Part shown: piece after piece, positions 1 to 64,000 of the stretch | Numbering within the stretch: the stretch's first letter is position 1 | Layout: each line of letters begins with the position of its first letter | From: Loigolactobacillus coryniformis subsp. coryniformis KCTC 3167 = DSM 20001 | Lineage (GTDB): Bacteria > Bacillota > Bacilli > Lactobacillales > Lactobacillaceae | Assembly (NCBI RefSeq): GCF_002706425.1 | Contig: NZ_CP017713.1 | Span: 2,852,001-2,916,000 of the forward strand | DNA: 64,000 nt | Direction: 5' to 3' | The notes under the pieces: model-generated | Told to the model about the DNA's origin: nothing | Seen by the model: the letters and a program-made list of their open reading frames with translations, nothing else | Database searches by the model: none | Translations under genes and position numbers: made by a program

Positions 1-398
1 ATGCTTGCATCAGGATAGAAAATAACATTTTGATGATCAACAATGCCGCCCAATCGCGCATAGAACTTTTCAGCACCGTTAGTCTTGGTCGTTAGTTGGA
101 CAAATCCGGCAAACGCGTGATCAAATGAGTCTTGCGCAACTTGAGCGATCAGGTGCGCCCCGATATGGCGCTGACGCATCTGACTAGCGACTTCCACATT
201 ATGGATCCGATCAAATTCGTTGCTGAAAATCCGCTCAAATAGAATCACACCAACAAGTCGTGTTTCCAACAATGCAATAAATAGTTGCCCGTTTGGGTAC
301 ATTTGAAGTAAATTTGCCCAATTAAATTGGAAATTTATTTCTGGCCAATACTTAGCCAAAAATTCTGCTTGGGTAACACGTTGATAAGTCATTTCCAT
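1..398 (-). CDS. GNAT-like acetyltransferase, 3' end outside window
   Basis: An open frame starts at ATG 398 on the minus strand and runs off the window edge without a stop, giving 132 codons. The product begins MEMTYQRVTQAEF. A hydrophobic strand (GQLFIALLETRLVGVILFER) is followed by a V-x-x-x-x-R-x-x-x-I-G-x-x-L stretch (about residues 69-85), resembling the acetyl-CoA binding beta4/alpha3 turn of GNAT enzymes, and then a FYARLGG segment typical of the GNAT C-terminal half. Substrate cannot be inferred. A second in-frame ATG two codons later is also possible. Family assignment rests on pattern only. Confidence 0.55.
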   Translation of the reverse strand, partial: MEMTYQRVTQAEFLAKYWPEINFQFNWANLLQMYPNGQLFIALLETRLVGVILFERIFSNEFDRIHNVEVASQMRQRHIGAHLIAQVAQDSFDHAFAGFVQLTTKTNGAEKFYARLGGIVDHQNVIFYPDAS

Positions 399-519
399 AG
401 CTTTATTATAGCATAATATGCTATTTTAGCATATTATACAGAACTCCCTCGTCATTAATTATAGCTAGCTATTAAAACCACAGCCCCACTATATTTAATC
501 TACGCAAAAAGTCACCGCT

Positions 520-765
520 TTATTTCGTCTTCGCAATTAAATCTAACGCCGCCTGCAATTCCGGCGTGACTGCCGTTGCCGGTAAATTAGCCGCCACGTT
601 AGCCGCTAAAATCAAGCCGATCGTTTTATCGATGGTCGAACGGACTGCAGTTAACTGAATCAGCACATCTTTGGCGGCGCGCTCCTCGGTCAGCATATTT
701 TGAATGCCGCGCAACTGACCTTCCGCGCGCTTTAATCGGTTTAAAAGTTGGTCGTTAGTTGTCAA
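520..765 (-). CDS. CsoR/FrmR-family (DUF156) regulator without metal ligands
   Basis: The 81-residue all-helical protein has the family signature RLKRAEGQLRGIQNML followed by DVLIQLTAVRSTIDK. CsoR, RcnR, FrmR and CstR use a Cys in the segment before DVL and a His/Cys in the next helix to sense copper, nickel, formaldehyde or persulfide. Here the Cys position is Ala (EERAAKDVL), the later ligand region reads AANVAANL, and the whole protein has no Cys or His. It should fold as a DNA-binding tetramer but cannot sense by the classical route. The start is TTG 765 behind GGGAGG. It lies downstream of asnB on the same strand, separated by a terminator-like hairpin. Confidence 0.8.
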   Translation of the reverse strand: MTTNDQLLNRLKRAEGQLRGIQNMLTEERAAKDVLIQLTAVRSTIDKTIGLILAANVAANLPATAVTPELQAALDLIAKTK

Positions 766-787
766 GTCGATTCCTCCCTGCTACTAT

Positions 788-834
788 ATGAAAAAACGTT
801 TCGGCCACTCTTTTTAGCGAGTAACTGAAACGTC
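788..834 (-). terminator. Rho-independent terminator after asnB
   Basis: Read on the minus strand, ACGTTTC pairs with GAAACGT, with an inner ACTC/GAGT helix, and the stem runs into TTTTTT. It follows the asnB stop codon directly. Confidence 0.6.
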
Positions 835-840
835 TTTCTT

Positions 841-2736
841 CTATTGAAATTGATCCAAGTTGATAAAGTAATCTTGATACCAAACTAAGAACGTGTAAAT
901 GACCCAAACTTGGCGACGACCATCTTGGGTATCCTTGTGGGTCGCCTCTAATAGATCAAGAATTTGTTGTTGATCGAAGAATTCCTTGACGAAATCCTGA
1001 CTGAAAAGATCACGTACTTGTTGATAGTACTTGTCTTCTAGCAGCCATTGATGGATCGGTACTGGGAAGCCTAATTTTGGCCGACTAGCAAATTCTTTAC
1101 CTAAATGTTTTTCAGAAGCGCGGCGGAATGCGTACTTAGTGTCCTTAGTGTTCAACAAATACTTGCTAGGAATACTGTTGGCCAATTCAGCCACATCGCG
1201 ATCTAAGAATGGTACCCGCAATTCTAAGCTGTGCGCCATCGAGATCTTATCAGCTTTTTGTAAAATATCGTTGGCCATAAAATGATGCAGATCAATGTAT
1301 TGCATTTGCTTCACTTCGTCAGCGTCTTTAACTTTTTTGAAATCACGTTGGTAGTTATCACTAACGTTCAAATCATTTTTGTACGCAGCGGTCACTAAAT
1401 TATTGGCTTCATCAGCGCTGAAAATCGTTGGGTGCTCGAAAGTATAGATCACTGATTCACCAACATAAAATTCGCTAGGTTTGGCTAAGCGCGTGTACAA
1501 ATGGACCTTACCGTGGAAGTTACGACCTTTTTTGATTCGGTTAGCCAACCGATAGCGCGTACCCCGTGGCAATTTGCGCAAGCCTTCCGCAAAAACTTTG
1601 ATCACTTCATTGTGCGAATGCATCCCATAATTGACGTAGCCGGCAAACATTTCATCAGCGCCCTCACCGGATAGCACCACGGTAACTTCCTTAGCGGCCA
1701 TTTCTGACAAGAACCACAGCGGAATTAGGCTAGGATTACCATCAGGTTCGTCCATGTGATACTGCATCAATGGGAACTTAGCGAAGGCATCGTCACCATG
1801 GACCGTGGTCGTGTGAAATTCCAACCCGAGATCGTCAGCTAACACTTTAGCCCGACCAGCTTCGTTGTAAGTTTCATCAAAACCGACACTGAAGACTTTT
1901 TCTGGCTTCAAAACGCTGGTTACGTAACTACTGTCGACCCCTTCAGAAAGGAAGCTACCCACAGGTACGTCCGCGATATGATGCAATTTAACTGATTCTT
2001 CGACTGATTTATTGATGGCTTCAACCGTTTCGTCAAAGCTCATATTATTTTCTTTGTATTCCGCATCCCAATATTGTTCAATATCAACGTGACCATCACG
2101 CCACATAAAATAATGGCCCGCGGGGAACTTGAAGACACCTTTGAAGAAGGTTTCATCCAAGTCATTGTATTGATTCATTAAATAAGGTTTGAGTGCATCC
2201 TTATTGAGCTGCTTTTTAAAGCCCGGATGCTTCATGAACGTTTTCAGTTCGCTAGAGAACATAAAGGTGCCATCATCTAAATAGGTGTAGTACAACGGTT
2301 TGATCCCAAAAAAGTCCCGGGCACCGAACAGTTCCTTTTTGACCGTATCCCAGATGAAAAAGGTGAACATGCCGCGGATACGTTTAAGCACGTCCTTACC
2401 CCAAGCTTCGTAGCCATGCAACAAAACTTCAGTATCGGTATGCGTTTTGAAAACATAGCCGAGGTTTTGTTCCAAATCGTCGCGCACGCTTTGATAGTTG
2501 TAAATTTCGCCGTTAAAGACGATCAGTTTAGTATTGTCCGCATTGTAGATCGGTTGCTTACCGTTGGTGAGATCAATGATCGACAACCGCCGGAAGCCCA
2601 GCGCAACATCTTCGTCAACATATTTTCCTTTGTCATTCGGGCCCCGATGTTTGATGACTTCAACTTGTTTGTCTAAAGTTAAGTTCTTATCATCAACCGA
2701 CAAATCACCGCCGGCAAAGCCGATAATTCCGCACAT
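841..2736 (-). CDS. asnB: Asparagine synthetase B, glutamine-hydrolysing
   Basis: The 631-residue protein converts aspartate, glutamine and ATP to asparagine. MCGIIGF places the N-terminal nucleophile Cys2 of a class II glutamine amidotransferase, followed by RHRGPND-type and FNGEIYNY motifs and the HTDTEVLLHGYEAWG segment. The synthetase half has the pyrophosphatase-loop motif SEGVDSSY (about residue 265; the common SGGxDS has E in place of the first G) and the LSGEGADEMFAGY motif. Length matches Firmicute AsnB. The start is ATG 2736 behind AAAGAGGAG. The upstream region holds a dispersed repeat element rather than a T-box, so no leader control is visible. Confidence 0.95.
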   Translation of the reverse strand: MCGIIGFAGGDLSVDDKNLTLDKQVEVIKHRGPNDKGKYVDEDVALGFRRLSIIDLTNGKQPIYNADNTKLIVFNGEIYNYQSVRDDLEQNLGYVFKTHTDTEVLLHGYEAWGKDVLKRIRGMFTFFIWDTVKKELFGARDFFGIKPLYYTYLDDGTFMFSSELKTFMKHPGFKKQLNKDALKPYLMNQYNDLDETFFKGVFKFPAGHYFMWRDGHVDIEQYWDAEYKENNMSFDETVEAINKSVEESVKLHHIADVPVGSFLSEGVDSSYVTSVLKPEKVFSVGFDETYNEAGRAKVLADDLGLEFHTTTVHGDDAFAKFPLMQYHMDEPDGNPSLIPLWFLSEMAAKEVTVVLSGEGADEMFAGYVNYGMHSHNEVIKVFAEGLRKLPRGTRYRLANRIKKGRNFHGKVHLYTRLAKPSEFYVGESVIYTFEHPTIFSADEANNLVTAAYKNDLNVSDNYQRDFKKVKDADEVKQMQYIDLHHFMANDILQKADKISMAHSLELRVPFLDRDVAELANSIPSKYLLNTKDTKYAFRRASEKHLGKEFASRPKLGFPVPIHQWLLEDKYYQQVRDLFSQDFVKEFFDQQQILDLLEATHKDTQDGRRQVWVIYTFLVWYQDYFINLDQFQ

Positions 2737-2767
2737 ATAAACTCCTCTTTCGTTGTGAATATTCAGA

Positions 2768-2879
2768 GTGTAAAATTAGGCGCTCAGATTCTGGAACAGA
2801 GCCTAGTTTACCGATAAGATACACGCAGTGAATCGTTCGGTAAACGTAGCTATGTGCAAGAATCTGCCTAATTTTACAC
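2768..2879. repeat. Dispersed hairpin repeat, copy 1 (short form)
   Basis: A 112-bp element whose ends pair: GTGTAAAATTAGGC at the left and GCCTAATTTTACAC at the right, extended by AGATTC/GAATCT. Inside is a second stem TTTACCG/CGGTAAA enclosing GATAAGATACACG and AATCGTTC. The core recurs at 35857-36215 and, in longer or diverged form, at 30911-31134 and 58045-58165. No protein is encoded. Confidence 0.7.
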
Positions 2880-3277
2880 GTTTACACCAAACAATTGGCA
2901 ATGGTGAACGCCCATTACCATGCCATAAAAATAACCGCACAGCGCACGGTTACCTTATGTTTACAAGCATAACTTTCATTATAACATTATGTGCGTTAGA
3001 GAACAGGGGCGGTTCAATAAAATTATATGCTCATTTGTAATGGAAATATTGCGATTCGGTAACAAGCAAAATAGACGCACACCTGTTCGAGCCCGGTAAG
3101 TGTCACCAAAATGTAATCTACTCAGCGTTGACACCGTTTTGATGAGATGCTAATTTATACATATGTAGTAGTAGATAATTTAACAATAATTTAATTAATT
3201 TTAAACTTTTTGAAATATTAACCCACCATTCAACTGTTAGACACAGGTTGTATAAAATTTGGGAGGATCTTATCATT
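2880..3277. other. Intergenic region, divergent from asnB
   Basis: No convincing gene. It contains a weak AACCG...CGGTT hairpin near 2932-2951 and AT-rich sequence leading to the autolysin ribosome binding site GGGAGG (3261-3266). Confidence 0.5.
3128..3156 (+). promoter_or_regulatory. Candidate sigma-A promoter for the autolysin
   Basis: TTGACA at 3128-3133 and TAATTT at 3151-3156, spaced by 17 bp, about 120 bp upstream of the start codon. The -35 is perfect and the -10 is weak. Confidence 0.45.
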
Positions 3278-6067
3278 ATGCAAAAAGAAACAAACGAACA
3301 GAAAGTACATTATAAAATGTATAAGGCTGGGAAAACCTGGGTCTTCACTGGGATCTCAGTCTTAACATTAGGTTTAGGTATTTTTGGTGCTCAAAACGCC
3401 GCTAATGCCGCTACCAGTACTAAAACGACCGATGACCAAGCCACAACTGATGACAACGCTGATTTAACCAGCAACACAGCAACACTTAAAACAAGTGCAG
3501 TAGCGGCAGCAAGTACGGCTGCACAATCGACAGCTGACAGTACAGCTCAATCCGCGGCAGCAGTTAGTACAGCCAAATCTGCAGCAGCAAGTGCTGCGGC
3601 GGCATCAACAGCTGCCAGTCAAACTGCACAATCAACGGCTGATAGCTTAGCAGCTAAGTCGGCTGCGGCTAGCACTGCCGCTAAGGCTGTTGCTGCTAAA
3701 TCAACGGCTGCCAGCCAAGCTGCACAATCAGCCGCAGCTTCAACTGCAGTTAAAAATGCTGCCCTCAGCGGCCAAACGGTTTTAGCAACAGCATTACAAA
3801 ATGAAAGCAGTACAGCCACTAGTACAGCGAGCCAAGCTGATACGACTAAAGCTGCTAGCAATACAACTAGCCAAACTGCTGCAGCAACGAGTACAACGCC
3901 AACAGCCAGTGCGGCGGCTGGCAACGAAGCAAAAACTGCTAGCTCAACAGCTGCCACTACAGAAACTACTAGTACTGTAGCTAATTCGGCAGCAACTGCT
4001 GATTCTACAGCTAGCCAGGCGACAACAGCTGAGCAAGCTGCAACTGATGCCGATAAGGCCACATCTGATGAAGCAGCCACTAGCACAGATACAACTGCCA
4101 CTACCGACAAAGCTGAAAGTGACGTAGCGGCGACAACTGATACCACTGCAGACAGTACTGCTGCTGAAGTAACTACGGATCAAGCGACTACGGATAGCAC
4201 GTCCACTGACACTGCTGCAGCAGCGACTTCAACCGCTAGTACTGGTAACTCAACTGCAACTAGCCAGGCCAGTGCTGAAAGCACTGCCGCAACTGAAGTG
4301 GTTGCTAGCCAAGCGAGCACGAGTACTGCAGCAAGCCAAGCTAGCTCAGCGCCAGTTTACGCTTTAGGCGATGTTGACGATGCTGCTTTGTATTCAGCTA
4401 AAGCAGTCGCTCTAGCTGAATACAAAGCTACTGGTCAAGCCCAAACAATTACCCGCGTAGCTGCTAACTATTACTTATCAGCGGCTAACCAAGCTTTCTT
4501 AGATAGTATTAAAGCCGGCGCCATTGCTGGATGGAAAAAATATGGTATTTTACCATCCTTAACGGCAGCCCAAGCGATCCTTGAAAGTGGTTGGGGTAAA
4601 TCTAGTTTAGCGGCTAATTACCATAACTTATTTGGGATCAAAGGCTCATACAACGGGCAATCCGTTTCATTGCCAACTAATGAATATTACGGTTACTGGA
4701 CGACGATCTATGACTATTTCCGGGTTTATCCAAATAACTCAGCTAGCGTCGAAGACCACGGCTTATTCTTAACTCAGAATTTACGTTATCATAACTTAAT
4801 CGGCGTTACTAATGCCGCAACTGCCACCACTTTGATTCGCCAAGACGGTTATGCAACTGCACCAAGCTACAGCAGTCAATTACTGAATATTATCAATTCT
4901 TACGGTTTGACAGCGTGGGATCAGATTGCCTTCAGTGGTGGTTCAGTTTCAACTTCTACAGGTAGCTCAAGTAGCAGTTCTAGCACCGCCATTGGTTCAA
5001 CTTACACAGTTCAAAGTGGTGACACTTTATCGGCAATCGCTAATAAATACGCGACAACTGCTGCTAATTTAGCCAGCAAGAACAATTTAAGTAATCCTAA
5101 TTTGATCTATGTCGGTCAAGTACTTAATGTTGCCACAACAACGAGCAGCTCAAATACTGGTAGCACTACAACTGTTGGTAATACTAAGTATTACACGGTG
5201 CAAAGTGGCGATACTTTATCCGCGATTGCACGGACTTATAATACGACAGCTGCGACTCTGGCTAGCAAAAATAATTTAGCCAACGCTAATTTGATCTACG
5301 TTGGTCAAAAATTAATCGTCAGCTCCAGCGCTGCTACTTCAACCAACACTAGTGCCAACAATACGACTTCAAGTAAGTATTACACAGTTCAAAGTGGTGA
5401 CACTTTATCAGCAATCGCTAGAACTTTTAACACAACAACTGCAAGTATTGCTAGCAAGAATAATATCAGTAACGCCAACTTGATCTATGTCGGTCAAAAA
5501 CTATTGGTTAGCGGTTCAACTGCCACAGCTAATTCGACTGCCAGCCAAACTAGCAGCAGTACTTATTATACAGTTAAGAGTGGCGATACTTTATCCGCTA
5601 TTGCTAGTAAATACAATACAACTGCAGCTAACTTAGCCAGCAAAAATAGCATTAGTAATGCTAATCTAATTTACGTTGGTCAAAAATTAGTTGTTGGTGG
5701 TTCAACTGCTAAGGTGACAACAACTGCTAAGACAACATCATCTAGTAACACTTACACCGTTAAAAGTGGTGACACTTTATCCAGTATTGCCAGCAAAAAT
5801 GGGACGACTACTGCCAGCCTAGCTAGCAAAAATAATATTAGTAACGCCAACTTGATCTACGTCGGCCAAGTACTAACGTTATCCGGTAGCACTGCAACTA
5901 GCGCTACCGTAACACAGTTAAGTAATAGTAGCAGTTATACCGTTAAAAGTGGCGATAGTCTGTATAGCATCGCCGCTGCACATGGTACTACTGTGCAAGC
6001 ATTAGCCAGCAAAAATGGGATCAGCAATACTAGCTTGATCTACGTTGGCCAAAAAATCAGCTTCTAA
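3278..6067 (+). CDS. Secreted LysM autolysin (glucosaminidase, six LysM)
   Basis: The 929-residue cell-wall hydrolase cleaves glycan chains of peptidoglycan. ATG 3278 follows GGGAGG. An N-terminal KxYKxGKxW signal ([13 protein letters not shown], residues 13-25) and ANA-type cleavage lead into a roughly 330-residue Ala/Ser/Thr-rich stretch, probably a wall-spanning, glycosylatable linker. A glucosaminidase domain follows (about 410-560: [17 protein letters not shown], with the catalytic Glu of that motif, then NLFGIKG). Six LysM modules ([13 protein letters not shown]...NLIYVGQ) end the protein and should bind peptidoglycan. The LysM copies are very similar to one another, and the linker codons are repetitive enough to leave long open frames on the opposite strand. 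It is monocistronic, closed by a strong terminator. Confidence 0.9.
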
Positions 6068-6079
6068 TTGAATTATTTT

Positions 6080-6125
6080 AAAGCCGTTATGTCTGAAATC
6101 ATCAGGCATAGCGGCTTTTTTTATT
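6080..6125 (+). terminator. Terminator of the autolysin gene
   Basis: AAAGCCG-TTATG pairs with CATAG-CGGCTTT and runs into a seven-T tract. Confidence 0.85.
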
Positions 6126-6177
6126 TTCCTTACGCCAGTACTGCATAAATATGCTATAATATTTAGGTAAGTTATTT

Positions 6178-6250
6178 GGGTCCGTAGCTCAGTTGGGAGA
6201 GCGCCTGCTTCGCATGTAGGAGGTCGACGGTTCAAGTCCGTTCGGATCCA
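6178..6250 (+). tRNA. tRNA-Ala (anticodon CGC)
   Basis: The cloverleaf is complete: acceptor GGGTCCG/CGGATCC, D arm GCTC/GAGC, anticodon arm CCTGC-TTCGCAT-GTAGG with anticodon CGC reading GCG alanine codons, T arm GACGG-TTCAAGT-CCGTT, discriminator A. The 3' CCA is not encoded (ATT follows), so it must be added by CCA nucleotidyltransferase. A TATAAT at 6155-6160 lies about 18 bp upstream of the mature 5' end, with no clear -35. A short terminator follows, so the gene is transcribed alone. Confidence 0.93.
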
Positions 6251-6261
6251 TTCCGTACCTG

Positions 6262-6290
6262 ACCGCCGTTTGCTATAGCGACGGTTTTTA
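6262..6290 (+). terminator. Terminator of tRNA-Ala
   Basis: ACCGCCG pairs with CGACGGT (one wobble) and is followed by TTTTTATTTTT. Confidence 0.7.
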
Positions 6291-6305
6291 TTTTTGCTTT
6301 TATAC

Positions 6306-6339
6306 AAAACCAGCAGCTTAATTAAGTTGCTGGTTTTTT
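6306..6339. terminator. Hairpin terminator, plus-strand side
   Basis: AAACCAGCA pairs with TGCTGGTTT and runs into TTTTTT. It may back up the tRNA terminator. Confidence 0.65.
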
Positions 6340-6347
6340 GATTGAAC

Positions 6348-6378
6348 AAAAAAACGACTCAATAACTGAGTCGTTTTT
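6348..6378 (-). terminator. Terminator of tyrS
   Basis: AAAACGACTCA and TGAGTCGTTTT form a long perfect stem; on the minus strand it follows the tyrS stop and ends in a T-run. It can work in both directions. Confidence 0.8.
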
Positions 6379-6385
6379 AACTATT

Positions 6386-7639
6386 TTATTTTACTCGTGC
6401 TAAGAAATAACGTTTCTTACCGCGCCGAACGATAACGAAGCGCCCATCAAAGGCAGCCGTGGGGTCTAATTCAAATTCAACGTCGCGAATACGTTCACCA
6501 TTGACGGTGATCGCCCCATTCGTCACATCCTCGCGCGCTTGCCGCTTAGAAGGTTCGATCTTGGTGTCAACCAACCATTGTACAATATTGGCCTTCTCAG
6601 CGGTCACATCGACTGATGGTACATCACGGAAACCTTGTTCGATCTCTTCTGCAGTTAAAGCGGTCACATCGCCAGAGAACAATGCTTTAGAAATGTGTTC
6701 CGCTTCAACAACTGCTTGTTCGCCGTGCACAAATTTAGTTACTTCTTGTGCTAAACGCCGTTGTGCTTCCCGCTTTTCGGGTTCCGTTGCTACTTTTTCA
6801 GCTAGAGCTTCAATTTCGGCACGATCCAAGAACGTGAAATACTTCAAGTAACGAACAACATCCCGATCATCTTGGTTTAACCAGAACTGGTAGAATTCGT
6901 ACGGTGTTGTCCGCTCTGGATCTAGCCAAACGGCGCCACCGGCAGTTTTACCAAACTTAGTCCCATCAGCTTTCAACATCAATGGAATCGTCAAACCAAA
7001 GACCTTAGCGTCAGCACCTTCTTGCCGATGGATCAAGTCAGTCCCAGCAGTGATGTTGCCCCATTGATCGGCGCCACCAATTTGTAGTTGAACGTCGTTG
7101 TATTTGTATAAATGCAAGAAATCGATCGACTGCAAAATTTGATAAGTAAATTCAGTGTAAGAAATCCCTACTTCTAGCCGGCTAGCAACAATTTCCTTAT
7201 TCAACATCGTATTAACGTTGAATAATTTACCGTAATCGCGCAAGAAATCTAGCAATGACAGTTTGGACAACCAATCATAGTTATCAACGATCGTGAAGTT
7301 TTCCGTACCAAACAATTTCTCCATTTGTGCCGTCAGATGTTCTTTATTGGCTTGCACTTGGTCCATTGTCTGCAAAACTCGTTCGGAATTTTTACCCGAA
7401 GGATCGCCAATGGCACCAGTACCGCCACCGATAACGATCACGGGATGATGGCCGGCTAATTGGAATCGTTTCAGCACCATGAATGGAATCAAATGCCCAA
7501 TATGCAAGCTAGAACCAGTTGGATCAACCCCGCAATATAAACTAATTGATTTTTTCTGCGTTAGTTCTTTAAGTCCGTCTTCGTCGATCACTTGATTGAT
7601 CGCCTCGCGCCATGTAAGATCCGCCATAATATCTGTCAT
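6386..7639 (-). CDS. tyrS: Tyrosyl-tRNA synthetase
   Basis: The 417-residue class I enzyme charges tRNA-Tyr. The start is ATG 7639 behind AAAAGGAG; the open frame upstream is T-box leader sequence. The HIGH-type motif reads HIGHL (in SSLHIGHLIPF), the KMSKS-type loop is KFGKT (in DGTKFGKTAGG), and the tyrosine pocket motif GGADQWGNI is present. A C-terminal S4 RNA-binding domain closes the protein (KRQAREDVTNGAITVNGE). Synthesis is controlled by the Tyr T-box immediately upstream. Confidence 0.97.
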   Translation of the reverse strand: MTDIMADLTWREAINQVIDEDGLKELTQKKSISLYCGVDPTGSSLHIGHLIPFMVLKRFQLAGHHPVIVIGGGTGAIGDPSGKNSERVLQTMDQVQANKEHLTAQMEKLFGTENFTIVDNYDWLSKLSLLDFLRDYGKLFNVNTMLNKEIVASRLEVGISYTEFTYQILQSIDFLHLYKYNDVQLQIGGADQWGNITAGTDLIHRQEGADAKVFGLTIPLMLKADGTKFGKTAGGAVWLDPERTTPYEFYQFWLNQDDRDVVRYLKYFTFLDRAEIEALAEKVATEPEKREAQRRLAQEVTKFVHGEQAVVEAEHISKALFSGDVTALTAEEIEQGFRDVPSVDVTAEKANIVQWLVDTKIEPSKRQAREDVTNGAITVNGERIRDVEFELDPTAAFDGRFVIVRRGKKRYFLARVK

Positions 7640-7669
7640 AATTTCTACTCCTTTTCTAACGTTAAAACA

Positions 7670-7885
7670 AAAAAAGTCCCCGATCCATTGATCAGGGACG
7701 AAAAATTCCGCGTTACCACCCAAGTTATAGCTTTACGCTACCACTCATACATGTAAACGACATGCGCGTCAACACGGTTTTTCAAAGTTGTAATTCATCA
7801 CCTAGCTGCTATCAGTTTTCAGCGCCACTGACTTTCTGCAATGCCACTAAGCGACTACTAGTCTTAACGTGTTCATTATTAAATT
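7670..7885 (-). promoter_or_regulatory. T-box leader, tyrosine-specific, upstream of tyrS
   Basis: On the minus strand the antiterminator carries the T-box motif GGGTGGTAACGCGG near 7717, followed by terminator GTCCCTGATC...GATCGGGGAC with T-run (about 7671-7695). Stem I has an AGTA element and a GAA-T-TAC specifier context near 7793, so the specifier codon is TAC (Tyr). Uncharged tRNA-Tyr should pair with the specifier and T-box and allow readthrough into tyrS. Confidence 0.9.
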
Positions 7886-7891
7886 AGTTTC

Positions 7892-7920
7892 AATATAGCC
7901 TAGCTTGGCCGACCTGTCAA
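7892..7920 (-). promoter_or_regulatory. Promoter of the tyrS leader
   Basis: On the minus strand TTGACA (7920-7915) and TATATT (7897-7892) are separated by 17 bp, placing the start about 7885, at the 5' edge of the T-box. Confidence 0.8.
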
Positions 7921-7953
7921 TAGTCGATGCCAAAAGGGGTTTATGCAAAGAGG

Positions 7954-8595
7954 CTAATTGGCCTTTTGGCTGACGTTAGCTAGAAAATGCGTATCGTTCC
8001 AGCGTGGCAAGGTGAACGACATATCTGCCGTGCCCTGTAGCACGCTGATACTGGTATTGTCTAACTGTGGCTGCGTCATGATCTCACCAATAGATGCCCC
8101 CAGCGCTGACCGAATCATCAGCGTCAGCATCGTCCCGTGGCCGACGATCAATAACCGTTGCTGCGGAAATGCCTTCACTAATTGATGCAATAATGCTTGG
8201 CCCCGTGCAACCACTGACGTAAAAGTTTCGCCGTGGAAACTTTGTGGATCGTAGTGAACAGGATCAGCAAAGAAGCGGCGCAACGCGGGATCTTGATTCG
8301 CTTCTTTGATTAAATGCCCCTCCCAATCACCAAAATCCATTTCGTGTAATTGCTCAGCAATCTGCATCGTTGGTGCAGTTGGATTAGGTGCCAATACTAA
8401 TTTAGCTGTTGCTTGAGCGCGCTTTTGCGGGCTGACAAAAACTTGGTCGAATGTAACTTGCTGCAATTCCCGACCAGCGGCTTGAGCCCCGCTCACCCCA
8501 GTAGCAGTCAGTGGCGTATCAACGTGTGCCCCATTGATCTTCTTTTCTTGATTAATGATCGTTTGTCCGTGGCGTATGAAATAAAGTTCCGTCAT
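7954..8595 (-). CDS. Histidine phosphatase family protein (PGM-like)
   Basis: The 213-residue protein belongs to the phosphoglycerate mutase-like branch-1 histidine phosphatases. The phospho-accepting RHG motif is at residues 8-10 (FIRHGQT), the second arginine region is SPQKRAQATA, and the second catalytic His is in VGHGTML. The substrate cannot be read from the sequence; relatives act on phosphosugars, phosphoglycerate or cobalamin precursors. The start is ATG 8595 behind AAAGGAG. It is a single gene between tyrS and a glpT remnant. Confidence 0.85.
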   Translation of the reverse strand: MTELYFIRHGQTIINQEKKINGAHVDTPLTATGVSGAQAAGRELQQVTFDQVFVSPQKRAQATAKLVLAPNPTAPTMQIAEQLHEMDFGDWEGHLIKEANQDPALRRFFADPVHYDPQSFHGETFTSVVARGQALLHQLVKAFPQQRLLIVGHGTMLTLMIRSALGASIGEIMTQPQLDNTSISVLQGTADMSFTLPRWNDTHFLANVSQKAN

Positions 8596-8665
8596 TAGTG
8601 CCGCTCCTTTTCTACCTCACTATAAATTGCTGGAGGAATATCCTCCTCATTATAGAATAGAGCGG

Positions 8666-9121
8666 CTACTTAGTCACCTGTTGCCCACGAACTTTCCACG
8701 TTATCGCAAATAGGACTGCCGCAAACAACGCTGCGAACACGATCGTCAAAAAGCCCGTTGCCCAACCAAAATGGTCAACGATCATACCCATAAAGGCGTT
8801 TGCCATTACCGAACCGAATAGATAACCAAATAGTCCAGTTAAGCCGGCAGCAGTCCCAGCCGCCTTTTTAGGCACTAAATCAAGTGCCTGTAGCCCGATC
8901 AACATTACTGGCCCGTAAATCAAGAAGCCGATCATAACCAAGGAAAGATTGATCCAAAATATCGAAGTCGCTTGCCAATAAACGATCGTAAAAGCAGTCA
9001 CCCCGAGCATAAAAACAAAACCAGCCGGGCCACGACGACCTTTGAAAATCTTATCGGATACCCAGCCAGCAAAAATTGTACCTGGAATCCCCGCAATTTC
9101 GTACAAGAAATAACGTACTTA
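8666..9121 (-). pseudogene. glpT-like transporter remnant (C-terminal third)
   Basis: About 150 codons match the C-terminal part of GlpT/UhpT organophosphate:phosphate antiporters: [20 protein letters not shown], then [17 protein letters not shown] and [20 protein letters not shown]. Full-length family members are about 450 residues, so roughly two thirds of the gene, including the start, is missing. A TAA ends the frame upstream at about 9121. No ribosome binding site supports an internal start. It is read as a deletion relic. Confidence 0.85.
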
Positions 9122-9220
9122 GAATAGCATCAACGAGCTGGAAAAACAATTTATTTTGCTTATTTTCAAATGTAGACCAATTACATGATATATTTAATTA
9201 TCGTTTACATAATTAAGATA

Positions 9221-9262
9221 ATAAAAATAGACCAATCATAGTTATTACTACGATTGGTCTAC
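9221..9262 (-). terminator. Terminator of the thioredoxin gene
   Basis: TAGACCAATC(G)TAG pairs with CTA(T)GATTGGTCTA around a TAATAA loop and runs into TTTTTATT on the minus strand. Confidence 0.8.
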
Positions 9263-9274
9263 TAATCACGCTCA

Positions 9275-9607
9275 TTATTCAGCAGCTACTGGCAATTCAT
9301 TGATGAATTTCTCGACTTGCTGCTTTGTTTTACGATCCTTATTAACGAAACGGCCGATTTCTTCACCATTTTCGTAGGCAATAAAGCTAGGAATGCCAAA
9401 CACATTAAGCTCAATGGCTAAATCGATATTTTCGTCGCGATCAACGCTTAAGAAAGTAAAATCTTTGTATTCGGCTTCGATCTCAGGCATTGCTGGTTTG
9501 ATAAATGTGCAATCTGGGCACCAGCCAGCGGAGAAGAAAAGCATATATTTGCCAGTTTTGATTTTTTCGAGTAGTTCTGCTTTTGTAACTTTAGGTAAAG
9601 CTTCCAT
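9275..9607 (-). CDS. Thioredoxin-like protein (WCPDC active site)
   Basis: The 110-residue cytosolic thioredoxin-fold protein has active-site motif AGWCPDC (about residues 27-33) and the cis-proline loop FGIPSF. The CPDC pair differs from CGPC of housekeeping thioredoxin and suggests a thiol-disulfide reductase of the YtpP type. The start is ATG 9607 behind AAAGGAG; longer in-frame starts lack a ribosome binding site. It is monocistronic with its own terminator. Confidence 0.85.
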   Translation of the reverse strand: MEALPKVTKAELLEKIKTGKYMLFFSAGWCPDCTFIKPAMPEIEAEYKDFTFLSVDRDENIDLAIELNVFGIPSFIAYENGEEIGRFVNKDRKTKQQVEKFINELPVAAE

Positions 9608-9843
9608 CGCGATTACTCCTTTATAATTAAACTCAGTTATTAACAACGATACTGCGATCAACGAAACTTGATCGCCTCTAACTGCTTTATATTTTACTCA
9701 TTTTCTCGTAAAAAGCAATTTACTGACTTTTAATAAGCTAATTATTTTCTGAAAAAGTTTTTAGTTCATTTTTTCATAAAAATAGTTTATGATAACAATA
9801 AGTAAATTCAAACAATCCGTATCCCTTATATTAGGAGGATCAT

Positions 9844-11040
9844 ATGCAAAGAATCTTAACTATTAACGCCGGTAGCTCATCGCTTAAGTGGAAATTATTT
9901 GCGCTACCGATGGAAACTATCCTTGCTCATGGCCTAGTTGAACGTTTAAATCAGCCGGTAGCGACTTTCAAGCTAACTACAGCGGAACAAAAATTTAGCC
10001 AATCCGTTACCGATCTAACTGCTGAAACGGCCGTGAATTTAGTCTTAGATAAGCTGGAAGAATTAGCGGTGATCAACTCGCGCCAAGAAATTACCGCGGT
10101 CGGTCATCGGGTAGTCGCCGGTGCGGATATTTTTAAACAAGCAACCCTGATCACACCAGCCGTGCTAGAGCAGATCCTGAATTTAAGCGACTATGCCCCG
10201 CTGCACAACCCAGCTGCTGCCCACTACATTAAATTAGTGACTGCAGCGTTGCCACAAGCGCAACAAATTGCGGTCTTTGACAGTCAATTCTTCACACGAA
10301 TGCCTGAAGTTAATGCCATTTACAGTATTCCTTATGAATATACGCAACAATACCGCATTCGCCGTTATGGTGAACATGGTATCAGCCATGAGTATCTAGC
10401 TAATCGAGCCGCTGACTTATTAAGTCAACCGCTTAAAAAATTAAAGTTGATCACCTTGCATCTCGGTAGTGGTGCTTCGATCACCGCGATCAAAGACGGG
10501 CAACCATTTGATACATCAATGGGCTTAACACCATTAGCTGGCGTGACCATGGGCACGCGTTCTGGCGATGCTGACCCAGCATTAGTGCCATTTTTACAAA
10601 AAAAGTTGGCGCTGGCTAATGCAACAGACGTCACCAATATATTAAATAATAAATCAGGATTACTGGGTATTTCTGGAATTTCAACTGATATGCGTGATTT
10701 AAAAGCAGCGGAACAAACTGATGCACGGGCTAAGTTAGCAATTGATATATTTGTTAATCGTATTGTCAAATATATCGGTAGCTATTACACAGAATTAGGT
10801 GGCCTGGATGCATTGATTTTTTCTGGTGGTATTGGTGAAAATGATGCCGATATCCGCGCGCGGATCACTCGTGGAATCCAAGCTTTAGGGATCACACTAG
10901 ATGAACAGCGCAATCAAAAGTTACGTGAAGGTGTGATCAGTCCAGCAGGTGCATCGACAGCAGTATTATTGATCCCTACCGACGAAGAATTAGCAATCGT
11001 GCGGCAGACGGTTCAAGCGCTCAATGTTACACAAAGATGA
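9844..11040 (+). CDS. ackA: Acetate kinase
   Basis: The 398-residue ASKHA-fold enzyme interconverts acetyl phosphate and ADP with acetate and ATP, the ATP-yielding end of mixed-acid and phosphoketolase metabolism. Family motifs are in order: NAGSSSLKWKLF at the N-terminus, VGHRVVAGAD, HLGSGASITAI, GTRSGDADP, IFSGGIGEND, and a PTDEELAI C-terminus carrying the catalytic-region Glu. The length is normal. ATG 9844 follows TTAGGAGG. It is a single gene. Confidence 0.97.
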   Translation: MQRILTINAGSSSLKWKLFALPMETILAHGLVERLNQPVATFKLTTAEQKFSQSVTDLTAETAVNLVLDKLEELAVINSRQEITAVGHRVVAGADIFKQATLITPAVLEQILNLSDYAPLHNPAAAHYIKLVTAALPQAQQIAVFDSQFFTRMPEVNAIYSIPYEYTQQYRIRRYGEHGISHEYLANRAADLLSQPLKKLKLITLHLGSGASITAIKDGQPFDTSMGLTPLAGVTMGTRSGDADPALVPFLQKKLALANATDVTNILNNKSGLLGISGISTDMRDLKAAEQTDARAKLAIDIFVNRIVKYIGSYYTELGGLDALIFSGGIGENDADIRARITRGIQALGITLDEQRNQKLREGVISPAGASTAVLLIPTDEELAIVRQTVQALNVTQR

Positions 11041-11190
11041 CATTTTATAAAATAGCTAGTCTTTCAAATTTGGATATGGTAATATGAAATTGGCTTCAAA
11101 AGCTCGCTTGGAAAAGGTCATAGATGACCTAAAGTAAACGGCATTATTCTAATTACGACATATCCTTTAATTATCTATTCTATAAAACAT

Positions 11191-11225
11191 AAAAAAACGC
11201 TAACCTCCGGGTTGGCGTTTTTTAT
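11191..11225. terminator. Bidirectional terminator between ackA and the zinc-ribbon gene
   Basis: AAAAAACGC(T)AACC and GGTT(G)GCGTTTTTT form the stem with A- and T-runs on both sides. The two genes are convergent, so both can use it. Confidence 0.85.
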
Positions 11226-11230
11226 TTGAC

Positions 11231-11953
11231 CTATTTTGGTGGCGGTAACTGCCGTTGGCGCGGTTTGAAAAGGCGTTGTAAAAGACGAGTCAACCAGCTT
11301 TGTTGACGTGGACGTGGCGCAATTGCTGCACTGGCGGCCGCTGATGCAGCACTAGTGGCAACACTATCAGTCAATTGACGTAAAGCGGCTTGATCACTTT
11401 GTAGCTGGGCTAACATTTGATTGACCACAGCTTGGTTGCTTTGCACCTGAGCAACTAAAGCCGCTAAACTAGCAGTATTATCAGCTGTTGCCGCACTGGC
11501 AACTGTTGGTTTACCACTGCTGGCCGCGTGAACTTGTGCACTAGTTGTCTCCCTAATTGCGGCACTGGTGACAGATGGTGCGGATGGCACAGTCGAAGTA
11601 GCCACTTTTACCGGTGCACTACTCGCCACTGATGTTGCTTCCGTTGCTGCATCAAACTCAATCACATCAGCAGGTAGCAACTGCCGCGCTGCTGGTTTAG
11701 CGACAGCAACTGCACTGCTGCCAAAATTGATCGTGCCAAAATTAGCACGGGCACTGGTTGCCGCTGATGCAGCCGAACTTAATGGCGGCTGCACAATACC
11801 ATGCGTGTTTCGATAGGCAACTAAATCATAACCGCAATGTACGCATTTTCCTTCCTGTAATGTAACCGGTTGACCACAACTTGGGCAAATAAATTCTCCG
11901 ACGCCTAGACTACCAAAGTCCATCGCCCACAGCTTTTTCGCAATTTGTTTCAC
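11231..11953 (-). CDS. Zinc-ribbon protein with Ala/Ser-rich linker
   Basis: The 240-residue protein is not assigned to a known function. A rubredoxin-like zinc ribbon with two Cys pairs (CPSC at about 23-26 and CVHC at about 37-40) is followed by a long Ala/Ser/Thr/Val-rich stretch with a predicted helical Gln-rich segment (VAQVQSNQAVVNQML) and a strongly basic Arg/Pro tail. No signal peptide is seen. The start is GTG 11953 behind AGGGG. The basic tail could bind nucleic acid or membrane; this is a guess. Confidence 0.7.
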   Translation of the reverse strand: MKQIAKKLWAMDFGSLGVGEFICPSCGQPVTLQEGKCVHCGYDLVAYRNTHGIVQPPLSSAASAATSARANFGTINFGSSAVAVAKPAARQLLPADVIEFDAATEATSVASSAPVKVATSTVPSAPSVTSAAIRETTSAQVHAASSGKPTVASAATADNTASLAALVAQVQSNQAVVNQMLAQLQSDQAALRQLTDSVATSAASAAASAAIAPRPRQQSWLTRLLQRLFKPRQRQLPPPK

Positions 11954-12027
11954 CGTGCATCCCCTACTATTACCAGTTTTATTGTTGAATTAACCATAGC
12001 ACGAATGCAGGCTGGCGACAATTGCGC

Positions 12028-12055
12028 TTGACTTATTTTTATCACGCGCTAGAAT
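12028..12055 (+). promoter_or_regulatory. Promoter of the Met T-box leader
   Basis: TTGACT (12028-12033) and TAGAAT (12050-12055) with a 16-bp spacer, starting transcription close to 12062. Confidence 0.7.
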
Positions 12056-12061
12056 ATGAAG

Positions 12062-12335
12062 TAATCTTAAAAACGCATTGAAGAGGAAAGTACAAGATGG
12101 CGCGTGTTTAGAGAGCATCGTTTGCTGAAAAGATGCCACGACAAAATCAAGGAAAATGGCCTCGGAGCGGGTCGCGCAAAATGAGCGTGACAACGGTCAG
12201 CTGCCTGTTAGCGCAGCGCATTTTTGCTTAAGGCAGAAGTGGCTAAGTGGCAATTTCTAGAATTGCAATTAAGGTGGTACCGCGCTCAAGCGTCCTTTTT
12301 TCGTGAACAACGAAGAAGGACGCTTTTTTGTTGTT
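12062..12335 (+). promoter_or_regulatory. T-box leader, methionine-specific
   Basis: Stem I shows an AGTA element (12090-12093), AGAGAGCATCG and GCTGAAAAGATGC distal motifs, and GGAAAATGG near 12140, which in the usual GAA-N-specifier register gives ATG (Met). The T-box motif AGGTGGTACCGCG lies at about 12271-12283, and the terminator GCGTCC...GGACGC with TTTTTT ends near 12329. The matching gene is metQ, whose ribosome binding site now lies about 1.8 kb away because an IS inserted directly after the leader. Confidence 0.85.
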
Positions 12336-12353
12336 CTAGAGAACTCACAAAAC

Positions 12354-14149
12354 GGTAACGTCAAAAGTTCTATGAAAACCGTGGTTCAGAAGGTGGTGTA
12401 GATGCAACTGTAGAAATCGACTTAAGGATTGAGTGGTCTAGTTGGTTAGTTCTGTACGCGCACAGTATTAATCCGGCCAATCGCCCGTTTCGAGGCAACA
12501 CAAAGTCAGCTTAGATAAGTTTGATTCTAGTCCTAAACTAATGCTTGCTTATGCAGTTGGTAATTGGCTTTGTGCTAGATCAATCAAGGCCAACCATTTA
12601 TCGTACATGCGCGGTTTATTGTCCAGCTCTGGTAGGTGTACCGGCACCTTATAATCTAGCGCTTCGTGCGGGCGTAAAAAGTTATAAGCCGCTGAATATA
12701 AGGCGGTATAACTGGCTGAACCGGTTGGTGAGTTAAAACCAGTGGCCGACCGATAATTGCCCTTAAAACTACGGTTTAAACGCTCAATTGTTTGTTTCAA
12801 GAAACGATACTCTTTACTGATTGGATCTTTGTTGGTCAACCCTACTACTTGCTTGATTTTAAAATTGATCCCTTGTTGAGCAAAATAAAGTTGTGCTACT
12901 TGATAAATGGGATTGGCGTCGACTACGAACTGTAGGTCGGCTGGACGTTCGGACATCTTCTGTAGGACTTGATTGATGGCAACGACCGCTGATTCAGTTG
13001 TGCGGTTGGGCGTTATATAGTCGGCTAGAATTAGCTTTTTAACCGCGTCGTAAAAGTAAAAGATATAGTTCCACTTACCTTTGACCTTGACGTAAGTCTC
13101 ATCACCAACTAATTGGTTGGAAAGTTCGTAAGGATAGTTAGCCCAGAATGGTCGAATAACGGTCGCTACCGCCTCTTCGTAGTTGTGAATGGTTTGGTGG
13201 GAGATCTTAACGCCGTGAACGTCGTACATGATGGCTGCGGTACGACGGGCCGACAGGCCATAGTTAATGTGATAGGTCAGGACAAGCCCTAAAACCTCAG
13301 GGCTGGCTTGGATCTTACTCAAATCGACCTTGGCTTGAACTGGCGAACTAGCCGCTAAGCCTTTGAGATCGAATTTAAAGTTACGGAAAGTGTAGCGTAC
13401 TTTGAAGCTAGATGGCTGTTCCTTGAATTGTTTGGCTTCAGCTACGGATAACTGCTTGATTTGTTTTAAACGAAATGAACATTGGTCATTAGGACAACGT
13501 AACACATCGAAGTTACTACGGTGGTGATGAGCTTCCAATCGATGTTGGCAGTATGGGCAACGAAGTACCACCGCTTTCTTCTTCTGCGCATCACCATTTT
13601 GGAAGCTAAAAGCGCAGATCTTACACTTAAGCTGATTACCTTTACCGTTATTAGCGTATAGATAGTCGCTTGGGGCATTACAGCGTGGGCAACGTTGGTT
13701 CTGGAACGTGATCACGGTGCCTTGTCGGCGCCGAATTGGTTTTAGATCTTTGCCGGTTTTGGTCATGTAGTCAATGATCAGTTGCTCATAATTAAGTGAT
13801 TCTGGACCAATATCGGCTGCTAAAATTGGTAATTTATCGTCAACTTGAAATTGATTAAAGCGTTTATAGGTTGGTTTATCGGTGCTGGGCAAGCGCGAAT
13901 GGTCAAAAATATCAATCAGCTGGGCCAACAAAAAGATGATCAATGCACGTTGGAACTTGATTATTTGGACTAAATAAGTTAATAATGGTGTAAGCACTCG
14001 GATCTCCTTCTTTCTTGGAATTCTTGTTGGTTGCACACCAAGGATAACAGAAGAATTGGTCCGGGTGTTTTTTAATTTCACTTAGATAATACAAAACCAT
14101 TAGAAACAATAATTAAAACTAGACAAAATCGGGTACGTTTGACAGTACC
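12354..14149 (-). mobile_element. IS6-like insertion sequence, complete, with 8-bp target duplication
   Basis: The 1,796-bp element starts GGTAACGTCAAAAGTTC and, read inward from the other end, GGTACTGTCAAACGTAC; 13 of 17 positions match, so these are the terminal inverted repeats. It is flanked on both sides by CACAAAAC (12346-12353 and 14150-14157), an 8-bp target duplication. Removing the element and one repeat joins the Met T-box terminator to the metQ ribosome binding site. The right end carries a TTGACA (14139-14144) pointing toward metQ, a possible half-promoter without a convincing -10. Confidence 0.85.
12549..13997 (-). CDS. DDE transposase with N-terminal zinc ribbons
   Basis: The 482-residue transposase belongs to the insertion sequence around it. 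The best start is GTG 13997 behind AGAAGGAG; a longer frame to 14081 exists without such support. Two Cys4 clusters lie in the N-terminal third (CPRC/CKIC and CPYC/CPNDQC), followed by an IS6-type integrase core: Asp in GDETYVKVKG, Asp in VVDANPIYQ and Glu in TIERLNRSFKGNYR. The C-terminal NFLRPHEAL motif is typical of this core. The frame is intact, so the element may still move. Confidence 0.85.
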   Translation of the reverse strand: MLTPLLTYLVQIIKFQRALIIFLLAQLIDIFDHSRLPSTDKPTYKRFNQFQVDDKLPILAADIGPESLNYEQLIIDYMTKTGKDLKPIRRRQGTVITFQNQRCPRCNAPSDYLYANNGKGNQLKCKICAFSFQNGDAQKKKAVVLRCPYCQHRLEAHHHRSNFDVLRCPNDQCSFRLKQIKQLSVAEAKQFKEQPSSFKVRYTFRNFKFDLKGLAASSPVQAKVDLSKIQASPEVLGLVLTYHINYGLSARRTAAIMYDVHGVKISHQTIHNYEEAVATVIRPFWANYPYELSNQLVGDETYVKVKGKWNYIFYFYDAVKKLILADYITPNRTTESAVVAINQVLQKMSERPADLQFVVDANPIYQVAQLYFAQQGINFKIKQVVGLTNKDPISKEYRFLKQTIERLNRSFKGNYRSATGFNSPTGSASYTALYSAAYNFLRPHEALDYKVPVHLPELDNKPRMYDKWLALIDLAQSQLPTA

Positions 14150-14172
14150 CACAAAACTTGGAGGAATTTAGT

Positions 14173-14991
14173 ATGAAAAAATTAAAGTATTGGTTGATCG
14201 CATTAGCCGCAATTCTATTCTTTGGCGGTGTCAGTACCGCCACGCACGCTGCCACTACTGTTAAAGTTGGTGTTGCCAGTGCCAAACATGAAGAATGGGA
14301 CGCAGTAAAAGAGAAATTGGCTAAAAAAGGCATCAATATTCAAATCGTCACCTTTACCGATTATGTCCAACCTAATAACGCATTGGCTGAAGGTTCATTA
14401 GATCTGAACGCTTTTCAAACAAACATTTACTTACAGTCTTACAATAAGGAACACCACACTAACTTAGTCCCAATCGCCAAAACCGTTATTGCGCCGCTAG
14501 GTTTATATTCCGATAAAATTACTAAGATCTCACAAGTCAAAAAGGGCGCAACAATTGCGATCCCCAATGATGCCTCTAATGGCGGTCGAGCTTTGTTACT
14601 ATTACAATCGGCTGGTTTGATCAAAGTTGATTCCAGTAAAGGCCAATACCCAACCGTGAAAGACATCACGAAAAACAAAAAGAACTTAAAGATCAAAGAG
14701 TTAGATGCTAACCAAACTGCTCGCGCACTGAAAGATGTCGATGCCTCAGTGATCAACTCCGGTATGGCCGTCGATGCTGGGATCAATCCGAAAAAGGATG
14801 CGATTTATTTAGAAAAGGTCAACAAAAAAGCTGAACCTTATATCAACGTGATCGCAGCCCAAAAGAAGAACCGTAATAAGGCAGTCTACAAGAAAGTCGT
14901 TAAAGCTTTCCAATCAGAAGACATTGCTAAGGTTATTTCTAAGTCATCTAAAGGTGCTTCGATCCCTGTTTGGAACACAAAACTAAAATAA
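14173..14991 (+). CDS. metQ: MetQ-family methionine ABC transporter binding protein
   Basis: The 272-residue substrate-binding protein matches the MetQ/NlpA family (KVGVASAKHEEWDAVKEKL, DYVQPNNALAEGSLDLNAFQ, then IAIPNDASNGGRALLLLQ). The Met T-box once adjacent supports methionine or an analogue as ligand. The signal peptide ends THAATTVKV with no lipobox and the protein contains no Cys, so it does not look like a diacylglyceryl lipoprotein as most MetQ proteins are. ATG 14173 follows GGAGG. No metN or metI lies in the window; msrA follows 35 bp downstream. Confidence 0.88.
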   Translation: MKKLKYWLIALAAILFFGGVSTATHAATTVKVGVASAKHEEWDAVKEKLAKKGINIQIVTFTDYVQPNNALAEGSLDLNAFQTNIYLQSYNKEHHTNLVPIAKTVIAPLGLYSDKITKISQVKKGATIAIPNDASNGGRALLLLQSAGLIKVDSSKGQYPTVKDITKNKKNLKIKELDANQTARALKDVDASVINSGMAVDAGINPKKDAIYLEKVNKKAEPYINVIAAQKKNRNKAVYKKVVKAFQSEDIAKVISKSSKGASIPVWNTKLK

Positions 14992-15026
14992 GCGATTCAA
15001 AATTTAAAATTAGGAGCTGTTGAAAT

Positions 15027-15566
15027 ATGAGTCAAACTAAAACTGCAATTTTTGCCGGTGGTTGTTTCTGGTGTATGGTTCGCCCCTTTGATGAAACACC
15101 AGGTATCGTTAATGTGGTCTCTGGTTATACTGGCGGTCACGTTGCTAATCCGACCTATGAACAAGTCAAGTCACACACCACTGGACACACTGAAGCAGTC
15201 GCCATTACTTATGACCCAGCAGTGATCTCCTACCAACAATTACTAGATATTTATTGGCAACAAACCGATCCTACTGATGCTATGGGCCAATTTCAAGATC
15301 GTGGCGACAATTACCGGCCAGTGATCTTTGTTCAGAACGAAACTGAACGGCAATTAGCGATCGCTTCACGCGAAAAATTAGCTGCCAGCGGTCGCTTCAC
15401 TGACCCAATCGTCACCAAAATTGAAGACGCACAACCATTTTATCCAGCGGAAGCTGAGCATCAAGACTTCTATAAACGCCACCCTGAACGCTTCGCCGAA
15501 GAGATTGCTGGTCGCGAAGAATTCACTGCTAAATATTGGCAAAAAGAGGCGAACGTCCGTGGATAA
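15027..15566 (+). CDS. msrA: Peptide-methionine (S)-S-oxide reductase
   Basis: The 179-residue enzyme reduces methionine-S-sulfoxide in proteins and free methionine. The catalytic Cys is in AGGCFWC near the N-terminus, followed by [18 protein letters not shown] and the [11 protein letters not shown] and [13 protein letters not shown] segments. Its place after metQ groups methionine uptake with methionine repair. It overlaps the next gene by 8 bp, which suggests translational coupling. Confidence 0.95.
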
Positions 15567-16698
15567 AGCAACACTGATCAAAATCACACAGGATCTGATT
15601 CAACTAGACACCGTTAACGACCATGAAGAAGCAGTCAGCGATTATTTGGCTACGCTATTTACCGCTAACGGAATCAGTACTAAAAAATTAACTTATGCGC
15701 CTGGTCGCACTAGCCTAATCGCTGAGATCGGTGATCCGACTAGCAAACAAGTCTTGGTCTTTTCTGGTCATCAAGATACAGTTGCAACCGGTGATGCTGC
15801 CGATTGGCCATATGCCGGGCCGTTTTCCGGTGAATTACATGCCGGCCGCATTTACGGTCGCGGTGCTGCTGATATGAAAAGTGGACTCGCTGCAATGGCT
15901 ACAACGCTGATCGCACTAAAGGATACACCACTAAAGGGTCGTTTACGTTTTGTAGCCACAGTCGGTGAAGAATTTGGCGCTCACGGTGCCCGTGAATTGA
16001 CCGAACAAGGTTACGCCGATGATTTCAGCGGTTTAGTGATCGGCGAACCAACAGGTCAGAAATTGATCTACGCTCATAGTGGTTCAATCGATTATACAGT
16101 TACTTCGATCGGCAAAGCAGCCCACAGTTCATTGCCAGAAACCGGAATCAACGCGATCACTAACCTCGTTAAATTCATCACTGCTGAAGCGCACGCTTTT
16201 GATGACGTCGCCCCACATCCAGCACTAGGCGATTTTGTCCATAGTGTCACTGTGATCAAAGGTGGCACGCAAGTCAATAGTATCCCTGGTTACGCACAAT
16301 TGGCCGGAAATATGCGCCCGATTCCCAGCTTTGATAATACGCAGGCAATCGGCCGGCTACAAACGATCATCGATGATCTAAACCAGCAACCTGACGTTAA
16401 CTTAAAACTCAATGTAGATTTCAGTTTTGTACCCGTTTTGACAGCTCAAGATGATCCATTGGTTACCGCGCTCCAAGCCAGCGCTCAACAAGTTACGGGT
16501 AAAGAACTGATCGAAGATGTGATCCATGGCGCCACTGATGCGTCTGAGTTCACCAAGTCAGCGCACAAGTTCCCGGTAATTATTTTTGGCCCTGGCGATT
16601 GGTCAGCTGCGCATCAAAGTAATGAATCCGTCAGTGTTGCCAACATCGTTAATACGCAAAAAATTTATCAAGCGTTAGCCCTGCGGCAACTGAGTTAA
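15559..16698 (+). CDS. M20 family metallopeptidase (ArgE/DapE-like deacylase)
   Basis: The 379-residue protein has the di-zinc M20 signature: His in [10 protein letters not shown], bridging Asp in [10 protein letters not shown], the catalytic/ligand pair in [10 protein letters not shown], a ligand in IGEPTG, and a dimerisation domain between. The start is GTG 15559, overlapping the msrA stop; the upstream in-frame extension is msrA sequence. The family includes succinyl-diaminopimelate desuccinylase, acetylornithine deacetylase and dipeptidases; the substrate is not settled here. Linkage to metQ-msrA could mean release of methionine from N-acyl or dipeptide forms, which is inference. Confidence 0.85.
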
Positions 16699-16952
16699 GC
16701 TTTAATTGCACTATAACACAATTAAAGCGATCAAAAAACTTATGTTCGCATTGGAAATTAGGCCAATTGCTTACTAAATTACCTGACTACTTTTTGCGTA
16801 GCCCCACTGAAAGTCACCAAAATGGTGGCTTTTTTTTCGGCATTAGTTATGCTAAAATGAGAACAACCGTTCGTTTTAATTTTGAACTAACTGAGTGCTT
16901 TTTTGCTAGTCTAGGATCACAGGCAGCTACTATTGCGGAGCGAGGGATACTT

Positions 16953-17282
16953 ATGCGAATCACCGATTTTTTAGCCATGATCGCCGACCTAAACCGAAAT
17001 TTTTGGGTCATGTATGAGTTCGGTGCCAATCGCCATGGTAAACGGACTGAAGAAGTGGATCATGTGCAATACATTAAGCTAAGCGGCCTGCATACAGCCG
17101 AGATCACACAACCGCAGTTGATCCTAGAAACCACGCCCCATCAGCAAACACTCCATTTATGGGAATTATCGGTGTTACTGCGACAGCACCAATTACGCCG
17201 CTACATGTACGTTGAGTATCAAGACCAGCAGCATCCACTATTTGGTTTCCGCGTAGAAAAGAATTTAGTTCTGCTGGGCTAA
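16953..17282 (+). CDS. Small uncharacterised cytosolic protein
   Basis: 109 residues starting MRITDFLAMIADLNRNFWVMYEF, from ATG 16953 behind GAGGG. No signal peptide, membrane segment or recognised domain. The composition is ordinary, with alternating strands and helices. The gene sits directly before a secreted nuclease (33-bp gap) and may share its transcript. Confidence 0.65.
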   Translation: MRITDFLAMIADLNRNFWVMYEFGANRHGKRTEEVDHVQYIKLSGLHTAEITQPQLILETTPHQQTLHLWELSVLLRQHQLRRYMYVEYQDQQHPLFGFRVEKNLVLLG

Positions 17283-17315
17283 ATTGAATTTTAAGTAGAA
17301 AGTAGTTTTTTAGGC

Positions 17316-18137
17316 ATGAAGAGACGCAGAAAAAAACGCACCACTTCGCTACTTGTTTTAGCGATCGTTTTAATTGGCGGTTGGCTAGGACTCAAGCCAA
17401 GTCAATCACAAAATTTGTGGCAAACAGCGCAGGCATTGTTGCCCACAGCACAAAGCAGTACCACCAACAGTACCAGCCAACCAAACGCTAGCACCGCGCA
17501 ATTAGCTGACCTAGATTATCGATCAGGTCAAAGTGCTGTCGTTGCCGTCAACAATAACAAAGCGACTTTGGACCCTGCTAGTTGGAAAACCAACCACGTC
17601 GTTTATGCTGATTTAGATCAGCTAAACCGCACCAGCACAGCCAATACCGCTTATTTAGAACAGCGCAACGTCGCCAATGATTCACTGCGGGTCAGACAAA
17701 CGGTACAACCTACGGGCTGGCATCAGAAGTTTTCTGGTCGCCAAGCAATCCTCAATCGTGGTCACTTAGTCGCCTACTCAATCTCAAAGGGCATCAGTGT
17801 TGACGGTAATTATGATCCTAACCAACAAAGCGGCGACCAAAATAATTTGAAAAACTTATTTACACAAACGGCTTTTAGCAATCAGCGGCTACAAACCGTC
17901 TACGAAACTAAAATTCGAACCGCACTGCGTAATGGTAAAAAAGTTATTTACCAGCCCCACGCTATTTTCCGTGGTAGTGAGTTAATGCCCCGCGGTGTTC
18001 AGTTACAGGCGATCAGTACCGATGGCAGCTTGAATTTTAATGTCTATATTTTCAATGTCCAACCCGGATTCACCTTTAATTACAGCGATGGCACCAGCCA
18101 AACCAGCAGCCTCCAAGTACCGGATACAACGATTTAA
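17316..18137 (+). CDS. Secreted DNA/RNA non-specific endonuclease
   Basis: The 273-residue protein has an N-terminal basic-hydrophobic signal/anchor (RRRKKRTTSLLVLAIVLIGG) and a Ser/Thr/Gln linker, then an EndA/NucA-type beta-beta-alpha-metal nuclease domain. The DRGH-like motif reads NRGHLVAY (about residues 147-154), giving the catalytic His, and the metal-binding Asn lies in NNLKNLFTQTAFSNQ. The first Asp of the consensus is Asn. Likely a surface-attached nuclease for nutrient scavenging or DNA uptake. ATG 17316 has a weak Shine-Dalgarno. Confidence 0.85.
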   Translation: MKRRRKKRTTSLLVLAIVLIGGWLGLKPSQSQNLWQTAQALLPTAQSSTTNSTSQPNASTAQLADLDYRSGQSAVVAVNNNKATLDPASWKTNHVVYADLDQLNRTSTANTAYLEQRNVANDSLRVRQTVQPTGWHQKFSGRQAILNRGHLVAYSISKGISVDGNYDPNQQSGDQNNLKNLFTQTAFSNQRLQTVYETKIRTALRNGKKVIYQPHAIFRGSELMPRGVQLQAISTDGSLNFNVYIFNVQPGFTFNYSDGTSQTSSLQVPDTTI

Positions 18138-18166
18138 AGCCAGCAAAGCCTCTGCTGGCCTTTTTG
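18137..18166 (+). terminator. Terminator of the nuclease gene
   Basis: GCCAGCA pairs with TGCTGGC around AAGCCTC and runs into TTTTT. Confidence 0.85.
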
Positions 18167-18298
18167 TTATTCTAATGTAACTTTTATGTAACACAACCAG
18201 CATATTGTAACAATTCTGTTACGCTAGCTACACATTTTCGTGCTACAGTTAGGTTATTATTTAACGAAAACGTTCACTTATTTCAGGAGGATCTCTGC

Positions 18299-19423
18299 AT
18301 GCAAAAAAAGAACGCTCTATTACTTAGCGCGACAACTTTACTTAGTGTAATTGGCGTTTCCGCTATCGCAACTAAAGCGGACGCGGCAACAGTCACAGTT
18401 AAAGCCAATGATACCGTTTGGGACTTTTCTCAAGAATACGGCGTCACGGTTGATCAAATCAAAACAGCGAACCAATTAAGTGGTGACAACCCAATTATTT
18501 TAATTGGACAAAAGTTGGAAATTCCAACCGATAATAATGCCACAACCAATACTTACAGCGCGGCGGCAACTCAAACCGTGCAACCAGATTGGAACAGCCA
18601 ATTAGCAGCACAGTCAGCCGCGACAGCTTCGGCCAACGCAGCTAGCCAGGCAGCAGCACAATCAGCTACTGACGCTGCTAATGCCGCTTTGCAGGCTGCT
18701 AACGAATCAGCAGCAGCGGCTTCAGCTCAAGCAGCTAGTGCAGTGGCACAGTCGGCAGCAACAGCCTCAGCTAACGCGGCATTTCAAGCTGCTAACGAAT
18801 CAGCGGCAGCGGCTTCAGCCCAAGCAGCTAGTGCAGTGGCACAATCGGCCGCAACGGCCTCAGCCAACGCAGCTAGTCTAGCAGCAACGCAAGCTGCTAA
18901 CGAATCAGCAGAAGCAGCTTCAGTCCAAGCAGCTAGTGCAGCAGCACAATCAGCTGCAACAGCTTCGGCCAATGCAGCTAGCCAAGCAGCGGCGGAATCA
19001 GCGACAGCAGCCAGCCAGGCAGCTGTGATCGCGTCAACGCAGGCAGCTAGTGCAGCAGCGCAATCGGCAGCGATCGCATCGAACCAAGCCGCTAGTCAGG
19101 CAGCGGCAGAATCAACAGCAGTAGCGACACAAACAGCAACAAGTAGCTCAGCTAGTACCAGCAGTAACACAACTACCGCTAGCGCTGACAGTAACTATAC
19201 ATTCACTTACTACAACGCAACACCAGATCAAGGTTGGGGTGACGCCAGCGCAACTGCTGATGGCACCAGTACCGCAACTGGCCGTGACGCTGATGGGTAT
19301 CTGATTGCCGCATCTGACAGCAGTATTCCATTTGGTACTCATATCCAAACACCGTATGGTGAAGCCGTTGTCCACGATCGTGGCGGCGCTGTTTCTGGAA
19401 ATCATATTGATGTATTGCAATAG
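18299..19423 (+). CDS. Secreted LysM protein with C-terminal 3D domain
   Basis: The 374-residue wall protein has a signal peptide ending ADAA, one LysM (VKANDTVWDFSQEYGVTVDQI...ILIGQKLEI, about 33-78), a 200-residue Ala-rich region built on repeats of 31-35 residues, and a C-terminal 3D domain (SDSSIPFGTHI...VHDRGGAVSGNHIDVLQ) holding the Asp residues that name it. 3D domains occur in peptidoglycan lytic enzymes and resuscitation factors. Its Ala/Ser linker resembles that of the autolysin at 3278. The preceding region has conventional GGAGG. Confidence 0.85.
   Translation: MQKKNALLLSATTLLSVIGVSAIATKADAATVTVKANDTVWDFSQEYGVTVDQIKTANQLSGDNPIILIGQKLEIPTDNNATTNTYSAAATQTVQPDWNSQLAAQSAATASANAASQAAAQSATDAANAALQAANESAAAASAQAASAVAQSAATASANAAFQAANESAAAASAQAASAVAQSAATASANAASLAATQAANESAEAASVQAASAAAQSAATASANAASQAAAESATAASQAAVIASTQAASAAAQSAAIASNQAASQAAAESTAVATQTATSSSASTSSNTTTASADSNYTFTYYNATPDQGWGDASATADGTSTATGRDADGYLIAASDSSIPFGTHIQTPYGEAVVHDRGGAVSGNHIDVLQ
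18697..18990 (+). repeat. Tandem repeats inside the 3D-domain protein
   Basis: GCTGCTAACGAATCAGC recurs at about 18695, 18788 and 18893 (intervals of 93 and 105 bp), each followed by sequence for AASAQAASAVAQSAATASANAA-like peptide. Repeat number probably varies between strains. Confidence 0.75.
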
Positions 19424-19430
19424 AAATGTG

Positions 19431-19457
19431 AAAATCGCCGGTAAGGCGATTTTTTTA
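19431..19457 (+). terminator. Terminator of the 3D-domain gene
   Basis: AAAATCGCC pairs with GGCGATTTT and runs into T's. Confidence 0.85.
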
Positions 19458-19469
19458 TTTACTTACCTT

Positions 19470-19497
19470 TTGACATATTCACAAACAGTGCTATATT
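19470..19497 (+). promoter_or_regulatory. Promoter of the serS leader
   Basis: TTGACA (19470-19475) and TATATT (19492-19497) with a 16-bp spacer. Confidence 0.8.
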
Positions 19498-19502
19498 GGA
19501 GT

Positions 19503-19738
19503 CGTAAATAATAATGCGATTATAGCAACTAGTAACCATTGGTAAACGTCCAGAAAATTAGCGGTAATGTGAGCTAATCGCTTACCAGTGGCGAATCCAC
19601 TGCTTAGCTTGACCTGTGAACAGATCACGGCGAGACGATATACTCAGAGTATTGTTGCATATTTGCAGCATAAAACTACGGGTGGTACCACGCTAATTAC
19701 GTCCCATAATCTTCAAAAGAAGATTATGGGATTTTTTG
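19503..19738 (+). promoter_or_regulatory. T-box leader of serS
   Basis: The T-box motif ACGGGTGGTACCACG is at about 19677-19691, followed by terminator CCCATAATCTTC/GAAGATTATGGG with TTTTTT. Stem I has AGTA, a helix CCATTGGTAA/TTACCAGTGG, and CGAATCCAC; TCC directly after GAA is a Ser codon, though the register differs by one base from the Tyr and Met leaders in this window. Confidence 0.85.
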
Positions 19739-19765
19739 TATTAAAAATAAAAAGGAGTCCTTATC

Positions 19766-21043
19766 ATGTTAAATCCAAAAATGATTCGCAAACAGCCTGA
19801 TTTAGTCAAAGAACGCTTAGCAACTCGAGGTATTGATCCAGCTGAAATCGATGAATATCGCAATCTCGACCAACAAAATCGTGCTGCGATCACAAAGGCT
19901 GAAGCCATGAAAAAAGAAAAGAATCAGCTGACGGCTAAAATTAAAGCTGCTGATCCAAAATCAGCAGCTGGGCAAGCTTTGATCAAACAAGTTAAACAAT
20001 TAAACCAAGCTATTCATGACATTGAAGCCCAACAAGAAAAAGGCGCGGAACGCTTGCAGCATATCGCAGTGCGCCTACCTAATATCCCCGCTGCTGACTT
20101 ACCAGTCGGTCCTGATGAAGCTAGCGACACCGAAGTGCGCAAATGGGGTACGATTCCAGAGTTTTCTTTCACACCGAAAGCACACTGGGAAATTGGTGAA
20201 CAACTTGGTCTGCTTGACTTTGATCGTGCGGCTAAAGTTTCCGGCGCTCGGTTCGTCTATTACAAAAATGCCGGTGCGCAGTTAGAGCGTGCAGTATACA
20301 ATTTTATGCTTGATCTGCATACACGGGAACAAGGCTATCAGGAAGTTATTCCTCCTTATTTAGTTACTGGTAAAACCATGTTTGGCACCGGTCAATTCCC
20401 TAAGTTTAAAGAAGACGTCTATACTGTGGAAGCAACTGGGATGACATTGATTCCCACCGCTGAAGTGCCGTTGACCAACTATTATGCTAACGAAATTCTG
20501 GATGAAGCTGATTTACCGATCTATTTCACTGCTCTCACTCCATGCTTCCGTTCTGAAGCTGGCAGTGCCGGCCGTGACACTCGTGGTTTGATCCGCATGC
20601 ATCAATTCCATAAAGTTGAAATGGTTAAATTCAGTAAACCAGAAAACTCTTACGCTGAACTAGAAAAGTTGACCCAAAATGCTGCTGAGGTTTTGGAAAG
20701 ATTAGGTCTGGCCTACCATGTAATTACACTGTCTACTGGTGACATCGGCTTTTCTGCCGCTAAAACTTATGATGTAGAAGTTTGGATGCCACAGCAACAT
20801 ATTTATCGTGAAATCAGTTCTTGCTCTAATTGCTTAGATTTCCAGGCACGGCGCGCAATGATTCGTTATCGTAAAGCCGATGGCAGCGTGGAATATGTGC
20901 ACACGCTAAATGGCTCCGGCTTAGCTGTCGGTCGTACCGTTGCCGCAATTCTAGAGAATTATCAACAGGCTGACGGTAGTGTGAAGGTTCCTGAAGCATT
21001 ACAGCCTTATATGCATGGCTTAAAAGTAATTACTAAATCATAA
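19766..21043 (+). CDS. serS: Seryl-tRNA synthetase
   Basis: The 425-residue class II enzyme charges tRNA-Ser and supplies the precursor for selenocysteine-free serine decoding here. The N-terminal half forms the long antiparallel coiled coil that grips the tRNA long arm (residues about 30-105). Motif 2 is [25 protein letters not shown] and motif 3 is [23 protein letters not shown] 19766 follows AAAGGAG. Length is normal. It is regulated by the upstream T-box. Confidence 0.97.
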
Positions 21044-21050
21044 GGTTATT

Positions 21051-21079
21051 AAAAAAGTCCGCTAAGCGCGGACTTTTTT
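21051..21079. terminator. Shared terminator of serS and the convergent efflux gene
   Basis: AAAAAAGTCCGC pairs with GCGGACTTTTTT. The hairpin overlaps the last codons and stop of the minus-strand transporter gene. Confidence 0.85.
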
Positions 21080-22453
21080 CGTATCACGTAACATAAATGC
21101 CAACACTAACCCACACAACTCCACTATCAAGAAGGTTAAGAAAACCGCACGATAACCGCCAATTTGTGCCTGACTGATATCGACGCCGCGATTTTGTAAT
21201 GCGTGGGTGGCGTTAGCTAAAATCAACGTCGCTACAGCCACGCCGGCTGAGCCTAAAATCTGCCGTACCGTGGTGATTACCGCGGTACCATGCGCAATTA
21301 ACTGATCAGGCAAGGCGTTAGCCCCTAGCGTGACCGCTGGCATCATAACGAAGGCATTGCCACCTTCGATCAGCGCTGCTAGTATCATCATTAACCCTAA
21401 ATTCATATGAGCGGCAAAAAGCGTTAGGATCAGCCAACCAAGACAGATCAATAACATCCCCGTTAGCATCACCCGTTTAAAGCCGAAACGATCGGCTAAT
21501 TTACCGGTCAACGGATTGAGAATACTCAAGACTACCGCACCGGGAACCAAAGCGAGGCCAGAAATAAAGGGTGAGACGCCCAAGACTTTTTGGTAATAAA
21601 GTGGAAAAATAATCGTGACGACGATTAAGGCAATATACGAGATCGCGGTTAGTAAAACCGCTAAGTCATAATTAAACGTTTTTAACACCCGTAGTTCTAG
21701 CAGCGGTTGTGTCAGTTGGAATTGCCGCCAAACGAAAAAGGCTAGTGCTACTAAACTTAAAACAAGTAGCGCAAAATTAAAGGCCCAGTTACCAGCCTGG
21801 CCGATCTGATTGACCACATACAGCACACCAATAACACCTACTGAGCAAATGATCGAAATAAAATCAATACTAGACGGTGCCAATGTCATCACACTTTTGA
21901 TCGTAAATAGGCTGGCGATAAAAACTAAGGTAATAATGACTAAGAATACAACGAATAAACCTTGCCAAGTCGTAAAACGGAGCACGATCCCAGAAATAAT
22001 CGGCCCTACCGCTAATGCAGACCCCATGACTAAACCAGCAACACCCATGGTACTACCACGTTTAGTTTCTGGCGTGATCGTCAGCATAACCGACTGATAA
22101 GCTGGAAACAGTACCCCAACCGCGATGGCCTCCAACATTCGCCCAGTCATCATCATGACAAAATTTGGCGCTAATAAAATAATTAAAGTTCCCACATCAA
22201 AAATCACTAAAATGCCTAAAAATAAGCGTTTAAAGGGGATATTCTTTAATAGCCAAGGACTAACGGGCATCATGACGCACATCACCAACATAAAGCCAGT
22301 GGTCAACCATTGGATCGTTGCTGCCGGTAAATTGAAATACTGCATCAGCGTTGGGTACGCTGTTGACAGTGAAGATTGACTGATCGACATCGTGAAGGTG
22401 CCGGCTAATAAGACTGCGATAAACCAAAAACGTTGCGTTTGCTTTGTTTGCAC
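21062..22453 (-). CDS. MFS drug efflux transporter, DHA2 family
   Basis: The 463-residue integral membrane protein has about 14 hydrophobic segments and the DHA2 (EmrB/QacA) hallmarks: motif C-like GSALAVGPIISG after helix 5 and a GRMLEAIAVGVLFPAYQ segment. It probably exports cationic drugs or other small hydrophobic compounds by proton antiport. The start is GTG 22453 behind GGAGGAATTTCTC; longer in-frame starts lie in sequence without a ribosome binding site. It follows two VIT genes on the same strand but with a 65-bp gap. Confidence 0.88.
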   Translation of the reverse strand: MQTKQTQRFWFIAVLLAGTFTMSISQSSLSTAYPTLMQYFNLPAATIQWLTTGFMLVMCVMMPVSPWLLKNIPFKRLFLGILVIFDVGTLIILLAPNFVMMMTGRMLEAIAVGVLFPAYQSVMLTITPETKRGSTMGVAGLVMGSALAVGPIISGIVLRFTTWQGLFVVFLVIITLVFIASLFTIKSVMTLAPSSIDFISIICSVGVIGVLYVVNQIGQAGNWAFNFALLVLSLVALAFFVWRQFQLTQPLLELRVLKTFNYDLAVLLTAISYIALIVVTIIFPLYYQKVLGVSPFISGLALVPGAVVLSILNPLTGKLADRFGFKRVMLTGMLLICLGWLILTLFAAHMNLGLMMILAALIEGGNAFVMMPAVTLGANALPDQLIAHGTAVITTVRQILGSAGVAVATLILANATHALQNRGVDISQAQIGGYRAVFLTFLIVELCGLVLAFMLRDTKKVRA

Positions 22454-22517
22454 GAGAAATTCCTCCAATAAATTAAAAACAGCTGCGCGTGGACGCAGCC
22501 GCTCGTTGTCATACTGC

Positions 22518-23222
22518 CTACATCCATTGACCGATGTAGTAATGAATAAACATGGTAATGATCCCAACTAATATATTCCGAATAATTGCTGTTTTGACTA
22601 GACCATCACCTAACTTGGCACTGAGGAAACCAGTTAGGGCAACTGACAATGTGACTGCAGCGATAGTACTAGGCCACGCCCACGCTGCCGGTGCTAACGT
22701 CATCGCAACCAATGGGAAAAGTCCCCCCGATGCTGCTGCGACCAGCGATGAAAAAGCCGCCTGCCAAGGACTCATGTAGTGGCCGAGCTCCAAATCATAC
22801 TTAACTCGGATCACAGTACCCAACGCGTCTTTTTCCATCAAGGCCTGTGCGATCTCAGTTGCCGTAGCTGTTGTCACCCCACGCGCCTGATAGTACGCTA
22901 TAACATTGGCTAACTCAGCCGCAAAATTTGACTCCAATAGCGCTGCTTCTTTGGCTACTACCGCTTTTTCCGTATCCTTTTGCGAACTGACTGAAGCATA
23001 TTCGCCTGAAGCCATGGAAAATGCACAGGCCAGCAGATCCGCTAAACCAGCAATAAAAATCGTGAAGTGATTGGTTGTTGCGGCCGCGACACTGAATAGT
23101 ACGCCAACCACGGTTAAAATACCATCATTGGCCCCCAGAACGCCAGCTCGCAAGGTATTTGAGCGTTCGGCCATAGTCATTTTGCGTTTTGGTGCTACAG
23201 TTGGTTTAATCACTTTCATCAT
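22518..23222 (-). CDS. VIT1/CCC1-family metal transporter (second copy)
   Basis: The 234-residue membrane protein has the family pattern LRAGVLGANDGILTVVGVLFSVAAA, then ASGEYASVSSQKDTEKA, a cytoplasmic loop with Glu residues, and three C-terminal helices. VIT/CCC1 proteins move ferrous iron or manganese out of the cytoplasm. It starts 23 bp after the first VIT gene and is probably cotranscribed under a PerR-box-like site. The two copies differ considerably, so this is an old duplication. Confidence 0.88.
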   Translation of the reverse strand: MMKVIKPTVAPKRKMTMAERSNTLRAGVLGANDGILTVVGVLFSVAAATTNHFTIFIAGLADLLACAFSMASGEYASVSSQKDTEKAVVAKEAALLESNFAAELANVIAYYQARGVTTATATEIAQALMEKDALGTVIRVKYDLELGHYMSPWQAAFSSLVAAASGGLFPLVAMTLAPAAWAWPSTIAAVTLSVALTGFLSAKLGDGLVKTAIIRNILVGIITMFIHYYIGQWM

Positions 23223-23245
23223 GTTTCAAGGCCTCCTCGACTAAA

Positions 23246-23935
23246 CTAATGGGCGAACAAACTACCAATAACATAGGTGACGATCATCGTTAGTAACCCA
23301 GAAATAACGTTCCGCAGCACGGCGCGGCCACGATTGGCGTTGCCTAAAGCTGCCGCCGTATACCCAGTGATGATTAACGCCACGATGACTGCAGCAACCG
23401 TTGCGACTACTTTGATCGCTGGCGGGAAAAATGTGATCGAAACTAACGGTAAAATCGACCCCGTAGGAAAAGCAATCATTGAAGCAAATGCCGCTGCGTA
23501 AGCACTTGTCTGCTCCCGGGGATTAAAACCATAACGTTCACGGACTGCAGTGTACAAACCATCCTTTTGCAGCATCTCGTGAGTTGCTTTTTCCGCTAAC
23601 TTGGCTGGGATACCAGTTTGCATATATTTATGTTGGATAAAATCAAACTCATCTTGGTAGTGGTCGTCGAGCACCGCCGACTCTTTTTCGATTGCCCGCC
23701 GCTCTGAATCACGCTGCGTATTAACTGAAACATACTCACCCATTGCCATGGAAACAGTCCCAGCCAACATCCCCGCGATCCCAGCTAGAAAAATCGCATT
23801 GCTATTGCTAGTAGCACCGGCGACCCCGATAACGATCCCAGCGATTGATAAGATACCATCGTTAGCGCCCATAACACTAGCCCGCATCACATTGATTTTT
23901 TCGGCCAATGAACGTTTCTTCTTCGCACGCTCCAT
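23246..23935 (-). CDS. VIT1/CCC1-family metal transporter (first copy)
   Basis: The 229-residue protein has the same layout as its neighbour: INVMRASVMGANDGILSIAGIVIGVAGA, then AMGEYVSVNTQRDSERRA, a Glu/Gln/His-rich cytoplasmic loop, and five predicted membrane helices in total. ATG 23935 follows AGAGAGGG. First gene of a two-gene operon divergent from perR; the PerR-box-like site at 24042 lies about 110 bp upstream of the start. Confidence 0.88.
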   Translation of the reverse strand: MERAKKKRSLAEKINVMRASVMGANDGILSIAGIVIGVAGATSNSNAIFLAGIAGMLAGTVSMAMGEYVSVNTQRDSERRAIEKESAVLDDHYQDEFDFIQHKYMQTGIPAKLAEKATHEMLQKDGLYTAVRERYGFNPREQTSAYAAAFASMIAFPTGSILPLVSITFFPPAIKVVATVAAVIVALIITGYTAAALGNANRGRAVLRNVISGLLTMIVTYVIGSLFAH

Positions 23936-24041
23936 ATTATAACCCTCTCTACTCCACATATAGTGGTTAATTTTTAACATTGCGACTGGGAATCATGTTT
24001 GTTTTGTACATAAGTAGCATGAATCTCATTTATCTTTTAAT

Positions 24042-24056
24042 TTAGAATCATTCTTA
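24042..24056. promoter_or_regulatory. PerR-box-like operator, VIT side
   Basis: TTAGAATCATTCTTA is a 7-1-7 inverted repeat matching the Per box TTATAATNATTATAA at most positions. Confidence 0.65.
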
Positions 24057-24177
24057 TTTGTTATCAAATAAATTATAATTTTAATTCTTTTAAAAGTAAA
24101 GTCATTTTCACCTTTTTCTAATAAAGCTTGATAATACGCTAATTGAAAACTTTTTTCAGTTCGGATGGTGTTTTAAC

Positions 24178-24192
24178 TTGGAATCATTCTAA
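24178..24192. promoter_or_regulatory. PerR-box-like operator, perR side
   Basis: TTGGAATCATTCTAA has the same GAATCATTC core as the site at 24042 and lies 88 bp upstream of perR, suggesting autoregulation. Confidence 0.65.
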
Positions 24193-24279
24193 AAAAGTGG
24201 TTTAATATAGTTGTTAAAAAATAAAACATTTAAATACGTAGTCTCTTTTACAATTTACTTTTAGGAAGGATGACCGCTT

Positions 24280-24747
24280 GTGACTACTGATGTTACAGAT
24301 CAAACACTGCAAGTATTGAAAGATCACGGTTTACGGGTCACACCGCAACGCCACATTATACTTTCGTACCTGGCCAGCCATCACAATCATCCATCAGTTG
24401 AAATGATCCGGGTGGCGCTAAGCAGAAAGCTGCCAAACTTAGGTGCGGCAACAATTTATAACACATTAAATACGTTTGTTGATCTAGGAATTGTCGTTGA
24501 GTTACAAAATGGTGATGGTAGCACGCATTACGACTACTTCGGCACACCACATTATCATGCAATTTGTACCAATTGTGGACGGATCACTGACGTCACTTAC
24601 CCCGATTTCAGTCAAGTTGAACGTAAACTAGAAGCCAAAACGGCTGAACTCACCGGCTATTTAATTTCCGGTAACCATATGGAAGTTTATGGTTTATGTC
24701 CCGATTGTCAAAAAAAATTACGCGTCAACAAAGAAAATATTAAATAG
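24280..24747 (+). CDS. perR: Peroxide-responsive repressor PerR
   Basis: The 155-residue Fur-family regulator carries all five metal ligands of Bacillus subtilis PerR at the same residue numbers: His37, Asp85, His91, His93 and Asp104. Two CxxC pairs (CTNC at 96-99 and CPDC near 136) form the structural zinc site. Oxidation of His37 or His91 by peroxide is expected to release it from DNA. The start is GTG 24280 behind AGGAAGG. It is divergent from the VIT operon with two PerR-box-like sites between, linking peroxide sensing to iron or manganese export. Confidence 0.93.
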   Translation: MTTDVTDQTLQVLKDHGLRVTPQRHIILSYLASHHNHPSVEMIRVALSRKLPNLGAATIYNTLNTFVDLGIVVELQNGDGSTHYDYFGTPHYHAICTNCGRITDVTYPDFSQVERKLEAKTAELTGYLISGNHMEVYGLCPDCQKKLRVNKENIK

Positions 24748-24756
24748 AAACGTGGT

Positions 24757-24797
24757 ACAAAAAGCTTGTCAGCAAAATATTGTTGGCAAGCTTTTTG
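24757..24797 (+). terminator. Terminator of perR
   Basis: AAAAAGCTTG pairs with CAAGCTTTTT, with an internal imperfect helix. Confidence 0.8.
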
Positions 24798-24935
24798 CGT
24801 GGTTGTTGATCCCTTATTTTTAATCCCATATCGTTAAAAAAATTATCCAACACGTTCATCTTCTTATACGTAAAGCCCATTAGTACCAGTATTTTAACCG
24901 GTTAAAAAAATAAATTAAAATAGTTGAGTTATTGC

Positions 24936-24964
24936 TTGCAATCGCTTACAGATAATGCTATATT
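24936..24964 (+). promoter_or_regulatory. Promoter of the large structured RNA
   Basis: TTGCAA (24936-24941) and TATATT (24959-24964) are separated by 17 bp, with GTGGAAAGG at the expected start near 24970. Confidence 0.8.
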
Positions 24965-24969
24965 ATGAG

Positions 24970-25493
24970 TGTGGAAAGGATAAGACCTGACCAGTAGTAA
25001 AGGCTCCTCGGTCTCCGGCAGACCACCAAGACATGAAATGGCGGTCGTTGGTAACATTTTAAGTATTATGGATCTAAGTACCATTTAGAAACATTTAAGT
25101 CTTCGGCAGACCACCAAGACACACGATGGCGGTCGTAGGCAACACTTAATTGTTCCAAAGTTCTATCAAATCAACGTTGTGAAACGTCGGATCAACAAGT
25201 AGCAAATTCTTTCTGGAGGTGTATGTCGCATAGCAGGCATAACCACAGTTCCAACGCTCCTGGTGCTTCGCTGAAACCTAGTTTGAGGGTCTTGAATCCT
25301 ATCATTAGATAGGTACGACCATACAGATGTAGAAAATTAATAAACAGGTAAGCTAGAAGTTCACCGTATGCGTAAAACTTAATATGAAGGTGTCTAGATA
25401 TTCAAAAATCTCTGTACGACCAAAGTAGTTTAGGTCAGGCATTTTCCATGATTCGTTAGACTTCAAGACTGAGGAGACTTGAAGTCTATTTTT
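24970..25493 (+). ncRNA. Large structured non-coding RNA, about 520 nt
   Basis: A free-standing transcription unit with sigma-A promoter and intrinsic terminator and no credible reading frame. The 5' end CCTGACC (about 24986) pairs with GGTCAGG (about 25434), closing the whole molecule. Two copies of a hairpin GACC-A-CCA-AGACA(n)-TGG-C-GGTC lie at about 25020 and 25101, each preceded by CGGCA and followed by GG-AACA. GTACGACCA also occurs twice (25312 and 25417). Size, closing stem and duplicated hairpins recall the ornate phage-associated RNAs ROOL and GOLLD found in Lactobacillales; ROOL is the closest in length. Identity needs a covariance search. Confidence 0.7.
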
Positions 25494-25494
25494 G
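25458..25494 (+). terminator. Terminator of the large structured RNA
   Basis: AGACTTCAAG pairs perfectly with CTTGAAGTCT around a 10-nt loop, followed by ATTTTT. Confidence 0.88.
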
Positions 25495-25652
25495 TGGTTT
25501 CTACACTACTGCTGGCTATTTCAGTTTTAAGTTAAGTGAAATTTGTTACTCTAAATGATCGAACGTTACTTTGGATGTAAGCTGATTCCTGAGACAACTT
25601 TTAAGAGAGGGTATAATGAATAAATCATCTCTCAAAAGGAAGGAATTTTTAC

Positions 25653-26792
25653 ATGCCAACTCGTTACGACAAAGAATTCAAACAAAAACCTATATAAGCA
25701 AGGCGAATCAGCTGCCCAACTGGCCAGAGAATATGGCATTGGCTATTCAACAGTTCATAAGTGGATCCAGGGCCAGGCCAAAACTCAATCCGGTAAATCG
25801 CCAGACGAAATCAAAGCGATGGAAAAGCGACTGGCTTCGCTGTCTGAGGAGAACGAAATCCTAAAAAAAGCCCTGGGCTTCCTTGCGCAGAAGTAACCAA
25901 TATCTTTGATTACATTCACCAAGAAAGCCATCACCACCAGGTAACCAAGATGTGCCGAATCCTCGGTGTTTCCAGAGCTCAGTATTATCGTTATCGATCC
26001 CCCAAACCTTCAAAACGCCGGGCCGAAGATGCGGGCTTGAAACAACGGATTCTGCGGATCTTTGCGGAATTTAAGCAGCGATACGGTGTTATGAAGATCC
26101 ACCATGAATTGAATCTGGAACTTCAACCACTGCAGCTTCGGTGCAGTCCACGACGGATTTCCCGGCTCATGAAGGAACTGGATATCCACTCCGTTACCGT
26201 CAATAAGTGGAAAGCGGCTTCGGCTTCCAAAACCAAGGTTGAACAGCGTCCCAACTTGCTTAAGCAGGATTTCTCGACCACTGGTTTAAATCAAAAATGG
26301 ACCGCTGATATGACCTATATTCAAACGAAGCGTAATGGCTGGTGTTACTTATCAACCATCATGGACCTGCACTCACGACGGATTATCGGCTATTCGTTCT
26401 CAAAAAAGATGGCTACTGATTTAGTCTTAAAGACCCTTGAAAGCGCGGTTAAAAATCGAACCATTACTGGGGACCTGATTATCCATACGGATTTAGGATC
26501 ACAGTATACCAGCGATGATTACAATCAACGTTTAACTGAGCTACATATCCGCCACTCATACAGCCGTAAGGGTTGTCCGTATGATAATGCGCCAATGGAA
26601 TCCTTTCACGCTTCCCTCAAAAAGGAATGTGTTTATCCAGTGCCGGTCTTTGAAGATTATGAAACTGCCGCTGCCGTCCTTTTTGAATAGGTGCATGCTT
26701 TCTACAATAGGAAGAGCATTCATAGTTCACTGGGCTACCAGACCCCCTTACAAGTTGAAATTGCAACACTTACGAGCCAAATGGCCGCCTGA
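25653..26792 (+). pseudogene. IS3-family (IS150 group) transposase genes, broken
   Basis: OrfA begins MPTRYDKEFKQ at 25653 but reaches a stop within a few codons; a small deletion has lost codons and shifted the frame, after which YKQGESAAQLAREYGIGYS and the helix-turn-helix and leucine-zipper (EENEILKKALGF) can be read in another frame to 25895. OrfB (about 25895-26792) has the rve integrase core with DMTYI, HTDLGSQYTS and E in PMESFHASLKKE, but a TAG at 26688-26690 replaces the conserved Tyr of FEYVHAFYN. Two independent lesions make the element dead. Its exact ends were not found. Confidence 0.85.
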
Positions 26793-27191
26793 TTTAATGC
26801 TTTCCAGGGTTCAAATAAGTTATTAATCGCGATTAATGATTTATTTGAGCTGTGGAAGGTAAACGCGGTTCTGAATGTCTCTTAAAATCTGTCTCAAATA
26901 TTGACTTCAATCCACTGGCTATCAAACACCCAAAGAGCTTTTCTCCGCTGCTTCCGCCGGTTAAGTTAAGTCCATAAAATATGAATATTAATGAAAATAC
27001 TGATTTAATAGGATTTATCGTGTGGCTAATTTGTTCTTGCAATTTGGGCCCAAAAAATATATAATATACGCGGAGATTGAAAGAGGTCTCTATGTGATGG
27101 ATATTCTCCAATTCAGCAGAGTCCAATTGATCCACCACATTAAGGCTCTGCTTCATAGCAACTAACAGTCGTTTATAAGGGGGAAAATATT
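26793..27191. other. Intergenic region before the WxL gene
   Basis: It contains a palindrome at about 26816-26845 (AAATAAGTTATTAATCG and its mirror), possibly an IS end or terminator, and the WxL promoter. A reading frame on the minus strand here overlaps that promoter and shows no coding features. Confidence 0.5.
27037..27065 (+). promoter_or_regulatory. Promoter of the WxL gene
   Basis: TTGCAA (27037-27042) and TATAAT (27060-27065) with a 17-bp spacer; the leader is about 120 nt. Confidence 0.8.
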
Positions 27192-27797
27192 ATGAAAAAA
27201 CTCGTAAGAAATAGCATGCTAGTAGGGGCAGCTGTTTTGGGAATTGGTTCATTGGGTACAGTTGCTCAAGCAGCAACGACACCAGAACCAACGACACCAA
27301 CAACACCAGTTACAAGTGAGGCTACGGCTGAAATAACGCCTGGAACGATCACTTTAAGTTCGTCCCCTAGTTTCCAATTTGGTAAGGTAGAAGCTTCAGC
27401 AAACGATGTTTCGTATAACTCAACTTCCGTATCGGGAGATTTAAAGATTGCTGATGTTGGTACCGGTACTGGATATACTGTAACTGTTGCAGCATCACCA
27501 TTCACGGCAAAAGGCGGTGCAGCTTTAAAGAATGCACAACTAATATTAAATAATAAAGAAGTAACTCCTATTAAGGCGGATGATGCTGATAATGTATCAA
27601 CACCTCCAACACTTGTTACAAATCTTACACTATCAAGCTCACCAGTAACCGTTCTTAATGCTGCAGCTGGTAGTGGTGTAGGTGCTTATACTGGAACATA
27701 TGGTGCTACTGATGCTTCACTTAAGGTCCCAGCTGGTAATATTGGCGGAACCTACAGTTCAACATTAACATGGACATTGGCTAATGCACCTGCTTAA
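27192..27797 (+). CDS. WxL domain surface protein
   Basis: The 201-residue secreted protein has signal peptide MKKLVRNSMLVGAAVLGIGS ending AQAA, a Thr/Pro linker and a WxL-type domain ending LTWTLANAPA, where WTL is the distal WxL motif. The proximal motif is degenerate (GYTVTVAAS). WxL domains attach non-covalently to peptidoglycan of low-GC Gram-positives. ATG 27192 follows AAGGGGG. The next gene encodes the usual DUF916/DUF3324 partner, with an imperfect hairpin between that may lower downstream expression. Confidence 0.88.
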   Translation: MKKLVRNSMLVGAAVLGIGSLGTVAQAATTPEPTTPTTPVTSEATAEITPGTITLSSSPSFQFGKVEASANDVSYNSTSVSGDLKIADVGTGTGYTVTVAASPFTAKGGAALKNAQLILNNKEVTPIKADDADNVSTPPTLVTNLTLSSSPVTVLNAAAGSGVGAYTGTYGATDASLKVPAGNIGGTYSSTLTWTLANAPA

Positions 27798-27864
27798 ATA
27801 TAAAAATTGAGGGCTTGTAACTTAATTGTTGCATGCTCTCTCTTTTTCTTCGGGAGATGATATT

Positions 27865-28923
27865 TTGAAGAAGCGTATTTGGATTTTTATGCTGTTTTTA
27901 ATTAGTGTCATAACCTTTGGCTGCTTGGGTACCCAGAATGTTTTAGCCGCTACCTCAGAAGCTCAACCAGCAGTGACTTATAATATTGTGCCAGAACTTT
28001 CAAATGATCAGATAGATAAAAAAGTTGGTTATTTTGATTTGAAAGTGACGCCAAATCAAAAGTTACAAGCTAAATTTAGGATTAACAATAACGATACTAA
28101 AACGCATACTTATACTGTAATGGTGAACCGCGCATCGACTGGTACCAATGGGGTAATAGTCTATAACGAACATAATGTTAAAGCTGATTCATCTTTGAAA
28201 TACGATATTGAAAAATTAGTTACATATCCTAAGAGCGTCACCGTTGATGCAAAATCCTCAAAAGAGGTAGTCATCGATATTAATGCTCCTAAAGGAAATT
28301 TTGATGGCGTATTGTTAGGGGGTATCTGTATCGAACAGGATAATCAAGTCAGCAAGAGTAATGCTAAAGGTGTAACGTTGAAAAATAAGTATAATTATGT
28401 TCTAGGGCTACAGTTAAGACAAAGTACTGCTACAGTTGAGCCAAATTTGAAGTTGGTCAGAGCATATGAAGATACTAAAAATGGTCAGATTACAGTCAAC
28501 GCACTATTAGATAATGATGTGCCAAAATTGGAAGAAAAGGTTGATATTAAGGCAAAGGTAACATCAGAAAATAATAGTAAGGATGTTATCTTACAATCGG
28601 AAAAATCAAATATGTCGATTGCTCCGAATAGTTACTTTGCTTATCCAACCAATGTTAATACTGTTATGGGTACTAACAAAGATAAGAGGTTAAAGTCAGG
28701 TACTTATATGCTGTATTTGAATGTGAAGGCTAATGATGGTCAAAATACTTGGAAACTCCAACGTAAATTTACGGTTACTGGTAAGCAAAGTCGTGAAATC
28801 AATAAGAAGACACCAGTTAAAAATAGTCATGCTAAATCCAATATGGCTATTATCGAAACAGTTGCTGCAATTATAGTGGTTGCTGGATTAGGTGTTTGGT
28901 ATTATAAGAAACACAGGAAGTAG
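27865..28923 (+). CDS. DUF916/DUF3324 membrane-anchored partner of WxL protein
   Basis: The 352-residue protein has a signal peptide (KKRIWIFMLFLISVITFG), an N-terminal DUF916 domain (about 40-165, starting VTYNIVPELSNDQIDKKVGYFDLKV), a DUF3324 domain (about 165-310) and a C-terminal membrane helix IIETVAAIIVVAGLGVWYY with basic tail. Such proteins occur with WxL proteins in csc-type clusters and hold the complex at the membrane. The start is TTG 27865 behind GGGAGATGA. Here the cluster is reduced to two genes; no LPxTG member is present. Confidence 0.88.
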   Translation: MKKRIWIFMLFLISVITFGCLGTQNVLAATSEAQPAVTYNIVPELSNDQIDKKVGYFDLKVTPNQKLQAKFRINNNDTKTHTYTVMVNRASTGTNGVIVYNEHNVKADSSLKYDIEKLVTYPKSVTVDAKSSKEVVIDINAPKGNFDGVLLGGICIEQDNQVSKSNAKGVTLKNKYNYVLGLQLRQSTATVEPNLKLVRAYEDTKNGQITVNALLDNDVPKLEEKVDIKAKVTSENNSKDVILQSEKSNMSIAPNSYFAYPTNVNTVMGTNKDKRLKSGTYMLYLNVKANDGQNTWKLQRKFTVTGKQSREINKKTPVKNSHAKSNMAIIETVAAIIVVAGLGVWYYKKHRK

Positions 28924-28983
28924 AATATCTTAAAAATAAAGGACCCAATAACCCAAATGAGTTATTGAAGTGCCCTAAAATTG

Positions 28984-30310
28984 GGCTCTTTGTCAAATCC
29001 TGTTGATGAATAGCTTTTACAGAGTTGAAAGTCATGCGACTTTCAACTCTGTTTTTTTCATTGGTTTTGTTCTCATTTGCCGTAACTTAATACGTGAAAT
29101 CATATGATGGTAATTACGGAATCCAAATGCTGTGCGTTGAATTTGTTTAATCATTCGATTCATGCCTTCGACTGGGCCATTCGTATAGTCCGATTCACTG
29201 GCGTTGAGTACAACCACTAAGTTCTTTTTGAACGTTTGAAACACTGCTTTCATGTAGGGACTTATATTTTGACTTGTATATAGATCTTCCACAAGCTTGT
29301 CTTTGTCTTGATTCTTAAGGTTTTCCATGATGCTTTGCATCGACTCGTACGATGCTTTAAGTTCTTCGTTAATTGTCAGTCCTTGTTCTACACGTTCTAG
29401 TTGTGTGAGTTGTTTTCGCAGGTGTCGGTCATAAAAGACATGTTCCTCATCTAGATTTCCGGCATACTTCAAATAAAGCCGCCAGGCGAACTTTAACGTG
29501 CGATATTCATAGGATCTGTTATTGTACTTTTTCATGGTTTGCACCCGAGTTTGATTAAAAGCCCGAGTCATCATTGCAACGATGTGAAAGCGGTCGATCA
29601 CAATTTTTGCCTGCGGAAACATTGCCTTGGCAATGTCTTGATAGTAACTATTTAGATCTACGGTAACTGTTTTGACACGTGCTCGAACACTTGCTGGAAA
29701 TTGTTTAAAATAATCAGTAATACTTTGCTTGAATCGGTCTGGCAGAATTTGTTGAATTTCGTGCTCACCAGCGCCATTAATACAGATGAAATGGAGCCGA
29801 CCACCAATTCCTCTAAATTCATCCATGGCGAGATGAACCGGTAGATAGTTAAGATTTCTGCGAAATAAGTCATCATAGTTGTCTAAGTAACGACAGACAG
29901 TGCTAGCTGATATGCCGGCATCGATCGCAATGCTAGCTTGAGTGCGGTCGTCTTGTAGACTCATAAACACTTTCTGACGCGTGGCTCGGGAGATACAACA
30001 GTACTTGTCTACCACATCAGAAGTAGCCATAAACGACGCTTTACAATTACGACAAATGACGCGTTCTTTATGGAGTTCTAAATAAACTGGTTCACTCGCA
30101 TTCGCTGCCAGATAGGTCACGCGTGATACGTAGTGTCCATTATGACTTAGCTCGCAAAAGCCACAGTTAGCGCAATGTTTCTGGTCGAACTTAACCGTGG
30201 CTATATATACTTTTGCGCGCTTAGCTTTAATCACTTGATAGTTATATTTGTAAAAAACTACATTTGGGTCTTTAATACTGAGCGCAAATTTTATATTTAT
30301 CTACAGGGTC
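28984..30310 (-). mobile_element. ISL3-family insertion sequence
   Basis: The left end GGCTCTTTGTCAAATCCTGT at 28984 is the typical ISL3 terminus. The transposase is intact. The right end could not be fixed: GGACCCTGTAGATAAAT, read inward from 30311, resembles it only loosely, and no target duplication was found. Confidence 0.75.
29032..30234 (-). CDS. ISL3-family transposase
   Basis: The 400-residue protein has an N-terminal zinc-binding region (CANCGFC and CRNC), a helix-turn-helix (STVCRYLDNYD) and a DDE domain with Asp in LAMDEFRG, Asp in VTVDLNSYYQDIAK, and Glu in GPVEGMNRMIKQIQR. The motifs IDRFHIVAMM and YTNGPVEGMN define ISL3 transposases. It appears intact. Confidence 0.92.
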   Translation of the reverse strand: MIKAKRAKVYIATVKFDQKHCANCGFCELSHNGHYVSRVTYLAANASEPVYLELHKERVICRNCKASFMATSDVVDKYCCISRATRQKVFMSLQDDRTQASIAIDAGISASTVCRYLDNYDDLFRRNLNYLPVHLAMDEFRGIGGRLHFICINGAGEHEIQQILPDRFKQSITDYFKQFPASVRARVKTVTVDLNSYYQDIAKAMFPQAKIVIDRFHIVAMMTRAFNQTRVQTMKKYNNRSYEYRTLKFAWRLYLKYAGNLDEEHVFYDRHLRKQLTQLERVEQGLTINEELKASYESMQSIMENLKNQDKDKLVEDLYTSQNISPYMKAVFQTFKKNLVVVLNASESDYTNGPVEGMNRMIKQIQRTAFGFRNYHHMISRIKLRQMRTKPMKKTELKVA

Positions 30311-30620
30311 CATAAGTTTTCACGTCCTTTAAAAAAGATGCTGTAGTGGGTGGATTTTTTAGGTGCGAGGCTTATGGGCCTTTTTTATTTTGCACTAAAA
30401 AATCCTGCTAATAGATTACCATGTTAAGTAAGCTATCAACAGGAAAAAGTATAGAACCATCATTACGCTAGTCAACGTTAATGTCACACGCTTTAAGTTT
30501 TATCATTTTTGATGGAGCTAGATTATAGTTGTTAGTCCTAAAATAAAACTGATCGAACATGCCATTTTTTGCGGCATGTTCGATCAGCTTTTTTTCTTTA
30601 AACCAATAACTTATTTATTG
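30235..30620. other. Intergenic region between ISL3 and the helicase locus
   Basis: No gene. GGTCCATAAG (about 30308) can pair with CTTATGGGCC (about 30370) before a T-run, a long-loop terminator candidate; a stronger terminator follows at 30549. Confidence 0.55.
30549..30595. terminator. Strong bidirectional terminator at the end of the helicase operon
   Basis: CTGATCGAACATGCC pairs perfectly (15 bp) with GGCATGTTCGATCAG, with A-rich and T-rich flanks. On the minus strand it lies just after the last gene of the helicase operon. Confidence 0.88.
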
Positions 30621-30839
30621 CTATTCCACCGCCCGTGCCCCCATTAACCGCAACACCCCCGCCGCGCTACGCTGATTCTGGCACAAAAACTGTAAAAATT
30701 GCAGAAATTCGCCGGCGTCAGCTTGACGGTACAAAAACTCACCTAGTACATAGATCGACGCATCAGCCGACAATGGTCGATCTAAAAAGTCATGCTTAGC
30801 CAGCTCGTGGCCGACTGGTAATCCTAAATCTGTCATCAA
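30621..30839 (-). CDS. Small uncharacterised protein, end of helicase operon
   Basis: 72 residues, MMTDLGLPVGHELAKHDFLDR..., with a helical Phe/Leu/Gln-rich centre (EFLQFLQFLCQNQRS). ATG 30839 follows GAAAGGAGTCG. No domain recognised. A hairpin repeat separates it from the upstream antitoxin-like gene, but all are on one strand. Confidence 0.55.
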   Translation of the reverse strand: MMTDLGLPVGHELAKHDFLDRPLSADASIYVLGEFLYRQADAGEFLQFLQFLCQNQRSAAGVLRLMGARAVE

Positions 30840-30910
30840 AGCGACTCCTTTCCTAAAAACTAGATAGTATTTGAAAAATGCTGTCAGCTTTTTTCATTAC
30901 TAATTTGTTT

Positions 30911-31134
30911 AAACGTGGTCGAAAAAGCCGATTTCTGCGCCTAACCACGCCAGTCAAGCACATCACTTGCTTATTACCCGGCTGCCATGCTTCAACTTGG
31001 CGATTTTTGCCTTAGTTGCATGGTCAACGTCCGGAACATTAAAGATTATTAGCAGTCCTTGCTAATAATCCACCACTACTGCGAAGTAGTAGGCTAGTGC
31101 TCAAAATCTGGACGCTTTTGCAAACACACTCTAG
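30911..31134 (-). repeat. Dispersed hairpin repeat, copy 3 (long form)
   Basis: Read on the minus strand it contains GTTTGCAAAAGC at one end and GCTTTTTCGACCAC at the other, and inside three hairpins: CTACTAC...GTAGT, GATTATTAGCA...TGCTAATAATC and CAACT...AGTTG before CATGGCAG. The order and loop context match 35980-36215, with different stem bases but pairing kept. Confidence 0.75.
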
Positions 31135-31316
31135 CAGTCAAAAGCTTCACCGAGCAACGTTTCTAGCTCACTGTGCCATTTATGCGCCGCGAGTACGACT
31201 ACGCAATCGTTGGTACGCATATTGCGAATCACCAACACGCCGTCTGTGCGGTCTAGCTCACGCACTATTTTGTTCAAATGCATCTTCGCCGTACTAACGG
31301 TGACCGTCTCGATCAT
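31131..31316 (-). CDS. Phd/YefM-like antitoxin-fold protein, no partner toxin
   Basis: 61 residues beginning MIETVTVSTAKMHLNKIVREL, which fits the N-terminal strand-helix of Phd/YefM antitoxins (T-V-S-x-A-x-x-x-L-x-x-I-V), followed by VLVIRNMRTNDCVVVLAAHKWHSEL, the second strand pair and helix. The C-terminal toxin-neutralising tail is very short. ATG 31316 follows GAGGAGG. No Doc, YoeB or similar toxin lies next to it; upstream is the helicase (27-bp gap). It may be an autoregulator of the operon. Confidence 0.6.
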   Translation of the reverse strand: MIETVTVSTAKMHLNKIVRELDRTDGVLVIRNMRTNDCVVVLAAHKWHSELETLLGEAFDC

Positions 31317-31345
31317 CAGCTCTCACCTCCTCTACAATAGCGCCA

Positions 31346-32677
31346 TTAGCTGCGCACATCTGCTGGCACCACATCAGTCTGCATCGGCAAATGACCCCCG
31401 TCACCCACAGCCACAGCTTGTTCCTGCACTAATTGTGGCGTGAAGCGCATCTGCCCCGGCACAAAGCTAAACGCCAATTCCGCCAGCCGCCCCGACCGAT
31501 TTTTACGAAAAATCAGATTCAGATGGCGCGTGGCCTTGCGCTCCTCACTCAAACTGGCCGGATACAGAAAACTGACCACATTGGAATCCTGCTCAATACT
31601 GCCCGACTCGCGTAAATCAGCTAATTGTGGCGTGCGATCGACGCGTTTTTCCAACTCCCGATTCAATTGCGAGAACAAAATGATCGGAATATCCAACTCG
31701 TTGGTCAGCAATTTCAGCTCGCGGGTAATAATCTCGATCTCCTGCCGCCGATCATGCCGCGCCGCCACCCGATCCAAACTGATTATTTGCAAATAATCGA
31801 TCACCGCCACATACTGACCCGCCGGTGCGTGCAACGCATGGTCCCGGATCACCTTGACGATCTGCGGTAGCACCAACAGTTTATCGTGCAATTGCAATCG
31901 CTGCTGATCTAACTGACCCACCGCTGCCTGCACCTGCTGTTTTTCCGCCGCCGACAACTGGAACGGATTGGCGAACTTGCCCACTGCGACCCCAGTAGAA
32001 TAAGCCACCGTCCGCTGATAATTGTCAGTCGCCGTCATTTCCAGGGAAAATAGATCTACCGTCAAGGCCGCATCATGGCTTAGCGCGCGCTGAATTAGAT
32101 TAACCGCAAAAGCTGACTTACCAATGCCAGGGCGGGCGCCGATTGTCCAGAGTACACCACCGCGCAGGCCGCCATTGAACACCGCATCCACATTAGAAAA
32201 GGTTTTGATGCCGTTAGCTTGCGGTTGAGCCAAGGCTTGCAACAGCTCCGCGCCGTGCTCCGACATACTCCGTGTCGGCAACTTCGGCTGATTCAGCGCT
32301 GCTAGCTGCGCACTTTGTACCTGTAACTCGGCTAAATTATCCGCGCTAGGCAAAGCAAAGTAGGCTTGGGCCGCTACTTGCAGCTTGCCTTGCGCATACC
32401 AGAAATGCAGCGCCTGCAAGCTATCCTGAAAAATCGCTTCGTCATCAAATGGCCGCTCAAAAGTTTGCCACTCATCAGCCGCAAAGGCCAACGGATAGGC
32501 AGCGTTGAAGCGCCGCTGGATCTCGACCCAGTTGCGGTACGGTCCCGGCTCCGCCACCATAAACTGAATAAATTCACGACAACTTTTGACGCCAAACCAT
32601 TCAGCGTCGATGCTCACCGTCTGCATCATTTCCGGATGATGCAATAAATAATGTACTACCTTAGTGTCCAATGGCAT
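31346..32677 (-). CDS. DnaB-like replicative helicase
   Basis: The 443-residue protein has an N-terminal helical domain (1-110) and a RecA-type C-terminal helicase domain with Walker A GARPGIGKSAF (about residues 183-193), a DnaB H1a-like FSLEMT, Walker B VAVIDYLQII, the H3-type ILFSQLNRELEKR, and DLRESGSIEQDSNVV. This is the arrangement of hexameric DnaB helicases, but shorter at the N-terminus than chromosomal DnaC/DnaB. It overlaps the upstream DnaD-like gene by 17 bp and has its own GGAGGAG. Chromosomal replication would use another copy, so this is an accessory or mobile-element helicase. Confidence 0.88.
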   Translation of the reverse strand: MPLDTKVVHYLLHHPEMMQTVSIDAEWFGVKSCREFIQFMVAEPGPYRNWVEIQRRFNAAYPLAFAADEWQTFERPFDDEAIFQDSLQALHFWYAQGKLQVAAQAYFALPSADNLAELQVQSAQLAALNQPKLPTRSMSEHGAELLQALAQPQANGIKTFSNVDAVFNGGLRGGVLWTIGARPGIGKSAFAVNLIQRALSHDAALTVDLFSLEMTATDNYQRTVAYSTGVAVGKFANPFQLSAAEKQQVQAAVGQLDQQRLQLHDKLLVLPQIVKVIRDHALHAPAGQYVAVIDYLQIISLDRVAARHDRRQEIEIITRELKLLTNELDIPIILFSQLNRELEKRVDRTPQLADLRESGSIEQDSNVVSFLYPASLSEERKATRHLNLIFRKNRSGRLAELAFSFVPGQMRFTPQLVQEQAVAVGDGGHLPMQTDVVPADVRS

Positions 32678-33551
32678 GCCCGATCTCCTCCACTTCCGCT
32701 ATCGTTGTGCTGACAGACTCTTCTGCCGCCCGGGCGACCACTTGCGTCACATCACCACAACAAAGATTGAATAAATTCGCTAAATAACGCTGCTTGGTCA
32801 GCGGCGCCGCCGATTGTACATGTGGTGCTGGCGGTGCCTCCAATAAATACTGGTTAAACTTCGGTCCAAACAAAGTCTGTGGTCGCAAAAACTTCCAATA
32901 ATCGGTACCATACCAATCCTTGCACTTCCAATCGATCACCTGCTTGATCTGTTTGATCGTCACTTGCTGCTCAAATAATTGCGCTAGCAAAATCTGTGTT
33001 GCCGAGTCGTTACTAAATTGTTTGCCTGACTGTTGCCGCAAGTAGGCTAGGATTTTGCCGCTAGATGCCGCTAACTTAGTGCGTTGCTCCGGGGTATATT
33101 TTTGCAAAGTCAGTGGAGTGACACCAGTTAAGGCCGCTTGCTGATTTATCGAGCGCGCTTGACTTTTCTGGTCAGGTAAATCAAACTTGATCAGTCCAGT
33201 ATAGTTGGCCCCAGCATCAGGTGCATAGCGCTCCCAATGACAGATCTGGTAGTGACCGTTACTAGCCGGTCGCATTAGATCGCACTGTGCCAACAAAGCC
33301 ACCACCGGCGCAACGTATGAACCGCGCTCGATTTTGACCCAGCGCGCTAATTCAGTCAACGTCAACGGTTTGTCTGGATCAGTGTATAGCAACCCATTCT
33401 GCCGCAACGCGCCAGCCACGAATAACGCCTTGATCCACAGCATATAGCCAGTGTGACACTGACTACGATTAGCTAATTTTTCTAATTTAGTTAATTCCGG
33501 TAAATGTAAAAAATCATCCGGTAGTCTAAATAACGTTCGCAAACCCAGCAC
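32661..33551 (-). CDS. Phage-type replication protein (DnaD-like, conserved phage C-terminal domain)
   Basis: 296 residues. The N-terminal part (about 1-115) has a winged-helix look of phage replisome organisers (LTLTELARWVKIERGSYVAPVVALL). The central part (about 168-240: KILAYLRQQSGKQF, then IKQIKQVIDWKCKDW and KFLRPQTLFGPKFNQYL) matches the conserved phage C-terminal domain of DnaD/helicase-loader proteins. It should bring the DnaB-like protein encoded next to a DNA site. The start is GTG 33551 or TTG 33542, only 10-20 nt from the candidate promoter at 33564-33605. Confidence 0.75.
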   Translation of the reverse strand: MLGLRTLFRLPDDFLHLPELTKLEKLANRSQCHTGYMLWIKALFVAGALRQNGLLYTDPDKPLTLTELARWVKIERGSYVAPVVALLAQCDLMRPASNGHYQICHWERYAPDAGANYTGLIKFDLPDQKSQARSINQQAALTGVTPLTLQKYTPEQRTKLAASSGKILAYLRQQSGKQFSNDSATQILLAQLFEQQVTIKQIKQVIDWKCKDWYGTDYWKFLRPQTLFGPKFNQYLLEAPPAPHVQSAAPLTKQRYLANLFNLCCGDVTQVVARAAEESVSTTIAEVEEIGHAIGH

Positions 33552-33563
33552 CTCTTTTTATTT

Positions 33564-33605
33564 CTTCACTTATAGATGCCGTATCAACGACCGCTTTTGT
33601 GCCAC
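33564..33605 (-). promoter_or_regulatory. Sigma-regulon promoter A (helicase operon)
   Basis: On the minus strand: GTGGCACAAA, 11 bp, ATACGGCATCTATAAG, then TGAAG. The same two blocks with the same 11-bp gap lie at 35505-35546 before the DUF1659 gene. No sigma-A promoter overlaps. Confidence 0.7.
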
Positions 33606-33613
33606 AATTTAGG

Positions 33614-33677
33614 CAAAAAAAATAGACCACATACAGTAAACGTTGATTTAACGCAACTGACGCGGTCTATTTTTTTA
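33614..33677 (-). terminator. Terminator between ComK-like gene and helicase operon
   Basis: AAATAGACC pairs with GGTCTATTT, with an inner CAGTTGCG/CGTTTACTG-type helix, and T-runs on both sides. It separates the ComK-like transcript from promoter A. Confidence 0.75.
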
Positions 33678-33728
33678 AAGTTTTTGACTAAGAATTACCG
33701 TCGATAACGATTTAAATTTTATCGTCAG

Positions 33729-33808
33729 TGTTGCTGACAACACTGCATCCTGTTGCCCGCAACACCCTTGACCGTTGTTGGCAACACCCAACACTGTTGC
33801 ACACAACA
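33729..33808. repeat. Array of four TGTTG/CAACA palindromes
   Basis: TGTTG-CTGA-CAACA (33729-33742), TGTTG-CCCG-CAACA (33751-33764), TGTTG-G-CAACA (33776-33786) and TGTTG-CACA-CAACA (33795-33808). Centres are about 22, 23.5 and 20.5 bp apart, close to two helical turns, so all sites face the same side of the helix. They lie between the ComK-like gene and the helicase operon and could be replication iterons or operators. Confidence 0.75.
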
Positions 33809-33815
33809 GTCACTT

Positions 33816-34628
33816 TTATGACTGCTGCCGGCGTGCTTTGATCAACTCACGCGGCGGAAACCAGGCGTATTGCGCCCGTTCAGTCGCCTCATGGATCGTA
33901 CTGCAACACTCATCTGTTGCGATATAACAAACATCTTCATCGTGATTAGCGAAGATAAACTGCCGAATCTGCCATGCCGACCACAGTGGTAGCCTTAATC
34001 CAGGTATCTCCGGCAAGTTAGCCGGAACAACTAAGTCAACATGACTACTAGGCAGCCACTGTTCGATCGCCCATTGCGTCAACTGGTGCGTATAAATCAG
34101 CATTGCGCGCACCTGCGCCAACTTCTTAAGTAACTTCCGCTTGCAGATATGCACCCGAACAATCACTTGCCGTTGTGTTTGCGGCTGCGTAAAAGTCACA
34201 AAGGTTGCCTTACTAGTAGTATAAATCGAATCGTACCAGCGACTGCCGATCCATGAAGTTTGCCCCCAGCTAGGTGTGCTCTCCGGTACAAACGAATTCT
34301 CCCCCGCAAAATAAAGCGGCTTCCAGCCCAATCTACGTGCTACCCAATGCCAAAATCGCGGACTCGTTAATGACCGCTCACTATACTCGCTGATCAAATC
34401 GTTAGACTTACAAGTGGTCAAGATGCAACGCCCATTGATCCCGATCATAGCCGTATAGTATCGCTTACCTTCCATATTAACCGCATGCGCTAAGCTAGCG
34501 ACATAAACCGTATCAGGTCTTATCACAAATTCATCACTCAACTCAACCAGATCTAACCGCGATTCGATCTGCTCCAAATCAAAATACGGTACGTCGTCGT
34601 TAATAAACTTGGGTTTTCGAACTAACAT
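33816..34628 (-). CDS. ComK-like transcription factor
   Basis: 270 residues. The middle part follows the ComK pattern: GINGRCILTTCKSNDLI, then RFWHWVARRLGWKPLYFAG, the FVPESTPSWGQTSWIGSRW segment corresponding to FPT...S..P.C.WI in Bacillus ComK, and ATFVTFTQPQTQRQVIVRV with the final basic helix RKLLKKLAQVRAML. A C-terminal extension of about 80 residues with a Cys-Cys pair (DECCSTI) is unusual, as Bacillus ComK is 192 residues. ATG 34628 follows AAAGGGG. The gene is divergent from a sigma factor. ComK assignment is by pattern only. Confidence 0.55.
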   Translation of the reverse strand: MLVRKPKFINDDVPYFDLEQIESRLDLVELSDEFVIRPDTVYVASLAHAVNMEGKRYYTAMIGINGRCILTTCKSNDLISEYSERSLTSPRFWHWVARRLGWKPLYFAGENSFVPESTPSWGQTSWIGSRWYDSIYTTSKATFVTFTQPQTQRQVIVRVHICKRKLLKKLAQVRAMLIYTHQLTQWAIEQWLPSSHVDLVVPANLPEIPGLRLPLWSAWQIRQFIFANHDEDVCYIATDECCSTIHEATERAQYAWFPPRELIKARRQQS

Positions 34629-34805
34629 TTTTTAACCCCTTTAAATATCGACGATAATAATTAGCTACATTAATAGCATAAACGACAAAGGTAAACCAGT
34701 GCATGAGGAAGCGCTTATTTTTTAATGAAAATATTATTAAGCTTACATTAAAAAAGCTAAGTTAGCACCACCAAAGGCTTTTGCATCAAGAAAGCGTTTT
34801 ATTTT

Positions 34806-34813
34806 TATTCGTA
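34806..34813 (-). promoter_or_regulatory. TACGAATA box upstream of the ComK-like gene
   Basis: TACGAATA on the minus strand is identical to the core -10 box (cin-box) used by streptococcal ComX. It lies about 180 bp upstream of the ComK-like start, preceded by GACAAAAAAGGCG. An 8-bp match is expected about twice by chance in a window this size. Confidence 0.35.
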
Positions 34814-34910
34814 AATTCGCCTTTTTTGTCGTTTGCGTACTGCGGGGGTTGACCAGTATGCTTATAGCGTCCTAGACGTCTGGGATCACTACAGAAAAGG
34901 TTGTGATCCA

Positions 34911-35408
34911 ATGACAAATCAATTGATCAACACCGCATTTAACGCTGCACTCGCCGATAAAAAGCTGATTTTCGGCGTCTTAAAAAAACTCAACATCACC
35001 CGACAGAATCCTGATTTTGACGACTATTTTCAAGAATGCATCCTGGCTTATGTCGACGCGTATTGCCGCTATGCCGAAAATGGCGCCAGCCTTGATCGCC
35101 ACACTTATCTCTACATCAAACTGCGCCAACGCGTGATTGACTTACTACGCAAACACGACTGTTACCAACGCTACTTCGGCCACACCGCGCCCGATGACCG
35201 CAGTAGCGACACCGAACACAGTCTATACCAAGCACTACTCTTGCAGCAACTACTAACTGAACTCCCGCTAACCGAAAACCAATTATTCCGCCTACTTTAC
35301 CTGCAAGATGACTCGATCACCGAGATCTGCCAACAATTAAAAATTAGTCGCCGCACCGTTTACCGCCGCCGAACTAAGTTATTGGCAAAGTTACAGCAAT
35401 TATTGTAA
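34911..35408 (+). CDS. Small sigma-70 family factor (ComX/SigH-like)
   Basis: 165 residues. Region 2 covers about 25-85 (DDYFQECILAYVDAYCRY, then TYLYIKLRQRVIDLLRK, with the core -10-recognition helix), and region 4 covers about 110-165 (LTENQLFRLLYLQDDSITEICQQLKISRRTVYRRRTKLLAKL, a clear helix-turn-helix). There is no anti-sigma gene beside it. The start is ATG 34911 behind AAAAGG; a longer frame to 34833 is possible. It is divergent from the ComK-like gene. The shared promoter blocks at 33564 and 35505 are its most likely targets. Confidence 0.8.
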   Translation: MTNQLINTAFNAALADKKLIFGVLKKLNITRQNPDFDDYFQECILAYVDAYCRYAENGASLDRHTYLYIKLRQRVIDLLRKHDCYQRYFGHTAPDDRSSDTEHSLYQALLLQQLLTELPLTENQLFRLLYLQDDSITEICQQLKISRRTVYRRRTKLLAKLQQLL

Positions 35409-35454
35409 CGATTGATTTCAGTTACCATGTTCTCAACCAATCTAGACTAAACGC

Positions 35455-35486
35455 GCCTAAAAAAGCAGATTACTGCGCCTTTTTAG
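35455..35486 (+). terminator. Terminator of the sigma factor gene
   Basis: CCTAAAAAAGCAG pairs imperfectly with CTGCGCCTTTTTAG, ending in T-rich sequence. Confidence 0.6.
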
Positions 35487-35504
35487 ATACCCTGTAGAAA
35501 AAAG

Positions 35505-35546
35505 GTGGCACAAATCGGCCCGCTCATACGGCATCTATAAGTGAAG
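35505..35546 (+). promoter_or_regulatory. Sigma-regulon promoter B (DUF1659 gene)
   Basis: GTGGCACAAA (35505-35514), 11 bp, ATACGGCATCTATAAG, TGAAG (to 35546). It matches promoter A in both blocks and in the gap, although the 11-bp gap itself and flanks differ. The DUF1659 start is about 110 bp downstream. Confidence 0.7.
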
Positions 35547-35653
35547 GGTAAAATAGCGGCCGCTGATTTTCCCCCCTTCAAAAACTGGCGCCTACCACTA
35601 AGTTACTCATTAACGATAGAGTAGCGCAGCCATAAACTTAAGGAGGTCATCCC

Positions 35654-35857
35654 ATGGCTATTTTGAAAACAGACTTGCAGATCAAAACCGTCGGCGACAA
35701 CATCGACGGCGAAGCGACACACAAGTTCGTCAACGTCAAAGAAGGCACCACGACTGAACAATTGGATAAATTCGGTAAGACCATCGCTGAACTAGCCAAC
35801 GAAGGCTACAGCGCCGCCGTCACTGTTGTGTATGATCGACACGACTACGCAGGTTAG
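35654..35857 (+). CDS. DUF1659-like small protein
   Basis: 67 residues, MAILKTDLQIKTVGDNIDGEATHKFVNVKEGTTTEQLDKFGKTIAEL..., matching the small DUF1659 family pattern of two strands, a central helix and an AVTVVYDRHDY strand. The function is unknown; in other Firmicutes such genes lie next to DUF2922 genes, as here (36340). ATG 35654 follows AAGGAGG. Promoter B drives it, placing it in the presumed sigma regulon. Confidence 0.75.
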   Translation: MAILKTDLQIKTVGDNIDGEATHKFVNVKEGTTTEQLDKFGKTIAELANEGYSAAVTVVYDRHDYAG

Positions 35858-36215
35858 AGTGCGTTGAAAAAGCGCTCAGATTATGGCCTATAGCCTAGCT
35901 GGACGATAAGAGACACGCAAGTAGCTCGTTCGAACAGCGTAGCTATACGGAATAAGCTGTTTTTTCGACCACGTTTCGGCTAGAGTGATAAATTAGGCGC
36001 TCAGGATTTGAGCATCAGCCTACTACTCCACAAAAGTAGTTGATTATTAGCAAAAACCGCTAATAATCTTTGATGTTACGGGCGTTGACCATTCTTGTGG
36101 CAAAATTCGTGCCGCAAGAAACATGGCAGTTGGGTGATAAGAGACACGTAGTGACTCGTTCACACAACGTAGCTAGTCGCAGAAACCTGCACCATTTAGC
36201 ATGTTTCCACCACCC
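35857..36215 (+). repeat. Dispersed hairpin repeat, copies 2A (short) and 2B (long) in tandem
   Basis: Copy 2A (about 35857-35975) has outer stem GTTGAAAAAGC/GCTGTTTTTTCGAC and core GATAAGAGACACG with CTCGTTC. Copy 2B (about 35980-36215) starts GTGATAAATTAGGCGCTCAG like copy 1 and adds three hairpins (CTACTAC...GTAGT, GATTATTAGC...GCTAATAATC, CTTGTGGCA...TGCCGCAAG) before a GATAAGAGACACG core. The DUF1659 stop codon abuts copy 2A. Confidence 0.75.
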
Positions 36216-36339
36216 TTGAGTAACGCGCACCACCCTCATTTTCGCCGCCAAGCGTACGCCCCAACGCCAAATTGCGGAAATGCCGCACCACTAAATTATC
36301 TACTACTACACCCAATCCACCACAGAGAGGAGCATTCCC

Positions 36340-36594
36340 ATGAAACAACTTGATATGGAGTTCAAGAACGAAATCGGCAAAACGAAACACATGCGCCTGA
36401 ACTACGCTTCCCAGACCTTGGACGAAACCACGGTCAAAACAGCGATGCAAACGATCGCCGATTTGAAGATGTTTGAGTTGGAAGCTGTCAACCCGTACGC
36501 AACGCCGATCAAGGCGCAGTATATTGAACGGACAGTAACACCAATTTTTGGCGGTGAAGCAGAGGCTGTAGAACCAGTAGCCGACGCTGAATAA
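36340..36594 (+). CDS. DUF2922 small protein
   Basis: 84 residues, MKQLDMEFKNEIGKTKHMRLNYASQTLDETTVKTAMQTIADLKMFE..., with the DUF2922 features of an N-terminal strand pair, a central helix and an acidic Glu/Ala/Val tail. Function unknown. ATG 36340 follows GAGAGGAG. It is separated from the DUF1659 partner by the tandem hairpin repeat, which may affect relative expression. A strong hairpin follows. Confidence 0.78.
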   Translation: MKQLDMEFKNEIGKTKHMRLNYASQTLDETTVKTAMQTIADLKMFELEAVNPYATPIKAQYIERTVTPIFGGEAEAVEPVADAE

Positions 36595-36603
36595 ACACCG
36601 AAT

Positions 36604-36647
36604 ACGCCAAACAGCCACACTCAATCAAAAGTGTGGCTGTTTGGCGT
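36604..36647 (+). terminator. Terminator of the DUF2922 gene
   Basis: ACGCCAAACAGCCACACT pairs perfectly with its complement (18 bp) around an 8-nt loop; the T-run is broken (TTATTTCATTT). Confidence 0.7.
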
Positions 36648-36835
36648 TATTTCATTTCAATTTAATAATTCGTAATACTATCGATCGCACGTTGCCGTAA
36701 TAATTCGATCATTGCCGAACTAACATCCATGACTACTTGATCAGCACCCACAAATTATCAGGCCAACGACTATCCTGTCTACTTATGATCGGCATCATAA
36801 TAATCAACGCTGATCCTTGACCATCAGATTCTCCC

Positions 36836-37531
36836 TCACCCCAGCAATGCTAGCAAAGACTCCTGTTCAATCGCCAGTGTTTCCGGTATCTGCTGCCAAA
36901 AAGTCTGCGCAGAACGTTCAAAATTAAGCAGATCTAGCTCGTTAATTAATAACGCGGCCTGATTTGTATAGACCGACGTGAAGACATCCAGATGACTACT
37001 GAGACTATTACCAGAAAAGTCCAATGGGTCAGCTTGACTACGAAAAAAATCGGGTCGTAATTGCTGCAATTTTTGGACAGCACGCTCATTACCTGACTTA
37101 ATAGTTTCAGCCAAGTAATAAAGCTGCTGCATCTCAGCAACATTCATTGTTTTAGCCACATCAGCGGATAGAAACATCCCAAAAAGTCGCACGACGGTTC
37201 GATAATTTAGATTCTGGCTAGGTAATTGCTGCCGCTTCAAGTTATCTTGCAAAAAAGTATATATCTGATTACGCAATTGCTGCGCTAGCATCAAAATATG
37301 GGTATAAAGATGCATCGTTATCTCACTATCTACTAAATCAGCCGGATATTGTTCTATTAGCGACGGCTGGTCGATCTTGGTTTTAAAATAAAACCGCTTA
37401 ACTTCTGTCAGCTGCGCACAATAATCATCTTTCTGATCGACCCAAAAATAAAATTTTACCGTCTCCATATCGCTAATCCCCATACTCAATATAGTCACTT
37501 TATTAGCAGTGAAATACTCATTTCTAAACAT
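36836..37531 (-). CDS. Uncharacterised protein
   Basis: 231 residues with no signal peptide, membrane helix or known domain. The composition is helical and acidic with many Leu/Gln/Tyr (QQLYYLAETIKSGNERAVQKLQQLRPDFF). The longest frame starts at 37531, but ATG 37468 (METVKFYFWVDQ) has a better ribosome binding site (GGGG, 7 nt) and may be the true start, giving 210 residues. It stands alone in accessory DNA. Confidence 0.55.
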   Translation of the reverse strand: MFRNEYFTANKVTILSMGISDMETVKFYFWVDQKDDYCAQLTEVKRFYFKTKIDQPSLIEQYPADLVDSEITMHLYTHILMLAQQLRNQIYTFLQDNLKRQQLPSQNLNYRTVVRLFGMFLSADVAKTMNVAEMQQLYYLAETIKSGNERAVQKLQQLRPDFFRSQADPLDFSGNSLSSHLDVFTSVYTNQAALLINELDLLNFERSAQTFWQQIPETLAIEQESLLALLG

Positions 37532-38012
37532 AAAGTTGCTTTAATAATACACAATGTATAGGTAATTTACAAAATAAATTTAGCTTTTTGATATTTAATT
37601 AAAGTAAGGTCGCATATCACCTTGATAGCAATAAAACCACCACTACATAACACGACCAATTTGAGCTATTATCAGCGCTAGAACGGATACGCGCTCAAGA
37701 TGAGCATGTAAAACAGGCTAAAAAGTATACAGGCGATTGGGTGATAGATGTTAAAAGATCAAGACGACTATACTAATGTTGGCCGATCGTCTGTCTTTGT
37801 TGGACGATTTGCTGGCACTGCCGGACGAAAACTTGGCAGAAGGTACGGCTGCTTGACCGTCATCAGCTAGATTGTTTTAGTCTTTCGCACTATGGGGCCT
37901 ATTTCTTCGCAAACCATGGCCTATTAGATTGCATTATGTGGCCTATGATGATGCTTTCTTCTATGTTACAATTCAATAAAGCGCTTACTTCGATTATTGG
38001 GGATTATAACTA
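37532..38012. other. Gene-poor decayed stretch
   Basis: No intact gene. Short frames (for example MLADRLSLLDDLLALPDEN at about 37779 and QDEHVKQAKKYTGDWVIDVK near 37700) look like pieces of degraded genes. The promoter of the next gene is not obvious. Confidence 0.4.
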
Positions 38013-38546
38013 ATGAACTCAGATACTTGGTTTGATAACTACGTACCAAAATTTATCTTTAACGATAACAATCTAACTTGGAAAATCGATTCTAAATATG
38101 ACCCACTGATTGCAGAATATAGAAAAGAAGTGGACTTCGATTTTGACATCTTTATTTACACCATGCTTACTTGGCTAAATAACAAGATGCCCCAGTTTAG
38201 CCAACAGCATGTACTTAATATGATATTTGACTACTTAGATCAGGCAGAACCCGCTGAGGACACTCAAATTGCTATTTACGGTTTTCTGAATTATTTAACC
38301 GTTAATCTTCAAACTGATGTAATCGACCAGCTTGATCATAAACTCTTTAAGTATCCTAAAAAAGCTACACTAGTAGAATATGAGTCAATCGCTGACGTAT
38401 ACTGCAATATTGTTGAAAACGCAATTGCTAGTAGTTTGGGCGGTGATGAGGAACTAGCGATTAAATATTGGCAGCGGTTCTTTAGTTTGCGGGAGAACAG
38501 GCCACAACTGAATATCGAGTTTATAAATAATAAGCATGACTCCTAG
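38013..38546 (+). CDS. Uncharacterised acidic protein
   Basis: 177 residues, MNSDTWFDNYVPKFIFNDNNLTW..., rich in Asp/Glu, Tyr and Phe, with no signal peptide or membrane segment. ATG 38013 follows GGGG at 12 nt. Its size, acidity and position among decayed fragments recall immunity proteins of polymorphic toxin systems, but no toxin is present, so that is only a possibility. Confidence 0.55.
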   Translation: MNSDTWFDNYVPKFIFNDNNLTWKIDSKYDPLIAEYRKEVDFDFDIFIYTMLTWLNNKMPQFSQQHVLNMIFDYLDQAEPAEDTQIAIYGFLNYLTVNLQTDVIDQLDHKLFKYPKKATLVEYESIADVYCNIVENAIASSLGGDEELAIKYWQRFFSLRENRPQLNIEFINNKHDS

Positions 38547-38943
38547 TAGCATGATTATTTACCACCCTTGCAATAAATAACTAACCGACTTCAAAAATAA
38601 TTTAATCCAAGTTGTGATTGCCTCAGCAAATAATTGGTGAGGTGATTTTTATTGAATAAACCAGATATTGTTCAAATCAAAATGGATCATCCCGATTCTC
38701 AATCACGATCTACTATGGCAATAAAGGCCCTACAGATCAGAATTGATGCTAATAGATCGGTGGTAAGGTAAATTTCATTGATAGGATACCTTTCAAAATT
38801 ATTCGTTTAACGCAATTATTATAGTTACTTAGTATAAGTATAGTAAGCACCCAATAAACGACCGTAATCAAAAGAAGCGCTACTGATCCGAAACTTTTTG
38901 GTTCGAATCAGTAGCGCTGTTTAGTTTTAAATTAGCCAATGGG
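38547..38943. other. Intergenic region with a possible 39-codon ORF and an IS-end hairpin
   Basis: A TTG-initiated frame at 38652-38771 (LNKPDIVQIKMDHPDSQ) has GGTGAGGTG upstream, but its C-terminal part looks like a frame-shifted remnant. AGCGCTACTGAT at 38876 pairs perfectly with ATCAGTAGCGCT ending 38918, a hairpin next to the IS66 remnant. Confidence 0.45.
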
Positions 38944-39176
38944 CTACGCTTGTTGATCACGCCAAACCTTTTTGTCCGGCACTTGTCGCCATGGCAAACA
39001 AGCTACCAGTTCTTCCTCAGTTGGAAAAACTGGTAGTTGCCCTAATTGATCAAGCAGGTATTCGAGATACTGCCGGGGATCCAAACCATTAGCTTTCGCG
39101 GTTTCAATCAAGGTCATCCAAATCGCGTTAGCCTGTGCCCCTGCAGGACTGAAGGCGGCATCGTGAATTAACCAAG
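38944..39176 (-). pseudogene. IS66-family transposase, C-terminal remnant
   Basis: About 77 codons match the end of IS66 TnpC: AQANAIWMTLIETAKANGLDPRQYLEYLLDQL, then LPWRQVPDKK. The rest of the gene is absent; the frame is cut by the left end of the IS21 element at about 39177. Confidence 0.82.
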
Positions 39177-39279
39177 TGAGCGTAAAAATTGACCACACTC
39201 GGCGAAAGAATTGACCAACTTATGCGAAGAAAATTGACCATACGACTAAAAGAACCCACTAAAGTGGGTTCAAACATTG

Positions 39280-39465
39280 TTATTGCTCTAGGTATTCTTT
39301 GATCAATTTAATACCAATATCAACGAGCTCATTCTCACTAATTTGTTCATTGCTTTGAAGCATGGCCATTGTTAACCGATCAACAAATTTATTTTCAAAG
39401 CTTTCTTCTATCGAGTTAAGAAAGTAGTAACTAGCGAGCCGATTGCGCACATCTTCTGGAATCAT
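39280..39465 (-). CDS. Small accessory ORF of the IS21 element
   Basis: 61 residues, MIPEDVRNRLASYYFLNSIEESFENKF..., helical, no domain recognised. The start overlaps the istB stop by 4 bp (ATGA), so translation is probably coupled. It lies inside the IS ends, so it moves with the element. Most IS21 elements have only istA and istB. Confidence 0.65.
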   Translation of the reverse strand: MIPEDVRNRLASYYFLNSIEESFENKFVDRLTMAMLQSNEQISENELVDIGIKLIKEYLEQ

Positions 39466-40220
39466 ACAGAGTCACCTCGTAATCCATAGCGTTCACGCAT
39501 TGATTTATCGCCTTGAATTAAAATCGGGTAGGCATCATGGATAATGCGATCAAGGATTGCATCGGCTATTTGTGGATTACCTAGTTTATTATGCCATCCA
39601 TCTGGCGCAAACTGTGAACAATAAATGGTTGATGATTGATGTAATCGACTTTCTACTAGCTCTAAAACATAGGTAGACTGCTCTAAAGACAACTCCGTTA
39701 ACAACCATTCGTCAATGATTAAAACATCAACTTTTTTATAGCGAGCTAATATTTTATGAAAATTTCCATTAGCTTCATGCTTAGCTACAGCTAAGTCGTC
39801 TAAAAGTTCTGGCAGCCGAACATACTTCACCTTATAAAATTGGCGACATGCTTCTATGCCTAAGGCATTAGCGAGCCAAGTTTTACCATTGCCAGATGCG
39901 CCCATCAAAATAATATTATGATGCTCACGAATGTAGTTCCCTGTTGCTAGTTTTTGGATTAGCTTACGATCCAATTTGCGATCTGGCAAATAATCTATTT
40001 CGGCTAACGCAGGCTCTATACTCGGAAAATCAGCGCTGTGTAATAGCCGACTAAGCTTATTAGATTGCTGTCTGGCATAAGCACCATCGACAATTAATTC
40101 AAACTTATCTTCAAAATCCATTTGTTGGTATTCTGGTTGCTGTTCCTGAACTTCTAAAATCTCAACCATAGCGTTGAGTCGCATTTCTCGTAATTTACGC
40201 TTAGTTTCATCTGATGTCAT
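39462..40220 (-). CDS. istB: IS21 helper ATPase
   Basis: 252 residues, AAA+ ATPase of the DnaC/IstB group that supports IS21 transposition and target choice. Walker A is MGASGNGKTWLANAL (about residues 108-122), Walker B is VDVLIIDEW, and a sensor-like STIYCSQFAPDGW follows. The start is ATG 40220 behind AAGGGG, overlapping the istA end by 14 bp; the longer frame is istA sequence. Confidence 0.92.
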   Translation of the reverse strand: MTSDETKRKLREMRLNAMVEILEVQEQQPEYQQMDFEDKFELIVDGAYARQQSNKLSRLLHSADFPSIEPALAEIDYLPDRKLDRKLIQKLATGNYIREHHNIILMGASGNGKTWLANALGIEACRQFYKVKYVRLPELLDDLAVAKHEANGNFHKILARYKKVDVLIIDEWLLTELSLEQSTYVLELVESRLHQSSTIYCSQFAPDGWHNKLGNPQIADAILDRIIHDAYPILIQGDKSMRERYGLRGDSV

Positions 40221-41769
40221 TATCTTTTTCCCCTTCGATTCCAAAATAGGCTGCGCCACGCGTGAAGCCATAAGTGTTTTGTGCACTTGCATTGTGAGGT
40301 TGCTCCTGTTGTTGGTTACTGCGTAATAAACGCTCGATTACTGGCACCGTTGGTGCTGAGGCAATTTTTATAATATCTTGGCAAGCCTGCTCAATCGCTT
40401 CACTGGAGTACTTACGGCCAAAATTCTTTAAACGAAGGGTTGCTTTCAGTGCTTGCTTTTCCACTTTTGCCGATTTAAGCAAATAACGAACGACTTCCGT
40501 TGTTGCTTCACCAATACTTTCGGCCCACTTAATTGCTTCTTTTGGGGTGTAATCAAGATACAACTGGTGGTTCTCTGGTAGATGATCATGATTAGTCGAG
40601 AATTGACCAAGCTTGCCATAAAGTCGTTTGTGTGAGGCAATACGACTATCTTTGTAAAAGATCTCAACGAGATCTTTCGTAACTTTAATATCAACTTTAT
40701 TCTGGATATATTCGTAAGGAACAGAATAAAACATATTCTCCACATTAGTGTGGTAATCTAATTGTACAGTGGCAGTTTTCCAGGTTGCCATTTTATAAGG
40801 TACCCGTGGTAGAGGCTGTAATGCGAACTGCTCTTCGCTAATAAAAGCGTCTTTACGGTTACCTTTTTTATATTTCTTGGTGAATGGTCGCAAATTAAAC
40901 TCATCTAATTTTTCCCTAACAGCCTGATTTAATTCTATTAATGTGAAAAACTTTTCGTTACGTAGCGCAGCGATAATCCAAGTTGAAAGGATCTTTACAC
41001 TACCCTCGACGTTGGCTTTATCTTTAGGTGTTCGGACACGTGCCGGCAATATAATCGTGTTATAGTGACTTGCCAATTCGCGGTAAGTCGAATTAAGCAC
41101 AGCTTCTCCAGCTTGGTGCCTGGTAACACCAGTTTTTAAATTATCTGGGACAAGGATTTCCGTAACCCCACCAAAGTACTTATAAGCGTGAATATGACTA
41201 ACTAACCAATCTTCTTGTTTCATTGACAAGCGAGCCTCACAGTAGCCATATTGGCTACACGGTAGTGTGGCGACAAATAAATAAGCTTTAACAATTTCTC
41301 CTGTATCTGAATCAGTTAGAGACAATGTTGTACCTGCCCAATCTACTTCCATAGTTTCTCCCGGCTTACGCTTTATGCGCATAGTCGCTTTATACTTTTG
41401 TGCATATTCGTGATAATACTGACAAAATGTGCGGTAAGCGTAGGGAATAACATTATTTTGACGGCACATTGCCTCATATTCATAGTGTAGTAGTGACAAC
41501 GTCACATTAGACTTAGCTAGTTCCGTATGGATATGTTCAAAATCTGGCAATTGTCTGCCTTTAGACTCACGCTTTTTATGCGGGAAAAGTAGCGCTTCGA
41601 ACCATTCGTCATCCATTTCATCAGTGAACGGTGGTACTAACACTTCTTCTTTTGCCCGTTTGATGATCTCTGCAATTTTGGGGCGAGAATTACCTGTAGC
41701 TGCAGCGATATTCCGTTGTACGACCTTTTGAGCATGGAGCTCAAGAATCTTACGATACTGAATGGACAT
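40207..41769 (-). CDS. istA: IS21 transposase
   Basis: 520 residues. An N-terminal helix-turn-helix (HAQKVVQRNIAAATGNSRPKIAEI) is followed by an rve integrase core with first Asp in MEVDWAGTTLSL, second Asp in ILVPDNLKTGV and Glu in TPKDKANVEGSVK. The C-terminal part resembles the Mu-transposase beta barrel. Apparently intact. Confidence 0.92.
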   Translation of the reverse strand: MSIQYRKILELHAQKVVQRNIAAATGNSRPKIAEIIKRAKEEVLVPPFTDEMDDEWFEALLFPHKKRESKGRQLPDFEHIHTELAKSNVTLSLLHYEYEAMCRQNNVIPYAYRTFCQYYHEYAQKYKATMRIKRKPGETMEVDWAGTTLSLTDSDTGEIVKAYLFVATLPCSQYGYCEARLSMKQEDWLVSHIHAYKYFGGVTEILVPDNLKTGVTRHQAGEAVLNSTYRELASHYNTIILPARVRTPKDKANVEGSVKILSTWIIAALRNEKFFTLIELNQAVREKLDEFNLRPFTKKYKKGNRKDAFISEEQFALQPLPRVPYKMATWKTATVQLDYHTNVENMFYSVPYEYIQNKVDIKVTKDLVEIFYKDSRIASHKRLYGKLGQFSTNHDHLPENHQLYLDYTPKEAIKWAESIGEATTEVVRYLLKSAKVEKQALKATLRLKNFGRKYSSEAIEQACQDIIKIASAPTVPVIERLLRSNQQQEQPHNASAQNTYGFTRGAAYFGIEGEKDNDIR

Positions 41770-41878
41770 AAAAAACCTCCTGTATAATATAATTACGCAA
41801 TGTATGCGCTATCACATTATACAAGAGGTACCTTAGGGCTGGTCAATCTCTTTTGCAGAACTTGGTCAATTTCTTCGC

Positions 41879-42403
41879 TTAATGGGGTAAAATTTTATGC
41901 CGAAGGGGGTAAATGGGAATGCCGTCATCACCGTATTCGCCATAGACCCACGAAGTCCGAATAATATAGTATTTGTCAGCTAACCGTTGGACCGCCTGTT
42001 CGCCTTCGTATTTAGCACGGCCATATTCATTCCGCGGCGCTGGTTGCGCATCGACAGTATATTCTGCGTCTTGATCGCCATCAAATACATAATCGGTACT
42101 GATGTAAACCACGATCGCGCCGACTTCATTAGCAGCTGCGGCAATATTGGCGGTACCGTCAACGTTGACGACTTGATTGATCGCCTTGCCAGGTGCTTCT
42201 TCGGCAGCGTCAACCGCGGTATAAGCGGCACAATGATACACCACTTGTGGCTGAAAGTCTTTGAAATAAGCAGTCACGGCCGCCTTATCCGTAATATCCA
42301 ATTCACCACTATCAGTTGCCCGATAATCCGTTTCGCGCGCATCTAATAAATGTCGTAATTCCGTACCTAATTGGCCGTTAGCGCCGGTAATTAAAATTCG
42401 CAT
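41879..42403 (-). pseudogene. rmlD: Truncated dTDP-4-dehydrorhamnose reductase
   Basis: The N-terminal 155 or so residues are RmlD: MRILITGANGQLG Rossmann motif, VVYHCAAYTAVDAAEE, ISTDYVFDGD, and the catalytic Tyr/Lys in YGRAKYEGE. After IRTSWVYGEYG the frame runs into foreign sequence (DGIPIYPLRHKILPH) and stops at the IS21 end. RmlD is normally about 280 residues, so the substrate-binding C-terminal domain is lost. The short stretch 41883-41930 has two GGGGTAAA-like repeats and looks like the end of another IS. Without another copy elsewhere, dTDP-L-rhamnose synthesis would stop at the keto sugar. Confidence 0.85.
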
Positions 42404-42443
42404 AATTGAATCTCCTCACTATTATATTGATTCATATGTATGA

Positions 42444-42489
42444 AAAAGCAGGGCAAACGGTCTCACAACTAACTGTGTCTCATTTGCCC
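42444..42489 (-). terminator. Terminator between rmlB and rmlD
   Basis: On the minus strand GGGCAAA and TTTGCCC bracket an imperfect helix, followed by TGCTTTTT. rmlD may therefore have had its own promoter. Confidence 0.55.
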
Positions 42490-42612
42490 AACCCTATTTT
42501 AATGTATAATTGATTGCTTTAGTTATCGCATCAAAGGAACGCTAATACTTCTCGCGTCAAGAACAATTCCCCACCAGTACTCGCTGTAGAGAACGCTAAT
42601 CAGAATCGTCAC

Positions 42613-44239
<1,627 letters not shown>

Positions 44240-44243
44240 AGAA

Positions 44244-45116
44244 CTATTTTCCTTCTTTCGCTAACCGTAACATATATTGACCATAATCCGTCTTCTTCAA
44301 CGGTTGCGCCAACTGAACCAATTGTGCTGCTGAAATGTAACCCATGTGAAATGCGATTTCTTCCAAGCACGCTACTTCTAAATTCTCACGCGTTTGAATG
44401 GTTTCAATAAAGCTAGACGCTTGTTGTAATGAAGCGTGGGTGCCGGTATCTAACCAAGCAAAGCCACGGCCCATTAATTGGACATCCAACTGACCACGGC
44501 GCAAATATTCTTGATTGACGTCAGTAATCTCTAACTCGCCCCGTGGTGACGGCTTGATCTTTTTAGCAATATCCACTACTTGATTATCGTAGAAATACAA
44601 GCCAGTGACCGCGTAGTTACTGGTTGGGTGTTCTGGCTTTTCGACGATCGAAATGGCGTGATGGTTTTCATCAAAATCCACCACCCCAAAACGTTCTGGA
44701 TCATTGACATGATAACCAAAGACGGTGGCGCCGACGGTTTTAGCCGCCGCTTCCTGTAACATTTTGGACAAGCCACCACCGTAGAAAATATTGTCACCAA
44801 GGATCAAGCATACTGAATCCCCAGCAATGAAGTCTTCCGCCAGTAGAAAAGCTTCCGCCAATCCGTTGGGCTTTTCTTGGACCTTGTACGAAATATTCAA
44901 CCCTAATTCATGCCCGTCCTGGAATAATTCCTCAAACCGCGGCGTATCCTTTGGCGTGGAAATGATACAAATATCTTGGATCCCCGCTAACATCAAGCTA
45001 GACAGCGGATAATAGATCATTGGTTTATCGTAAACCGGGATCAATTGTTTCGAAATCGCCCGAGTGACAGGATACAGGCGGGTTCCCGAACCGCCTGCAA
45101 GAATGATACCTTTCAT
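44244..45116 (-). CDS. rmlA: Glucose-1-phosphate thymidylyltransferase
   Basis: 290 residues, first step of dTDP-L-rhamnose synthesis (glucose-1-phosphate + dTTP). Nucleotidyl-transfer motif [13 protein letters not shown] and substrate motif [15 protein letters not shown] are at the N-terminus; [19 protein letters not shown] and ITDVNQEYL follow. ATG 45116 follows GAGGAG. Confidence 0.96.
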
Positions 45117-45145
45117 TTTAAGAATCTCCTCGCTCTATTTTATAC

Positions 45146-45529
45146 TCACATTAAGTCGTGCTTAATTTTAGATGTGGAAATACCATCTGTCCGCGGTAGA
45201 TAGACTACCTCACAATAATCCTTTAAAAAATCGAATTGTCCTTTCCAATCATCACCCATTACGAAGGTATCAATATTATATTTTTTAACATCGTCGATTT
45301 TCTGATCCCACGACGTTTCAGGAATCACTTTGTCAACATAGCGAATAGCCTCCAAAATATACTTACGATGCTCAAAGCTATGATAAGCCTCTTTATGTTT
45401 CAATGAATTAAATTCATCCGTCGATGTTGCTACAATTAAATAATCACCCAATAAACTAGCACGTTCTAATAAACGTACATGCCCCCAATGTAATAAATCA
45501 AAAGTACCATATGTAATAACACGTTTCAT
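45146..45529 (-). CDS. tagD: Glycerol-3-phosphate cytidylyltransferase
   Basis: 127 residues, makes CDP-glycerol from CTP and glycerol-3-phosphate. The nucleotidyltransferase motif [17 protein letters not shown] and the C-terminal [11 protein letters not shown] (RTxGISTT class) are both present. In teichoic acid clusters it feeds TagB/TagF; here the CDP-glycerol glycerophosphotransferase two genes upstream is its natural partner in polysaccharide decoration. Confidence 0.93.
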
Positions 45530-45540
45530 AATTTACCTCC

Positions 45541-46977
45541 TCATAATTTTAAAATTTTGCGTAATTTATCCAACTTATTTCTGTTCACTATAATAACCAA
45601 TATCGCATATACTAAACTAACAACTACTGACTTAATTACAAGATCATAAAATGCACTTATTTCGCCGAAATCTAGCATTAGACCAACGAATAAGGTTACT
45701 AGAAATATTAATATATAGCGAATATGCGCTTTGAATATCGTCCAGATTGGGAGATATTTTTTCACAATAAATACTCTAATCAAACAAACGAGTATCTCTG
45801 TGGTTGTAATAACAATCGTTCCCCCAAATGACTTCATCTTAGGTACCAATAAAAGGTTCAAACTTATACTATAAATTGCACCAATAATATATGGAATTGC
45901 ATAACGCACGTATAGCCCACGAGATAATGTATACTGTGTAGCAAAAACGCCACCATAACTAATAAATATAATAATCAAACTAACCCAAAACATATTTTTG
46001 GACATAGGTGTAAACTCATTACCAAAAAACCAACCTACAAAGACTTTCGCATTTACCATTAACAACATTGCTAAATATAAAGAAATAATTAATGTTCCAG
46101 TTAGTGAAATATCAAAAACCTTTAAAATTCGTTTTTCAGTAGCATCTTTTTTTTGCATTGCCGCCATCTTAGGCATTAAAACAACACTTACGGAAGTAAT
46201 AATTGCTAAAACTACTCTAGCAATATTTTGTGATTGACTATAAAAGGCTAACTGAGTCGCACCAGATATTATGCCAACAATTGTACTGTCAAAGCTAGTA
46301 TATGCTTGTACGGCTACTTGTGGAATAAGTAAAATAAGCGCCTGATGAAGTAACATTTTGCTTGTCGTGCCATCATTTACCTTATCAACATCTTTTTGAC
46401 CTTCTTGCCGAAGTGATCTAATAATAGAAAACCAAAAAACTAGATTAGATAATAAAATACTTAAACTATTAATTAAAACATAGATACCTAAATCATCCGT
46501 GGTATGAACACATAAAAAAATCAAAACTAACGCAAACATTTTGATTAGGGTATTTCTTAAAACCACTTTTTTTATTTCTCCAATACCAATAAAATACCAA
46601 GAAATATCTAATACATATCCAACCAAAAAAGGAATTTCTAGCAAAAAATACTGCTTATATGGCAATAATAAAATGGTTACACATATAAAAACAATAATGA
46701 CAATTAAGCCTGTTATAAATTGAATAAACCACAATTGTTTAAATCTTTTTAACCTTAATTCTCTATTAGTTTGCGCTATCACTTTAGGCCCTAATTGATT
46801 CATTCCAACTGCTATTAAAACACTCAGAAAAGTAATGATAGAGTATACATATCCATAAATGCCTAATGCATGTGCCCCTAATACTCTCGATACGTACGGA
46901 ACAGTGATTATGGGTATTATGATAATAAATAGTTGGTAAAGTCCATTATAAATAATATCAGAGAATGTCTTTTTCAT
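45541..46977 (-). CDS. wzx: Oligosaccharide flippase (Wzx-like)
   Basis: 478 residues with about 14 predicted membrane helices and a polysaccharide-exporter N-terminus (YNGLYQLFIIIIPIITVPYVSRVLG). It should move the undecaprenyl-linked repeat unit across the membrane before polymerisation. AT-rich compared with rml genes, as usual for serotype-specific genes. Confidence 0.88.
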   Translation of the reverse strand: MKKTFSDIIYNGLYQLFIIIIPIITVPYVSRVLGAHALGIYGYVYSIITFLSVLIAVGMNQLGPKVIAQTNRELRLKRFKQLWFIQFITGLIVIIVFICVTILLLPYKQYFLLEIPFLVGYVLDISWYFIGIGEIKKVVLRNTLIKMFALVLIFLCVHTTDDLGIYVLINSLSILLSNLVFWFSIIRSLRQEGQKDVDKVNDGTTSKMLLHQALILLIPQVAVQAYTSFDSTIVGIISGATQLAFYSQSQNIARVVLAIITSVSVVLMPKMAAMQKKDATEKRILKVFDISLTGTLIISLYLAMLLMVNAKVFVGWFFGNEFTPMSKNMFWVSLIIIFISYGGVFATQYTLSRGLYVRYAIPYIIGAIYSISLNLLLVPKMKSFGGTIVITTTEILVCLIRVFIVKKYLPIWTIFKAHIRYILIFLVTLFVGLMLDFGEISAFYDLVIKSVVVSLVYAILVIIVNRNKLDKLRKILKL

Positions 46978-46984
46978 TTCTAAA

Positions 46985-48112
46985 TTACATACCTACTTTT
47001 GCCTTAATTATTTGGCCTATTTTTTCTATTGGGTACTCATTAAACAATAAATTTAGCTGCACTCTCTGCTGCTCATCTTTAGAGAAATCATGAGTCATTA
47101 ACACATTTATCAGCTCTTCTGTATTCCTTACAACTGGTCCAGCAGCATCTTGACTAAAATCATTCCTATATAAGCCACGATCATCATTAATAAATTTATC
47201 CAAATCATACACAAAATGAATAATAGGACGATTCAAAATTAAATAGTCAATATACACACTCGAAAAATCGGTAATCAATATATCCGTATTATTTAATAAT
47301 AATTGAGTATCAAAATTCTTTGGTAATTCAACTATATTACTTGATGTTTCTTTACTATTATTATTTCTCGCAAAGTGTTGCTTTTCTATTATAAGTATAT
47401 TCTTTTCTTCTAATTTTTTCATTTCTTTTCCTGAAAGTTTATGGAAAGAAAAAACCTCATTGGTATTATCACGAAATGTCGGGATATAAGAAACTACTGT
47501 GGCCTGCTGGGGTATTCCTAAGCTTTTCTTAAATGCTGAACTAGCTGACTCATTAATTAATGGAATGTAGCGCGGTTGTCCAACATGAATAATATTAGTC
47601 TTAGTAATTCCCCAATAACGAAATGCAGATAATAAACGTTCATCCATTAATCTAGATGTGGAAAGAAAATAATCACAATGATGATATGGTCTCTTTTGTG
47701 TGAAATTATTTGCATCCGCAGCAATCTTTTTCACTGGAAATCCATGCCATAATTGAATAACCTTAGCTCCCTTCAGTAAATTAATAGAGCCTAAATCAAG
47801 ATACCCTTGATTTACAAAAACATAGCTAGCTCTTAATTCTAATAAGTACGCTTTCAAAGAATTTCTACGACAAAATCGAACCCTACCTTTGAACAGCTCC
47901 CTTATAGGGGCGTAACATTCTTTATTGCCAATCCAAACAAATTCATATTCAGAGTATAGTTTCTTATCAATAAAGTCCTTAAGCAAATACATTGAATTAT
48001 CAGTAACCTGAGTACCAAACCAAGCACCAAAAATCACTAAATTTTTTTTACGAATAAAATATTTGCTTAAAAAATAAAAAATATTTAGTATAAAATGAAT
48101 AATTTTCCTCAT
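46985..48112 (-). CDS. CDP-glycerol:poly/oligosaccharide glycerophosphotransferase
   Basis: 375 residues of the TagB/TagF glycerophosphotransferase family: GAWFGTQVTDNSMYLLK, IQLWHGFPVKKI with the catalytic-region His, YFLSTSRLMDERL, and ITDFSSVYIDYLILNRPIIHFVYDLD near the C-terminus. It probably adds glycerol phosphate to the repeat unit using CDP-glycerol from TagD. Short for TagF, which polymerises, so single-residue transfer is more likely. Confidence 0.85.
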   Translation of the reverse strand: MRKIIHFILNIFYFLSKYFIRKKNLVIFGAWFGTQVTDNSMYLLKDFIDKKLYSEYEFVWIGNKECYAPIRELFKGRVRFCRRNSLKAYLLELRASYVFVNQGYLDLGSINLLKGAKVIQLWHGFPVKKIAADANNFTQKRPYHHCDYFLSTSRLMDERLLSAFRYWGITKTNIIHVGQPRYIPLINESASSAFKKSLGIPQQATVVSYIPTFRDNTNEVFSFHKLSGKEMKKLEEKNILIIEKQHFARNNNSKETSSNIVELPKNFDTQLLLNNTDILITDFSSVYIDYLILNRPIIHFVYDLDKFINDDRGLYRNDFSQDAAGPVVRNTEELINVLMTHDFSKDEQQRVQLNLLFNEYPIEKIGQIIKAKVGM

Positions 48113-48130
48113 AATTATCTCCTAATTTAT

Positions 48131-49318
48131 TTAATCACTTAGACCACGATCACCTGTTTCATCTTTACTGCGTTCATAAAGAGAATACACTAGCAAATAT
48201 ATAACAAACCCCGTTGCGGTAAATAAAAATGGATCAGTATATGCAAGAATTAAATAACCTATGTATGCAAGACAAATCCATCTTGTTTTTCTATCTTTAA
48301 ATATAGGAATAATTGGTCTAAGAATAAATACCAAGAAAATACTTAATCCAATCAGGCCATTTTGACGCAAAAACTCAAAATAAGATAACTCAGAAGTCGA
48401 AATGAGTCCCAATCGTGCCGGAGAAAAGTACTGACTACCAATACCATTCCCTAAAAAATAAGACATCGGATTCTGATTCATGCTTTGAATAATAGAATGA
48501 TAATTAGAATCACGAATAGCATCCCCTGATAGTTTTGCATCATTCATTAATTCAACTCGAGCTAAAAAGACACCTGAATAGCGATAAGATATATATATAA
48601 TAGAAATTATGAATATAGTTTTTAATACTCTATTTTTCACAAAAAAGATGAAGTAAATAGCCACAATTGCCAGCGCCTCATAAATATTTGCCCGAGTACC
48701 CGACAGTAACAGTGCCATAAACGCTACAATTCCCCAAATAATTTTATTATTAAATAGACTATATAATAACAAAATAAGTATTAGTGGGGAACCATTTAAG
48801 AATATCACATAGGTAAATATAGCATTAGACGACACACTTATTTGCGCTTCTTGTGCCGTATTTAAATAAACAAGTAACGGATTACTACTAATTGACATAA
48901 TTCCAATTTTATCTAATAATGCGCTCAAACAAATAATCAATGCTATAATAAGTAATGCACCCAAAATATACTTCAAGTAATCAATCTGATACTTCAATAT
49001 TACTGGTAATAACCATATATACGAAAAGATGTATACCCCTGCTAGGACATCTCCCATGGGTACACGAGTAATAGAAATCATAAAAAGAAGCAGTGGAAAA
49101 ATAACCGTAAAAAACATATAATACAAGTGCTTTCGGTCAATGAGAAAGAAAACTATAGTCTTAATATTCAGCACAAGTAAGAGAGAAAAAATAAAAATTT
49201 TAATATTCAAATTGTCTGCTGGCATTAAAATAGCAAAAAAAGTGAATAATGCTAATAACATGCCGTTTAAACGACCATAAATGGTATCAAAAGTAAATCT
49301 AGACTGAATTGTCGACAT
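48131..49318 (-). CDS. wzy: Polysaccharide polymerase (Wzy-like)
   Basis: 395 residues, about 10-11 predicted membrane helices, with a large external loop (about 230-300) and no close motif, which is typical of Wzy. Its position between glycosyltransferases and flippase supports the polymerase role. Very AT-rich. Confidence 0.75.
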   Translation of the reverse strand: MSTIQSRFTFDTIYGRLNGMLLALFTFFAILMPADNLNIKIFIFSLLLVLNIKTIVFFLIDRKHLYYMFFTVIFPLLLFMISITRVPMGDVLAGVYIFSYIWLLPVILKYQIDYLKYILGALLIIALIICLSALLDKIGIMSISSNPLLVYLNTAQEAQISVSSNAIFTYVIFLNGSPLILILLLYSLFNNKIIWGIVAFMALLLSGTRANIYEALAIVAIYFIFFVKNRVLKTIFIISIIYISYRYSGVFLARVELMNDAKLSGDAIRDSNYHSIIQSMNQNPMSYFLGNGIGSQYFSPARLGLISTSELSYFEFLRQNGLIGLSIFLVFILRPIIPIFKDRKTRWICLAYIGYLILAYTDPFLFTATGFVIYLLVYSLYERSKDETGDRGLSD

Positions 49319-49333
49319 TTAGTAATCTCCATT

Positions 49334-50248
49334 CTAAAATCGATTTAAAATAAGCAAAAGAGTCATTTCAATTTTACTAATCACAGACTTCATTTGATGG
49401 TTTAATTCGACCATTGCACTAATCTTATTTTTTAAGCTCAATTTATAATCAATTAGATGCTGGATTAACAAACGATTCTCTAAGGACATATCTTCACCAT
49501 AATAGCTATCTAAATCGTGAATAAAATCTAATCTTATTTTATTTTTATCGAACATACCACTTTCAAGAAGCTTTCGCAGAAAACTTCTTTTTCGTCCTCC
49601 GACCTCGTTCTGACTATGTTGCCTATATAATATATGAGAGGTTGAATCAAAATAAATATATCCATTTAATGAAGCACAAACTGCATAAATCAACTGATCG
49701 TGCAATGGATAAGCACCAAGTTTATTAACTACGAGTTTATCAAGCTGTTTTTTTAATTTATCATTAAAAACAAAAGTACATCCAATACCATTATTTCTCG
49801 TTAGGATTTCTCCAAAAGATAGCACTCGGTGATCAAAGCTATCCATGCCCTGCACTTCTAGATTTTCATTTACTATTCTAGCCACAGAAAAATATAACTT
49901 GTACTCCTTATTAATTTGTTGCTCCAATTTTTCTACACCAGATAACAACTTATCTTCATTCCAAACATCATCTTGATCTGCAAATGCATAATAATCTGCA
50001 TCAGATACTCTCTGTAAACCGTTCAAAAAGCTTTTTTTGGCTCCAATATTTTTAGCGTTAATCTCTAGATGGATACTTCTATTAGAATTCATCCATTTTC
50101 TTATGATTTCAACAGTATTATCTTTTGAAATATCGTCAAAAATATATAATTCAACCTCAACATTTTTTTGCCCAAGAATAGAATGAATTTGTTCATCTAA
50201 ATATTTTGAACCATTGTATGTCGACATTATAACTGCAACTTTTTTCAT
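49334..50248 (-). CDS. Family 2 glycosyltransferase
   Basis: 304 residues, GT-A fold: VAVIMSTYNGSKYLDEQI, nucleotide-binding FDDISKDNT, and FADQDDVWNEDKL holding the DxD metal site. The C-terminal part resembles rhamnosyl- and related transferases of capsule clusters; acceptor unknown. The second of two GT2 genes separated by 2 bp. Confidence 0.88.
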   Translation of the reverse strand: MKKVAVIMSTYNGSKYLDEQIHSILGQKNVEVELYIFDDISKDNTVEIIRKWMNSNRSIHLEINAKNIGAKKSFLNGLQRVSDADYYAFADQDDVWNEDKLLSGVEKLEQQINKEYKLYFSVARIVNENLEVQGMDSFDHRVLSFGEILTRNNGIGCTFVFNDKLKKQLDKLVVNKLGAYPLHDQLIYAVCASLNGYIYFDSTSHILYRQHSQNEVGGRKRSFLRKLLESGMFDKNKIRLDFIHDLDSYYGEDMSLENRLLIQHLIDYKLSLKNKISAMVELNHQMKSVISKIEMTLLLILNRF

Positions 50249-50250
50249 TT

Positions 50251-51171
50251 TCAGAAAACCCCCATTAAAACCGCCACTTTAAATAACATATTTTTTTGCC
50301 TTACTGGGGTTCTATATTTTCTATCAAAAGCTAAATCAATTCGACTTTTAAAATTAGAATTATACTTTACTAATTTATTTAAACTATCTTTCTGCTCGCC
50401 ATCGATGTATTTAGTATAAGATTTTAGTAATGAGATTCCTTGTCGTTGTCGTTCGTTCTTATTCGAAATCATACTTCTTATCAATCGCTTTATCCGCTTA
50501 AAAAATTCTCTCTTATTGAAACCAACGGAATTATCACCATGCTGCCGGTACTCTAGTAAGGCCTCATCAGTAGTAATTATTTCTGCATTAACAAGTTCAG
50601 CAACAAGTAAGGTCCAATAGTCATGCATTCTAACAAATTCAGGTTGACCTTCAACTAACAATTTAAAAAGATTTCGGTTAAAAACCATAGTACAACCAGA
50701 AGGCACTCGATAGACTATCGTAGACTCCAATGTAAAATCCCAATAATAATGCATATCTCTTTTAAAGATAAAATTCAAGTTTTTATCAACCACATTATAA
50801 GTAGACATAAAAATAGCAGGTTTATTAGTAAAAGTATGCAAGCCCTCACTTGCTTTTTCAAGTTTATCTAAATGCCAAACATCATCTTGATCTGCAAATG
50901 CATAATAATCTGCTTTTTCATTTTTTACTAGTTTCATTATTTCCAAATAACTTCTAGCAGGTTTTAAGTTTTTTGAACCTTGCACCCACTTAATCTTTTG
51001 AGGGTTATCTCGGCTTAATTGATTCAATATTTCCTGTGTTCTATCGTTTGAACCATCGTCTCGTATAAATATATTTACATCAACATTTCTTTGATTCAAT
51101 ATGCTAACAATCTGTTCCTTTAAATAACGTTCACCATTAAACGTTGACAGCATAACTAATACTTTAGTCAT
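50251..51171 (-). CDS. Family 2 glycosyltransferase
   Basis: 306 residues with the same motifs as its neighbour: VLVMLSTFNGERYLKEQI, RDDGSNDRTQEIL, and FADQDDVWHLDKL. The two proteins are clearly related but diverged, so they likely add different sugars. Confidence 0.88.
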   Translation of the reverse strand: MTKVLVMLSTFNGERYLKEQIVSILNQRNVDVNIFIRDDGSNDRTQEILNQLSRDNPQKIKWVQGSKNLKPARSYLEIMKLVKNEKADYYAFADQDDVWHLDKLEKASEGLHTFTNKPAIFMSTYNVVDKNLNFIFKRDMHYYWDFTLESTIVYRVPSGCTMVFNRNLFKLLVEGQPEFVRMHDYWTLLVAELVNAEIITTDEALLEYRQHGDNSVGFNKREFFKRIKRLIRSMISNKNERQRQGISLLKSYTKYIDGEQKDSLNKLVKYNSNFKSRIDLAFDRKYRTPVRQKNMLFKVAVLMGVF

Positions 51172-51179
51172 TATTACCC

Positions 51180-52328
51180 CTATAATTCTGAATAAATTTC
51201 TTCCATAATTTTATTTACATTACTTATATCAAACTTTTCAACTTGCTTAATGTTATTTGTTCCCATTTTTCTTCGCAATTTATTATCATTAATCAAAGTT
51301 TTAATGCCAATCGCAAACTTATCTACATCTAAAGGTGAAGAAACAAACCCAGTTACACCATTAATCGAATAATCTTTAATGCCTTGAACATTTGAAGTAA
51401 TTAATGGCAGTCCAGCTGCCATCGCCTCAAGGCCAGCAAGTCCGAGACCCTCACGTCTTGAAGGAAAGGCCGAAATGTCAGCCATATGTAATAAGTCACT
51501 TATATCAGTTCGATATCCCAACAATTTTACTTTTTTTGAAATATTTAGTTTCTCTGCTAATAATTCTAAATTTTTTTTCTCGTTTCCATGACCACAAATA
51601 AGATAAAATACATTCTGAGACTTTAACTTTGCTAAAGCCTTTATGATAACTTGATGATTCTTTCGTTGTGATAATTCCCCCACAGAAATAATCACAAATG
51701 AATTTTCAGGTATCCCAAATTCTTTTCTTAATAAACTTATTTTATCTTGAGTTGGTGCCATCATAGTAATATTCTTATAATTTATTCCTACTCCAGGAAT
51801 ATACCTAGCTTTAGCGTGTGGGAAATGCTGAGCTAATGAAAAATCATCATTATTAATTGTAATGATTTGCTCTGTATAACGCGCCAAAAAATACTCTATG
51901 GGATAGAATAATAGCCAATCCTTTTTAGGACCACCATGAAAGAATTGAAATCCATGGGCTGTATAAAGCACCTTAACTTTGTATTTGTGCCCAATTAAAC
52001 GGCCACACACTCCACCAATTGGCGATTGACAATGAATAAAATCATATCTATAACTACTCATAACATCAGATAATTGATGGATTGCAGTAATCAATGTCAC
52101 TGGAGTACCAATTCCTCTAGGAAAATCTATGTGATGTGCAATAACGCCTAGCTTTTTCAACTCATTTTTAAGATGCCGATTTTCTTCAGCACTCATCGTA
52201 CTACCATGTTTAAAATTAGTTGCCACATGCACTTGATAGCCAAGATCTTGTAAAATGGCAATATTATCCATGTTAAATTGCTTGATCATTGATGCAACCG
52301 ACGTGATCATCAACATTGTTTTAGCCAC
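51180..52328 (-). CDS. Family 4 glycosyltransferase
   Basis: 382 residues, GT-B fold. VHATNFKHG-type N-terminal donor region, GHGNEKKNLELLAEKL, and the EX7E-like site in FPSRREGLGLAGLEAMAAGLP. It probably adds the first or second sugar after the priming sugar. Abuts the epimerase gene. Confidence 0.88.
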   Translation of the reverse strand: MAKTMLMITSVASMIKQFNMDNIAILQDLGYQVHVATNFKHGSTMSAEENRHLKNELKKLGVIAHHIDFPRGIGTPVTLITAIHQLSDVMSSYRYDFIHCQSPIGGVCGRLIGHKYKVKVLYTAHGFQFFHGGPKKDWLLFYPIEYFLARYTEQIITINNDDFSLAQHFPHAKARYIPGVGINYKNITMMAPTQDKISLLRKEFGIPENSFVIISVGELSQRKNHQVIIKALAKLKSQNVFYLICGHGNEKKNLELLAEKLNISKKVKLLGYRTDISDLLHMADISAFPSRREGLGLAGLEAMAAGLPLITSNVQGIKDYSINGVTGFVSSPLDVDKFAIGIKTLINDNKLRRKMGTNNIKQVEKFDISNVNKIMEEIYSEL

Positions 52329-53219
52329 TCAGATGGACCCCCTAATTGATCTCTCAAAATCTAATACTTGATAATCATTTATTTTTATTTTATCCATTGT
52401 TGATAGCTGTTTCTCATAAACTAATGACCCAAAGGCCTTGCTCGCATAGACGCCCAATTTATTTGACTTCCGCATCAGTAAGTGAATAAAACCACTGAAT
52501 CCTGGTAATAGAATAATATTCTTGTTCTGAAATCTTCTAATTTCTCGGACAAGTTCTGTAGTATTAACGTATTCAAGATTTTGCGGAAAATATATATTTG
52601 TTGTTTGTTGCTTTATAATTAACTGTTTGATAAATTCATTGAGGTTATCAACAAATAGCATAGAGCGTTGATTAGCAACTTTAGGAAATACAGCCGATTT
52701 TTTAGCCAATTTCACTAAAATAGGAAAATTGCCTTTACTATCAGGACCATAAATCATTGGTGGCCGTATTAATAACACTTGAAAGGCCTGGCTACTTAAG
52801 GGTCTTAAAGCTAATTCAGCTTGTACTTTACTGTCACCATAAAAATTTTCTGGGGCAGTTGGCGTTTCCGCAGTAATCCGCTTAACCTTTTGCCCATAAA
52901 CAATAATTGAACTAAGGTAAATAAACTGTGAAAAGCCGCTGCGCTCAGACTTATACTTCTCAGCAACCGCAACAGCCAAATCTTTATTAATCGCGTAATA
53001 TTCTCGTTTAACTGCTTCTGAAACATTACTAACATCAGCATGAGCTTTCCCTGCCACGTGCAGCACTGCATCATACCCAGAAAAGTCGTACTCACGCCAA
53101 GCATTTCCACGTACAGAAATACTATCCACTTGAAGCTCAGATGGATAGTTTGCTTCAACATAGGTCTTGAAGCTACGACCAATATAGCTGGTTTTACCCG
53201 TGATTAACACTTTTTTCAT
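52329..53219 (-). CDS. NAD-dependent sugar epimerase/dehydratase
   Basis: 296 residues, extended SDR: Rossmann motif ITGKTSYIGRSF, VLHVAGKAH, catalytic Tyr-x3-Lys in FYGDSKVQAE. It lies between the priming transferase and a GT4, a common placement for UDP-4-keto-sugar reductases that work with the large 4,6-dehydratase encoded upstream. It overlaps the priming transferase by 26 bp. Confidence 0.82.
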   Translation of the reverse strand: MKKVLITGKTSYIGRSFKTYVEANYPSELQVDSISVRGNAWREYDFSGYDAVLHVAGKAHADVSNVSEAVKREYYAINKDLAVAVAEKYKSERSGFSQFIYLSSIIVYGQKVKRITAETPTAPENFYGDSKVQAELALRPLSSQAFQVLLIRPPMIYGPDSKGNFPILVKLAKKSAVFPKVANQRSMLFVDNLNEFIKQLIIKQQTTNIYFPQNLEYVNTTELVREIRRFQNKNIILLPGFSGFIHLLMRKSNKLGVYASKAFGSLVYEKQLSTMDKIKINDYQVLDFERSIRGSI

Positions 53220-53829
53220 TAATTACGACTCCTTGAGTTTTAGCGCTCTTACCCTCCTTGACACCGTCATGCTTAAGGACAGAAGTGATCGTTTCAAAAA
53301 ACAGCTTAACATCGCCAACAAACGTGATCTTTTGGCAATAATCACCATCATACTTAGCTTTGACTGGAATTGGTAATTCATCACGCCCACTAATCTGCGC
53401 CAAACCAGTTAAACCCGGTTTAACATCGTTGGCGCTATATTCGTCGCGTGCAACAATTAAATCCTTTTGGTTCATCAAGCATGGCCGTGGCCCAATAATG
53501 CTCATTTCGCCTTTTAAAATATTCAATAATTGAGGCAGCTCATCAAGACTTGTTTTACGCAAAAACTTGCCGACGGGCGTAATAAAACTGTCGGCGTGAG
53601 CAAGCATATGCGTCGGCATATTATGCGGTGTATCGGTACGCATGGTTCTAAACTTATAAATTTTAAAGGCTTGTTTATGCTGTGCCATACGCACCTGCTC
53701 AAACAGTACCGGGCCCTTAGAATCCAGCTTAATGGCAATGATAATTATTAAATAAATCGGTGACAAAACAATTAGCCCCAACAACGCTAACACAAAATCA
53801 ATTTTCCGTTTCATATAGTGTGCGTACAT
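53194..53829 (-). CDS. Undecaprenyl-phosphate sugar phosphotransferase (priming enzyme)
   Basis: 211 residues of the WbaP/PglC fold: N-terminal membrane re-entrant helix FVLALLGLIVLSPIYLIIIIAI, then KIYKFRTMRT, KTSLDELPQLLNILKGEMS, and IIGPRPCL. It starts the repeat unit on undecaprenyl phosphate. ATG 53829 is preceded by AAGGGG; it begins 2 bp after the dehydratase. Confidence 0.92.
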   Translation of the reverse strand: MYAHYMKRKIDFVLALLGLIVLSPIYLIIIIAIKLDSKGPVLFEQVRMAQHKQAFKIYKFRTMRTDTPHNMPTHMLAHADSFITPVGKFLRKTSLDELPQLLNILKGEMSIIGPRPCLMNQKDLIVARDEYSANDVKPGLTGLAQISGRDELPIPVKAKYDGDYCQKITFVGDVKLFFETITSVLKHDGVKEGKSAKTQGVVINEKSVNHG

Positions 53830-53830
53830 C

Positions 53831-55663
53831 TTAACTGACCCCTTCCAGCTTTTCTTGCCCATTATGTTGATTGGAATAAGCAACGATTTCCTTTTGTAAC
53901 TGTTGATCATCTAATGTTAATAAATATTTGGCAAATTCGATGATTTTATTTGTATCATACTGGGTAACGTGGCCTAATGAAATCTTATCGTAAACCTTTT
54001 TATTCGTGGCCTCTGCGTCAGTAACTAGTTCTTCATACAGCTTTTCACCTGGCCGCATACCAACTTCTTTAATACCGATTTCTTCTTCGGTGTGCCCAGA
54101 TAAACGAATTATTTTTTTAGCTAAATCGAGAATCTTAACTGGCTTATCCATATCAAGAATGAAGAGCCCCCCGCCATTAGATAGTGCACCGGCTTGGATC
54201 ACCAAGCGACTAGCTTCTGGAATCGTCATAAAGTAACGGGTCATCCGCCGATCAGTTAAGGTCAATGGTCCACCAGCTTTGATCTGACGCTTAAACAATG
54301 GTACCACGCTGCCGCGACTACCTAACACATTACCAAAACGAACAACAGCAAATTTAGTCTTACCTGGTTCATTCTCACTAGTTACAATCATTTCGGCCAT
54401 ACGCTTAGTTGATCCCATTACGCTGGAAGAATTAACTGCCTTATCGGTTGAAACCATCACAAAGGTGTTTACCCCAGCTGTTTTGGCTGCATCGGCAACG
54501 TTCTTAGTACCGAAAACGTTATTTTTAACGGCTTCGTGCGGGTTATATTCCATTAACGGCACGTGCTTATGTGCAGCCGCATGATACACAATATCAGGCT
54601 GATATTTGGCCATCAAGCTAAACATTAACTTACGATCCTGTACATCACCGATCAAAGGCACAAAATCAATATGTTGATCCGGATAAGTTTTACGCATTTC
54701 TCGATTAATCATGTAAATTGAATTTTCACCATGTCCTAGTAGAAGTACTTGTTTCGGTCGGAACTTAGATACTTGACGTACAATTTCAGAACCAATCGAT
54801 CCACCAGCACCAGTAACCATAATCACCTTATCTGTAATTCGATCGGAGATTTGATTCATATCTAATTTAACTTCTGGTCGTTCCAATAAATCAGTTACAT
54901 CAATATCTTCCAATTGACCCACATTACTGCGATCAAGCAAAATGTCATTGAGTTTCGGCATCCGGTTAACCGTTACTTTTGTGTCTTTTAATGAATTCAT
55001 TATTTTCTCATAACCAGCTGGTGGTAAAGTTGGAATACCAACTGTAACTTGTTCAATTTCATTTTTACGAATCAAACTAGGTAAATCCTTCAAACCACCA
55101 AGCACTTTAACACCATGTAACCAAGTATTCTGTTTATTAGGATCATCATCGACTAAACCAATAACGTTCACATTAGGCTGATCATAAGCCAACCGAGAAA
55201 GTAGCACGCTAGCACCATCACCAGCCCCAACAACTAAGGTTGGAATTAGCCGGCTAGCCTGTAAACCACGACGATGCAACCGATACTCAACATAATAACG
55301 CCAAGCTAAACGACTACCAGAAATAAACATAATAGCAAATAAATATGTTAATACTAAATGGCGTAAGCTATAGCTGATTCCTAAAATTGTCAATCCGATT
55401 CCAGTTACTAAGTAAGCACCGGTAACTGCCAAAGCAATCGAACCAACTTCCTTAATGCTGGTATAACGATTAATTTTTGAAAAAACCCGACCACCATTAG
55501 CAACTACCAGATATAAGAGGATTTCTACGATTATCGTTGCAACAAGGTAAAGACCTGACAATGTAACATAATAATCCACAAAATAAAACGCTATTCCGTT
55601 AGCTAATGCAATTAAAATTGCATCCACCAACATTAGAATCATTTTTTTAGCCTGCCGAATCAT
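53831..55663 (-). CDS. Membrane UDP-sugar 4,6-dehydratase (CapD/WbpM type)
   Basis: 610 residues: four N-terminal membrane helices (1-120), a CoA-binding-like Rossmann domain (about 140-250, VVGAGDGASVLLSRL) and a catalytic SDR domain (about 280-560, VTGAGGSIGSEIVRQ, STDKAVNSSSVMGSTKRMAEM). Met replaces Tyr of Tyr-x3-Lys, as in long WbpM-type dehydratases. It makes a UDP-4-keto-6-deoxy-N-acetylhexosamine used by the epimerase encoded below. Confidence 0.9.
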   Translation of the reverse strand: MIRQAKKMILMLVDAILIALANGIAFYFVDYYVTLSGLYLVATIIVEILLYLVVANGGRVFSKINRYTSIKEVGSIALAVTGAYLVTGIGLTILGISYSLRHLVLTYLFAIMFISGSRLAWRYYVEYRLHRRGLQASRLIPTLVVGAGDGASVLLSRLAYDQPNVNVIGLVDDDPNKQNTWLHGVKVLGGLKDLPSLIRKNEIEQVTVGIPTLPPAGYEKIMNSLKDTKVTVNRMPKLNDILLDRSNVGQLEDIDVTDLLERPEVKLDMNQISDRITDKVIMVTGAGGSIGSEIVRQVSKFRPKQVLLLGHGENSIYMINREMRKTYPDQHIDFVPLIGDVQDRKLMFSLMAKYQPDIVYHAAAHKHVPLMEYNPHEAVKNNVFGTKNVADAAKTAGVNTFVMVSTDKAVNSSSVMGSTKRMAEMIVTSENEPGKTKFAVVRFGNVLGSRGSVVPLFKRQIKAGGPLTLTDRRMTRYFMTIPEASRLVIQAGALSNGGGLFILDMDKPVKILDLAKKIIRLSGHTEEEIGIKEVGMRPGEKLYEELVTDAEATNKKVYDKISLGHVTQYDTNKIIEFAKYLLTLDDQQLQKEIVAYSNQHNGQEKLEGVS

Positions 55664-55689
55664 TCTTATTCCTCCAAGTTAAAACACTA

Positions 55690-56460
55690 TTATCTAAACA
55701 ACCCAAACTTCTTTTTTTCTTTAACATAGTGGTACTCACTTGGCTCCAGGTCATCGCCATTAATGATCTTTTTAGCGTTATCTTGCATCCAAGTGACCAT
55801 TTCCGCCCCATTATGCTGCTCTAGCTTAGCGAAAGCTTTCTGCATACGAAAATTACGGCCCTTTAAGTTATGTGCGTCAGAGGCAAAAACAAAGCCTAAG
55901 CCGGCATCAATGATCCGTTGCGTAAAGTCTTCGACCTCGGAACCAAAAACGCCTAAGTAACTACTAGCGGTAATTTGCGTTAAACAACCGCTAGCCACGA
56001 AATCATAGAGCAACTCGGGCTTTTTTTGAATACCATGATTCCGCTCTGGATGAACAATTACTGGTGTAATTCCTGCCGCTTGTAGTTCAAAAATCATTTG
56101 GTTCGTGTATTCTGGCACCTCACTATGGGGGAGTTCCAACATCAGGTAGCGATTAGTTTCGTCAGCGAACAATACGTCATCATTTTTAATGGCTTGCATT
56201 AAGTCGCCAGTGATGTGTACTTCTTGACCGGGAAAGACAACTAAATCGATTTTAGCTTCATCCAACGCTGCTTGAAATTCTGCGGTCCGCTGAATCACGT
56301 CAGCCTTATGATTGGTATATTTGCCGTCCATGTGGTGTGGCGTCACCAAAATATGACTGATGCCGTTATCGACAGCCACTCGGGCCATCGCTAAAGCATC
56401 AGCCATGGTAGGCGCCCCATCATCACATCCTGGTAAGATATGACAATGTAGATCGATCAT
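55690..56460 (-). CDS. Tyrosine-protein phosphatase, PHP type (CpsB/CapC)
   Basis: 256 residues, metal-dependent phosphatase acting on the CpsD kinase. MIDLHCHILPGCDDG at the N-terminus, LVTPHHMDG, VHPERNHGIQ, and FASDAHNLKGR supply the His/Asp metal ligands of the PHP fold. It overlaps the kinase gene by 4 bp. Confidence 0.93.
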   Translation of the reverse strand: MIDLHCHILPGCDDGAPTMADALAMARVAVDNGISHILVTPHHMDGKYTNHKADVIQRTAEFQAALDEAKIDLVVFPGQEVHITGDLMQAIKNDDVLFADETNRYLMLELPHSEVPEYTNQMIFELQAAGITPVIVHPERNHGIQKKPELLYDFVASGCLTQITASSYLGVFGSEVEDFTQRIIDAGLGFVFASDAHNLKGRNFRMQKAFAKLEQHNGAEMVTWMQDNAKKIINGDDLEPSEYHYVKEKKKFGLFR

Positions 56461-57200
56461 TTCTTATCGTCCGTTCCGTAATACCCACCATAGTAGCCAC
56501 CGTAGTAACCGCCAGAAGCTGCATCCGTCACGCGGTTAAGTACGGCACCGATCAGGTTAGCGTTCACCTTTTTGAGTAAATCGCGCGCCCGTAAAACAGC
56601 CCCTTTAAGAGCGATACCTTGGGGAACCACCAAGATCACGCCGTCAACCTTACTTGCTAGAATTTGTGCATCGGTGACCTTATTAACTGGTGGCACGTCC
56701 AGAATAATAATATCAAATTGTTCTTTTAAGACTTTCAGTAATTGATCCATTTTCGAGGAGTTAAGTAATTCAGACGGATTCGGTGGCACCGGACCGCTTG
56801 GTAAAACGTACAAATTCGGCACTTCAGTCTCATGAATACTTTCACTTAAATTCGCCTGTTTTGCCGTTAAAATCGTGGTTAACCCTTGACTATTAGAGAC
56901 GCGAAAAGAGCGCGCAACCGCTGGCCGGCGTAGATCACTATCGATCAACAGGACTTTATTCCCTTGATCCGCCCAAGTTACGGCTACGTTAGCACTAATC
57001 GTTGACTTACCTTCTGAAGGATCAGCGGACGTAAAGAGCAGCGTTTTCAGTTGCCGATCAGCAGAAGAGAACTGAACGTTAGTCCGAATCGTTCGAAACT
57101 GTTCGGCAATCGATGAGGTTGGCTTGGTGACGGTGATCAAACCGACCCCGTTTTTCATACTGCTCGAATCCAACTGCTTTTTCTTTTTAAATAAAGCCAT
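56457..57200 (-). CDS. Bacterial tyrosine kinase (CpsD/EpsB)
   Basis: 247 residues. Walker A is SADPSEGKSTISANVA (about 55-70), Walker A' VLLIDSDLRRPA, Walker B FDIIILDVPPVN. The C-terminus carries a cluster of six Tyr in GGYYGGYYGGYYGTDDK, the autophosphorylation tail. The kinase is activated by the Wzz-type protein in the preceding gene and controls chain length and polymerisation. Confidence 0.94.
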   Translation of the reverse strand: MALFKKKKQLDSSSMKNGVGLITVTKPTSSIAEQFRTIRTNVQFSSADRQLKTLLFTSADPSEGKSTISANVAVTWADQGNKVLLIDSDLRRPAVARSFRVSNSQGLTTILTAKQANLSESIHETEVPNLYVLPSGPVPPNPSELLNSSKMDQLLKVLKEQFDIIILDVPPVNKVTDAQILASKVDGVILVVPQGIALKGAVLRARDLLKKVNANLIGAVLNRVTDAASGGYYGGYYGGYYGTDDKK

Positions 57201-58012
57201 TAGTTCACCCTCCGTCGTAATTCTGCACTACGCGGCGGCAACTCATCGGTTGTTTCCGCAACCCGCGTATGATGTCCGTGTTGACCGTGTTGTTGTCCAG
57301 CAAAGGCTCGCTTCTTAATATCTTCGTCTGAAATTTCCGAAACGATCCCTAAGCTGGTCAAACCTGCTTCAGCCAAAAAGGCTTCATCCTTAACCGTTTT
57401 ATCCAACGCTTCATTTAAGAAGGCCAAGCCAATTCCGGCTAACAAGCCGAGCACGAACCCAATGGCAATATTTAATGGTAACCGCGGTGAAACTGGTGAT
57501 TCATTGACCGCTGCCTTGGAGACGATCGAAACGTTATTAACACTCATGATCGATTTGATCTTATTACGGAAAGTCTGTGCCGTGACGTTAGCGATTTTAG
57601 CCGCTTCTTGGGGATCGGTCGTTTTAACGTCGACTGAGAACACCTGTGAATTCTGTTGACTACTGATTGAAATTTCGCTGCTTAACTTACCAACCGTTTG
57701 CCCATTACCCACCGTCTTAGCAACATCCTTTAAGATCGTTGGGCTAGTGATAATATCCTTATAAGTACTGATCATTTGCACATCAGCCTGGGTTTGTTGT
57801 AAAGCCGCCGTTTGTTCACTTGCATCTAATTTACGATTAACCAATAATTGTGTTGTCGATTGGTATTTAGGTGTCATCACGAAGAACGTCACGACGAACG
57901 CCAATAACGTTACGATGATCGTTGATCCGATAATGATCTTTAAATGTTTGCGCAACGTCAACAGAATATCTTCAATACTCAGGGTTGCCTCTGAATGGCT
58001 CGTTTCGTTCAT
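57200..58012 (-). CDS. Chain-length determinant (Wzz/CpsC-like) activator
   Basis: 270 residues: membrane helix 1 (about 33-53, IIIGSTIIVTLLAFVVTFFV), an extracytoplasmic Wzz domain (YQSTTQLLVNRKLD), a Pro-rich SPRLPLN motif, membrane helix 2 (about 186-206) and a His/Gln/Arg-rich cytoplasmic tail that should contact CpsD. First gene of the operon; ATG 58012 follows GGAGGAG. Confidence 0.93.
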   Translation of the reverse strand: MNETSHSEATLSIEDILLTLRKHLKIIIGSTIIVTLLAFVVTFFVMTPKYQSTTQLLVNRKLDASEQTAALQQTQADVQMISTYKDIITSPTILKDVAKTVGNGQTVGKLSSEISISSQQNSQVFSVDVKTTDPQEAAKIANVTAQTFRNKIKSIMSVNNVSIVSKAAVNESPVSPRLPLNIAIGFVLGLLAGIGLAFLNEALDKTVKDEAFLAEAGLTSLGIVSEISDEDIKKRAFAGQQHGQHGHHTRVAETTDELPPRSAELRRRVN

Positions 58013-58411
58013 TTAAAAAGCTCCTCCTATTACACACTCTTAAGGTGAATCCATTAGTTAAATCTACTAATAAATTTTAGATGTTACAGTTGGTGACCAT
58101 CCCTGTGGCTAAAAAGTCCCACAAGAAATATGACCAGATCATACATAGATGACGGGATAATTTATGCAGAGCATAAATTTGAATTTTTGATTTGTTTCGG
58201 CTACCTACCGAACAAGTTTCTTTTTGTTTTATATTTTCTAATAAGCACTATCATTGATTAAACTTATTGTTTAATTCACTGTCATTATAGTTTGTTTACA
58301 TAACAGTTTCATGACAAACACGTAACAAAACGAATATTAATTACCATGTGACATACTGTGTCGCGTTATTTCCGGACAATCGTTCGTAAATAGTGCCTTT
58401 TGTGCGATTAA
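58013..58411. other. Intergenic region upstream of the EPS operon
   Basis: Contains the diverged hairpin repeat (58045-58165) and, on the minus strand, a TATAAT at 58289-58284 that may be the EPS promoter -10; the matching -35 is unclear. No gene. Confidence 0.5.
58045..58165 (+). repeat. Dispersed hairpin repeat, copy 4 (diverged)
   Basis: ATTAGT...ACTAAT, GATGTTAC-AGTTGGTGACCAT, then CTGTGG...CCACAAG and AAATATG follow the same order as 36050-36130 of copy 2B, with changed bases in the stems. It forms part of the EPS operon leader region. Confidence 0.6.
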
Positions 58412-59542
58412 TTAGTCGTTTTTTTGCACCAGTTTCAAAATGGCTTTCGCCGTATCACTTAAGCTGCCATCTTTTTGATAATTGCTTAGTAATACGACAC
58501 CAGTTTTACCATCCTCGGTAAAGGCTAGCGCATTGTGGTAACCAGCAAAGTCAGCTCGACTGACTAACCGGCTGCCATCAATAGTCAACCGTCCAGTATA
58601 GGCAGTCCCCTCTTTGGCGATGGCCCCTTGATGCATGTACTTTTCACCGACAAAACTACTACTGGTGATGTAATGAGTCAACTGTGCCATATCACTAGCT
58701 GTAGTATAGAGCTGTTTTGAACCTAACTGACCATTCATCGTTTGGAAAAGCGTGTCTTGCGTGACCGCTGAAGCACTGTCACTAGCCTTATCATAAGTGA
58801 ATGATGGGGCTAACTTAGATTGTACCGCGGCGCTGGTGACAAAGCCTGTATGTTTGACCCCAGCTGGTTGCAAAAGCGTGTCCTTAATGAATTTCTGGTA
58901 GGATACGCCAGAGGCTTGCGCGATAATGCCAGAAAGTAACGCATAGTTAACTGTCTGGAAGTTATATTGCCCCGTTGTGGTCACAGTGGCGTTTGCTAGA
59001 TTCCATGCGATCACGTCTTTGTTTAACTCGCTGGCCGGTAAAACATCCAACGTCAAGCCAGAAGTCATTTCCAAAAGGCTGCCTACCGTGACACTAGCAT
59101 CGGCATTATCTAATAGGTAATATTTACTTACCGGTGTGGTCAGATCCAACTTGCCATCTTTGACTAACTGCATCACGGCCGCCGCCGTCAGCGTATTTTG
59201 CAATGCCCCGATCTGATACTCCGTCGTCGCTGTTTTGACATTCTTTTGTGGATCTTGTCCGTATGGTTGTTGGTAGATCAACTTGCCATCTTGAATCACC
59301 GCTACATTACCGACGAACTGGAGCTGTTTCAATTGCGCTTTCAGCTTTGTTTCATCAATGGTAGAACTTGCAGTCTTATCCGTTGTTGCCACTGGCGTTG
59401 TTTTCTCCGTCTTATCAGTCAACTTGTGAAAATAAACGTGAGCTAGACTGTTTTTTTGATAAATTGCTGCTACAGCTCCACCACCAACGATCACCAGCAA
59501 AACCAGTAAAATCGTCACAATTCGTCCTGCTTTATGTTTCAT
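58412..59542 (-). CDS. Beta-lactamase-fold protein with lost catalytic residues
   Basis: 376 residues: N-terminal membrane anchor (about 6-29, IVTILLVLLVIVGGGAVAA), Thr/Lys linker and a class C beta-lactamase/penicillin-binding-like domain. Where active family members have S-x-x-K in IGS(L/V)xK, this reads YQIGALQNTLTAAAV, so Ser is Ala and Lys is Asn. The Y-x-N region reads YNFQTVNYALLSG, also altered. A catalytic role is unlikely; binding of wall precursors or peptides is possible. ATG 59542 follows GGAGG; longer starts lack one. Confidence 0.78.
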   Translation of the reverse strand: MKHKAGRIVTILLVLLVIVGGGAVAAIYQKNSLAHVYFHKLTDKTEKTTPVATTDKTASSTIDETKLKAQLKQLQFVGNVAVIQDGKLIYQQPYGQDPQKNVKTATTEYQIGALQNTLTAAAVMQLVKDGKLDLTTPVSKYYLLDNADASVTVGSLLEMTSGLTLDVLPASELNKDVIAWNLANATVTTTGQYNFQTVNYALLSGIIAQASGVSYQKFIKDTLLQPAGVKHTGFVTSAAVQSKLAPSFTYDKASDSASAVTQDTLFQTMNGQLGSKQLYTTASDMAQLTHYITSSSFVGEKYMHQGAIAKEGTAYTGRLTIDGSRLVSRADFAGYHNALAFTEDGKTGVVLLSNYQKDGSLSDTAKAILKLVQKND

Positions 59543-59908
59543 GCGCACCTCCGCCATCACTGCAATCTTCATAAAAAAATCATAAAAAAATGCATTATCT
59601 ATCACACTATAACATAATGGTATATACCCAACAACTTAGATTCAAGTCTTGTTACAGAGCTGTAACAATTGATGTCAACAAAAATGGTCAAGTTTTAATA
59701 GCAGTTTTTTCACTTCTATATAATAGCAATATCCTTTACCGAGCATCGTCATTCATCCATATCAGCTATATATCAACCAATTCTTATTAGATAATTCATT
59801 GAACTATAATATCGACTTAAAAATATTAAAACTAACTAAATAAAAAAGCATTTGTTTTTTATCAAAATATAGTGGCATTAATTAATTTATGTATAAATAC
59901 AATTCTCC
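59543..59908. other. Intergenic region, AT-rich, no gene seen
   Basis: A stretch between two minus-strand genes. No ribosome binding sites, RNA gene or clear promoter; short frames are not coding-like. Confidence 0.5.
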
Positions 59909-59940
59909 AAAAAAGCTGATGGCGTATTCGCCATCAGCTG
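59909..59940 (-). terminator. Terminator of the ABC transporter operon
   Basis: AGCTGATGGCG pairs perfectly with CGCCATCAGCT and runs into TTTTTT on the minus strand. Confidence 0.88.
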
Positions 59941-59958
59941 ATCTTAAAACTTCTTCAC

Positions 59959-62502
59959 TTATTCCTTTGCCGCCAATGCACTGATCATATCAACGCGCTT
60001 TAGCCGGAAATGCGTGACGACCATGACGATCACCGTAAAGACGATCGTCATCAATGCCGCCACCACGTAGCCACTCCAACCGATGGTCAGCGGGAAGATC
60101 ACCGTACTAGTAGCCGCCTGGCGCAAAATAAATGCCGTCAGCAGATTACCTAGCCCGTAGCCGACCACGATGCCAAAGATCGTCAGCACCACATTTTCCC
60201 GCACGATATAGTTAGTGACTTCGTTGTCGAAAAAGCCGAGAACTTTGATCGTTGATAGTTCGCGAATTCGTTCGGAAACGTTGATGTTGGTCAAATTGTA
60301 TAACACAACGAACGACAACAAGCCGGATAGGAAAATGAAGATCCACACGATCGGATTTAATTTAGCAGCTTGTTGATCGATGGCACGCTTTTGCTTAGAG
60401 ATAAACTCAGTATGCACGACTTTATCACTAGCCAATAGTTTTTTCGCATAGGCGTTTTCTTGGGCGGCCGACTGTTTTTGCGTTTTAACTAGGCGGGTGT
60501 TGACCTGATAGCGACCACTAAATAACCGATTCAGTGTAACTTTGCTCATATAGGCAAAATGACCAGCGTAATTGGCAGTGATACCGTGGACTTTGACTCG
60601 CGCGGTCTGATTATCCGAGTTGGTCACCGTCACTATGTCGCCAGTCTGCACGTCTAACAGCTTAGCCAGTTTATTGCTCAATACTAGCCCATTTTGTGGC
60701 AATTTGGTCGTCAAACTAACGTAATCCTTGAATGCCTGCGGTTGATCAGTGGCGTCTAAACTGACTTCGCCGACTTTTTCTTGGCTGGTGCTAACGCTGA
60801 CCACATCGGTGTACAATCCAAGCGACTGTTGGTACCGTGGATTTTGCGCCAAGGTGGTAGTCACGTTTTTGGCGTCATCAGTGAGGCTGACCACCGCTTG
60901 GTAGTGCATGATCTGCTGGAACTGATTGATCCCCGACTGACTGATCGAGTCACGAATGCCGAAGCCGGTCAGGATCAAGGCGGTCCCACCGGCGATGCCG
61001 ATGATTGCCATCCACATCCGCGCCTTGAAACGGAATAGATTGCGGTAGCTGACTTTTTGGTTAAAACTCAAACGCCGCCAGATAAAGCCGATCCGCTCTA
61101 ACAAGATTCGTTTGCCGGCTTTCGGTGCTTTCGGTAGCATCAATGCTGCCGGTTTTTCGCGTAACTCTCTGGTCAACACGATCGATACTGCACCCAGGGT
61201 GACAAAAAAGCTGAATAGCGCCGCTAGCCAAATGGCGTTAACGGGATAATCCAGCACCACCGCTGTGTAGACATACTGGGTCATCGCTTTGAACACGATC
61301 AACGGCAGGGTATTAGCGCCGATCACCACACCCAGTACAGTTCCTAGCAACGCCGCAGCGATGCCATATAATAGGTAGTTACGCGCAATTTCCCATTTGG
61401 TATAACCTAACGCTTTCAGCGTGCCGATCTGGCCGCGGTCCTCTTCGATCATCCGTGTCATCGTAGTAAAGGTGATCAAACCGGCGATCAAGAAGAAGAA
61501 CAACGGAAAGACATTGGCGATAGCGGCAATCCGCGTCGTCATATCGCCATAACCCTGGAAACCAGGATTGCCCGCCCGTTTGGTGTAGGTGTATGTCGGT
61601 CGTTCAATCGCAGTCGCCTGTTGCCGTGCTGCAGTCAATTTCGCTTGAGCTGGCGCCAATTGTTGCGTGGCCGCCGTTGCGCCGATAGCTTGAGTCAGCT
61701 GGGCTTTTTGTTGATCAAGTTGCTGTTGTTGCTGCTTGATCTGTGCTAATGCCTGCTGTTGCAAGCTAGTCTGGCGCGCTGTTGCCCGGCCGCGCAAGGC
61801 TTTTTTAACGGCAGTTAGTTTGCGCTGGACCTGCTTTTTGTAAGTACTGCTGAAACTACTGTGATTTTGTAACTGCGGGAAGCGCACCGATAAAGCGGTG
61901 TAGACGCTGGCCTTGAAATTAGTGGCCGGTAAATAGGCAAAGTAAGCCACACTACCATCGCCAATATTGGCTGCGCCGCGTTCTTCGTCGTCGACAAATA
62001 GCGGCGAAGTCACAAAACCGACAACGCGATAAGTCTGCGTTTTTAGGTTATTATTTTTAACGCGGTAAGTGTCGCCTAGTTGGTAGCCTTTGCTTTTAGC
62101 TAACTGATCCAAAACGATCTCGTCACTGCGCTGCGGTAAATGGCCACTTTTCAACTTCAATTGGTTTTGCGTATCGCTTTTGCGGTAAGCAAATAATTGC
62201 GCCACGTCGCTACGCTTTTGGTCCAAAATGTAGACTGACTTTTCCGGCTGCACCTGAGCACCGCTGACTTTTTTGACGCGCTGCACATCCGCTCGGGTCA
62301 AGCCCGCGGTGGACACAACCCGCAAGTCGCTAAGCTTTTGTTGGCTAATATAACGGTCAGCACTGCCATACAGGTCAGGACTGACCGCCTTGATGCCGAC
62401 AAATAATAGCACGCCTAGCATAATGATCAGTACGATCGCGATAAAACGACCTAACGACTGCCGAACTGACCGCCATAATGATTGACTTAAATTATTCTTC
62501 AT
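59959..62502 (-). CDS. FtsX-type ABC transporter permease, large
   Basis: 847 residues from ATG 62502, which has GGTGAG at 7 nt (an overlapping GTG start at 62517 is possible). Architecture: N-terminal membrane helix (SLGRFIAIVLIIMLGVLLFVG), a first external domain with a Gln-rich coiled coil (about 240-300), an FtsX block of three helices (about 330-440), a short cytoplasmic link, a second helix plus external domain (about 500-720), and a final three-helix FtsX block. Such duplicated FtsX permeases act with MacB-type ATPases in export, peptide resistance or wall regulation. The specific substrate is unknown. Confidence 0.88.
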   Translation of the reverse strand: MKNNLSQSLWRSVRQSLGRFIAIVLIIMLGVLLFVGIKAVSPDLYGSADRYISQQKLSDLRVVSTAGLTRADVQRVKKVSGAQVQPEKSVYILDQKRSDVAQLFAYRKSDTQNQLKLKSGHLPQRSDEIVLDQLAKSKGYQLGDTYRVKNNNLKTQTYRVVGFVTSPLFVDDEERGAANIGDGSVAYFAYLPATNFKASVYTALSVRFPQLQNHSSFSSTYKKQVQRKLTAVKKALRGRATARQTSLQQQALAQIKQQQQQLDQQKAQLTQAIGATAATQQLAPAQAKLTAARQQATAIERPTYTYTKRAGNPGFQGYGDMTTRIAAIANVFPLFFFLIAGLITFTTMTRMIEEDRGQIGTLKALGYTKWEIARNYLLYGIAAALLGTVLGVVIGANTLPLIVFKAMTQYVYTAVVLDYPVNAIWLAALFSFFVTLGAVSIVLTRELREKPAALMLPKAPKAGKRILLERIGFIWRRLSFNQKVSYRNLFRFKARMWMAIIGIAGGTALILTGFGIRDSISQSGINQFQQIMHYQAVVSLTDDAKNVTTTLAQNPRYQQSLGLYTDVVSVSTSQEKVGEVSLDATDQPQAFKDYVSLTTKLPQNGLVLSNKLAKLLDVQTGDIVTVTNSDNQTARVKVHGITANYAGHFAYMSKVTLNRLFSGRYQVNTRLVKTQKQSAAQENAYAKKLLASDKVVHTEFISKQKRAIDQQAAKLNPIVWIFIFLSGLLSFVVLYNLTNINVSERIRELSTIKVLGFFDNEVTNYIVRENVVLTIFGIVVGYGLGNLLTAFILRQAATSTVIFPLTIGWSGYVVAALMTIVFTVIVMVVTHFRLKRVDMISALAAKE

Positions 62503-62510
62503 TAGTTTGC

Positions 62511-63212
62511 TCACCACTCAATATCGGCAACTGGCGTCGGCTGCGGATTTAATTTGATCTCACGCACTTGCGCATCGTTGATCTTGATCACTCGGTCAGC
62601 GATCGGTGCGATCGCCGCATTATGGGTAATGATGATCACCGTTTTACCGCGCTTGCGACAAACATCCTGCAGTAGCTGCAACACTTGTTTACCGGTGGTG
62701 TAATCCAACGCGCCAGTTGGTTCATCGGCTAGCAATAGCTTAGGGTTTTTCGCCAACGCCCGCGCGATCGCCACCCGCTGCTGTTCACCACCGGATAATT
62801 GTGCCGGAAAATTTTCTAGACGCGCACCTAAGCCAACCTCACGCAATGTTTCCGCTGGGTCTAACGCATCTGGCGCCACCGCGCTAGCCAACTCTACATT
62901 TTCCAATGCCGTTAAATTAGGGATCAAATTATAGAACTGAAAAACAAAGCCCACATCAGTCCGTCGATAAGCCGTCAATTGTTTTTCCGTAAACTGGGCA
63001 ATATCGACGCCATCAATGTTGATTGCCCCTTCCGTCGGTGTATCCATCCCACCTAAGATATTCAATACCGTTGATTTTCCCGCACCACTGGGTCCTAAAA
63101 TAATCGTCAGTTCACCTTGTTGAATGTCAAAAGTCAAATCATGATTAGCCACGATCTCGGTCTCGCCCATCTGATACCGTTTGGATTCGTGCTTCACTTC
63201 GATATACGCCAT
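62511..63212 (-). CDS. ABC transporter ATPase (MacB/LolD type)
   Basis: 233 residues: Walker [13 protein letters not shown] (about 40-51), Q-loop [10 protein letters not shown], signature [16 protein letters not shown], Walker [13 protein letters not shown] and H-loop ITHNAA. Its stop overlaps the GTG alternative of the permease. Together they form a two-gene transporter operon. Confidence 0.95.
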
Positions 63213-63614
63213 AATTGCCTCCGTAATTTAGATATTATCGTTATTATATGGGTGTCAAATTGCGAATGCAATCGATAATAGCACGAGTTAAGTGCGTTTT
63301 TGCCACCAAATTATTTCAAATCTGTTTTAGATACCCCATATCGTAAGCCACATGAGCAGACTTGGCCAATAGTGTGATCCATTAACGCGTGCTTTTTTAG
63401 ATAATCAGTTTTAGTCGTTATTCCGACCGCCGTTGATCCAACTGATTGAATTCACATTGTTCCCATTGTTCCATATGAAACATAAATTCATCACGTGTTT
63501 AAAATCCTAGCTACCCCTTTCTAGTGAATTTTGATACAGTTAAGATGGCTTTAATTCAATTAAGTAAGCAAGAATTTGAACCACGCTATTTCATTCAAAA
63601 ACAAGCAACAACGA
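63213..63614. other. Intergenic region, no gene seen
   Basis: No convincing reading frame. AAGTAAGCAAG and similar AT-rich sequence only. The ABC operon promoter must lie near 63240, but no clear element was found. Confidence 0.4.
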
Positions 63615-63642
63615 AACGACACTGAAGGCAGTGTCGTTTTTT
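63615..63642 (+). terminator. Plus-strand terminator
   Basis: AACGACACTG pairs with CAGTGTCGTT (10 bp) and ends in TTTTTT. No plus-strand gene precedes it in the window, so it may end a short RNA. Confidence 0.75.
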
Positions 63643-63649
63643 CGGCACA

Positions 63650-63686
63650 TAAAAACCCGCCATAACAATAGTCATGACGGGCTAAA
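63650..63686 (-). terminator. Minus-strand terminator-like hairpin
   Basis: CCCG(C)CAT at the left pairs with ATG(A)CGGG; on the minus strand it runs into GGGTTTTTATG. Confidence 0.6.
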
Positions 63687-63700
63687 AAGGAGTAAGGGTG

Positions 63701-63735
63701 CGTTTATGATTGGGAGGTCATAAACGCTTTTCTTT
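63701..63735 (+). terminator. Hairpin followed by T-rich tract
   Basis: GCGTTTATGA pairs perfectly with TCATAAACGC, followed by TTTTCTTTT. Confidence 0.65.
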
Positions 63736-63812
63736 TACTTTGGAGGAGTAAAATGAAAAAATGTTAGTTTCAAGCTCACACTTAAAACTGTTAGGGTTGT
63801 TAGGGTGTTTGG

Positions 63813-63846
63813 AAATATCAATAAGGTGGGTTCCTTATTGATATTT
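63813..63846. repeat. Perfect 14-bp inverted repeat
   Basis: AAATATCAATAAGG and CCTTATTGATATTT with a 6-nt loop (TGGGTT). No T-run follows, so it is not a clear terminator; it could be an operator or RNA hairpin. Confidence 0.65.
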
Positions 63847-63959
63847 ATCTATAATAATCAATAAATGTGAAGAAAGTATGAATTTTTGCTTGCTAAAGGC
63901 TTAAGAAACGATAAAGAAACCGCTACCCGAAATTATAATTCCATAAAAAGTAGTACTAG

Positions 63960-63988
63960 TTGCCAGACGCGAATAAGTTTGGCATAAT
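63960..63988 (+). promoter_or_regulatory. Promoter pointing out of the window
   Basis: TTGCCA (63960-63965) and CATAAT (63983-63988) with a 17-bp spacer. The transcript begins at the window edge. Confidence 0.6.
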
Positions 63989-64000
63989 GTAAGCAATTAC

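Follow-up and report, generated by a model that had tools for sequence, protein, structure and literature searches.

What reads a pair of identical promoter-like sites on either side of a sigma factor gene, one before a replication operon and the other before two small genes of uncharacterized families? This question is raised by the window that we analysed, a whole stretch of 64,000 nucleotides from the chromosome of Loigolactobacillus coryniformis subsp. coryniformis KCTC 3167 = DSM 20001 (contig NZ_CP017713.1, positions 2,852,001 to 2,916,000). A sequence-only reading of the window had noticed two 42-nt sites, here called promoters U and V; both were recovered as exact matches at the places that it gave, and the sigma gene does lie between them (Table 1). 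Each has the layout GTGGCACAAA, an 11-nt gap, ATACGGCATCTATAAG and TGAAG. In a search of the window for both blocks with up to three mismatches, these sites were the only two matches, each with no mismatch, and 100 shuffles gave none; the same search of the whole genome (2.95 Mb in a single contig) found no further copy. The gap had been described as free to vary between conserved blocks: the blocks are indeed identical, whereas the gaps of U and V have some letters in common, and across modules about half of the gap positions match. Besides the sigma gene, a ComK-like gene also lies between U and V; it was absent from the sequence-only reading, as were two small genes after the helicase gene, a repeat array, a hairpin and a stem-loop at V.

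Table 1. Features of the module in the window (positions counted from the first letter of the window).
Feature	Position	Strand	Remarks
72-aa protein, after Phd-like gene	30621..30839	-	homologue present in 9 of the 11 distinct modules
Phd/YefM-like 61-aa protein, after helicase gene	31131..31316	-	PhdYeFM 18.4 bits, cut-off 29.8
DnaB-like replicative helicase, 443 aa	31346..32677	-	DnaB_C 194.6 bits, cut-off 27
DnaD-like / phage replisome-organiser-like initiator, 296 aa	32661..33551	-	Phg_2220_C 65.2 bits, cut-off 27
Promoter U	33564..33605	-	blocks GTGGCACAAA / ATACGGCATCTATAAG / TGAAG, before DnaD-DnaB operon; class-matched to V in 9 modules
Hairpin, 61 nt, between repeat array and promoter U	33616..33676	-	predicted fold -29.1 kcal/mol, without shuffle control
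Iteron-like array, 22-nt spacing (GTTGcnnGCAACA type)	33730..33808		three copies at successive intervals of 22 nt
ComK-like protein, 270 aa, divergent from sigma	33816..34628	-	genus homologue below ComK cut-off, 5 of 6 outside homologues scanned above
Sigma factor, 165 aa, sigma2 + sigma4 domains	34911..35408	+	ATG at 34911; TIGR02937 72.2 bits, cut-off 42.9
Promoter V	35505..35546	+	same blocks as U, before DUF1659-DUF2922; exact match
Stem-loop at expected 5' end of V transcript, GGCC core	35542..35580	+	-14.1 kcal/mol, z -2.17
DUF1659 / SroA-like small protein, 67 aa	35654..35857	+	DUF1659 (PF07872) 21.4 bits, cut-off 24.1, E 2.3e-4
DUF2922 small protein, 84 aa	36340..36594	+	PF11148 80.3 bits, cut-off 25.5

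The module reads outwards from its centre: in one direction the ComK-like gene, the 22-nt repeats, the hairpin and U, the DnaD-like initiator and the DnaB-like helicase, and in the other the sigma gene, V with its 5' stem-loop, DUF1659 and DUF2922. The sigma factor is a two-domain member of the sigma-70 family; in the scans, which, like the one with TIGR02937, were run on the longer frame that starts at 34833, Sigma70_r4_2 scored 29.5 bits against a cut-off of 25.7, and Sigma70_r2 scored 23.9 against 24, which is 0.1 bit below its cut-off. The DnaB-like helicase adjoins the phage DnaD-like initiator (21.7 bits against Phage_rep_org_N, cut-off 23.3), and the two form a phage-type replication unit. 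Homologues of the Phd/YefM-like protein are located behind the helicase gene in other modules too, and in the count given for the 72-aa protein the stretch from G006 ends inside the helicase gene. The 84-aa protein behind V passes its family cut-off, and the 67-aa protein does not reach the one for DUF1659. A search with Rfam of window positions 30000-38000 returned no matches. Beside the module, a 231-aa protein (36836-37531) has a weak KwaB-like match (13.9 bits against a cut-off of 26.3) and 95-97% identity to copies in G003 and G004. The surroundings also contain an IS3-type element (25572-26914), found as well on the plasmid L079 and in G004, and a gene pair (39462-41769) that presumably encodes IstA/IstB transposase proteins, which it resembles.

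The repeat array of the window has a lag-22 self-match of 0.45, compared with a 95% shuffle level of 0.40. A period of 21-22 nt exceeded the shuffle level in seven of the eight modules tested (G001 being the exception) and in all four solo sites tested, where the shuffles keep base composition only, the segments were picked by eye, and G005, G006 and G007x lie outside the sample. The array thus has the direct repeats at about 21-22 nt that characterize iteron origins. Since these repeats beside U are most likely the binding sites of the initiator, they may constitute an origin of the phage or plasmid type, a reading that we consider moderately probable. The stem-loop on the other side starts where promoter V ends; eight modules fold alike at this point (z from -0.93 to -2.32), and the GGCC core is present in all eight aligned sequences.

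The comparison of U with V across modules is evidence for a shared reader. We lined up the U and V sites of nine modules without gaps, taking the -35 block as the anchor; G003a, G004a and G007y, which are near-identical to included rows, and G002b and G007x, which have no V site in the stretch examined, had been left out beforehand. The -35 blocks of U and V were 94% identical within modules and 66% between them (permutation p 2e-5), and the -10 blocks 92% and 51% (p 4e-5), whereas the spacer reached 54% within and 48% between (p 0.09). A stretch downstream of the blocks was 48% identical within and 39% between modules (p 0.007), which counts against the proposed reading. Among the 5040 pairings of the seven non-redundant modules, two did as well as the real one for the -35 block and likewise two for the -10 block, while 433 did so for the spacer. 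It is important to note that the similarity within modules is partly selected, because the sites were located through words common to U and V; the spacer and the solo sites described below serve as controls. As judged from this alignment, each module has one block code, common to its U and V and distinct from that of other modules, and the spacer varies independently of this code.

The sequence of the sigma factor follows the code on the -10 side. Four modules, called b-type, have the -10 code AAACGTATATATAA in common, and the window module (G000a) and G001 have CGGCAYCTA. Of the 165 positions of the sigma factor, just two separate these six modules by -10 class, namely 72 (R or C) and 79 (L or W), and both are located in region 2.4. 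In its N-terminal part, the window sigma has 42% identity with G001 and 63-66% with the sigma factors of the other class; because this part is nearer to the other group, general relatedness does not explain the code that G000a and G001 have in common. Mantel tests over 11 modules gave rho 0.47 (p 0.004) for the -35 block with region 4.2, 0.50 with the N-terminal part and a partial value of 0.22, and for the -10 block 0.33 (p 0.07) with region 2.4, 0.41 with the N-terminal part and a partial value of 0.13; they are not decisive, as they do not separate the contact regions of the sigma factor from general relatedness. On the -35 side a match with the sigma factor appears weak. In region 4.2 no position sorts the three -35 classes, and the class-specific positions that fall inside this region are 4 of 24, 6 of 22 and 0 of 12. 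By eye, the region 4.2 sequence SxSALYRRR goes with GCGGGACAAA and DRRTVYRWR with ATGTCCCAAA; region 4.2 was nevertheless set aside as the -35 reader, given that it shows no clear excess of class-specific positions. Taken together, the sigma factor most probably reads the codes, and the comparison between modules supports the original proposal of a small regulon in which this factor, by recognizing both blocks, links the replication operon to the DUF genes.

The gene set is not restricted to the window. A second, diverged module of the same genome (L033) is 1.22 Mb away, and its identity with the window module is 55% for the sigma factor and for DnaD, 70% for DnaB, 36% for the ComK-like protein and 94% for DUF1659. 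The set is also present in sister species: all eight genus genomes searched have sigma matches, one to three per genome and 14 in total, none of them with an internal stop, and a DnaD match was found in each of the eight genomes as well. Near-identical a-type (window-type) copies are present in two of the genomes, at 98.8% over 8.3 kb in G003 and at 98.4% over 4.1 kb in G004. In the latter, the match ends after DnaD codon 19, at window position 33494; the match to plasmid NZ_CP076827.1 breaks off at the same point, past which the two have DNA in common, partly in inverted order. In addition, both plasmid NZ_CP035561.1 and a Levilactobacillus huananensis sequence contain a 973-bp piece with the repeats and the ComK-like gene, at 99.7-99.8% identity. 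Given these copies, parts of the module have spread to plasmids and beyond the genus. In two L. plantarum plasmids (L078 and L079), module pieces are located near a plasmid recombinase-family gene, and two Latilactobacillus phages carry weak relatives of DnaD.

The a-type code, when up to three mismatches are allowed, occurs in 4 of 397 sampled genomes of the family, with the G001 match having three mismatches at one site only. All four genomes have the module. Blocks in genomes that lack the sigma gene had been named as a finding that would refute the proposal, and two such exceptions were found among the other codes. These are a c-type solo promoter in this genome (G000:C1:2344174), where no c-type sigma was found, and a satellite operon with a G007x-type promoter (G006:C72), no sigma of that type being found in G006. 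In our view, each of the two is a remnant or a satellite. The exact G007x-type pattern, with its 14-nt gap, is present at 4 of 179 loci, which are three places (G007:C23 twice, G006:C72 and G007:C2). DnaD-type genes with no sigma gene nearby occur at G002:C80, a partial DnaD match, and at G007:C2, and the promoter class of each is one found in a module of the same genome.

The b-type -10, with up to two mismatches, occurs at 14 sites in four of the eight genus genomes, which are the four that have a b-type sigma. Eight of these sites are module promoters, and six lie elsewhere, in G000 (one), G003 (two) and G004 (three). One of the six (G003:C2) precedes a DnaD gene. Those in G000, G003:C12 and G004:C2 combine repeats with a b-type promoter and have no DnaD gene in the stretch examined; the one at G004:C13 is degraded. 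At G000:C1:175298 (L115, L071), the solo array has 21-nt repeats, a hairpin-like stretch and an intact b-type -10, and the neighbour genes on one of its flanks are also found beside the degraded site G004:C13:28384. The sixth has a different arrangement: at G004:C1:103023-103220 (L117), a b-type and then a c-type promoter stand in tandem before a single DnaD-DnaB pair, an order in which one replication operon could seemingly respond to two sigma factors.

Solo repeat-plus-promoter sites that have no DnaD gene, together with the degraded copy, the truncated a-type copy of G004 and the fragments on Lactiplantibacillus plasmids, are what one would expect if the module were left over from integrated plasmids or from phage replication units and served no purpose today. 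We consider this unlikely, since the sigma matches of the genus are all uninterrupted, sigma and DnaD matches are present in every genus genome searched, and the promoters stay paired even where the sigma factor is only 27-58% identical to that of the window.

The ComK-like gene required separate consideration. A Pfam scan of the window copy found neither a ComK match nor any family with any weight, and none of the 11 distinct genus modules passed the ComK (PF06338) cut-off of 22.3 bits, the best scores being 20.7 in G001, 15.1 in G006 and 14.7 in G007x; outside the genus, five of six homologues scanned were above it (24.5-32.5 bits). Because the G001 homologue is just below the cut-off and the counterparts outside are above it, the window protein appears to be a distant relative of ComK and no member of the family, hence the term "ComK-like". 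A fold search against the PDB with its structural model (mean pLDDT 80.3) gave no match at E <= 0.001. In our alignment of ComK-like proteins (A1), four of the 14 rows (L067, L068, L069 and L073) were entered by gene position; scanned singly, L073 was above the ComK cut-off, L067 and L069 were below it, and L068 had no match. Close copies of the window gene are found on four named contigs, three of them from Loigolactobacillus. In the order, the ComK-like profile matched 87 of 295 sampled genomes, and in 16 of 20 Lactobacillales loci drawn from these genomes (L160-L179) a sigma frame is located within 1 kb of the ComK-like gene. DUF1659 plus DUF2922 is present in 5 of these 20 loci and DnaD or DnaB in none, in stretches of 10-19 kb; because of this last result, the replication unit looks like a capture by the genus Loigolactobacillus.

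ComK proteins are DNA-binding activators, and the ComK-like protein, rather than the sigma factor, might bind the blocks in this way while the housekeeping sigma factor transcribes. The gene is indeed a regular neighbour, identified by sequence match in 8 of the 11 distinct modules with a candidate at a similar place in the other three, and its proteins, like the promoters, group G000a with G001 (47% identity, compared with 33-37% in other comparisons). However, the four b-type modules have a single -10 code, and if two close pairs are set aside, the identity among their ComK-like proteins is just 34-38%, which does not exceed that seen across codes, whereas region 2.4 of the sigma factor tracks the -10 code. 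A consensus scan for sigma-70-type promoters was negative at both U and V, and the solo operon at G003:C2 has the promoter and no ComK-like gene in the stretch examined. These observations make an activator role at the blocks decidedly improbable. Gene conversion of short stretches, with no reader selecting the blocks, would account for their near-identity inside each module, but conversion tracts should include the spacer, which does not follow the two matching blocks that flank it, so we give this explanation hardly any weight.

The ComK-like neighbour also raised the possibility of a competence regulon, which was provisionally set aside: a loose form of the code met only the four module promoters in this genome, and this pattern is too narrow for the solo sites, which other patterns found.

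We return to reading by the sigma factor, and propose that the ComK-like gene, the sigma gene, promoters U and V, the replication operon and the DUF genes very likely act as a self-contained sigma switch. The divergent ComK-like protein would be the regulator that controls the small two-domain sigma factor, which, as the comparison of modules supports, would bring RNA polymerase to two private promoters. From U, it would switch on the DnaD-like initiator, the DnaB-like helicase and probably the two small genes behind them. From V, it would switch on DUF1659-DUF2922, which probably close a feedback loop on the sigma factor, by analogy with SroA/SroB and SigS of S. aureus, where the correspondence of SroB to DUF2922 is an assumption. 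Once a module is copied or acquired, the sigma factor and both promoters would diverge together, so that two or three modules in one cell could keep separate codes. The most likely use of such a switch, which we put forward tentatively, may be to replicate, when needed, a unit that is mobile or once was. It is doubtful that a resident module acts in trans on the solo repeat arrays with a b-type promoter, some with a DnaD gene and some without, elsewhere in the chromosomes of G000, G003 and G004; if it did, one sigma factor and its initiator could fire several extra origins at once, resulting in programmed multi-site over-replication of the chromosome or in a hold on related plasmids.

Eleven distinct modules whose sigma/promoter pairs have diverged, with up to three sigma matches per genome, allow residue-by-residue tests of how promoters are recognized and how recognition separates after a duplication, which makes the modules a natural test bed for the evolution of promoter codes. 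They also offer a lead on the common and unexplained ComK-like/sigma gene neighbourhood of the order.

To our knowledge, sigma factors that command a chromosomal replication operon have hardly been described. The closest known system is SigS-sroAB of S. aureus, in which a small sigma factor activates an operon of small proteins whose products, SroA and SroB, exert feedback on sigS (PMC13192611). Among named families, SroA comes closest to the window DUF1659 protein, which is a relative at most, with 18.7 bits against a cut-off of 80 for the SroA equivalog NF049869 (E 0.0012). The available portions of two accounts of SigS (PMC13192611, PMC2585143) describe SACOL1828, whose function is not known, as its neighbour, and are silent on any replication operon, repeat array or adjacent ComK gene. 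The competence sigma factors SigH/ComX, which drive late competence operons and include SigH of L. sakei (PMC3364868), are also small sigma factors of Lactobacillales, and the window sigma has a ComK-like gene next door; a difference may be that the loose form of its code met only module promoters in this genome. Units of a phage replisome organiser and a DnaB-type helicase present the same pairing, with the phage C-terminal domain and repeats upstream, but the window pair sits behind a promoter matched with a bacterial-type sigma factor. Iteron plasmids resemble the locus in their direct repeats at 21-22-nt spacing adjoining an initiator gene, while the initiator of the window is DnaD-like and its array is a putative origin. 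Compared with these systems, what seems to be new is that a proposed switch of sigma, ComK-like and DUF genes is joined to a phage-type replication unit, apparently by capture, along with its 21-22-nt repeat arrays, sigma-less satellites and plasmid fragments.
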